Assembly (NCBI RefSeq): GCF_002735305.1
Contig: NZ_PDYG01000019.1
Location: 1 to 34,075 of the forward strand
Origin: Agathobacter ruminis
GTDB lineage: Bacteria > Bacillota > Clostridia > Lachnospirales > Lachnospiraceae
DNA length: 34,075 nt
Reading direction: 5' to 3'
A program made the position numbers and the translations under genes. Numbering within the stretch: position 1 is the first letter of the stretch; each line of letters starts with the position of its first letter. The notes under the pieces were generated by a model. The model saw only the letters and a program-made list of their open reading frames with translations. It did not search any database and was not told where the DNA came from. Below are positions 1 through 34,075 of the stretch, piece by piece.

Positions 1-57
1 AATATGTCAGCTACGCTGACGCAAATCTCGCGCCAAGTCTCGCGAGCGAGACTTGAA
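1..57. repeat. Structured interspersed repeat, copy 1 (left edge cut by window)
   Basis: These 57 bases are identical to 15421-15477, in the same orientation. The element holds two inverted repeats: GTCAGC/GCTGAC at 6-20 with a 3-base loop, and CAAGTCTCGC/GCGAGACTTG at 34-55 with a 2-base centre. The second hairpin ends only four bases before the ribD ribosome binding site. Copy 2 carries an upstream arm that would pair with GCAAATCTC; here that arm lies outside the window, so the full element is probably longer. It may be a REP- or MITE-like sequence or a transcribed RNA structure. No FMN riboswitch is visible in the 71 bases before ribD. Confidence 0.9.
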
Positions 58-71
58 TTGGAGGTGAAATA

Positions 72-1205
72 GTGGAACTGAACAAAGCGTATATGCGCAT
101 GGCAATTGAACTTGCGCAAAGAGGTGGCGGACATGTCCATCCGAATCCGCAGGTGGGTGCAGTGATTGTCAAAGAAGGCCGTGTGATTGGAAAAGGGTAT
201 CACCGGTCCTACGGGAATTTGCATGCGGAGCGCGAAGCATTGCAGTCAATTCCGGAAGGAGAAAATGCGGAAAATGCAACTGTCTATGTGACATTAGAAC
301 CATGCTGCCATCATGGAAAACAGCCACCGTGCACAGAAGCACTGATACAGGCAAAAGTAGCCTGTGTCGTTATCGGATCGAGGGATCCGAATCCGCTTGT
401 ATCCGGAAAAGGGATTGAACAATTGCGAAAAGCGAATATTACTGTGGTCGAAGACTTTATGAAAGAAGAATGCGACCGGTTAAATCCGGTATTTTTTCAT
501 TTCGTCAAGACGAAACGGCCATATGTTACGATGAAATTCGCGCAGACGGCAGACGGTAAAATTGCTTCCCAGACAGGCAATGCAAAGTGGATTTCTTCTG
601 AAAAATCCAGAGCTGAAGTCCAAAAACTGCGAGGTGAACGCATGGCGATTCTGGTTGGAGTCAATACGGTTCTGGCGGATGATCCGCGTCTGAATTGCAG
701 ATATTCGGGAGGACGTGATCCGGTTCGCGTGGTATTGGATCATATGCTTCGAATCCCGATGAGCAGTCAAATTGTCAGAAGCGCATGGGAGCAGCCTACG
801 ATTGTGGTTGCCAAAGAAAATGCAGACGCACCGGGAAAGGAACAGAAGACTTTTGGGGAGCGAAAGGAGGCTCTTGAGACGGCCGGCATAGAGGTGTTGG
901 TTGTGCCACAGACGATTGTGCATCCGGAAGAAGAAATCCAATTTGTGCTGGATTGGCTTGGAACCAGAAACATCGACAGTATACTCGTGGAAGGAGGTGG
1001 AACGGTCAATGCGGCTTTTTATAAGGCACAGGCAGTCGATGAACTGATCATATATATGGCTCCGTTCTTTTTGGGGGCGGATGGAATCTCACCGGTTGCA
1101 TCATTGGAAATTAATGATCCCATGATGGCCGAACGGATGCGATTGCAGTCGGCAACGGCGATGTCGGATGGCGATGTATGCATCGTATATACCAAAAGGG
1201 AATAG
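72..1205 (+). CDS. ribD: Bifunctional riboflavin deaminase/reductase RibD
   Basis: This enzyme performs the deamination and side-chain reduction steps of riboflavin synthesis in the cytoplasm. The N-terminal deaminase half has the zinc site H51-A-E53 and the C78-C79 ... C87 pair, with PNP at 24-26. The reductase half starts near residue 148 (RPYVTMKFAQTADGKIA) and has the late EGGGTVN motif. The length of 377 aa is normal for fused RibD. I chose the GTG at 72 because GGAGGTG at 60-66 sits five bases upstream; the ATG codons downstream would remove the first helix. It is the first gene of ribD-ribE-ribBA-ribH, with 44 bases to ribE. The repeat at 1-57 lies directly upstream. Confidence 0.96.
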   Translation: MELNKAYMRMAIELAQRGGGHVHPNPQVGAVIVKEGRVIGKGYHRSYGNLHAEREALQSIPEGENAENATVYVTLEPCCHHGKQPPCTEALIQAKVACVVIGSRDPNPLVSGKGIEQLRKANITVVEDFMKEECDRLNPVFFHFVKTKRPYVTMKFAQTADGKIASQTGNAKWISSEKSRAEVQKLRGERMAILVGVNTVLADDPRLNCRYSGGRDPVRVVLDHMLRIPMSSQIVRSAWEQPTIVVAKENADAPGKEQKTFGERKEALETAGIEVLVVPQTIVHPEEEIQFVLDWLGTRNIDSILVEGGGTVNAAFYKAQAVDELIIYMAPFFLGADGISPVASLEINDPMMAERMRLQSATAMSDGDVCIVYTKRE

Positions 1206-1249
1206 TATTGTAGTTATAAGGTTATTTGGAATTTAGTCAGGGGTAAAAA

Positions 1250-1888
1250 ATGTTTACAGGTATTGTAGAAGAAACAGGAATTGTACAGGAATTTCGCAAA
1301 GGAGGCAGCTCGGGACGAATCAAAATCGCATGTCATACAGTTTTGAAAGGAACAAAATGCGGAGACAGTATTGCGGTCAACGGCATCTGTCTGACAGTGA
1401 CCGATTTATGCGAATGCTGCTTTACGGCAGATGTGATGGCGGAGACGACAAGACGAAGCGCATTGTCACAGATTGAAGTTGGGGAATCGGTGAATCTTGA
1501 GCGTGCCCTATCATTGTCCGATCGTCTGGGTGGTCATATTGTGTCTGGTCATATTGATGGAACCGGAGTCATTGAATCCATTACGCGAGAGGAAAATGCA
1601 TATTGGTATCGCATTCATGCAAAGCCGGAAATTATGAAATATATTGTTGAGAAAGGCTCTGTGACAGTAGACGGAATCAGTCTGACCGTCGCAAATTGCA
1701 GTCCGGATACCTTCAGCGTTTCCGTGATTCCGACCACGCGCGCACAGACGACGATGGGCAATCGAAAAGTTGGGGACAAGGTCAATCTGGAAAATGATAT
1801 CATTGGCAAATATGTCGCGCGATTACTGGGTGTCGGGGAAAATGAGAGCGGTCTGACCATGGAATTCCTGGAAGAATACGGTTTCTAA
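1250..1888 (+). CDS. ribE: Riboflavin synthase alpha chain RibE
   Basis: This enzyme dismutates two 6,7-dimethyl-8-ribityllumazine molecules to riboflavin and the pyrimidine precursor. The protein begins MFTGIVEE, the family's N-terminal signature. It shows two similar lumazine-binding barrels, with related motifs such as GDSIAVNGICLTV in the first half and KGSVTVDGISLTV in the second. The length of 212 aa is typical. AGGGGT lies just upstream of the ATG. It is the second gene of the riboflavin operon, 31 bases before ribBA. Other naming schemes call it ribC. Confidence 0.96.
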   Translation: MFTGIVEETGIVQEFRKGGSSGRIKIACHTVLKGTKCGDSIAVNGICLTVTDLCECCFTADVMAETTRRSALSQIEVGESVNLERALSLSDRLGGHIVSGHIDGTGVIESITREENAYWYRIHAKPEIMKYIVEKGSVTVDGISLTVANCSPDTFSVSVIPTTRAQTTMGNRKVGDKVNLENDIIGKYVARLLGVGENESGLTMEFLEEYGF

Positions 1889-1919
1889 GAAAATTTTCTG
1901 AGAAAATGAGGTAAAGCAA

Positions 1920-3128
1920 ATGGAATATGCAACAATTGAGCAGGCAATCGAAGAATTAAAAGCCGGAAAAATCATCCTGTGTACAGATGATCCGGATCGC
2001 GAAAACGAAGGAGACTTTATCTGTGCAGCAGAATTCGCGACACAGGAAAATATTAATTTTATGGCAAAATACGGAAGGGGATTGATCTGTACCCCGATGA
2101 GTATGGAGGAGGCACAGCGGCTCAATCTTGAACCGATGGTTGCAATCAATCGGGACAATCACGGAACAGCTTTTACGGTTTCTGTGGATCATATGGATAC
2201 GACAACGGGAATCTCCGCACAGGAACGGGGACTGACTATGCGTGCCCTGGCATCTGAAACTGCGACTGCGGATGATTTTCGCCGCCCGGGCCATGTATTT
2301 CCACTGATTGCAAAAAAGGGTGGTGTGCTGGTGCGAAATGGGCATACGGAAGCTACAGTTGATCTGATGAGACTTGCGGGACTTCGACAGGTTGGCGTCT
2401 GCTGTGAAATCATGAATGAGGACGGCACAATGATGAGAACCCCGCAATTGTGGGAGATTGCGCAGCAATATGATATGAAATTTATCACAATTGCCGACCT
2501 GCAAAATTATTGTCGCATCCATGAGAAGCATGTTGTCTGTGAGGCAAAAGCAAAATTACCGACGGAACAGGGCGAATTTGAAATGTATGGCTATATCAAC
2601 CAGCTGACAGGAGAGCATCATGTGGCTTTGGTCAAGGGCGACATTGGAGATGGTGAAAATCTGCTTTGTCGTGTACATTCGGAATGCCTGACAGGAGATG
2701 CATTCGGCTCGATGAAATGTGATTGCGGAAAGCAGTTGCAAAAAGCAATGGAGCTGGTTGAGCAGGAAGGTCGTGGTGTGATTTTGTATATGAGACAGGA
2801 AGGACGCGGAATTGGACTGATTAATAAAATCAAAGCATATGCATTGCAGGAGCAGGGATTTGACACAGTGGAGGCAAATGTAAAACTCGGATTCGCACCG
2901 GATTTACGCGAGTATTGGGTAGGGGCTCAGATTTTGCGCGATTTGGGCGCCAAGAGTTTGCGTCTGATGACCAATAATCCGGACAAGGTTTACGGACTGG
3001 ACGGATTCGGCCTGGATATTCTGGAGCGTGTTCCGATTGAAATTGAACCACAGCAATTCGACCGCAAATACTTGAAGACCAAGCAGGAAAAAATGGGACA
3101 TATTTTCCGGCAGATTCAGGTGGGATAG
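1920..3128 (+). CDS. ribBA: Bifunctional DHBP synthase / GTP cyclohydrolase II RibBA
   Basis: This fusion supplies both precursors of riboflavin. The N-terminal half (about 1-200) makes 3,4-dihydroxy-2-butanone 4-phosphate from ribulose 5-phosphate and shows the acidic [10 protein letters not shown] motif near residues 23-32. The C-terminal half (about 205-402) is GTP cyclohydrolase II, with zinc ligands C256, C267 and C269 and the RQEGRGIGL motif. The length of 402 aa fits the Firmicutes fusion. GAGG at 1907-1910 precedes the ATG. It lies in an operon with ribE upstream and ribH 39 bases downstream. Confidence 0.96.
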
Positions 3129-3167
3129 CGAAGATTCGTCTAAAACAGAACAATAAGGAGAACAAAC

Positions 3168-3641
3168 ATGAAAGAAATCAATTTACTCGAAGGCAAACTT
3201 GTCGCAAAAGAAGGAATGAAGGTGGCGATTGTCGCTTCCAGATTTAACGAGATTATCGTCAACAAATTGTTGGGCGGAGCTGTGGACGGTCTGGTGCGCC
3301 ATGGCGTGCAGGAGGACAATATCACTGCAGCCTGGGTTCCGGGAGCGTTTGAAATCCCTACCGTAGCACAGAAACTGGCCATGAGCGGCAAATATGATGC
3401 CATTATTTGTCTTGGCACGGTAATTCGGGGGCAGACATCACACTATGATTATGTCTGCAACGAAGTTTCAAAAGGCATTGCACAGATTTCTCTGCAGCAA
3501 CATATGCCGGTGCTGTTTGGAATCGTAACGACAGAGAATATTGAACAGGCAATTGCAAGAGCCGGAAGCAAGGCAGGAAACAAGGGGTATGACTGTGCAC
3601 TGTCCGCAATCGAGATGGTCAATCTTATGGAACAGATTTAA
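3168..3641 (+). CDS. ribH: 6,7-dimethyl-8-ribityllumazine synthase RibH
   Basis: This enzyme condenses the butanone phosphate with the ribitylamino-pyrimidine; the family forms pentamers or 60-subunit capsids. Recognisable motifs are [14 protein letters not shown], and [14 protein letters not shown] with the catalytic histidine. The length of 157 aa is typical. AAGGAG lies eight bases before the ATG. It is the last riboflavin gene. No GC-rich terminator follows in the first 80 bases, so the operon may end at the hairpin at 3772-3818 in the amt leader. Confidence 0.96.
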
Positions 3642-3726
3642 AAATCTTAATAAATCATGGAAGAAAGTTTTTAAAATTATGTTTTGAAAAGAAAAAATTA
3701 ATTTAATAAGCAAATTGAAAGATGAC

Positions 3727-3763
3727 TTGACGAACAGACCGGGGTCAAGTAGAATTCATAGCC
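3727..3763 (+). promoter_or_regulatory. Promoter of the nitrogen-assimilation operon with inverted repeat
   Basis: TTGACG (3727-3732) is separated by 17 bases from TAGAAT (3750-3755), a good sigma-A promoter that would start RNA near 3762. An inverted repeat, ACTTGAC (3725-3731) and GTCAAGT (3744-3750), overlaps the -35 box and reaches the first base of the -10 box, so it may be a protein-binding operator. The RNA would begin immediately before the hairpins of the leader. Confidence 0.6.
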
Positions 3764-3766
3764 ATG

Positions 3767-3820
3767 AAGACAAAGGCGTCTTGGAGAACTTCTGAAAGAA
3801 GAACTCTGAGGCGCTTTTTC
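3767..3820 (+). terminator. Intrinsic terminator / putative attenuator in the amt leader
   Basis: A long hairpin pairs 3772-3793 with 3797-3818. Twenty of 22 positions pair, several as G-U, with one AA/AA internal loop and a GAA loop. The T run is at 3815-3819. A smaller hairpin, AAGAC/GTCTT with hexaloop AAAGGC (3767-3782), uses the same left arm and cannot coexist with it. No promoter is visible between the T run and the amt start at 3871, while a good one lies upstream, so this terminator most likely sits inside the amt transcript and controls it. It may also end the riboflavin transcript. Confidence 0.65.
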
Positions 3821-3870
3821 TGTTTTGGGCCCGAAGCAGACAAATAATGAAGTGCGAGAGGAGAAAGCAT

Positions 3871-5589
3871 ATGAATGAACAAGTATTTAGCGTTTGGTTT
3901 TTGATCGGCGCAGCATTGGTATTTTGGATGCAGGCCGGATTTGCAATGTGTGAAGCCGGATTTACAAGGGCAAAGAATACAGGAAATATCATTATGAAGA
4001 ATCTGATGGATTTCTGTATCGGAACGGTTGTCTTTATTTTAATCGGTTTTGGATTGTTTTTGGGAGAAGATCTCGTAGGATTCATCGGAAAACCGGGATT
4101 CGATATTTTCAGCAATTATGCGGATTTCGACTGGTCGAATTTTGTTTTTAATTTAGTTTTTTGTGCGACTACGGCAACAATTGTTTCCGGATCAATGGCA
4201 GAGCGTACGAAGTTTTTATCGTACTGTGTCTATTCGGCCGTGATTTCCGCAATCATTTATCCGGTGGAAGCGCATTGGACATGGGGAGGCGGCTGGCTTT
4301 CCCAACTCGGCTTCCACGATTTTGCAGGTTCCAACTGTATCCACATGGTCGGCGGTATTTCGGCTTTGATCGGAGCAGCAATTCTTGGACCTCGTATTGG
4401 CAAGTATGAACGAGATAAGAGCGGTAAGGTAACAAAAGTAAATGCATTCCCGGGACATAATCTCGTGGCAGCATCACTTGGCGTATTCATCCTCTGGCTT
4501 GGATGGTACGGATTCAACGGTGCAGCCTGCACCTCTGTAGAACAGCTTGGCAGTGTGTTTGTGACAACCACCATTGCTCCGGCACTCGCAACTGTAACAT
4601 GTATGATTTTCACCTGGATCAAATATAAGAAGCCGGATGTATCAATGTGTCTGAATGCATCTTTGGCAGGACTGGTAGCAATCACAGCACCATGTGATGC
4701 GGTTGATGCATTGGGTTCTATTATCATCGGTATTGTTGCCGGACTTTTGGTTTGCTTCGGAGTATGGTTCCTGGATTACAAGCTTCATGTGGATGATCCG
4801 GTAGGTGCTGTCGCAGTACATTGCTTAAACGGAATCTGGGGTACACTTGCTGTCGGCTTATTTGCAACATCCAGTGCACCGGGATATTCCATCGCCGATG
4901 CATCCGGAAACCAGCTTGTAGGATTGTTCTATGGCGGCGGATTCAAACTCCTTGGAATTCAGGCACTCGGAATGCTTGCAACAGCAGCATGGACCGTTGT
5001 GACAATCGGCATTACATTTTTTGCAATCAAAAAGATTATGGGACTTCGTGTCAGCGAAGAGGAGGAAATCCTCGGTCTGGATGAGACAGAGCATGGCCTT
5101 GCATCTGCTTATTCAGGATTTGCAATCATGGATGTATCAAATACATTGAACATGTCAATCAATGAAAATACAGACATTGGAGTAGACGATTATGATGCAG
5201 CAGTTCCGGTTGTATCTGCACCGGTACCTGGTTCGAATATTTACAAAGTTGTTATTATTGCAAAGCTTTCCCGCTATGACAAGCTGCGTCGTGCAATGAA
5301 TGAACTCGGTGTCATGGGAATGACGGTAACCCAGGTAATGGGATGCGGTGTTCAGAAGGGCTCCGGAGAAATGTATCGTGGAGTAGAAATGGATGCGACT
5401 CTGCTTCCTAAGATTAAATTGGAAGTGGTTGTTAGCAAGATTCCGGTATCGGATGTCATTGATGCTGCCAAGAAGGCACTTTACACCGGACATATCGGAG
5501 ATGGAAAGATTTTTGTATACAGCCTTGATAATGTTGTGAAGATCCGTACCGGAGAGGAAGGACCTGCAGCACTTGCAGATGTTGAATAA
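3871..5589 (+). CDS. amt: Ammonium transporter fused to a PII signalling domain
   Basis: The N-terminal part (about 1-400) is an Amt channel with 11 expected membrane helices. It shows the pore histidines H158 (SNCIHMVGG) and H317 (VAVHCLNG), FHDFAG near the first, and the conserved tail LRVSEEEEILGLDETEHG. After an acidic, proline-containing linker, residues about 456-572 form a PII (GlnB/GlnK) domain whose T-loop reads VQKGSGEMYRG. The tyrosine uridylylated in E. coli GlnB (position 51) is replaced by M507, so uridylylation there is not possible. I start at 3871, where AGAGGAG sits seven bases upstream; an in-frame ATG at 3847 lacks this. It leads the operon into asnB, 12 bases on. The fused PII probably blocks its own pore according to ATP/ADP and 2-oxoglutarate. 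Confidence 0.93.
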   Translation: MNEQVFSVWFLIGAALVFWMQAGFAMCEAGFTRAKNTGNIIMKNLMDFCIGTVVFILIGFGLFLGEDLVGFIGKPGFDIFSNYADFDWSNFVFNLVFCATTATIVSGSMAERTKFLSYCVYSAVISAIIYPVEAHWTWGGGWLSQLGFHDFAGSNCIHMVGGISALIGAAILGPRIGKYERDKSGKVTKVNAFPGHNLVAASLGVFILWLGWYGFNGAACTSVEQLGSVFVTTTIAPALATVTCMIFTWIKYKKPDVSMCLNASLAGLVAITAPCDAVDALGSIIIGIVAGLLVCFGVWFLDYKLHVDDPVGAVAVHCLNGIWGTLAVGLFATSSAPGYSIADASGNQLVGLFYGGGFKLLGIQALGMLATAAWTVVTIGITFFAIKKIMGLRVSEEEEILGLDETEHGLASAYSGFAIMDVSNTLNMSINENTDIGVDDYDAAVPVVSAPVPGSNIYKVVIIAKLSRYDKLRRAMNELGVMGMTVTQVMGCGVQKGSGEMYRGVEMDATLLPKIKLEVVVSKIPVSDVIDAAKKALYTGHIGDGKIFVYSLDNVVKIRTGEEGPAALADVE

Positions 5590-5601
5590 GGAGGAAATCA
5601 A

Positions 5602-7185
5602 ATGTGCGCAATACTAACTTATGCGGATGCGGAAATATCCGGTGAAGTGTTTGAAGAATTGTTGAACCGGACACATTCGCGTGGACCGGATATGTCCCGA
5701 ACAGAGAAAACCGGTGCAGGATGGCTCGGCTTTAACCGTCTGGCGATTATGGGATTGAATGAAGCCGGAATGCAGCCGTTTTCATATCGAAAGCATAAGG
5801 TGGTTTGCAACGGAGAGATTTACGGATTCAAATATTTAAAAGAATATCTGAAGAATCTCGGAGAACATTTTGTGAGTGAAAGTGATTGTGAAATACTGTT
5901 GCCGTTGTATGAACGTTTGGGGTGCAAAATGTTTGCACTCCTGGATGCGGAATTTGCATGTGTGATTTATGACGGTGACAGAAACTGCTTTGTTGCAGCG
6001 CGTGATCCGATTGGAATTCGTCCATTGTATTACGGCTATGACAAAGCAGGAGCAATCCTGTTTGCATCTGAACCAAAGAATCTGGTCGGAGTGTGCGACA
6101 AAATCATGCCGTTTCCGCCGGGACATTATTATGACAACGGCGAGTTTGTTTGCTATCGCGATATGACCGAGGCAAGGCAAAAGGCGGATTCGGATCTCGA
6201 TGCAATCACAGAACAGATTCATGACAAGCTGTGTCGTGGAATTGAAAAGAGACTGGAGGCCGATGAGAAGGTTGGATTTCTTCTCTCCGGAGGATTGGAT
6301 TCTTCGCTGGTATGCGGCGTGGCTGCCAGACTGGCAGATCATCCAATCGAAACATTTGCAATCGGAATGGATGAGGATGCAATCGATTTGAAATATGCAA
6401 GAACCGTTGCAGACTACATTCACAGTAACCATCATGAGGTGATAATCAGCAGACAGGATGTCATCGATGCACTGGAACCGGTGATTGCAGCACTGGGTAC
6501 CTATGATATTACAACCGTGCGAGCATCAATCGGTATGTATCTGCTTTGCAAATGGATTCATGAAAATACGGATATCAAAGTGGTTTTGACCGGAGAAATT
6601 TCGGATGAAATCTTTGGATATAAATATACAGATTTTGCGCCGTCGGCAGAAGCATTTCAGGAGGAAGCGCAAAAGCGTGTGCGTGAGCTTCATATGTATG
6701 ATGTGCTTCGTGCAGATCGCTGTATCAGCGTAAATTCACTCGAGGCCCGTGTACCGTTTGGCGATTTGGATTTTGTGGATTATGTAATGGCAATTGATCC
6801 GGAAAAGAAGCGGAATCATTATGGAATCGGCAAATATCTGTTGAGAAAAGCCTTTGAAAAAGATGCGGTGATTCCACATGAGATTTTGATGCGCGAGAAG
6901 GCAGCATTTTCGGATGCGGTAGGCCATTCTCTGCGAGATGATCTCATCGATTATGCGCAAAGCAGATACAGTGACATGGAATTTGAAGAAGCATGCAGGA
7001 AATATTCTCATGCGACACCGTTTACGAAGGAATCGTTGCTGTATCGTGAACTGTTTGAACAATATTATCCGAATCAATCACAGATGGTGGTAGATTTTTG
7101 GATGCCAAATAAATCGTGGGAAGGATGTAATGTCAACGATCCTTCGGCACGTGTACTTTCAAATTACGGATTATCCGGACAATAG
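5602..7185 (+). CDS. asnB: Asparagine synthetase, glutamine-hydrolysing
   Basis: This enzyme makes asparagine from aspartate, ATP and glutamine amide nitrogen. Cys2 directly after the start Met is the class II amidotransferase nucleophile after Met removal, and the glutaminase domain shows RGPD, NGEIYG and later RDPIGIRPLYYG. The synthetase domain has the pyrophosphate-binding loop SGGLDSS at 229-235 and TGEISDEIFGY. The length of 527 aa is near the E. coli AsnB length. AGGAGG lies just after the amt stop. Its place between amt and glutamine synthetase ties asparagine formation to ammonium capture. The stop codon overlaps the start of the next ribosome binding site (TAGGAGGA). Confidence 0.94.
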   Translation: MCAILTYADAEISGEVFEELLNRTHSRGPDMSRTEKTGAGWLGFNRLAIMGLNEAGMQPFSYRKHKVVCNGEIYGFKYLKEYLKNLGEHFVSESDCEILLPLYERLGCKMFALLDAEFACVIYDGDRNCFVAARDPIGIRPLYYGYDKAGAILFASEPKNLVGVCDKIMPFPPGHYYDNGEFVCYRDMTEARQKADSDLDAITEQIHDKLCRGIEKRLEADEKVGFLLSGGLDSSLVCGVAARLADHPIETFAIGMDEDAIDLKYARTVADYIHSNHHEVIISRQDVIDALEPVIAALGTYDITTVRASIGMYLLCKWIHENTDIKVVLTGEISDEIFGYKYTDFAPSAEAFQEEAQKRVRELHMYDVLRADRCISVNSLEARVPFGDLDFVDYVMAIDPEKKRNHYGIGKYLLRKAFEKDAVIPHEILMREKAAFSDAVGHSLRDDLIDYAQSRYSDMEFEEACRKYSHATPFTKESLLYRELFEQYYPNQSQMVVDFWMPNKSWEGCNVNDPSARVLSNYGLSGQ

Positions 7186-7195
7186 GAGGAAAAAG

Positions 7196-9301
7196 ATGGA
7201 AGCTAGTAAATTGACAGAAGAATTTGGTTGTTTGGTATTTAACGACAAGGTGATGCGTGAGCGCCTTCCGAAGGACACCTATAAGGCTGTCCACAAGACC
7301 ATTGAGAAAGGAACACATCTTGAACTCGATGTGGCAAACTGCGTTGCCGCAACCATGAAAGAGTGGGCAATCGAGAATGGTGCCACACATTTCACACACT
7401 GGTTTCAGCCGATGACCGGTTTGACCGCAGAGAAGCATGACAGTTTTATCTCTCCTTGTGAGAACGGAACCATTATTATGGAATTTTCGGGAAAAGAACT
7501 GGTGAAAGGGGAACCGGATGCGTCGAGCTTCCCTTCAGGCGGTTTGCGTGCAACCTTTGAGGCGCGCGGATATACAGCATGGGATCCTTCTTCACCTGCA
7601 TTTATCAAGGACGGATCGTTGTACATTCCAACCGCATTCTGTTCTTACGGCGGAGAAGCACTTGACAAGAAGACTCCGCTTTTGCGTTCCATGGAAGCGC
7701 TTTCCCAGGAAGCAGTGAAAGTATTGCATGCACTTGGTTATAAGGATGTGCAGCGCGTCAATACCACAATCGGTTCTGAACAGGAATACTTCCTCATTGA
7801 TAAGGAATATTACAAGAAGAGAAAGGATCTGCTTTTCACCGGCAGAACGCTGATCGGTGCACCGGCAACAAAGGGACAGGAGATGGAGGATCATTACTTT
7901 GGTGTGATCAAGCCAAAGGTATCCGCATATATGCACGATCTCGATGAGGAATTATGGAGACTCGGCATTCCGGCAAAGACAAAGCACAACGAGGTGGCTC
8001 CGTCACAGCATGAACTTGCACCTGTTTTTGAAACCGCAAATATCGCGGTGGACCACAACCAGCTGACGATGGAAGTGATGAAGAAAGTTGCGGACAAGCA
8101 TAATTTCGCCTGCCTCTTACATGAAAAGCCATTTGAGGGAATCAATGGTTCGGGAAAGCATAACAACTGGTCTGTATGTACCGATACAGGTATGAACCTG
8201 CTCGATCCGGGGAAGAATCCGGGCGAGAACATTCCGTTTTTGGTATTCCTTATGGCAGTGATTGCGGCAGTGGATGAATATGCACCAATTCTTCGTCTGT
8301 CTGTTGCTTCTGCAGGCAATGACCATCGACTTGGCGGAAATGAGGCACCACCTGCAATTATTTCCATCTTCGTAGGAGACGAACTTGCAGATTTATTAAA
8401 GAGTGTGGAAGAAGGTCAGGCTTATCAGAGCGCGGGAAAAGTACAGATGGCTATGGGCGCAACTGTACTGCCACACTTCACAAAGGACAATACAGATAGA
8501 AACCGTACATCTCCATTTGCATTTACCGGAAACAAATTTGAGTTCCGTATGCCGGGTTCCGCAGTATCTGTTGCAAACGCAAATATCGTATTGAATACAG
8601 CGGTGGCAGAAGAATTGACACGCATTTACGAGAAACTGGAATCCTATAAGGGAGACGATCAGAAAGCATTTGTCCTTTCCATGTTGCAGGATATTTTAAG
8701 CAAGCATAAGAGAGTGTTGTTCAACGGAAACGGATATACCGAAAGCTGGGTAGAGGAAGCTGCAAAGCGCGGACTGTTGAATCTGAAGTCTCTTCCGGAT
8801 GCAATGCCATATTGGATCAAAGAAGAATCGGTTGAACTCTTTACCAAACATCATATTTTTACAAAAGAGGAATTGTATTCACGCTATGAGATTTTGCTTG
8901 AAAATTATGCAAAGTCCATCCATATCGAATCTTTGACCATGCAGGAAATGGTACGCAAAGATTTGACCGAAGGCCTGATTGCATATCAGAACGATTTGAG
9001 CCATGAGGCAATGCAAAAGAAGCAGCTTCTGTCAGCAAGCGCCTGCACCATGGAGCTGTCCCTTCTCGAAAAACTGGATGCGGCAGGAACTGCAATGCAG
9101 GAAGCTTTGGAAAAACTTGCAGGAGATACACAGCTTGCGGAACAGAAAGAGGATGGACTTGAGACTGCACAGTTCTATCAGCAGACAATTCTTGCGGATA
9201 TGGATGTATTGCGCAAATATGCCGATGAGGCAGAAGCATTGATTCCGGAGAAGTATCTGAGCTATCCGACCTACGGCCAGATGTTATTCTCTTTGCGTTA
9301 A
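7196..9301 (+). CDS. glnN: Type III glutamine synthetase
   Basis: This enzyme joins ammonium to glutamate using ATP. At 701 aa it is far larger than GSI and matches the type III class of Bacteroides and Clostridia. Recognisable parts are the GSIII-like stretch SSFPSGGLRATFEARGYTAWDP, the glutamate/metal-binding region GSEQEYFLI, the ATP-site NGSGKHNNWS, and AGNDHRLGGNEAPPA. The start at 7196 follows GGAGGA by five bases; the frame is open further upstream, but that part overlaps asnB and lacks a site. It is the third gene of the nitrogen operon. The C-terminal helical region (about residue 600 onward) is usual for this class. Confidence 0.95.
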   Translation: MEASKLTEEFGCLVFNDKVMRERLPKDTYKAVHKTIEKGTHLELDVANCVAATMKEWAIENGATHFTHWFQPMTGLTAEKHDSFISPCENGTIIMEFSGKELVKGEPDASSFPSGGLRATFEARGYTAWDPSSPAFIKDGSLYIPTAFCSYGGEALDKKTPLLRSMEALSQEAVKVLHALGYKDVQRVNTTIGSEQEYFLIDKEYYKKRKDLLFTGRTLIGAPATKGQEMEDHYFGVIKPKVSAYMHDLDEELWRLGIPAKTKHNEVAPSQHELAPVFETANIAVDHNQLTMEVMKKVADKHNFACLLHEKPFEGINGSGKHNNWSVCTDTGMNLLDPGKNPGENIPFLVFLMAVIAAVDEYAPILRLSVASAGNDHRLGGNEAPPAIISIFVGDELADLLKSVEEGQAYQSAGKVQMAMGATVLPHFTKDNTDRNRTSPFAFTGNKFEFRMPGSAVSVANANIVLNTAVAEELTRIYEKLESYKGDDQKAFVLSMLQDILSKHKRVLFNGNGYTESWVEEAAKRGLLNLKSLPDAMPYWIKEESVELFTKHHIFTKEELYSRYEILLENYAKSIHIESLTMQEMVRKDLTEGLIAYQNDLSHEAMQKKQLLSASACTMELSLLEKLDAAGTAMQEALEKLAGDTQLAEQKEDGLETAQFYQQTILADMDVLRKYADEAEALIPEKYLSYPTYGQMLFSLR

Positions 9302-9346
9302 TCAATGCATATAAAGGTAGATATTTAGGAAGGAAAACGGGAAAGA

Positions 9347-12300
9347 ATGAAAACTTGGATGAATGACCACGATGCCTGTGGAATCGGAGCGGTAATTAAT
9401 ATTGATGGACATGCGGATCATCGCGTCCTGGATGATGCACTTTCGATTGTTGAAAAACTGGAACATCGTGCAGGAAAAGACGCAAGCGGAAAAGTCGGCG
9501 ATGGTGTTGGTATTCTGGTTCAGATTTCACATGATTTTTTTGCACGCAAGGCAAAAGAAATCGGGATTGAATTAAAAAATGCCGGGGATTACGGAATCGG
9601 TATGTTTTATCTGCCACAGGATGCCATGAAACGAATGTTTGCCAAGCGAATGCTCGAAGTGATTGCACAGAAAGAAAATCTGCATGTGCTTGGCTGGCGT
9701 GATGTGGAAATTCATCCGGAAATCCTGGGCGAGGCGGCAAAAAATTGTATGCCTTATATCAGCCAATGCTTCATTGAACGACCGGAAGATGCAGAAGCAG
9801 GTATGGCATTCGAGCGCAGACTTTACTGTCTGCGACGCGAGTATGAAAAGTCGTCAGAGGATACGTATATTTGTTCTTTTTCTTCAAGAACCATCGTATA
9901 TAAGGGAATGTTTCTGGTTGGACAGCTGCGCCGCTTCTATGAAGATTTGATGGAGGAAGATTATAAAACTGCCATTGCACTTGTGCATAGCCGTTTCTCG
10001 ACCAATACCACTCCGTCATGGCAACGCGCACATCCATACAGAATGATTGCCCATAATGGTGAAATTAATACCATTCGCGGTAACAGTGACCGTATGCTTG
10101 CCCGTGAGGAGACCATGTCTTCTGAAGTGTTCGGAGGAGAACTCGGAAAGGTATATCCTGTCATCGCTTCGTCCGGATCGGATTCGGCGATGCTCGATAA
10201 CACGCTGGAATTTTTGTATATGAACGGCATGCCGCTTCCGCTGGCAATGATGCTGACGATTCCGGAGCCGTGGACACACAACGATTTCATGGCGCAGGAA
10301 CGAAAAGATTTTTATCATTATTATGCGACAATGATGGAACCGTGGGACGGACCGGCAGCAGTCCTGTTCACGGATGGAGAATTGTTTGGTGCAACCCTGG
10401 ATCGAAACGGGTTGCGACCTTCCCGTTATTATGTGACAAAAGACGGACGCCTGATTCTGGCGTCCGAAGTTGGCGTTCTCGACATTCCGGATGAACTGAT
10501 CGAATGCAAATCCCGCCTGTCACCGGGACATATGCTTTTGGTTGATACCGTAGAGGGCAGAATCATTTCGGATGAAGAATGTAAAGAGAGATATGCAAAG
10601 GCAAAGCCATACGGGGAATGGCTTGATCGCTATTTGCTGAAGCTGGATCAGCTGAGTATACCGAATCGCAAAATTCCGACCCATTCACAGGAAATGCGCG
10701 ATAAATTATATAAAGTATTCGGTTATTCCTATGAGGATGTGAAAGAGCAGATTCTGCCGATGGCAATGAATGGGGTAGAACCAACTGTGTCGATGGGAAC
10801 CGATGTACCGCTTGCGATGCTGTCCGGACACCATCAACCGCTGTTTTGCTACTTCAAGCAGCTGTTTGCGCAGGTGACGAATCCGCCGATTGATTCGCTG
10901 CGTGAGAAAGTCGTAACAGATACAACTGTATATATCGGTTCGGATGGAAATCTCTTAAAAGAAAAGAGTGACAATTGCCGTGTGCTTGAAGTGCAAAATC
11001 CGATTTTGACCGGTGTGGATCTGATGAAAATGGAAGCATTGGACCAGCCGGGATTTCGCGTGAGAAAAATTTCGCTTTTGTATTACAAGAATACGCCGGT
11101 TGAGCGTGCACTCGAACAGTTGAATGTATCGGTGGATCGTGCTGTGGCAGATGCAGTGAATATTATTATTTTGTCAGACCGTGGTGTGGACGAAAACCAT
11201 ATGCCGATTCCATCGCTCCTGGCGGTATCATCCGTGGAGCAACATTTGGTGCAGACCAAGCGCAGAACCGCAGTGTCAATCATTCTCGAGAGTGCGGAGC
11301 CACGAGATGTACATCAGATTGCAACGCTGCTTGGCTTTGGTGCCCGCGCGATTCATCCGTATCTGGCTCATGAATGCATTTCCGAACTGATTGATATCGG
11401 AATCCTTGACAAGGATTATCATACTGCAATCAAAGATTACAACAAGGCGCTTTTGGGAGGCGTTGTCAAAATTGCAGCCAAGATGGGAATCTCAACCTTA
11501 CAGTCGTATCAGTCTGCGCGTATTTTTGAGGCAATTGGTTTGTCTCAAAAGTTTGTGGACCGCTATTTCACCGGAATTACCAGCCGTGTGGGCGGCATCG
11601 GAATCGAAGAAATCGGAGAGGATGTGGAATTGCGTCATAATCGCGCATTTGATCCGCTTGGCTTACCTACAGAGACCGGCCTTGATTCCATCGGATTCCA
11701 CTCTTTAAGGAACGGTGATGACAAGGAAGATCATATGTATAGTCCGAAGACAATTGTGACACTTCAGCGCGCTGTGCGTGAAGGTGATTACGAGCGATTT
11801 AAAGAATATGCACAGATGGTTGATGATGAAAACCGGCCGCATACATTGCGTGCCCTGCTTTCGTTCGTTCCGGCGAAGAAACCGGTTCCGATTGAGGAGA
11901 TTGAATCGGAGGACGAAATCGTGAAGCGTTTCCAGACCGGAGCAATGTCTTATGGTTCATTGTCAAAAGAGGCGCATGAGACACTGGCCATTGCAATGAA
12001 CAGACTTGGTGGCAAATCCAATACCGGAGAAGGCGGTGAGGATGTTGCGCGCTTCGGAACAGAGCGCAACAGCGCAGTAAAACAGGTGGCGTCCGGAAGA
12101 TTCGGTGTGACAAGCCGATACCTCCAGAGCGCATCCGAAATTCAGATTAAGATGGCACAGGGCGCAAAGCCGGGTGAAGGTGGTCATTTGCCGGGAAAGA
12201 AGGTCTATCCATGGGTGGCCGGAACACGATTTTCAACTCCGGGTGTGGCATTGATTTCGCCTCCGCCACATCATGATATTTATTCCATCGAAGATCTGGC

Positions 12301-13852
12301 ACAGTTGATTTATGACTTAAAAAATGCGAATGACCGCGCAAGAATTTCGGTAAAACTCGTATCGGAAGCAGGTGTCGGAACCATTGCATCCGGCGTTGCA
12401 AAAGCCGGTGCACAGGTAATCCTGGTGTCAGGTTATGACGGAGGAACGGGAGCTGCTCCGTCTTCATCGGTACATCATGCGGGACTGCCATGGGAGCTTG
12501 GCGTCAGCGAAGCACATCAGTCGCTGATGGACAATGGATTGAGAAGCCGCGTGGTACTTGAAACAGACGGAAAATTAATGACCGGTCGTGATGTTGCCAT
12601 CGCAGCTTTGCTTGGAGCGGAAGAATTCGGTTTTGCAACCGCACCGCTTGTATGTATGGGCTGTATGATGATGAGAGTGTGCTCAAAAGATACCTGCCCT
12701 GTCGGAATTGCAACGCAGAATGAAACATTGCGTAAGCGTTTCTGCGGCAAGCCGGAATATGTAATGAATTTCATGCACTTTGTTGCGAGACAACTGCGCG
12801 AAATCATGAGCGAACTGGGATTTAGAACCGTGGAAGAAATGGTGGGTCATACCGATTCGCTGTGCATGCGCAGTGTGCCGAAAGCGCGCTGCAAGGATGC
12901 TGCAGATTTGAGTCGTATCCTGGATCAGAAATATGCAGGCCGCACAGATACCCATTTTGACAGCAAGGCTGCATATAATTTTGAACTGGAAAAAACACTC
13001 GATGCAAAAGTATTGATCCCGGCCTATGAAAAATTTAAGAAAAATACAAGTGCGGGACCGCTGAATCTTTCGGTGGAAATATCAAGTACAGACAGAAGCT
13101 TCGGCACATTGTTGGGCAGTAAAGTGACAGCGGATTTTGCAGACAGCCTTGCGGATGACAGCATTTGCGTCTGTGCACACGGCGGCGGTGGCCAGTCCTT
13201 TGGCGCATTTTTGCCGAAGGGAGTGACACTGCGTCTCGACGGTGATGCAAATGACGGATTCGGAAAGGGCCTGTCCGGTGGAAAACTGATTGTGAAACCG
13301 TCCGATTTGGCAACTTATCCGGCACATGAAAATATTATCATCGGCAATGTGGCACTTTATGGTGCAACAGCCGGAAAGGCCTATGTTTGCGGAATTGCAG
13401 GGGAGCGATTCTGTGTACGTAATTCCGGTGCGGTTGCCGTCGCAGAAGGCTGCGGTGATCACGGACTGGAATATATGACCGGAGGTCGTGCTGTGATTCT
13501 GGGCATGACAGGAAAGAATTTTGCGGCCGGCATGAGCGGCGGAATTGCCTATGTACTCGACCGTGAGCATACCCTTTATCTGCGCATGAACAAGGATATG
13601 GCATCACTTTGCGAGGTGACGGAAAAGTATGATATCGCAGAATTGCGACAGATTATCGAAGATTATGTAAAAGAAACCGGTTCGCAGTTTGGCCGGGAAG
13701 TCCTGGATCATTTCGAAGATTACATTCCGGACTTCAAAAAGATTGTACCGAATGATTATCAGAAGATGCTGACAGCAATCAGTAAGTATGAGGAGCAGGG
13801 CATTGATTATGAGCATGCGGTGCTCGAAGCATTCAAAGAACTGACAGAGTAA
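9347..13852 (+). CDS. gltB: Glutamate synthase large subunit
   Basis: This subunit transfers the glutamine amide to 2-oxoglutarate, giving two glutamates. The first ten residues form a short propeptide; C11 (CGIGAV) becomes the N-terminal nucleophile after cleavage. The glutaminase domain is followed by the central and FMN-binding domains (PGEGGHLPGKKV, GYDGGTGAAPSS), the 3Fe-4S ligands C1106, C1112 and C1117 (spacing C-x5-C-x4-C), and the C-terminal beta-helix with repeated glycine motifs. The length of 1501 aa is standard. The nearest Shine-Dalgarno, AGGAAGG at 9328, is a little far from the ATG. gltD follows after 17 bases. Confidence 0.96.
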   Translation: MKTWMNDHDACGIGAVINIDGHADHRVLDDALSIVEKLEHRAGKDASGKVGDGVGILVQISHDFFARKAKEIGIELKNAGDYGIGMFYLPQDAMKRMFAKRMLEVIAQKENLHVLGWRDVEIHPEILGEAAKNCMPYISQCFIERPEDAEAGMAFERRLYCLRREYEKSSEDTYICSFSSRTIVYKGMFLVGQLRRFYEDLMEEDYKTAIALVHSRFSTNTTPSWQRAHPYRMIAHNGEINTIRGNSDRMLAREETMSSEVFGGELGKVYPVIASSGSDSAMLDNTLEFLYMNGMPLPLAMMLTIPEPWTHNDFMAQERKDFYHYYATMMEPWDGPAAVLFTDGELFGATLDRNGLRPSRYYVTKDGRLILASEVGVLDIPDELIECKSRLSPGHMLLVDTVEGRIISDEECKERYAKAKPYGEWLDRYLLKLDQLSIPNRKIPTHSQEMRDKLYKVFGYSYEDVKEQILPMAMNGVEPTVSMGTDVPLAMLSGHHQPLFCYFKQLFAQVTNPPIDSLREKVVTDTTVYIGSDGNLLKEKSDNCRVLEVQNPILTGVDLMKMEALDQPGFRVRKISLLYYKNTPVERALEQLNVSVDRAVADAVNIIILSDRGVDENHMPIPSLLAVSSVEQHLVQTKRRTAVSIILESAEPRDVHQIATLLGFGARAIHPYLAHECISELIDIGILDKDYHTAIKDYNKALLGGVVKIAAKMGISTLQSYQSARIFEAIGLSQKFVDRYFTGITSRVGGIGIEEIGEDVELRHNRAFDPLGLPTETGLDSIGFHSLRNGDDKEDHMYSPKTIVTLQRAVREGDYERFKEYAQMVDDENRPHTLRALLSFVPAKKPVPIEEIESEDEIVKRFQTGAMSYGSLSKEAHETLAIAMNRLGGKSNTGEGGEDVARFGTERNSAVKQVASGRFGVTSRYLQSASEIQIKMAQGAKPGEGGHLPGKKVYPWVAGTRFSTPGVALISPPPHHDIYSIEDLAQLIYDLKNANDRARISVKLVSEAGVGTIASGVAKAGAQVILVSGYDGGTGAAPSSSVHHAGLPWELGVSEAHQSLMDNGLRSRVVLETDGKLMTGRDVAIAALLGAEEFGFATAPLVCMGCMMMRVCSKDTCPVGIATQNETLRKRFCGKPEYVMNFMHFVARQLREIMSELGFRTVEEMVGHTDSLCMRSVPKARCKDAADLSRILDQKYAGRTDTHFDSKAAYNFELEKTLDAKVLIPAYEKFKKNTSAGPLNLSVEISSTDRSFGTLLGSKVTADFADSLADDSICVCAHGGGGQSFGAFLPKGVTLRLDGDANDGFGKGLSGGKLIVKPSDLATYPAHENIIIGNVALYGATAGKAYVCGIAGERFCVRNSGAVAVAEGCGDHGLEYMTGGRAVILGMTGKNFAAGMSGGIAYVLDREHTLYLRMNKDMASLCEVTEKYDIAELRQIIEDYVKETGSQFGREVLDHFEDYIPDFKKIVPNDYQKMLTAISKYEEQGIDYEHAVLEAFKELTE

Positions 13853-13869
13853 GAGAGGAAGAATGAAAG

Positions 13870-15336
13870 ATGGAAAATGCAATTAGAAACAGAACCATTT
13901 CACCACAGGAGCGAATCCTTAACTTTGATGAATTTCATAAACCTCTTGAACATGATGTTCGAATTGAACAGGCGGGTCGGTGCATGAATTGCGGTGTCCC
14001 TTTTTGCCAGTCGGCGATGAATCTGAGCGGAATGGTGACAGGATGCCCGCTGCACAATCTGATTCCGGAATGGAACGGAGAAATCAGTTGTGAGCATGAT
14101 GCACATGCATTTTCACGATTGCAAAAGACCAGCAATTTCCCGGAATTCACGGGGCGTGTCTGTCCGGCATTGTGTGAAAAAGCATGCATGTGCGGGCAGA
14201 GCGGAGACGCGGTTACCATCCATGACAATGAACTATATCTGGTTGAACAGGCCTTTGAAAAAGGCTATATCAAACCACGAATCCCCGCAATCCGCAGTGG
14301 AAAGCGTGTGGCGGTCATCGGAAGCGGTCCTGCAGGGCTGGCTGTGGCCGACACATTAAATCACAGAGGCCATGTCGTAGATGTCTATGAGCGTGAGGAC
14401 GAAGTCGGAGGTCTTCTGATGTATGGCATTCCGAATATGAAGCTCGACAAATCCGTGATTCGCCGTCGTCGCAGTCTGATGGAAAAAGAAGGCGTTCGCT
14501 TCCATACCGGCTGTAATGTCGGTATGGACCGGGAACTGGACGAAAGACTAAAAGAATATGATGCGCTGGTCTTTTGCTGTGGCGCAAAGCAGGCACGCAT
14601 GCTTGATACAGCAGATCCTGCGAAGGTAAAGAATATTATTCCCGCAGTCGAATTCCTGACACAAACCACGAAAGCACTGATGAAAGCACCGGATCATACG
14701 GTTGCTTCCTTTAAGGAAACCGGCGGTTATATCAATGCGGCCGGCAAACATGTGGTGATTGTCGGCGGTGGTGATACCGGAAATGACTGTATCGCAACCG
14801 CAATCCGTCATGGGGCAAAGTCCGTCACCGCACTTGAGATGATGCCAAAGCCTCCGAAGGAGCGCCTGGCTTCAAATCCGTGGCCGGAGTGGCCGAAGAT
14901 CGAGAAAGTCGATTACGGTCATGAGGAGTCCATCTATGTCTTTGGCAGGGATCCCCGCGTCTATGAAACCACAATTAAGCGTGTGATTCCGGACAAAAAA
15001 GGTGCCATCAAACAAATCGAAACTGTACAGGTTTCTTTTGCAAATGGCAAACCGGAATATGTGGAAGGAACCGAGAAGACCATTCGATGTGATCTGCTTT
15101 TGATTGCAGCAGGCTTCACCGGTTGCGAATCCTATACAGTGGATGCGTTTTCCATCAAATGCGGTCCGCGCAATACCGTTGCAACCGCACCTGATTCATA
15201 TCGTATCCCGGATACCAAATACTTCGCCGCAGGCGATATGCACCGGGGCCAGTCTCTCGTGGTCTGGGCTATCGCAGAAGGACGCGCCTGTGCCCGCGAA
15301 GTGGATACCTATCTCATGGGTTATACCAATTTATAA
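13870..15336 (+). CDS. gltD: Glutamate synthase small subunit
   Basis: This subunit supplies electrons from NAD(P)H through FAD and 4Fe-4S clusters to GltB. The N-terminus has the cysteine-rich cluster region C38, C41, C46 and C59, followed by [12 protein letters not shown]. The FAD-binding motif [13 protein letters not shown] and a second nucleotide-binding motif [12 protein letters not shown] follow, and the protein ends with the usual [18 protein letters not shown]. The length of 488 aa is typical. AGAGGA lies upstream of the ATG. It is the last gene of the nitrogen operon, which is followed by the hairpin at 15349-15385. Confidence 0.96.
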
Positions 15337-15348
15337 CTTTTCAGAGAA

Positions 15349-15385
15349 TTATCTCAGTCGGGATTACAATCTCCGACTGAGATAA
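15349..15385 (+). terminator. Hairpin after gltD, terminator-like without T run
   Basis: TTATCTCAGTCGG (15349-15361) and CCGACTGAGATAA (15373-15385) pair perfectly over 13 bases around an 11-base loop. The sequence after it is ACGCTCC, not a T run, so it may be a poor or factor-assisted terminator, an RNA 3'-end stabiliser, or an outer part of the repeat element that follows. Confidence 0.55.
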
Positions 15386-15391
15386 ACGCTC

Positions 15392-15477
15392 CGCGAGGAT
15401 GCACAGAGATTTGCATATGAAATATGTCAGCTACGCTGACGCAAATCTCGCGCCAAGTCTCGCGAGCGAGACTTGAA
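15392..15477. repeat. Structured interspersed repeat, copy 2
   Basis: Bases 15421-15477 equal window bases 1-57. This copy shows the upstream arm: GAGATTTGC (15406-15414) pairs with GCAAATCTC (15441-15449), enclosing the GTCAGC/GCTGAC hairpin (15426-15440). A second hairpin, CAAGTCTCGC/GCGAGACTTG, lies at 15454-15475. CGCGAG at 15392-15397 can also pair with CTCGCG at 15447-15452. The element contains no ORF. It lies in the 213-base gap between the nitrogen operon and the glucan regulator. Confidence 0.85.
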
Positions 15478-15499
15478 CATCTGAGTCTCTCCCATGGGT

Positions 15500-15546
15500 T
15501 TGACTTTCGCGGAAGCCTATGATAGGGTTATAGTTAACTAGTTAAC
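15500..15546 (+). promoter_or_regulatory. LacI-family gene promoter region with GTTAACTAGTTAAC operator
   Basis: A perfect 14-base palindrome, GTTAACTAGTTAAC, lies at 15533-15546, ending 17 bases before the regulator start codon. It resembles the elements before the amylase gene, which suggests autoregulation. TTGACT at 15500-15505 is a fair -35 box, but the -10 is weak (TAGGGT at 17 bases), so promoter placement is uncertain while the operator is clear. Confidence 0.6.
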
Positions 15547-15563
15547 CTATGAAGGGGGACAAC

Positions 15564-16583
15564 ATGAATCTGAAAGATATTGCCCGTGAGGCCGGTGTCA
15601 GTGCGGTCACCGTATCGAATGTAATCAATGGGAACCATCACAAAGTGTCTCAGGAGACCATTGAGCGAGTTATGAAAATTATTGAGGAGCATGATTATCG
15701 TCCGAATGCCATGGCGCGAAGTCTGGCCAGTAAGAAGAGCCGGATCATTGCGGTCGTGATTCCGAACCTGTCAGATGATGATGATTTTGCTTCGAGTCCG
15801 TATTATGCGCATATGCTGTCACATTTGGAAAAATATATCCGCAGCCGTGGGTATTATATGATGACGCGATGTGTGGGCGCATGCGGCGAAGTGGTTTCGC
15901 TGTTTTCAACCTGGAATGTGGATGGTATTGTATTCCTGGGACCATATGACAAAGAAGAAGATGCCATTCTTGCAAAGCTGAAGGTACCGATGGTGTTTGT
16001 AGACAGCTATAATACCAGAAAAGATATTGCAAATGTCGGAATTGACGACCATAAGGGCGGCTATCTGATGGGGCGTTACCTGATTGGACTGGGACATCGC
16101 GAGATTGCATTTGTGACACCGAAGATGGAGGAGTCAGGAGTTATTCGCTCACGATATGAAGGATTTGTCGAGGCATGCAAAGAGCAGAATGTGCCATTTA
16201 CCGGAGAGAATGTGTTTATTGCGAGCACCTTTTATGAAGAGGGGGTGCGCGTCGGAAAGCAGATTCCGTTTGACAAGAAGAAGTTTACCGCGGTGGCGGC
16301 AATGTCTGACCTGTTGGCCTTTGGTGTGATGAAGGGTCTGCATCTGACAGGAGTGCGCATACCGGAAGATATTTCAGTCATTGGATTTGACGGATTGCCG
16401 GAATGCGATTATGCATATCCACAGCTGACCTCCATTTCGCAGAATATAGTGGAAAAAGCGAATCGAGCCGGGGAACTGCTGTTCCAGATGGTGGAAGACA
16501 GCAAGGATGTGGCAGCCAATATTATTCTGGATGTCGAATTAAAAGACGGAGATTCGGTTGCACCGATGAAGACCGGAGTATAA
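15564..16583 (+). CDS. LacI-family repressor of the alpha-glucan cluster
   Basis: This is a sugar-responsive DNA-binding regulator. The N-terminus, MNLKDIAREAGVSAVTVSNVING, is the LacI helix-turn-helix and hinge region. The rest is a periplasmic-binding-protein-like sensor with GYLMGRYLIGLGHREIAF and the late VIGFDGLPE and QLTSISQN motifs. I start at 15564, where GAAGGGGG sits six bases upstream; an ATG at 15549 would add five residues and overlaps that site. The length of 339 aa is normal. It stands before the amylase and maltodextrin genes and has its own terminator. Matching palindromes in its own leader and at the amylase promoter suggest that it binds both. The ligand is probably maltose or maltodextrin, as inferred from context. 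Confidence 0.93.
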   Translation: MNLKDIAREAGVSAVTVSNVINGNHHKVSQETIERVMKIIEEHDYRPNAMARSLASKKSRIIAVVIPNLSDDDDFASSPYYAHMLSHLEKYIRSRGYYMMTRCVGACGEVVSLFSTWNVDGIVFLGPYDKEEDAILAKLKVPMVFVDSYNTRKDIANVGIDDHKGGYLMGRYLIGLGHREIAFVTPKMEESGVIRSRYEGFVEACKEQNVPFTGENVFIASTFYEEGVRVGKQIPFDKKKFTAVAAMSDLLAFGVMKGLHLTGVRIPEDISVIGFDGLPECDYAYPQLTSISQNIVEKANRAGELLFQMVEDSKDVAANIILDVELKDGDSVAPMKTGV

Positions 16584-16611
16584 AGACAGGATATCGGATC
16601 AAAAGAAGCCT

Positions 16612-16649
16612 GAGCATGGGAAATTACTGCCTTCCCATGCTCTTTTTTT
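16612..16649 (+). terminator. Intrinsic terminator after the LacI-family gene
   Basis: GAGCATGGGAA (16612-16622) and TTCCCATGCTC (16632-16642) form an 11-base perfect stem, followed by seven T residues at 16643-16649. It separates the regulator from the amylase promoter. Confidence 0.92.
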
Positions 16650-16660
16650 GTACGTTACGA

Positions 16661-16674
16661 GTTTAACGATTAAC
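16661..16674 (+). promoter_or_regulatory. Distal operator-like site upstream of the amylase promoter
   Basis: GTTTAACGATTAAC matches the reverse complement of the site at 16785-16798 at 12 of 14 positions. It lies about 90 bases upstream of the promoter -35, so it could support looping by a LacI-type tetramer or act as an auxiliary site. Confidence 0.5.
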
Positions 16675-16747
16675 GAAAAGAGGGTAAAAAGCGCACAAAA
16701 GCGAAATGCAATTTCTGTTAAAATGCGACAAACTTGGGATTGGGTAC

Positions 16748-16823
16748 TTGACTTTACCGGTAAACCAAATTATACTCCATCTTAGTTAATCGGTTAACGG
16801 AATTGAGAAAAAATATCGTTAAC
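16748..16823 (+). promoter_or_regulatory. Amylase/maltodextrin promoter with LacI-type operators
   Basis: TTGACT (16748-16753) and TATACT (16771-16776) are 17 bases apart, a strong sigma-A promoter. The palindrome TTTACCGGTAAA (16753-16764) lies in the spacer. GTTAATCGGTTAAC (16785-16798) covers the expected transcription start. A half site, GTTAAC (16818-16823), follows in the leader. This arrangement fits direct repression by the LacI-family protein encoded just upstream. Confidence 0.8.
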
Positions 16824-16855
16824 AGATGGCAAAACAAAAGAGTGGAGAACGATTT

Positions 16856-18256
16856 ATGAGAAAAAGAAATTTTGGGATCGGTATCCTTGCAGCAATGCTG
16901 ATGCTTACTTCCTGCGGACAGACCGGGAAGGAAACACAGGTGACAGGCGAGACTGGCGAAGCACCGGAGTGGGCAAATGCTTCAGCAATTTATGAAGTGA
17001 ATATTCGCCAATATACCCCGGAAGGCACGATTGACGCCTTTGCCGAACATCTTGACGAAATCAAGGACATGGGAATCGATATTATCTGGCTGATGCCGGT
17101 ACATCCGATTTCAGAGACCAAACGGTCGGGAAAACTCGGATCCTACTATTCGATTACGGATTACTGTGAAATTAATCCGGAATTCGGAACCAAGGAGGAT
17201 TTCGCAGAACTGATCGAACTGGCGCATGAAAAAGAGATGCATGTCATGATGGACTGGGTTGCCAATCATACAGGTTGGGATTGCGAGTGGATTACAGAGC
17301 ATCCGGATTGGTACACACAGGAAAACGGCGAGATTATTTCCCCGAAGAATATGGGATGGCCGGATGTCGCAGATTTGAATTTCGACAACAAGGACATGCG
17401 TAAGGAAATGATTGACAGCATGGCCTACTGGGTCAAGGAATTCGATGTGGATGGATTCCGATGCGATTATGCGACCGGAGTGCCGGTTGACTTCTGGGAA
17501 GAAGCGAGAACCGAGTTGGACAAAATCAAACCGGTTTATATGCTGGCAGAGGATGGCAAGACCAAAGCCTTATTGAATCAGGCATTTGATGAGAATTATA
17601 ACTGGGATTTGTATGACAACATGGTTGCGGTTGCAAACGGATCAAAAACCGCAGACCGGTTGAGACTGTATCTTGGAAAGAATTATCCGGAAGGAACCTA
17701 TCCTTTGAACTTCCTGGACAATCATGACAAGAATTCTTACGAAGGAACCATCGTTGAGAACTTTGGCACGCAGGAGATTCCGGCATTCTGGACTTACTTG
17801 TTCACGATTCCGGGGCAGCCGCTGGTATACAGTTCTGATGAAATCGGATATGATCATGCGATTGCATTTATGGAAAAAGACACGATTGCATGGGATAAGG
17901 GAACGGCCGATTACAGACCGCTGATCAAGGCACTTTCAGAGGTGAGAAAAAATCATCCTGCATTATATGCAGGCACAGCGGGCGGCGAGATTACCGAAAT
18001 TGAAACCGGAAGCAAGTCAATGGTTGCTTTTTCGAGAACCAAGGATGATGACACCGTAGTGGTGCTGATCAATCTCAGCAAAAATGAATTGCATGTAAAA
18101 GGAGCAGACTTCGCGGAATATGCGAATGCAACTGTTTTGATTCACGGACAGGCAGACGGTGCACCGGAGACCAAGAGCAGAAAGATTGACAGATCCGAGT
18201 TGCAGGATCAGACCTTTGCTCCGTGGGAATATTATGTATTATCACTCGATAAATAG
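16856..18256 (+). CDS. Surface lipoprotein alpha-amylase, GH13
   Basis: This is an extracellular starch-degrading enzyme. The signal peptide MRKRNFGIGILAAMLMLTSC ends in a lipobox with lipid-bearing Cys20, so it should be anchored to the outer membrane face. The GH13 motifs are complete: DWVANHTG (region I), GFRCD with nucleophile D204 (II), acid/base E232 in MLAED (III) and FLDNHD with D291 (IV). The length of 466 aa is a compact single-domain enzyme with a short C-terminal beta domain. The start at 16856 gives a proper signal peptide and has TGGAG upstream; an ATG at 16826 would add ten charged residues. It leads the transport operon, so it probably makes the maltodextrins imported by MalEFG. 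Confidence 0.92.
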   Translation: MRKRNFGIGILAAMLMLTSCGQTGKETQVTGETGEAPEWANASAIYEVNIRQYTPEGTIDAFAEHLDEIKDMGIDIIWLMPVHPISETKRSGKLGSYYSITDYCEINPEFGTKEDFAELIELAHEKEMHVMMDWVANHTGWDCEWITEHPDWYTQENGEIISPKNMGWPDVADLNFDNKDMRKEMIDSMAYWVKEFDVDGFRCDYATGVPVDFWEEARTELDKIKPVYMLAEDGKTKALLNQAFDENYNWDLYDNMVAVANGSKTADRLRLYLGKNYPEGTYPLNFLDNHDKNSYEGTIVENFGTQEIPAFWTYLFTIPGQPLVYSSDEIGYDHAIAFMEKDTIAWDKGTADYRPLIKALSEVRKNHPALYAGTAGGEITEIETGSKSMVAFSRTKDDDTVVVLINLSKNELHVKGADFAEYANATVLIHGQADGAPETKSRKIDRSELQDQTFAPWEYYVLSLDK

Positions 18257-18315
18257 GCGGCAGCTGACGCCCTGTTTATAAAACTTTTAAACTTATAGTT
18301 ATTGGAGGAAGAGAA

Positions 18316-19578
18316 ATGAGAAAAAGACTACTTGCTTTGACAATGATGTCTGCTTTGACTGTAACCGCTTTTGCCGGCTGCGGAAGCGACAAGTCAAACA
18401 CCCAGAAGCCTGCAGGCAACGCAGCAAGCGCAGAGAACCCACAGGCAGTAAGCTTAAAGCTTTGGACTTCGGAAGAGGATTATGAACTGACCGAAGATAT
18501 GTGCGCAAGATTTGATGAAGCACATCCGGAGTACAAGTGTGACTTTGAAATTACAATCATCAATGTAGATGAGTCGGTTGAGCAGTTGGAAACTGACCCG
18601 GATAATGCAGCTGATGTATTCATTATGCCTTCAGGATCTATCCCACAGCTGGTAGAAGAAGGTCTTGTATACCCAATTACATATGATGCAGATACTTTAA
18701 AAGGACTTTACAGTGAGGGTGCTTTGGATGCCTGCTCCATGAACGGAGAATTATATGGTGTTCCATTTACTCCAAACTCATGGTTCATGTTCTACAACAA
18801 GAAGCTTTTCAATGCAGAGGAAGTAAAGTCTCTTGAGACAATGATGGCAAAAGACCTCGGCGATGATACTTACAACTTCGCTTGCAGCCTTTCAAACTCA
18901 TGGTATATCGAAGCTTGGTTCTATGCAGCTGGATGTACTTTGTTCGGAGAGGACGGAACCACACCTGATGATTGTACATGGAACAATGCAAACGGACTTG
19001 CTGCCGGAGAATATATCATTGACCTTGTAAACAATCCAAAATATATCGAGGACAAGGACGGTATTGCAGGAAGCCTTATGAAGGAAGGCAAACTCGGAGC
19101 AATCTGTACAGGTACCTGGGGATATCCTGAGTTGCTTGAGGCACTCGGTGATGACCTTGGTGCAGTTGCACTTCCTACCGTTGAAATCGCAGGTAAGACC
19201 GCAAACCTTTCCAACTTTGCAGATTACAAGTGCTTCGCAGTAAAGAGCAACACAAGCGCTCCTCTTGCAGCACAGCAGCTTGCTGAGTTCTTTGCAAATG
19301 AAGAGAACCAGTTACTTCGTTATCAGAAGAACTCTACTCCACCAACTGCACTTTCATTGACTGACAATGCTGACATCATGAGCGACATTTCTACCTGTGC
19401 ACTTCTTGCTCAGACAGAATTTGCAACTCCTCAGCCGGCAATTTCTCAGATCAATGCATACTGGACTCCGGCAGAAGCACTTGGAACCGGAATCGTAAAC
19501 GGTGAAATTACAAAGGCAAATCTGCAGGAAAGCTTGGATAGCCTGGTACAGAGCGTAACTACAAAAGCGTTTGAATAA
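18316..19578 (+). CDS. malE: Maltodextrin-type ABC transporter solute-binding lipoprotein
   Basis: This is the extracellular receptor of the sugar ABC importer. Its signal peptide ends AFAGC with Cys22 as the lipobox cysteine. The mature protein shows the family 1 solute-binding pattern: KLWTSEEDYELTEDMCARF near the start, then GVPFTPNSWFMFYNKKLF and GAICTGTWGYPELLEALGDD. The length of 420 aa is usual. GGAGGA precedes the ATG. Its codons (AAC, CTT, GCA, TCT) look more biased than those of its neighbours, as expected for a very abundant binding protein. The substrate, maltose or malto-oligosaccharides, is inferred from the surrounding GH13 and GH31 enzymes. Confidence 0.92.
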   Translation: MRKRLLALTMMSALTVTAFAGCGSDKSNTQKPAGNAASAENPQAVSLKLWTSEEDYELTEDMCARFDEAHPEYKCDFEITIINVDESVEQLETDPDNAADVFIMPSGSIPQLVEEGLVYPITYDADTLKGLYSEGALDACSMNGELYGVPFTPNSWFMFYNKKLFNAEEVKSLETMMAKDLGDDTYNFACSLSNSWYIEAWFYAAGCTLFGEDGTTPDDCTWNNANGLAAGEYIIDLVNNPKYIEDKDGIAGSLMKEGKLGAICTGTWGYPELLEALGDDLGAVALPTVEIAGKTANLSNFADYKCFAVKSNTSAPLAAQQLAEFFANEENQLLRYQKNSTPPTALSLTDNADIMSDISTCALLAQTEFATPQPAISQINAYWTPAEALGTGIVNGEITKANLQESLDSLVQSVTTKAFE

Positions 19579-19604
19579 TAGACAATAAAAAACAGGACAA
19601 CCTT

Positions 19605-20954
19605 ATGAAAAAAATCACTTTCATAAAGGCCTTCCGTGAGGGCGATATCTTTTCGAAGATATCGTACCTCATTTGGGGTCTTTCAAACATGGTGCGGGGA
19701 CAGATCGTAAAAGGACTGGCATTTCTCGCAATTGAAATTACATACATCATCTTTATGATTACAAGCGGTGTGAATCACATCGAAAATCTGCTTACCCTTG
19801 GAACACAGGAACAGGGGATGGTATTTAATGAGGAAATCGGAATTTATGAAATCGCTCAGGGCGACAATTCCATGTTGTTCCTCCTTTACGGCGTTGCTAC
19901 CATTGTATATTCACTGGTAGTCATTGCGGTCTGGATTATTTCAGTCGGATCGGGAGAACGCGCGCGCATCGCCAAAGAAAACGGACATCATGTTCCGGGA
20001 TTTGTGGATGAATGCAAAGCTTTATTGGATAAGAAAATTTATCGCACATTTTTGGCGATTCCATTTGTGGGAATACTGGTATTCACCATTACTCCACTGA
20101 TATATATGATCCTGATGGCATTTACAAATTACGATGCGAATCATCAGCCACCGGGAAATCTGTTTAAATGGGTCGGACTTGAGACTTTCCGACAGATTTT
20201 ATCAGCAAATAACAATATCTCCGCAACCTTCTGGCCGGTACTCGGCTGGACACTTGTCTGGGGTGTGATTGCGACATTCTCATGCTATTTCCTTGGAATG
20301 TTCCTCGCAATTCTGATCAATTCAGACGGCATTCGCGGAAAGAAAATCTGGCGCACAATCTTCATGCTTACCATGGCGATTCCGGCATTCGTATCTTTGC
20401 TTGTCGTATCGACCATGCTTGGCAGCAACGGTATCATCAACGTGCTGTTGCAGAAGTGGGGATTCACAACGCAGGCACTTCCGTTTTTGACAAACGGAAC
20501 ATGGGCAAAAGTAACCATTATCATTGTCAATCTTTGGATCGGTATTCCGGCAACCATGCTGATGGTAACGGGAATTCTGATGAATATTCCAAAGGAATTG
20601 TATGAGAGTGCAAAGATTGACGGCGCAGGACCGGTAAAGACATTCACGAAGATTACATTCCCGTATATGCTCTTTATCACGACCCCGTATCTGATTACCA
20701 ACTTGATTGGTAACTTCAATAATTTCGGTGTTATCTACTTTATGACCGGAGGTGGTCCGAGCACACTGGATTATTACAAGGGCGCCGGAAAGACAGACCT
20801 TTTGGTTACCTGGCTTTACAAGCTGACCAAGGACAACAACGACTTTAACTATGCGGCAGCACTCGGAATTATTATCTTTGTTTTGTCCGCTACCATCTCA
20901 TTGATCACATACAGCCGATCAAAAGCAATTAAGGATGAGGAGGGATTCCAGTAA
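19605..20954 (+). CDS. malF: Maltodextrin ABC transporter permease, MalF-like
   Basis: This is an inner-membrane permease of the sugar importer. It has an N-terminal helix at about 33-54, a second around 92-115, a cytoplasmic segment, then the six-helix permease core. The ATPase-contact motif (EAA loop) reads ELYESAKIDGAGPVKTF. The length of 449 aa fits MalF proteins, which carry extra N-terminal helices. The ribosome binding site before the ATG is weak (CAGGAC), consistent with lower synthesis than malE. A perfect hairpin with a TTCG loop lies inside codons 13-20. The stop overlaps the malG start by one base (TAATG). Confidence 0.93.
   Translation: MKKITFIKAFREGDIFSKISYLIWGLSNMVRGQIVKGLAFLAIEITYIIFMITSGVNHIENLLTLGTQEQGMVFNEEIGIYEIAQGDNSMLFLLYGVATIVYSLVVIAVWIISVGSGERARIAKENGHHVPGFVDECKALLDKKIYRTFLAIPFVGILVFTITPLIYMILMAFTNYDANHQPPGNLFKWVGLETFRQILSANNNISATFWPVLGWTLVWGVIATFSCYFLGMFLAILINSDGIRGKKIWRTIFMLTMAIPAFVSLLVVSTMLGSNGIINVLLQKWGFTTQALPFLTNGTWAKVTIIIVNLWIGIPATMLMVTGILMNIPKELYESAKIDGAGPVKTFTKITFPYMLFITTPYLITNLIGNFNNFGVIYFMTGGGPSTLDYYKGAGKTDLLVTWLYKLTKDNNDFNYAAALGIIIFVLSATISLITYSRSKAIKDEEGFQ
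19642..19665 (+). promoter_or_regulatory. Intragenic TTCG-loop hairpin near the 5' end of malF
   Basis: CGATATCTT (19643-19651) and AAGATATCG (19656-19664) pair perfectly over nine bases around a TTCG loop, with a possible extra G-U pair. It lies 38 bases into malF, just after the abundant malE message, so it may stabilise the malE mRNA end or slow translation of the permease genes. This is inference; the codons also encode a normal permease segment. Confidence 0.4.
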
Positions 20955-22222
20955 TGAATACAAATCATACAATCGGAATGAATATCGGATATCGAAAAGG
21001 AACTCTGGTTTCCGGCCTTCTCTTTTTTGTTGCACTGTTTTTGCCATTCATCAAGGATGGTGATCACAACAGAAATATGGTTGGATTATTACCAAAACTT
21101 TTGACGGCCGACATGCGAGTGACCGGAAAGATTTTGTATCTTGCGATTCCTGTTCTGGCATTGGTGTTGCTTGGAGTTGGCATTGCATTGTTTATGCGTC
21201 CGAGCCGCAAAATGGCAATCTGCTATTCCATTGTTGCAGCGCTTGAGACCGCACTTACCGTATTTACTTTGTTTAGCTCAAAGAGTCTGCTTGACAAGGC
21301 ACATGTGCTGGAACACAAGTTTATGGTATCGCATTTTGGCTTTGGATTCTGGATCATGCTTGTTTGCGGATTCGTCACTTTGTTCTGCGCAATGCGCACC
21401 GCAAAAGTGCATCCGGGATACATTTTGCTTACGATTTTGAGTGTGATCTGGTTATTCCCGATTACATGGATTATCCTGACTGCATTCCGTGCAGAGAGCG
21501 GATATTATGTCGGTTATTTCTTCCCGAAGGGATTGACCTTTAACAACTTTGTACAGCTGTTTTCGGATACTTCTCTGATTCATTTCGGAAAGTGGTGGAC
21601 CAACACATTGCTGGTTGCAACCTGTAACTGTATCCTGACCAGTCTGATTGTTTTAATGACAGCCTTTTCTTTGAGCAAGACCAGATTCGGTGGCCGAATG
21701 ATGTTGATGAAAATTATGCTGATCATCGGAATGTTCCCTGGATTCATGTCAATGGTTGCTGTCTATAACATTTTAAAGGGAATCGGTATTGCCCAGACAC
21801 TCGGTGCATTGATTTTGGTTAATGCAGCCGGAGCCGCAATGGGGTATTATATAGTGAAGGGATTTTTTGATACAATCCCGAAGTCACTTGATGAGGCAGC
21901 TTTGCTTGACGGAGCAACCAAGTGGCAGGTCTTCACAAAAATCACGATTCCGATGTCAAAACCGGTTATCATCTATACGGTACTGACATCATTCATCGGA
22001 CCGTGGGGCGACTATATTTTCCCTAGCATGATGCTTGGTGACAACCAATCTCAGTATACGGTTGCACTTGGTTTGAACTGGTTGACCGATTTTAGAAGAA
22101 TTGATGCGTATTACACGCAATTTGCCGCTGGTGCACTCCTGATTTCACTGCCTATCGTAATTTTATTTGTGGCACTCCAACGATTCTATGTCGAAGGAAT
22201 GTCCGGAGCAGTAAAGGGGTAA
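20954..22222 (+). CDS. malG: Maltodextrin ABC transporter permease, MalG-like with N-terminal extension
   Basis: This is the second membrane permease. From about residue 153 onward it matches a normal MalG, with helix YILLTILSVIWLFPITWII and the ATPase-contact motif SLDEAALLDGATKWQVF. The first 152 residues are additional and hold about four hydrophobic segments (18-33, 59-81, 87-107, 128-147). This makes 422 aa instead of the usual 280 or so. GAGGAGG before the overlapping start suggests coupling with malF. The next gene starts two bases after the stop. No ATP-binding subunit is present, so a shared MsmK/MalK-type ATPase encoded elsewhere is expected. Confidence 0.9.
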   Translation: MNTNHTIGMNIGYRKGTLVSGLLFFVALFLPFIKDGDHNRNMVGLLPKLLTADMRVTGKILYLAIPVLALVLLGVGIALFMRPSRKMAICYSIVAALETALTVFTLFSSKSLLDKAHVLEHKFMVSHFGFGFWIMLVCGFVTLFCAMRTAKVHPGYILLTILSVIWLFPITWIILTAFRAESGYYVGYFFPKGLTFNNFVQLFSDTSLIHFGKWWTNTLLVATCNCILTSLIVLMTAFSLSKTRFGGRMMLMKIMLIIGMFPGFMSMVAVYNILKGIGIAQTLGALILVNAAGAAMGYYIVKGFFDTIPKSLDEAALLDGATKWQVFTKITIPMSKPVIIYTVLTSFIGPWGDYIFPSMMLGDNQSQYTVALGLNWLTDFRRIDAYYTQFAAGALLISLPIVILFVALQRFYVEGMSGAVKG

Positions 22223-22224
22223 CT

Positions 22225-24051
22225 ATGGAAAAATGGTTAGAAAGTGTATACAGCGATGGAAGCCCGCAGTTTGTGGTCCCTCCACTCCCTAAGATGAAGG
22301 AGCGGGTATCCATTCGCTTGCAAGTATACAACGATGCGAAGGTCAGACACATATTCCTGCGCACAGTGCCGAATGGCGCGGAATGTTTGACCGAGATGCA
22401 TCCTCTGAAAGAGACAAACGGACTAACAATTTATGAGGCTTCTATCGAAATGACTGAGCCTAGGATGAACTATCAGTTTCATCTGGTTACCGAGGATACC
22501 ATCTATTATTACACACAAAACGGAATCACGACCTATATTCCGGATCATACCTATGATTTTGTGCTGCTTGCCGATTATGTGCAGCCGGAATGGGTCAAAT
22601 CTCAGGTGTTCTATCAGATTTTTCCGGAGCGTTTTTGCAACGGAACCGATCAATGGCCAATGGAATATGATGATGAGCATAAGCTCGATTTTTATGGCGG
22701 AACACTGGATGGAATTCGTGAAAAGATTCCGTATCTGAAAGAACTTGGTGTGACGGCAGTCTATCTCAATCCGATATTTGAGGCGCCGAGTACACACAAA
22801 TATGACTGTAGCGACTATACAAAAGTCGATGCCGGATTCGGCGGGGATGAAGCGCTTGCACGTTTGAGCAAAGCGCTTCATGAAAACGGAATGAAACTGG
22901 TGCTTGATATTTCCATCAATCATACAGGAACGCAGGGACCGTGGTTTCAGAAGGCGCTCCATGACAAAAACAGTATGGAGAGAGGCTTTTATTTCTTTGA
23001 AGCAGACAGCGATGAGTATAAAGGATGGGCCGGATACAAGAGCCTTCCGGTACTCGATTACAGAAATGAAGAGTTACGCAACCGGATTTATCGTGACAAA
23101 CATTCTGTTTTGCGCAAATGGTTACAGCCGCCGTACTCCATTGACGGCTGGAGATTTGATGTGGCAGATGTATTTGCACGCAATGATGAAATCCAACTGA
23201 ATCGTCCGCTGTGGCGCGAAATTCGTACCGCAATCAGAGAAGAAAATCCACAGGCTTATATTCTTGCCGAGGATTGGGGCGATTGCGGAACTTATATGCA
23301 GGGCGATGAGTGGGATGCGCCGATGAACTATTTTGGATTTGGTCGCATTATCCGCCAATATCTCGGAGCCGGCGATCTGTTTGGAATGCGCAACGAAATC
23401 ATTCGCAATGTGCCGTATCGCATGACTGCGGAAGATGTGGAGGCGCGTGTGCGCCAGCATCTGGCCAAGATTCCGTTTGTATTCTGGCAGAATCAGTTTA
23501 ATCTGTTTGACAGCCATGATGTATCCAGATTACATCATGAAAATGTAGACTGGGAGAGTTATCGCGGTGCGGTTATTTTCCAGTTTATGATGATAGGAAC
23601 TCCTTCCGTTTATTACGGAGATGAACTGGAAATTGAAGGATGGACTGAAAATGACGGGGGATTCCGTGCGCCGATGCCATGGAATCGTGTGAACGAAAAT
23701 CTTCATGAGACTCCGTTTTATCATTTATATCAGACACTTTCTCATCGCAAATGTGAATATTCCTCACTTTGCGAAGGCAGCATGAAATTCCTCTGCGCCG
23801 AGAAACAGGTGATTGCACTTGCGCGTTTTGATGAAACGCAGGCACATGTGATGGTGATGAACCATAATGATACGGAAATTACCATGACGATTCCGTTCGG
23901 TGCAATTGGTTTGACAAAAGAATGTGGGCTGGAGGAAGTATTTGCAGAAGAACCAAAATGTCAATGGTCGGATGATCGCAATTTAACCATCACAATTCCG
24001 GCACACAAAACCTATCTTTTTTACGGACAAAAAATGCAGGGGGGAAACTAA
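22225..24051 (+). CDS. Neopullulanase / cyclomaltodextrinase-type GH13 enzyme
   Basis: This is a predicted cytoplasmic enzyme that cleaves imported maltodextrins, cyclodextrins or pullulan fragments. There is no signal peptide. The first 110 or so residues look like the N-terminal CBM34-type domain that helps dimers form in this subfamily. The catalytic motifs are LDISINHTG, GWRFDVAD with nucleophile D312, ILAEDWG with acid/base E349, and FDSHD with D432. The length of 608 aa fits neopullulanase and maltogenic amylase. AAAGGGG lies in the end of malG, so translation is probably coupled. The exact product range cannot be read from sequence. Confidence 0.92.
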   Translation: MEKWLESVYSDGSPQFVVPPLPKMKERVSIRLQVYNDAKVRHIFLRTVPNGAECLTEMHPLKETNGLTIYEASIEMTEPRMNYQFHLVTEDTIYYYTQNGITTYIPDHTYDFVLLADYVQPEWVKSQVFYQIFPERFCNGTDQWPMEYDDEHKLDFYGGTLDGIREKIPYLKELGVTAVYLNPIFEAPSTHKYDCSDYTKVDAGFGGDEALARLSKALHENGMKLVLDISINHTGTQGPWFQKALHDKNSMERGFYFFEADSDEYKGWAGYKSLPVLDYRNEELRNRIYRDKHSVLRKWLQPPYSIDGWRFDVADVFARNDEIQLNRPLWREIRTAIREENPQAYILAEDWGDCGTYMQGDEWDAPMNYFGFGRIIRQYLGAGDLFGMRNEIIRNVPYRMTAEDVEARVRQHLAKIPFVFWQNQFNLFDSHDVSRLHHENVDWESYRGAVIFQFMMIGTPSVYYGDELEIEGWTENDGGFRAPMPWNRVNENLHETPFYHLYQTLSHRKCEYSSLCEGSMKFLCAEKQVIALARFDETQAHVMVMNHNDTEITMTIPFGAIGLTKECGLEEVFAEEPKCQWSDDRNLTITIPAHKTYLFYGQKMQGGN

Positions 24052-24069
24052 ATAACAAAAAGGGTTATG

Positions 24070-26406
24070 ATGAAAGACATGAGAGGAAAGAATTATCGAA
24101 TTACCGTGCTCACCAGCCGATTAATCAGACTTGAATACAGTAGCACGGGACAATTCGTGGATGGCTATACGCAACTGGTGACATCGCGTGACTTTGCTTC
24201 GCCGGAATATGATGTGAAATACAACGGTGACTGTCTCGAGATTGAAACCGGAGATCTTCATGTATATTACGACCAAAAAGAATTCTCTCCGCAAGGGTTA
24301 AAGATTACGCTTCAAAAAGGGTTTGGAATCTATGGCTCTACCTGGAAATACGGAGACAAGGTTCGTACACTTGGAGGAACAGCGCGTACGCTTGACAATG
24401 CAAACGGAGCTGTTGCGCTGGAAGATGGACTGTTATCCCGCGAGGGATATGCGATTTTGGATGATTCCAAAAGCGCGGTCATAACGGAAGATGGATGGAT
24501 CAGACCTCGTGAAATTGATGGAATTGACATCTACTTCTTTGGTTATGGTCATGATTATCTGGATTGTTTGAAAGATTTTTATCATTTATGCGGAAAGACA
24601 CCGCTGTTGCCTAGATATACACTTGGTAACTGGTGGAGCCGTTTTTATCCGTATCAGCAGGATGAATATGTAAGTCTGATGGATCGCTTCGCACAGGAGC
24701 AGATTCCGATTGCTGTTTCGGTGGTTGATATGGACTGGCATATGACCAGCCTGCCGGAAAAGTACGGAAGCGGATGGACCGGATTCAGCTGGAATCCGGA
24801 ACTGTTTCCGGAACCGGAACGCTTTTTGCAGGAACTGCATGAGAGAGGACTGCATGTGACTTTGAATCTGCATCCTGCAGATGGAGTGAAAGGCCATGAA
24901 ACACAATATGTTCCGATGGCAAAAGCGCTTGGAGTTGATTACAAGAATGAGGAGCGTATCCCGTTTGAGGTGACCAATCCCAAATTTATGGATGCTTATT
25001 TTAAATATTTATTGCATCCGCTCGAAGAACAGGGCGTTGATTTCTGGTGGATGGACTGGCAGCAGGGAACCACATCGGAAATCCCGGGTATTGATCCGCT
25101 TTGGATGCTCAATTATCTGCATTATAAAGACAGCTGCCGCAAGGGCAATCGAGGACTGACATTCTCGCGCTACGCAGGAATCGGAAGTCACCGCTATCCG
25201 GTTGGCTTTTCGGGAGATACGGTCAACAGCTGGGAGTCGCTTGATTTTCAGCCGTATTTTACCGCGACTGCAAGCAATGCGGGATATAGCTGGTGGAGCC
25301 ATGATATCGGTGGCCATATGATGGGAGAAAAAAATGACGAGCTTGCAACCAGATGGGTGCAGTTCGGAGTCTTCTCGCCTATCATGCGTCTGCACTCGAC
25401 CTCGAATCCGTTTTACGGAAAGGAACCATGGAACTTTGGAACCGATGCGAATCGCATCATGCAGGACTTTATGCGCCTGCGCCATCGTCTGATTCCGTAT
25501 CTTTATACTGCAAATTATGAGACATCGGAGCAGGGCATTCCTTTGATGCAGCCGCTCTATTATCACAACGATTGTGATGAGGCATACCGGCACGGCAACG
25601 AATACTATTTCGGAAGCCAGCTTTTGGTCTGCCCGATTACAAAGCCGCAAAATCAAAAGACCTGTCTCGCGAAGACTGATATTTATCTGCCACAGGGAAT
25701 CTGGTATGACTTTTTCACACACGATGTCTATGAAGGCAATCGGACAATGGAAATGTATCGTACCCTTGATTCCATTCCGGTTATGGCAAAGGCCGGTGCA
25801 ATCATTCCGCTTGCGGAAGATTACAGCCGTGCACATCTGCATAATCCGAAATATCTCGAATTGCAGGTATTCCACGGAGCAGATGGGCAATATACCATGA
25901 TAGAAGACGACTGCAGCGACCAAAAGCTTCAGCAGTCCCGCTATCAGACAGAATTTGTATACCGTTGTGATCCGGAAGAATCCGTATTGACCATGCACCG
26001 CACCGGCAATCATTTTCCGGATGAAATGAATCATCGTGTCTACAAAATCCGCATCATCGGGGTATCGAATCCGACAGCGGTTCGCGTGAACCAGACACTT
26101 CGAAAAGAAGGGATCGATTATCATTATGACGAAAAGCTGTCTCAGCTTCTCTTGACGATTCAGGAGCCGGACTGCGATCAGTTTGAAATCGCTTTGACGT
26201 TGCTGGATGGCCAGGTTCAAAAAACGGATGCCCGCGCTGAGATTTTTGACAGACTTAATCGCATGCAGATCTCATATGATCTGAAGGCACGCATCTACGA
26301 AATTGTCTGTGCATCCGCACCGCTTTCCGAGCGAATGCGACGCCTTCACGACCTTCGTATCGATGCGGATATCAGCGGAGCAATCTTTGAACTGCTATAT
26401 ATGTAA
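24070..26406 (+). CDS. GH31 alpha-glucosidase
   Basis: This enzyme releases glucose from the non-reducing ends of alpha-glucans. The catalytic domain shows PRYTLGNWWSRFYPY at its start, the nucleophile D330 in FWWMDWQQG, the acid/base D384 in FSGDTVNSWESL and WWSHDIGGHM. No signal peptide is present, so it should act inside the cell on imported oligosaccharides. After the GH31 C-terminal beta domains come about 55 extra, helix-forming residues (from near 724). I prefer the ATG at 24070 because AAAAGGG lies five bases upstream; the adjacent ATG at 24067 is too close. It is the last gene of the glucan cluster and is followed by a clear terminator. Confidence 0.92.
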   Translation: MKDMRGKNYRITVLTSRLIRLEYSSTGQFVDGYTQLVTSRDFASPEYDVKYNGDCLEIETGDLHVYYDQKEFSPQGLKITLQKGFGIYGSTWKYGDKVRTLGGTARTLDNANGAVALEDGLLSREGYAILDDSKSAVITEDGWIRPREIDGIDIYFFGYGHDYLDCLKDFYHLCGKTPLLPRYTLGNWWSRFYPYQQDEYVSLMDRFAQEQIPIAVSVVDMDWHMTSLPEKYGSGWTGFSWNPELFPEPERFLQELHERGLHVTLNLHPADGVKGHETQYVPMAKALGVDYKNEERIPFEVTNPKFMDAYFKYLLHPLEEQGVDFWWMDWQQGTTSEIPGIDPLWMLNYLHYKDSCRKGNRGLTFSRYAGIGSHRYPVGFSGDTVNSWESLDFQPYFTATASNAGYSWWSHDIGGHMMGEKNDELATRWVQFGVFSPIMRLHSTSNPFYGKEPWNFGTDANRIMQDFMRLRHRLIPYLYTANYETSEQGIPLMQPLYYHNDCDEAYRHGNEYYFGSQLLVCPITKPQNQKTCLAKTDIYLPQGIWYDFFTHDVYEGNRTMEMYRTLDSIPVMAKAGAIIPLAEDYSRAHLHNPKYLELQVFHGADGQYTMIEDDCSDQKLQQSRYQTEFVYRCDPEESVLTMHRTGNHFPDEMNHRVYKIRIIGVSNPTAVRVNQTLRKEGIDYHYDEKLSQLLLTIQEPDCDQFEIALTLLDGQVQKTDARAEIFDRLNRMQISYDLKARIYEIVCASAPLSERMRRLHDLRIDADISGAIFELLYM

Positions 26407-26438
26407 ATTCCCTAAATAATTTGTTGTGACATAAGAGA

Positions 26439-26465
26439 AGAGCCGTCAATCCTGACGGCTCTTTT
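26439..26465 (+). terminator. Intrinsic terminator of the glucan operon
   Basis: AGAGCCGTCA (26439-26448) and TGACGGCTCT (26453-26462) form a perfect ten-base stem with an ATCC loop. The T run is 26462-26465. Confidence 0.93.
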
Positions 26466-26481
26466 CGCGTGTGAATAGTAC

Positions 26482-26511
26482 TTGCGCATTGCCTGATGCA
26501 TGGGGTAAAAT
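26482..26511 (+). promoter_or_regulatory. Possible promoter of the HD/Sir2-like pair
   Basis: TTGCGC (26482-26487) and TAAAAT (26506-26511) are 18 bases apart, just after the terminator of the preceding operon and 45 bases before the HD gene. Confidence 0.5.
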
Positions 26512-26556
26512 GGACTTATCACAGTGTCATAAGTACCATATGGGTGATGTGTTTGG

Positions 26557-27192
26557 ATGGAGAATTTGAAACTCATGACATTAAAGGAATTGATTGGATT
26601 GCTCCGAAAGGAAACGGATGCAAAGCGGATTGATGAGAAGAGAGAAGAGATTGCCCGGCTGATGCCAAAGGTACGGATTATGTTTGATTTTGATCAGAGA
26701 AATCAGGCGCATCAGTATGATTTGTGGCTGCATTGTATTCATACGGTGACGGGATTGCCAAGAGATCTGGATGATGACATGATCTATCTGGGTGCATTGC
26801 TTCATGATATCGGGAAACCGGATTGCCAGACGCGAGGACGGCGGGCGGATGATGAGGATATGCATTATTACGGTCATCCGAAACGCAGCATGGAGATCGT
26901 ACGCGATGAGGTGATTCCGGGGTTATTGGATCAGGACGGGTTTGAAAAAGAGGATGCGCGCAGGCTGATTTATTATGTGGAGCATCATGACGATCGCATG
27001 AGTGTGGATGAGCGATGCGTGAATGCTTATTTTGACAAAGGTGTCAGTCTGGAGGAATTTCGAAATCTGATGCATTTGCAGGTAGCGGATGCACTGGCGC
27101 ATGTACAGATTCCTATCGTGGCGCAGAGAGTGGAAAAATGCCGGCTTCTGTCCGGCGCGTATGCGTGTGAGGTTTTTCGGAAACGGGTATAG
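26557..27192 (+). CDS. HD-domain phosphohydrolase-like protein
   Basis: This is a predicted soluble metal-dependent phosphohydrolase. The central motif LLHDIGKP has H83-D84, and the sequence around it (HYYGHPKRSMEIVRD, then YYVEHHDDRM) resembles the HD domain found at the C-terminus of CCA-adding tRNA nucleotidyltransferases. The nucleotidyltransferase domain is missing, so it is a stand-alone HD protein of 211 aa. The first 40 residues are charged and helical. The start at 26557 has only a weak upstream site (GGGTGAT). The Sir2-like gene begins 18 bases downstream, so the two are probably co-transcribed. The substrate is unknown. Confidence 0.8.
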   Translation: MENLKLMTLKELIGLLRKETDAKRIDEKREEIARLMPKVRIMFDFDQRNQAHQYDLWLHCIHTVTGLPRDLDDDMIYLGALLHDIGKPDCQTRGRRADDEDMHYYGHPKRSMEIVRDEVIPGLLDQDGFEKEDARRLIYYVEHHDDRMSVDERCVNAYFDKGVSLEEFRNLMHLQVADALAHVQIPIVAQRVEKCRLLSGAYACEVFRKRV

Positions 27193-27210
27193 GAAAAAGG
27201 GGGGAATATC

Positions 27211-27909
27211 GTGGGTGATATCGATATCAATGCGGTTTATAATGCGGTAATCAAGCGGCTTCACTGGGCAGATGCGATATTGATCAGTGCGGGTCCGGGA
27301 ATGGCTTCCGCCGAAGGCTATAAAATGATGGCGGACACCGATGATTACAAGAAATATTTTGGAGAATTCCGTGAAAAATATCAGGTGACAGGCATTTATC
27401 AGGCGCTGTTTGCGCCGATGACGACGGATGATAAGGCGCGGTTCAGAGAACAATTGCGCAAATATCTGGTGGATGATTATGAGGGGAGCGAGGTATATCG
27501 CAATTTAAAGAAACTCATGACCTTCAAGCCATACTTTGTGGTGACAAGTAACGAGGATCGCCATTTTCAAATGAACGGGTTCGAGGAAGAATCCATTTAT
27601 GAAATCGAAGGAAATTTTTTCGGACTGGAAAAAGAATCGACGGAGTGGCTCGCACAAAAACAGCGCTTTCGGGACTTTTTGCAGGCACATGAGGGGAAGA
27701 ATATCCTGCAGCTGGAATTTGGAATCAAGGCGTCGAACAAGACCGTGAAGGCGCCACTGATGCTGATTGTATCCAAAAATCCGAATATGCGCTATGTGAC
27801 TTTCAATACGGCGAAGGAAATCAGCATCCGGATTGATATTATGGATCGCAGTCTGGCTGTGCCGGGAAGAATTGCGGATGCGTTGAAAATACTGGATGTT
27901 TTGTATTAA
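27211..27909 (+). CDS. Sir2-like NAD-binding protein with altered catalytic site
   Basis: The N-terminus ILISAGPGMASAEGY (23-37) follows the sirtuin NAD-binding pattern, and TSNEDRHF (112-119) keeps the Asn and Asp of the family TQNID motif. The position of the catalytic His (E-L-H-G in sirtuins, Q in the class M group) is glutamate here: EIEGNF with E133. No CxxC pairs for the structural zinc are present. The FQMNGF and LQLEFG segments resemble class M sirtuins, some of which are ADP-ribosyltransferases. The start is GTG with AAAGGGGGG upstream. The length is 232 aa. It may bind NAD or ADP-ribose without normal deacetylase activity. The partner gene upstream is an HD phosphohydrolase. Confidence 0.75.
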   Translation: MGDIDINAVYNAVIKRLHWADAILISAGPGMASAEGYKMMADTDDYKKYFGEFREKYQVTGIYQALFAPMTTDDKARFREQLRKYLVDDYEGSEVYRNLKKLMTFKPYFVVTSNEDRHFQMNGFEEESIYEIEGNFFGLEKESTEWLAQKQRFRDFLQAHEGKNILQLEFGIKASNKTVKAPLMLIVSKNPNMRYVTFNTAKEISIRIDIMDRSLAVPGRIADALKILDVLY

Positions 27910-27929
27910 GTTTTATGATAAAATAATAA
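27901..27929 (+). promoter_or_regulatory. Possible promoter of the rubrerythrin gene
   Basis: TTGTAT (27901-27906) and TAATAA (27924-27929) are 17 bases apart and overlap the end of the Sir2-like gene. AT-rich sequence surrounds the -10; I could not fit a clear PerR box. Confidence 0.45.
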
Positions 27930-27959
27930 TGCAAATGTGTTTATTTAAGGAGGAAGGCT

Positions 27960-28502
27960 ATGGGTACAAACAAGTATGCAGGAACGAAAACGGAGAAGAA
28001 TTTGTTGGAAGCATTTGCCGGTGAATCACAGGCCCGAAATAAATATACTTATTTCGCTTCTGTGGCAAAGAAGGCAGGATTTGAGCAGATTGCCGCACTG
28101 TTTCTGAAAACGGCGGACAATGAAAAAGAGCATGCAAAATTGTGGTTTAAAGAGCTTGGCATGCTGGGCGATACTTCAGAGAATCTGAAAGAGGCTGCAG
28201 AGGGCGAGAATTACGAATGGACAGATATGTATGATCGTATGGCAAAGGAAGCGGAAGAAGAAGGCTTCCCTGAACTCGCTGCAAAATTCCGTGGAGTGGC
28301 AGCCATTGAAAAAGAACATGAAGAGCGTTATCGCAAGCTCTTACAGAATGTGGAAATGCAGGAAGTTTTCAAGAAGAGCGAAGTGAAGGTATGGGAGTGT
28401 CGCAACTGCGGACATATTGTAGTTGGAACAGAAGCCCCTGAGGTTTGCCCGGTATGCAATCATCCGCAGGCATTCTTCGAGGTTCGTGAAGAAAATTACT
28501 AA
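27960..28502 (+). CDS. rbr: Rubrerythrin
   Basis: This is a non-haem iron peroxidase that reduces hydrogen peroxide in anaerobes. The N-terminal four-helix domain has the diiron ligands within [27 protein letters not shown] and [11 protein letters not shown]. The C-terminal rubredoxin-like domain has two CxxC pairs, CRNC and CPVC. The length of 180 aa is standard. AAGGAGG precedes the ATG. It is followed after 32 bases by superoxide reductase, so the pair would remove superoxide and then peroxide. Confidence 0.95.
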
Positions 28503-28534
28503 TAGCGGCTTATACATTTAATGGAGGGATTTTT

Positions 28535-28912
28535 ATGAGAATTTATCGTTGTAACAAATGCAAAAACACAGTAGCTTTTTTGACTGAGAAATCCGGTTGC
28601 ACACCGATGTGCTGCGGAGAAGAAATGGTCGAAATGAAAGCAAACACAACGGATGCCGCAACGGAGAAACATGTTCCGGTTGTCAGCATTGACGGAAACA
28701 ATGTCACCGTCTGTGTGGGGGATGTGGAGCATCCGATGCTTGAAGAACACTACATTCAGTTTGTGATTCTTGAGACAAACAATGGATTCTTTAAGGCGGA
28801 TTTGAAGCCGGGCGATAAGCCGGTTGCCAAATTTGTATTGCCGGATGGGGTTGTTGCAATTGCTGCCTATGAATTGTGCAATTTGCACGGATTATGGAAG
28901 AAGGAATTATAA
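28535..28912 (+). CDS. dfx: Desulfoferrodoxin (superoxide reductase)
   Basis: This protein reduces superoxide to hydrogen peroxide without making oxygen. The N-terminal desulforedoxin domain has CNKC and the adjacent cysteines in MCCGE, which hold the first iron. The second iron site is formed by the histidines in EKHVPV, VEHPM and EEHYI and by the Cys and His of CNLHGLW. The length of 125 aa is typical of the two-iron class. GGAGGG lies before the ATG. It shares a transcript with rubrerythrin and is followed by a terminator. Confidence 0.95.
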   Translation: MRIYRCNKCKNTVAFLTEKSGCTPMCCGEEMVEMKANTTDAATEKHVPVVSIDGNNVTVCVGDVEHPMLEEHYIQFVILETNNGFFKADLKPGDKPVAKFVLPDGVVAIAAYELCNLHGLWKKEL

Positions 28913-28932
28913 AACCATAAGGATTGCAGAAC

Positions 28933-28964
28933 AAAGAGGACTTCGTTTGGCGAGTCCTCTTTTT
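28933..28964 (+). terminator. Intrinsic terminator after desulfoferrodoxin
   Basis: AAAGAGGACT (28933-28942) and AGTCCTCTTT (28953-28962) pair over ten bases with a ten-base loop; the T run ends at 28964. Confidence 0.92.
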
Positions 28965-28965
28965 G

Positions 28966-28994
28966 TTGACAAATAGCGCAAAGATTTATAAAAT
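28966..28994 (+). promoter_or_regulatory. Promoter of the metal-uptake operon
   Basis: A perfect -35, TTGACA (28966-28971), is 17 bases from TAAAAT (28989-28994). It begins two bases after the T run of the previous terminator. I saw no convincing Zur-type palindrome; CTTCGATTGAAG at 28997-29008 is a short imperfect inverted repeat beside the -10. Confidence 0.8.
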
Positions 28995-29023
28995 ATCTTC
29001 GATTGAAGTTAGGAGTGTGAAAC

Positions 29024-29335
29024 ATGAACGAGGCAAAGAAAAGAAATCGAATCATTGCTCTTGGCGCAGCGGTAGCTGTTCTTTTTGTGATGCTTTTTTC
29101 TTTGTACTTTCTTGCAGATCACGCAGATCATATTGCGCATTGTCATGAGAGTGAATGTCCGATTTGCCGTATGGCAGATCAATGCGCAACTGTCGTCAAA
29201 CAAATCGGATGTGCATTGGCGGTTGTGGCAGCAATTGTTGCCATCGTAAAATGGATTTCGATTTTCGCTTATTTTGTCGAATGGAAAATCGGCAAATCGA
29301 CTCTGATTACCCAAAAAGTGAGAATGAACGATTGA
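29024..29335 (+). CDS. Small membrane protein with Cys/His-rich loop, first gene of the zinc-type operon
   Basis: I do not recognise a named family. The 103-aa protein has a basic N-terminus, a hydrophobic helix at about 10-31, a loop rich in metal ligands (H33, H36, H39, C40, H41, C45, C48, C54), a second hydrophobic stretch at about 61-86, and a basic tail. The positive-inside rule places the loop outside the cell, where it could bind zinc or another soft metal. The gene starts just after a strong promoter and lies 62 bases before the metal-binding lipoprotein gene. A role in metal capture or sensing for the ABC importer is inferred from motif and context. Confidence 0.78.
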   Translation: MNEAKKRNRIIALGAAVAVLFVMLFSLYFLADHADHIAHCHESECPICRMADQCATVVKQIGCALAVVAAIVAIVKWISIFAYFVEWKIGKSTLITQKVRMND

Positions 29336-29397
29336 ATTCAAAAAGCTACAGACCCTACTTGTAAACCAAACAATTTGTAGTATTTTGGAGGAAAATC

Positions 29398-30384
29398 ATG
29401 AAAAAATTAATATCGTTACTCGTTGCAGCACTTGTATTGACACTCGCTGTCGGATGTGGAAAGGCGGATGCAAAGAAATCAGATTCTTCATCAAAGGAAC
29501 TCTCTGTTGTCACGACCATTTTCCCGGAATATGACTGGGTAAAGCAGATTGTGGGAGATACATCTGAAGCTGACATCACCATGCTTTTGGACAATGGTGT
29601 GGATTTGCACAGTTACCAGCCGAATGCGGATGACATTATCAAGATTTCAGACTGCGATGTGTTTATCTATGTCGGAGGCGAGTCTGATGAATGGGTGGAT
29701 GATGTTTTGAAAGAGGCCACCAACAAAGACATGGTTGTCATCAACCTGTTAGAGACACTTGGCAATCGTATTAAAGAGGAAGAAGTCGTGGAGGGCATGC
29801 AGGGAGAAGAAGAGGAAGAGGATGCCGATGAGGAAGAGGAAGGCCCGGAATATGATGAGCATGTCTGGCTTTCACTCAAGAATTCATCCGTTCTGGTTCA
29901 GGCAATCGCTGACGGAATCGCAAAAGCAGATCCGGACAACAAAGACGCCTATGAGAAAAATGCAGCTGCTTATATCAAACAATTGCAGGATCTGGATGCA
30001 AAATATGAGGATGCGGTTGCAAATGCGGGAACAAAAACTTTGTTATTCGGAGACCGTTTCCCATTCCGATATCTGGTAGACGATTACAAGCTTGATTATT
30101 ATGCTGCTTTTGTCGGATGCTCGGCAGAGACGGAAGCCAGCTTTGAAACCATCACTTTCCTGGCGGGAAAGGTAGATGAGCTCGGATTAAAGAATATTAT
30201 GCAAATTGAAAGTGCGGATGGCAGGATTGCACAGACCATCATCGATAATACAAAGAATAAGAACCAGACGGTGTTGACTATGGATTCCATGCAGTCGGTA
30301 ACCGCACAGCATGTTGCGGATGGTGCAAACTATCTTGCAATCATGGAAAAAAATCTTGAAATTTTAAAACAGGCTTTGCAGTAA
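29398..30384 (+). CDS. znuA: Zinc/manganese-type ABC transporter binding lipoprotein
   Basis: This is the receptor of a metal importer. The signal peptide ends LAVGC, giving a lipoprotein with Cys20. The family fold is seen in VVTTIFPEYDWVKQIVGD, then ligand H71 in DLHSYQP and H155 in DEHVWLS. The third usual histidine site reads GDRFPFRYL (D219-R220). The flexible loop before H155, often His-rich in ZnuA, is instead acidic: residues about 136-149 are nearly all Glu and Asp. The length of 328 aa is normal. GGAGG is upstream. znuC and znuB follow. Zinc is favoured by the Cys/His-rich neighbour, but manganese is possible. Confidence 0.9.
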   Translation: MKKLISLLVAALVLTLAVGCGKADAKKSDSSSKELSVVTTIFPEYDWVKQIVGDTSEADITMLLDNGVDLHSYQPNADDIIKISDCDVFIYVGGESDEWVDDVLKEATNKDMVVINLLETLGNRIKEEEVVEGMQGEEEEEDADEEEEGPEYDEHVWLSLKNSSVLVQAIADGIAKADPDNKDAYEKNAAAYIKQLQDLDAKYEDAVANAGTKTLLFGDRFPFRYLVDDYKLDYYAAFVGCSAETEASFETITFLAGKVDELGLKNIMQIESADGRIAQTIIDNTKNKNQTVLTMDSMQSVTAQHVADGANYLAIMEKNLEILKQALQ

Positions 30385-30416
30385 AGCAGAAAGCACAATG
30401 CCTGTGGAGGTGTGAT

Positions 30417-31142
30417 ATGTCATATATGATCGCCCGCAATCTGTCCGTCGGATACGAAGGCCAGGAAGTGCTGGCAAATATTAATTTTGAAGTGAACAAG
30501 GGAGAATATCTGTGTATTGTCGGAGAGAACGGATCCGGAAAATCCACTCTGATGCGCACCATTTTGGGACTGCAGCCTGCAATATCAGGAGAAGTCATGT
30601 TCATGGACGGGTTAAAGAAAAATGAAGTAGGTTATCTGCCCCAGCAGACAATGATTCAACGCGACTTTCCAGCATCGGTGGAAGAAATTGTGCGTTCCGG
30701 TTTTCAGGGACAAATGGGATGGCGTCCTTTTTATTCGAAAGAACAGAAACAAAAAGCACTTGAAAATATGGAACGAATGCATATCGTAAATCTGGCAAAG
30801 CGCTGTTACAGGGAATTGTCCGGAGGACAGCAGCAAAGAGTACTGCTCGCACGCGCCCTGTGTGCGTCACAAAAAGTTCTGCTGCTGGATGAGCCGGTGT
30901 CAGGGCTTGACCCGAATGTGACGGCAGATATGTATGACCTGATTGCATCTCTCAACAGGGACGGGATTACCATTATCATGATTTCCCATGATATCGGTGC
31001 GACCATTCGCTATGCAACACATATTTTGCATGTGGACAATCGTCATACATTTTTCGGGACAAAGGAAGAATATCTGAAAAGCCCGGAAGGTTTTATTGCT
31101 GCGCATGAGCAGGAATTGGAATGTGAAGGAGGCAGAAAATGA
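30417..31142 (+). CDS. znuC: Zinc-type ABC transporter ATP-binding protein
   Basis: This is the cytoplasmic ATPase of the metal importer. Walker A is GENGSGKST, the Q-loop follows near LPQQT, the signature is LSGGQQQR, Walker B is LLLDEPVSGLDP, and the switch histidine is in ISHDIG. The length of 241 aa is typical. GGAGGTG lies before the ATG. It overlaps znuB by four bases (ATGA), a sign of coupled translation. Confidence 0.95.
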   Translation: MSYMIARNLSVGYEGQEVLANINFEVNKGEYLCIVGENGSGKSTLMRTILGLQPAISGEVMFMDGLKKNEVGYLPQQTMIQRDFPASVEEIVRSGFQGQMGWRPFYSKEQKQKALENMERMHIVNLAKRCYRELSGGQQQRVLLARALCASQKVLLLDEPVSGLDPNVTADMYDLIASLNRDGITIIMISHDIGATIRYATHILHVDNRHTFFGTKEEYLKSPEGFIAAHEQELECEGGRK

Positions 31143-31984
31143 ACTGGATGGAAAAGCTTTCTTTTTATTTTCAATTTCCGCTTGTGCGGTATGCTCTGAT
31201 TGTCGGCGTGCTGATTGCCCTGTGCTCGTCACTTCTGGGCGTGACGCTGGTATTAAAACGTTTTTCCTTTATCGGAGACGGCCTGTCGCATGTGGCATTT
31301 GGCGCAATGGCGATTGCTGCCATATTAAATATTGCAAATCAGACATTGTTGATTTTACCTGTCACTATTATTTGTGCGATTTTGCTGCTTCGGACCGGAC
31401 AAAATGCTAAGATAAAAGGAGATGCCGCCATAGCGATGCTCTCTGTCGGAGCATTGGCATTTGGCTATCTGGTCTTAAATGTATTTCCGACATCCGCAAA
31501 TGTATCCGGTGATGTATGCAGTACCCTGTTCGGATCGATGTCCATCCTGACCATCCGCAAAGAGGAAGTCTGGATTTGCATCATATTATCGATCCTGGTG
31601 ATTGCATTCTTTGTTCTGTTTTATCATCGGATTTTTGATGTGACATTTGATGAGTCATTTGCACGATCTGCCGGCACAAAGGTGGACTGGTACAATCTGT
31701 TGATTGCCGTTATCATTGCAGTCATCATTGTATTGGCAATGAATCTGGTGGGCTCGCTTTTGATTTCCGCATTGATTATCTTTCCGGCACTGTCGGCAAT
31801 GCGCATCTTCAAAAGCTTTCGAGCAGTCACAATCTGCTCCGCGGTGATATCCGTAATTTGTGCCCTGCTTGGTATGCTGGTTTCGATTCTGACGGGAACA
31901 CCGGTAGGATCCACCATCGTGGCTGTGGATGTTTTGGCATTTTTGATTTGTTATATCATAGGAATCGTAGGAGGTAGAGGATGA
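31139..31984 (+). CDS. znuB: Zinc-type ABC transporter permease
   Basis: This is the membrane subunit of the metal importer, ABC-3 family. It is hydrophobic throughout with about eight or nine helices, and GDGLSHVAFGAMAIA near residue 45 is the family's most conserved segment. The length of 281 aa is normal. The start overlaps znuC by four bases and its end overlaps the following lipoprotein gene by four bases, so the three genes are tightly coupled. Confidence 0.94.
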   Translation: MNWMEKLSFYFQFPLVRYALIVGVLIALCSSLLGVTLVLKRFSFIGDGLSHVAFGAMAIAAILNIANQTLLILPVTIICAILLLRTGQNAKIKGDAAIAMLSVGALAFGYLVLNVFPTSANVSGDVCSTLFGSMSILTIRKEEVWICIILSILVIAFFVLFYHRIFDVTFDESFARSAGTKVDWYNLLIAVIIAVIIVLAMNLVGSLLISALIIFPALSAMRIFKSFRAVTICSAVISVICALLGMLVSILTGTPVGSTIVAVDVLAFLICYIIGIVGGRG

Positions 31985-32583
31985 TAAAATATGGGAAAAA
32001 GCAAACCGCTGTATTGGGCATGATGATGGCGGGGAGTATTCTGATGAACGGATGCGGGTTAATTCAAAATAGTGTACACTCTGATAAGAATACGCCAAAA
32101 GGGGTTCAGGATGTGCTTGACGAGCAGACTGCGACACAATCCACGGAACCTGCTGCTACAGAACAGGATACCACCAATTATGGATACGGTGATGTAACCA
32201 ATGTGGACAAGCCGACCGGGGATTTTGAAATCACAACAAAGGATGGCGTGCTTGATATTACCGATATGAGCAGCGAGATGGTCTATGCAATCGTCTATAA
32301 TATGGTGACAGATCCGGACCAATTCGTTGATCTCCCTGTCAAAATTGACGGTGGAATGTCCGTTTACGAAGATCCGCATACCAAGAAGACATATTATGCA
32401 TGTCTCGTCTATGATGCGGCCGGCTGCTGTGCGGAAGGAATTGAATTTGTTCTTGCGGATGGAGACTATCCGAAAGAAGGAACCCAAATCACCGTCACCG
32501 GAACCTTCACTACCTATAATGAAGGCGACAAGCAATACATCCAGCTCAAGGATGCTACGGTCACAACCAACGCTGAACAGTAG
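31981..32583 (+). CDS. Lipoprotein of the zinc-type operon, CCA-motif domain
   Basis: This is a 200-aa predicted lipoprotein: a basic start, a hydrophobic core and a probable lipidated Cys25 (LMNGC, an imperfect lipobox). A Thr/Glu/Asp-rich linker (about 40-80) follows, then a compact domain with YYACLVYDAAGCCAEGIEF and GTQITVTGTF. The CCA motif and the final beta pattern recall the C-terminal domain of the YcgQ/DUF1980-type proteins often found with metal genes, but I cannot confirm this by eye. It overlaps znuB by four bases, so it is very likely part of the import operon. It may bind or hand over metal at the cell surface. Confidence 0.75.
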   Translation: MIKYGKKQTAVLGMMMAGSILMNGCGLIQNSVHSDKNTPKGVQDVLDEQTATQSTEPAATEQDTTNYGYGDVTNVDKPTGDFEITTKDGVLDITDMSSEMVYAIVYNMVTDPDQFVDLPVKIDGGMSVYEDPHTKKTYYACLVYDAAGCCAEGIEFVLADGDYPKEGTQITVTGTFTTYNEGDKQYIQLKDATVTTNAEQ

Positions 32584-32653
32584 CTGCCTGCAAAAATTAG
32601 GCAAAATCGGCAGAAAAAGTAGAGAAGTGTCTTTATTTTGGCCGGATAAGTGC

Positions 32654-32659
32654 TATAAT
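32654..32659 (+). promoter_or_regulatory. Promoter -10 of metY, extended type
   Basis: TATAAT is preceded directly by TGC, making an extended -10 box; the -35 region (CTTTAT, 17 bases upstream) is poor. About 55 bases of leader follow, with no S-box or T-box features that I can see. I found no firm terminator between the lipoprotein gene and this promoter. Confidence 0.65.
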
Positions 32660-32716
32660 CGTACTGATGCACTTAAGGTGAATGAGAAAAGAATATGACT
32701 CGGAGGAACTATTTTC

Positions 32717-33991
32717 ATGAGACAGGAAACGAAATGTATCGAAGGCGGATATACTCCTAAGAATGGAGAACCGCGTATGATTCCGATTTATCAAAGCACA
32801 ACTTTCAAATATGATACCAGCGAGGACATGGGCAAGCTGTTCGATTTGGAGGCAAGCGGATATTTCTATACCAGATTGCAGAATCCAACCAATGATCTGG
32901 TGGCTGCAAAGATTTGTGAACTCGAAGGCGGAAGTGCAGGAATGCTGACTTCATCCGGACAGGCAGCAAACTTTTTTGCCGTCTTTAATATAGCAGGTGC
33001 AGGAGATCATGTGGTTGCATCGACTGCAATTTATGGAGGAACCTATAATCTGTTTAATGTGACAATGCGCAGAATGGGCATTGATTTTACATTTGTAGAG
33101 CCGGATTGCACAGATGAGGAGCTCGAGGCTGCATTTAAGCCGAATACAAAGGCCGTATTTGGTGAGACCATTGCGAATCCGGCGTTGACGGTATTTGATA
33201 TTGAGAGATTTGCAAATGCTGCACATCAGCATGGTGTTCCATTGATTGTAGATAATACATTTGCAACGCCAATCAACTGCAGACCGTTTGAATTCGGTGC
33301 AGATATTGTGACACATTCGACCACAAAATATATGGATGGCCATGATGCAACCGTCGGAGGTGCGCTGATTGATTCCGGCAAATTTGATTGGATGGCACAT
33401 GCTGACAAATTCCCGGGGCTTTGTACACCGGATGAATCTTATCATGGAATTACTTATGTTGAAAAATTCGGCAATGAAGCTGCATATATCACAAAGGCAA
33501 CTGCACAGCTGATGCGTGACCTTGGATCAATCCCGTCTCCAATGAACTGCTATATGCTCAATCTTGGACTGGAATCTCTTGCGGTTCGCATGCAGAGACA
33601 CTGTGAGAATGCGCAGAAGGTAGCAGAATTCCTTCAGGCAAATCCGAATGTCGAATATGTAACCTATCCGGGATTGCCGGGAGATGTTTCGTATGAATTG
33701 GCACAGAAATATCTGCCAAACGGCAGCTGTGGAGTCATTTCCTTTGGCGTAAAGGGCGGCCGTGCAGCAGCAGAACAGTTTATGAAGCATTTGAAACTTG
33801 CAATTATCGCAACACATGTGGCAGATGCACATACCTGCGTATTGCATCCTGCATCAGCAACGCATCGTCAGCTTTCCGATGAGGAACTGATTGCCTGCGG
33901 TGTAAAGCCGGATATGGTTCGACTTTCCGTCGGCATTGAAAATGTGGATGATATCATTGAGGATCTGTCTCAGGCACTTTCCTCTATTTAA
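32717..33991 (+). CDS. metY: O-acetylhomoserine sulfhydrylase
   Basis: This is a pyridoxal-phosphate enzyme that makes homocysteine from O-acetylhomoserine and sulfide. The PLP lysine is K204 in THSTTKYMDGH. Other family motifs are SSGQAAN, STAIYGGTYNLF, VFGETIANPA and the C-terminal HPASATHRQL. The length of 424 aa fits MetY rather than the shorter cystathionine enzymes (about 380 aa), though the superfamily is closely related. GGAGGA lies nine bases before the ATG. It stands as a single gene with its own promoter. The IS-like end begins 25 bases after the stop. Confidence 0.94.
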   Translation: MRQETKCIEGGYTPKNGEPRMIPIYQSTTFKYDTSEDMGKLFDLEASGYFYTRLQNPTNDLVAAKICELEGGSAGMLTSSGQAANFFAVFNIAGAGDHVVASTAIYGGTYNLFNVTMRRMGIDFTFVEPDCTDEELEAAFKPNTKAVFGETIANPALTVFDIERFANAAHQHGVPLIVDNTFATPINCRPFEFGADIVTHSTTKYMDGHDATVGGALIDSGKFDWMAHADKFPGLCTPDESYHGITYVEKFGNEAAYITKATAQLMRDLGSIPSPMNCYMLNLGLESLAVRMQRHCENAQKVAEFLQANPNVEYVTYPGLPGDVSYELAQKYLPNGSCGVISFGVKGGRAAAEQFMKHLKLAIIATHVADAHTCVLHPASATHRQLSDEELIACGVKPDMVRLSVGIENVDDIIEDLSQALSSI

Positions 33992-34016
33992 TACAACATG
34001 TCAAAAAGGAGCATGA

Positions 34017-34075
34017 TGTACCGACCCCCAAAAGTTAGACCAAAAAATCTAACGATTGGAGGTCGGTATTTTTAT
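34017..34075 (+). mobile_element. Left end of an IS3-family (IS150-like) insertion sequence, cut by window
   Basis: The sequence from 34017 begins TGTACCGACCCCCAAAAG, which looks like the terminal inverted repeat of IS150-group elements (TGTACTG-type ends). Bases 34019-34068 fold into a long imperfect hairpin: TACCGACC/GGTCGGTA outside and GTTAGA/TCTAAC inside. GGAGG at 34058-34062 is the likely ribosome binding site, and the final AT could be the first two bases of a transposase ATG just beyond the window. The other end and the gene are not visible. Confidence 0.65.

Follow-up and report, generated by a model that had tools for sequence, protein, structure and literature searches.

Targets of ANTAR antiterminators have been described as two hexaloop hairpins, with A at the first and G at the fourth loop position, separated by a short linker (PMC3369931). 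In Agathobacter ruminis, the leader of an amt gene in the window (the whole 34,075-nucleotide stretch of DNA analysed here) has a single hairpin of this kind, overlapping a transcription terminator. This raises the question of whether a lone hexaloop can serve as the switch of a nitrogen operon. The sequence-only reading had proposed such a switch, built from a promoter, an AAGAC-AAAGGC-GTCTT hexaloop and a terminator exclusive with it, and had regarded the missing second hairpin as its weak point. We consider it probable, at roughly 0.8, that the amt-PII/asnB/GSIII/gltB/gltD operon is attenuated by a single hexaloop at the 5' end of its RNA, with a NitR-like ANTAR protein acting as the antiterminator. 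The relevant features are:

3727..3732, + strand: -35 box TTGACG (sequence check; promoter scan 10/12)
3750..3755, + strand: -10 box TAGAAT, after a 17-nt spacer, its 3' edge 11 nt from the hexaloop stem
3767..3782, + strand: putative antiterminator hexaloop hairpin AAGAC-AAAGGC-GUCUU, comprising AAGAC (3767-3771), AAAGGC (3772-3777) and GUCUU (3778-3782) (sequence, covariation, folding)
3772..3819, + strand: intrinsic terminator with the U run UUUUU at 3815-3819 (folding, covariation)
3871..5589, + strand: amt, ammonium transporter fused to a P-II domain (Pfam PF00909, PF00543)
5602..7185, + strand: asnB, asparagine synthase B (NCBIfam NF006949, above cut-off)
7130..9301, + strand: type III glutamine synthetase (Pfam GSIII_N; ORF as listed, the true start being probably further in)
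9347..13852, + strand: gltB, glutamate synthase large subunit (NCBIfam NF008730, above cut-off)
13870..15336, + strand: gltD-like ORF (by eye)

The promoter, hexaloop and terminator that had been proposed are all present, between a ribH-like ORF and amt (3871), and folding and covariation agree with them. The RNA of the amt operon would start near 3762 from the sigma-A-type promoter at 3727-3755. The loop and right arm of the hexaloop (3772-3782) are at the same time the 5' arm of the terminator. Folded as the terminator, the leader (3762-3824) reaches -26.3 kcal/mol, a stability that none of 200 shuffles equals (z = -4.42), against -3.2 kcal/mol for the isolated hexaloop. The two structures are mutually exclusive, because enforcing the hexaloop shifts the leader (3762-3821) from -25.5 to -11.4 kcal/mol, a cost of about 14 kcal/mol; the median cost is 14.8 kcal/mol in the 177 of 212 pooled elements (defined below) with a stem of at least 4 bp. 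With the terminator better by about 14 kcal/mol, termination is the energetic default, and read-through therefore needs a factor that holds the hexaloop. In the loop AAAGGC the first base is A and the fourth is G, as in dual-hexaloop ANTAR targets, and, like those targets, the hairpin overlaps and excludes a terminator. SELEX with NasR returned two stem-loops with a C:G closing pair, A at position 1 and G at position 4, a single hairpin being bound about 12-fold worse (PMC7496416); the closing pair in the window, C3771-G3778, is likewise C-G. Rfam had no match to the window that reached the gathering score, and none to 3600-3900 even with E raised to 5. Separately, an inverted repeat, CTTGAC-N12-GTCAAG (3726-3749), spans the -35 box and most of the spacer, and may be a chance occurrence or an operator.

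Conservation in amt leaders had been proposed as a check of this arrangement, and both the hexaloop and the terminator pairings proved to be kept, with compensatory changes in each. The set comprised 81 leaders, from the window and 80 fetched amt relatives, the nearest named of which, among the matches listed, are from Butyrivibrio (87-89% identity). A search requiring the loop core and a downstream terminator but leaving the stem free (search 1) yielded 72 elements in 61 of the 81 leaders, with stem pairing in register at 100, 99, 76 and 69% for the four positions beyond the selected closing pair; no slid register of these elements showed high pairing at all four positions. By this strict rule 20 of the 81 leaders lack an element (an earlier stem-based rule had found 53/81); among these 20, hexaloops are visible by eye, though uncounted, in L007, L029, L048, L059, L075, L078 and L080. 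A search requiring a stem of at least 5 bp and terminator overlap while ignoring loop sequence (search 2) recovered 46 six-base loops, in 40 leaders, versus 9, 4, 5, 15 and 8 loops of 4, 5, 7, 8 and 9 bases; 38 of the 46 combine A as the first loop base with G as the fourth, and 41 have a C-G closing pair. In the 61-sequence alignment A1, 65 hexaloop cells are altered on both sides as against 20.7 in shuffles, 87.5% of the cells are paired, and two-sided changes are seen in four of the five pairs; the remaining one, the closing C-G, is set by the search rule. The terminator, with 91.9% pairing, also covaries. Since the rule of search 1 already prescribes a C-G pair closing the loop, A as the second loop base and G as the fourth, the constancy of all three in alignment A1 is uninformative, and the loop preference is taken from search 2. 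The stems range over forms such as AAGAC/GUCUU, AAAGC/GCUUU, AUAAC/GUUAU and AACGC/GCGUU; the loop varies much less. Another form, GAUGC-AAUGGG-GCAUC, is found upstream of amt in L003-L006, L026 and others; its entire hexaloop hairpin, left arm included, lies within the 5' arm of the terminator, and it is sometimes the second member of a tandem.

Our search models were R1 for the terminator and R2 for the hexaloop. R1 gave 12 matches in the genome of A. ruminis itself, of which only those in the window, at C10:20151 and at C126:23782 (minus strand) have a hexaloop, the rest looking like plain terminators; R1 alone being too permissive, R2 was used. The top R2 match in this genome, C126:23782 (L084, G000:C126:23782-23825, minus strand), was rejected as probably a plain terminator with a hexaloop-like flank; it lies directly after a RelA-like gene (by eye) and before convergent genes. 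Pooling 216 elements from the amt leaders, the genus (52 of 56 rows plus one from the own genome) and the class (91 of 122 rows), less two duplicates and two that failed the loop/stem rule, gave 212. The genus and class elements were found with models trained on the amt-leader elements, and their hexaloops are partly so by construction; the genomes compared are related, and the counts are not independent.

Across this pool, the second hexaloop is absent from nearly the whole family. One lies 0-25 nt upstream in only 7 of the 212 elements, as against 5.6 in shuffles, and none in the window; a planted second hexaloop was recovered in 165 of the 212. The earlier observation of a single hexaloop in the window thus stands, but its standing as a weakness does not, for the second is missing from almost all of the family. 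A promoter scoring at least 9/12 is present upstream of 141 of the 212 elements (32 in shuffles), and in 111 of these 141 a gap of 4-14 nt separates the end of the -10 box from the stem. At this distance, the RNA is expected to start at the stem or a few nucleotides before it, and the RNA ahead of the stem is too short to favor a second hexaloop there. Upstream hexaloops with C-G closing show a small excess (5/212 versus 1.4 shuffled with stems of at least 3 bp; 3/212 versus 0.5 with at least 4 bp), which suggests that a few true dual motifs exist. One amt leader, L209 (G063:C7:2111-2155), has a likely true dual hexaloop, with GAUGC-AACGAG-GCAUC a few nucleotides upstream of the element, and so provides, within one family, a natural contrast between one hairpin and two. 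Tandem arrangements of another kind also occur: L163 and L199 (G114:C5:49297-49503) belong to three tandem single-hexaloop attenuators, starting at 49297, 49381 and 49463, each paired with a separate terminator and all ahead of an ABC-transporter-like gene, and other leaders have two or three in tandem. Taken as a whole, the family looks like a large class of single-hexaloop, 5'-terminal attenuators of the ANTAR type.

The genes that follow the elements are largely nitrogen genes. The scan took in the 135 distinct ones among 137 first genes, all of them following elements. These include 44 type III glutamine synthetases (GSIII), 15 Amt, 10 AsnA, 6-7 type I glutamine synthetases, 7 ABC ATPases, 6 circularly permuted ATP-grasp proteins, 5 family 3 solute-binding proteins, 5 class II amidotransferases, 4 PucR and 3 GATase_7, along with individual families, such as ATP synthase A, DegV and MCP, that have no obvious nitrogen role. 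The presence of elements before the genes for circularly permuted ATP-grasp proteins (6 of the 135 first genes, behind L113, L116, L117, L125, L139 and L154) suggests a nitrogen role for these proteins. Within the own genome, the plausible element at C10:20151 precedes a PucR-like gene, and that at C10:24126, 4 kb further on (E 0.074, 4-bp stem), precedes an ABC-transporter-like gene (by eye).

Is there a protein that could hold the hairpin? The sequence-only reading had proposed looking for an ANTAR gene in this genome, and there is one match (E 1e-15, above the Pfam cut-off; L002:7116-7655, minus strand), encoded directly after glnA, with PF03861 and the adjacent Gln-synt both detected by Pfam. 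No Response_reg match was found in its N-terminal part with Pfam at E 0.001, a departure from the receiver of the EutV type. In the PDB it resembles Rv1626, AmiR, NasR and EutV; relative to EutV, with the register counted by hand, the positions placed at Arg142 and Met172 are kept and His replaces Tyr164 (roles of these positions from PMC8934654). No element was found in front of this glnA-nitR pair. Of 292 genomes sampled from the class, 85 match the element at E 0.01 and 152 match ANTAR; ANTAR is present in 80 of the 85 element genomes versus 72 of the 207 element-free ones (Fisher p 9e-23, odds ratio 30, with the kinship of the genomes ignored). Conversely, five of the 85 element genomes are devoid of an ANTAR match and 72 of the 152 ANTAR genomes of an element match. 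In the genus, where 53 of 62 genomes have an ANTAR match, the link is weak: elements occur in 31 of the 53 and in 3 of the 9 ANTAR-free genomes, one of these three having a loop without G at position 4 (the genus match in G032 is of this kind). At least 36 of the 122 class element rows, among the matches listed, lie within 10 kb of an ANTAR gene, a figure that counts both strands of one place (G101:C5) and includes C126:23782. Most class elements that have an ANTAR gene nearby lie on the other strand from it, and the gene is then found upstream, at about 2 or 5-8 kb; a smaller group shares its strand with an ANTAR gene some 2 kb downstream, as with elements that precede glnA-nitR. The identification of the hairpin as an ANTAR target is hence upheld by its loop and closing pair, the co-occurrence across the class and the nitrogen genes downstream.

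Putting together these sequence-derived observations, we posit that the ANTAR protein probably turns the operon on via a hairpin switch in the leader. The operon would be transcribed from the sigma-A-type promoter, the first part of the RNA to emerge being the 16-nt hexaloop hairpin, whose loop and 3' arm double as the 5' arm of the terminator. By default, the much stronger terminator would form and RNA polymerase would halt near 3819. When nitrogen is short, the NitR-like ANTAR protein, whose gene lies beside glnA, would bind and hold the hexaloop; this would block the terminator and allow the operon to be read through. Its target would be one 5'-terminal hexaloop, the upstream hairpin known from dual-hexaloop ANTAR targets being absent. 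The RNA start, the binding by the NitR-like protein, the direction of control and the low-nitrogen signal are what we infer here, and the operon, as originally suggested, would be switched as a whole by antitermination.

Other readings of the same data can be weighed against this one. It is unlikely that the attenuator is real but depends on a different RNA-binding protein, or on a ligand, to stabilise its hexaloop: the five element genomes without an ANTAR match and the weak association within the genus would fit such a stabiliser, yet the loop rules match those of ANTAR targets, and both the co-occurrence with ANTAR genes and their neighbourhood extend across the class. We think it similarly unlikely that the leader is a usual dual-hexaloop ANTAR target, its first hairpin having been missed or being located further upstream. 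The GAUGC-AACGAG-GCAUC hairpin of L209 and the slight C-G-closed excess upstream point that way, but upstream hexaloops hardly exceed their number in shuffles, the window has none although planted ones are mostly recovered, and the distance from the -10 box to the stem is 11 nt in the window and similarly short in most elements with a good promoter.

An ordinary terminator between ribH and amt, with the hexaloop arising by chance from its A-rich flank, would be in keeping with the plain terminators of the same genome that score with the terminator model and for C126:23782, which scores even with the hexaloop model. We regard this as quite improbable, given that the left arm, which is not part of the terminator core, changes in concert with the right arm, that the A tract is interrupted by the C-G closing pair, and that the hairpin sits just behind a promoter rather than behind a gene end. 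Finally, the position of the repeat at the expected RNA start, just downstream of the promoter, might be that of a DNA operator; however, it is the non-palindromic loop that is kept and the arms that change freely in compensating pairs, which is the opposite of the operator pattern. Variable stems with a far less variable loop favor an RNA element, and we give the operator almost no credence.

Returning to the single-hexaloop antiterminator, we think it likely, albeit with less confidence than for the operon itself, that many Clostridia control a nitrogen regulon via a distinct class of ANTAR attenuators, in which one hexaloop at the 5' end suffices, and that the second 'recruitment' hairpin of the EutV and NasR targets is no general requirement of ANTAR proteins. 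The published need of EutV for two hexaloops and the weak binding of NasR to one count against single-hexaloop antitermination; affinities of 3-12 uM have been reported for these two proteins on single hairpins (PMC8934654, PMC7496416). Two genome surveys, PMC3369931 and the actinobacterial PMC8164766, in which only dual stem-loops were kept, demanded two hexaloops and would therefore have missed a single-hexaloop regulon. It has been asked why there are two hairpins if the dimer touches only one (PMC8934654), and a natural, promoter-proximal single-hexaloop family makes this question directly testable. Further, the family supplies a model with which to search Lachnospiraceae of the gut and rumen, as well as other Clostridia, for their nitrogen regulons, and it places little-known genes, such as those for the circularly permuted ATP-grasp proteins (6/135 first genes), under likely nitrogen control.

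In the openly readable text of the literature searched, neither a single-hexaloop ANTAR attenuator nor a leader structure of a NitR target was found, and single hexaloops are treated there only in PMC8934654, as binding sites. In the structure reported in that work, an EutV dimer is bound to one hexaloop, and the minimal binding motif was therefore redefined as one; two hexaloops are nevertheless still held necessary for antitermination, and single sites are expected where no transcribing polymerase imposes a time limit, with EutX and certain RNAs of M. tuberculosis as possible cases (PMC8934654). The sequence features of this minimal motif are present here, and its binding side is predicted. 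With the dual-hexaloop leaders (EutV/eutP, NasR/nasF, AmiR/amiE; PMC3369931, PMC7496416, PMC8934654) the amt leader shares A and G at loop positions 1 and 4, the C-G closing pair, the exclusion of a terminator and the nitrogen genes. Those leaders have two hexaloops with a short linker, both of which are needed (deletion of P1 or an altered linker length impairs eutP induction; PMC3369931), whereas the amt leader has one, at the predicted RNA 5' end; as it fails the dual-hexaloop criterion, we term it a single-hexaloop variant rather than a member of the dual family. On the protein side, the tie to glutamine synthetase genes recalls NitR of Clostridium saccharobutylicum, an ANTAR protein reported to act as an antiterminator and to be induced when nitrogen is limiting (PMC6316151), a likeness drawn from the ANTAR domain and the glutamine synthetase neighbour. 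As in AmiR, the ANTAR domain follows a receiver-like part in which no phospho-acceptor domain is recognised; AmiR is restrained by AmiC and has amides as its signal (PMC8934654, PMC3369936). In terms of its logic, the proposed switch resembles the RAT of the BglG/SacY-LicT systems in having one protein-stabilised hairpin that overlaps a terminator, the protein here being predicted; the RAT differs in being a 29-30 nt element, recognised by another protein family and located before sugar genes (PMC3369931, PMC3369936).
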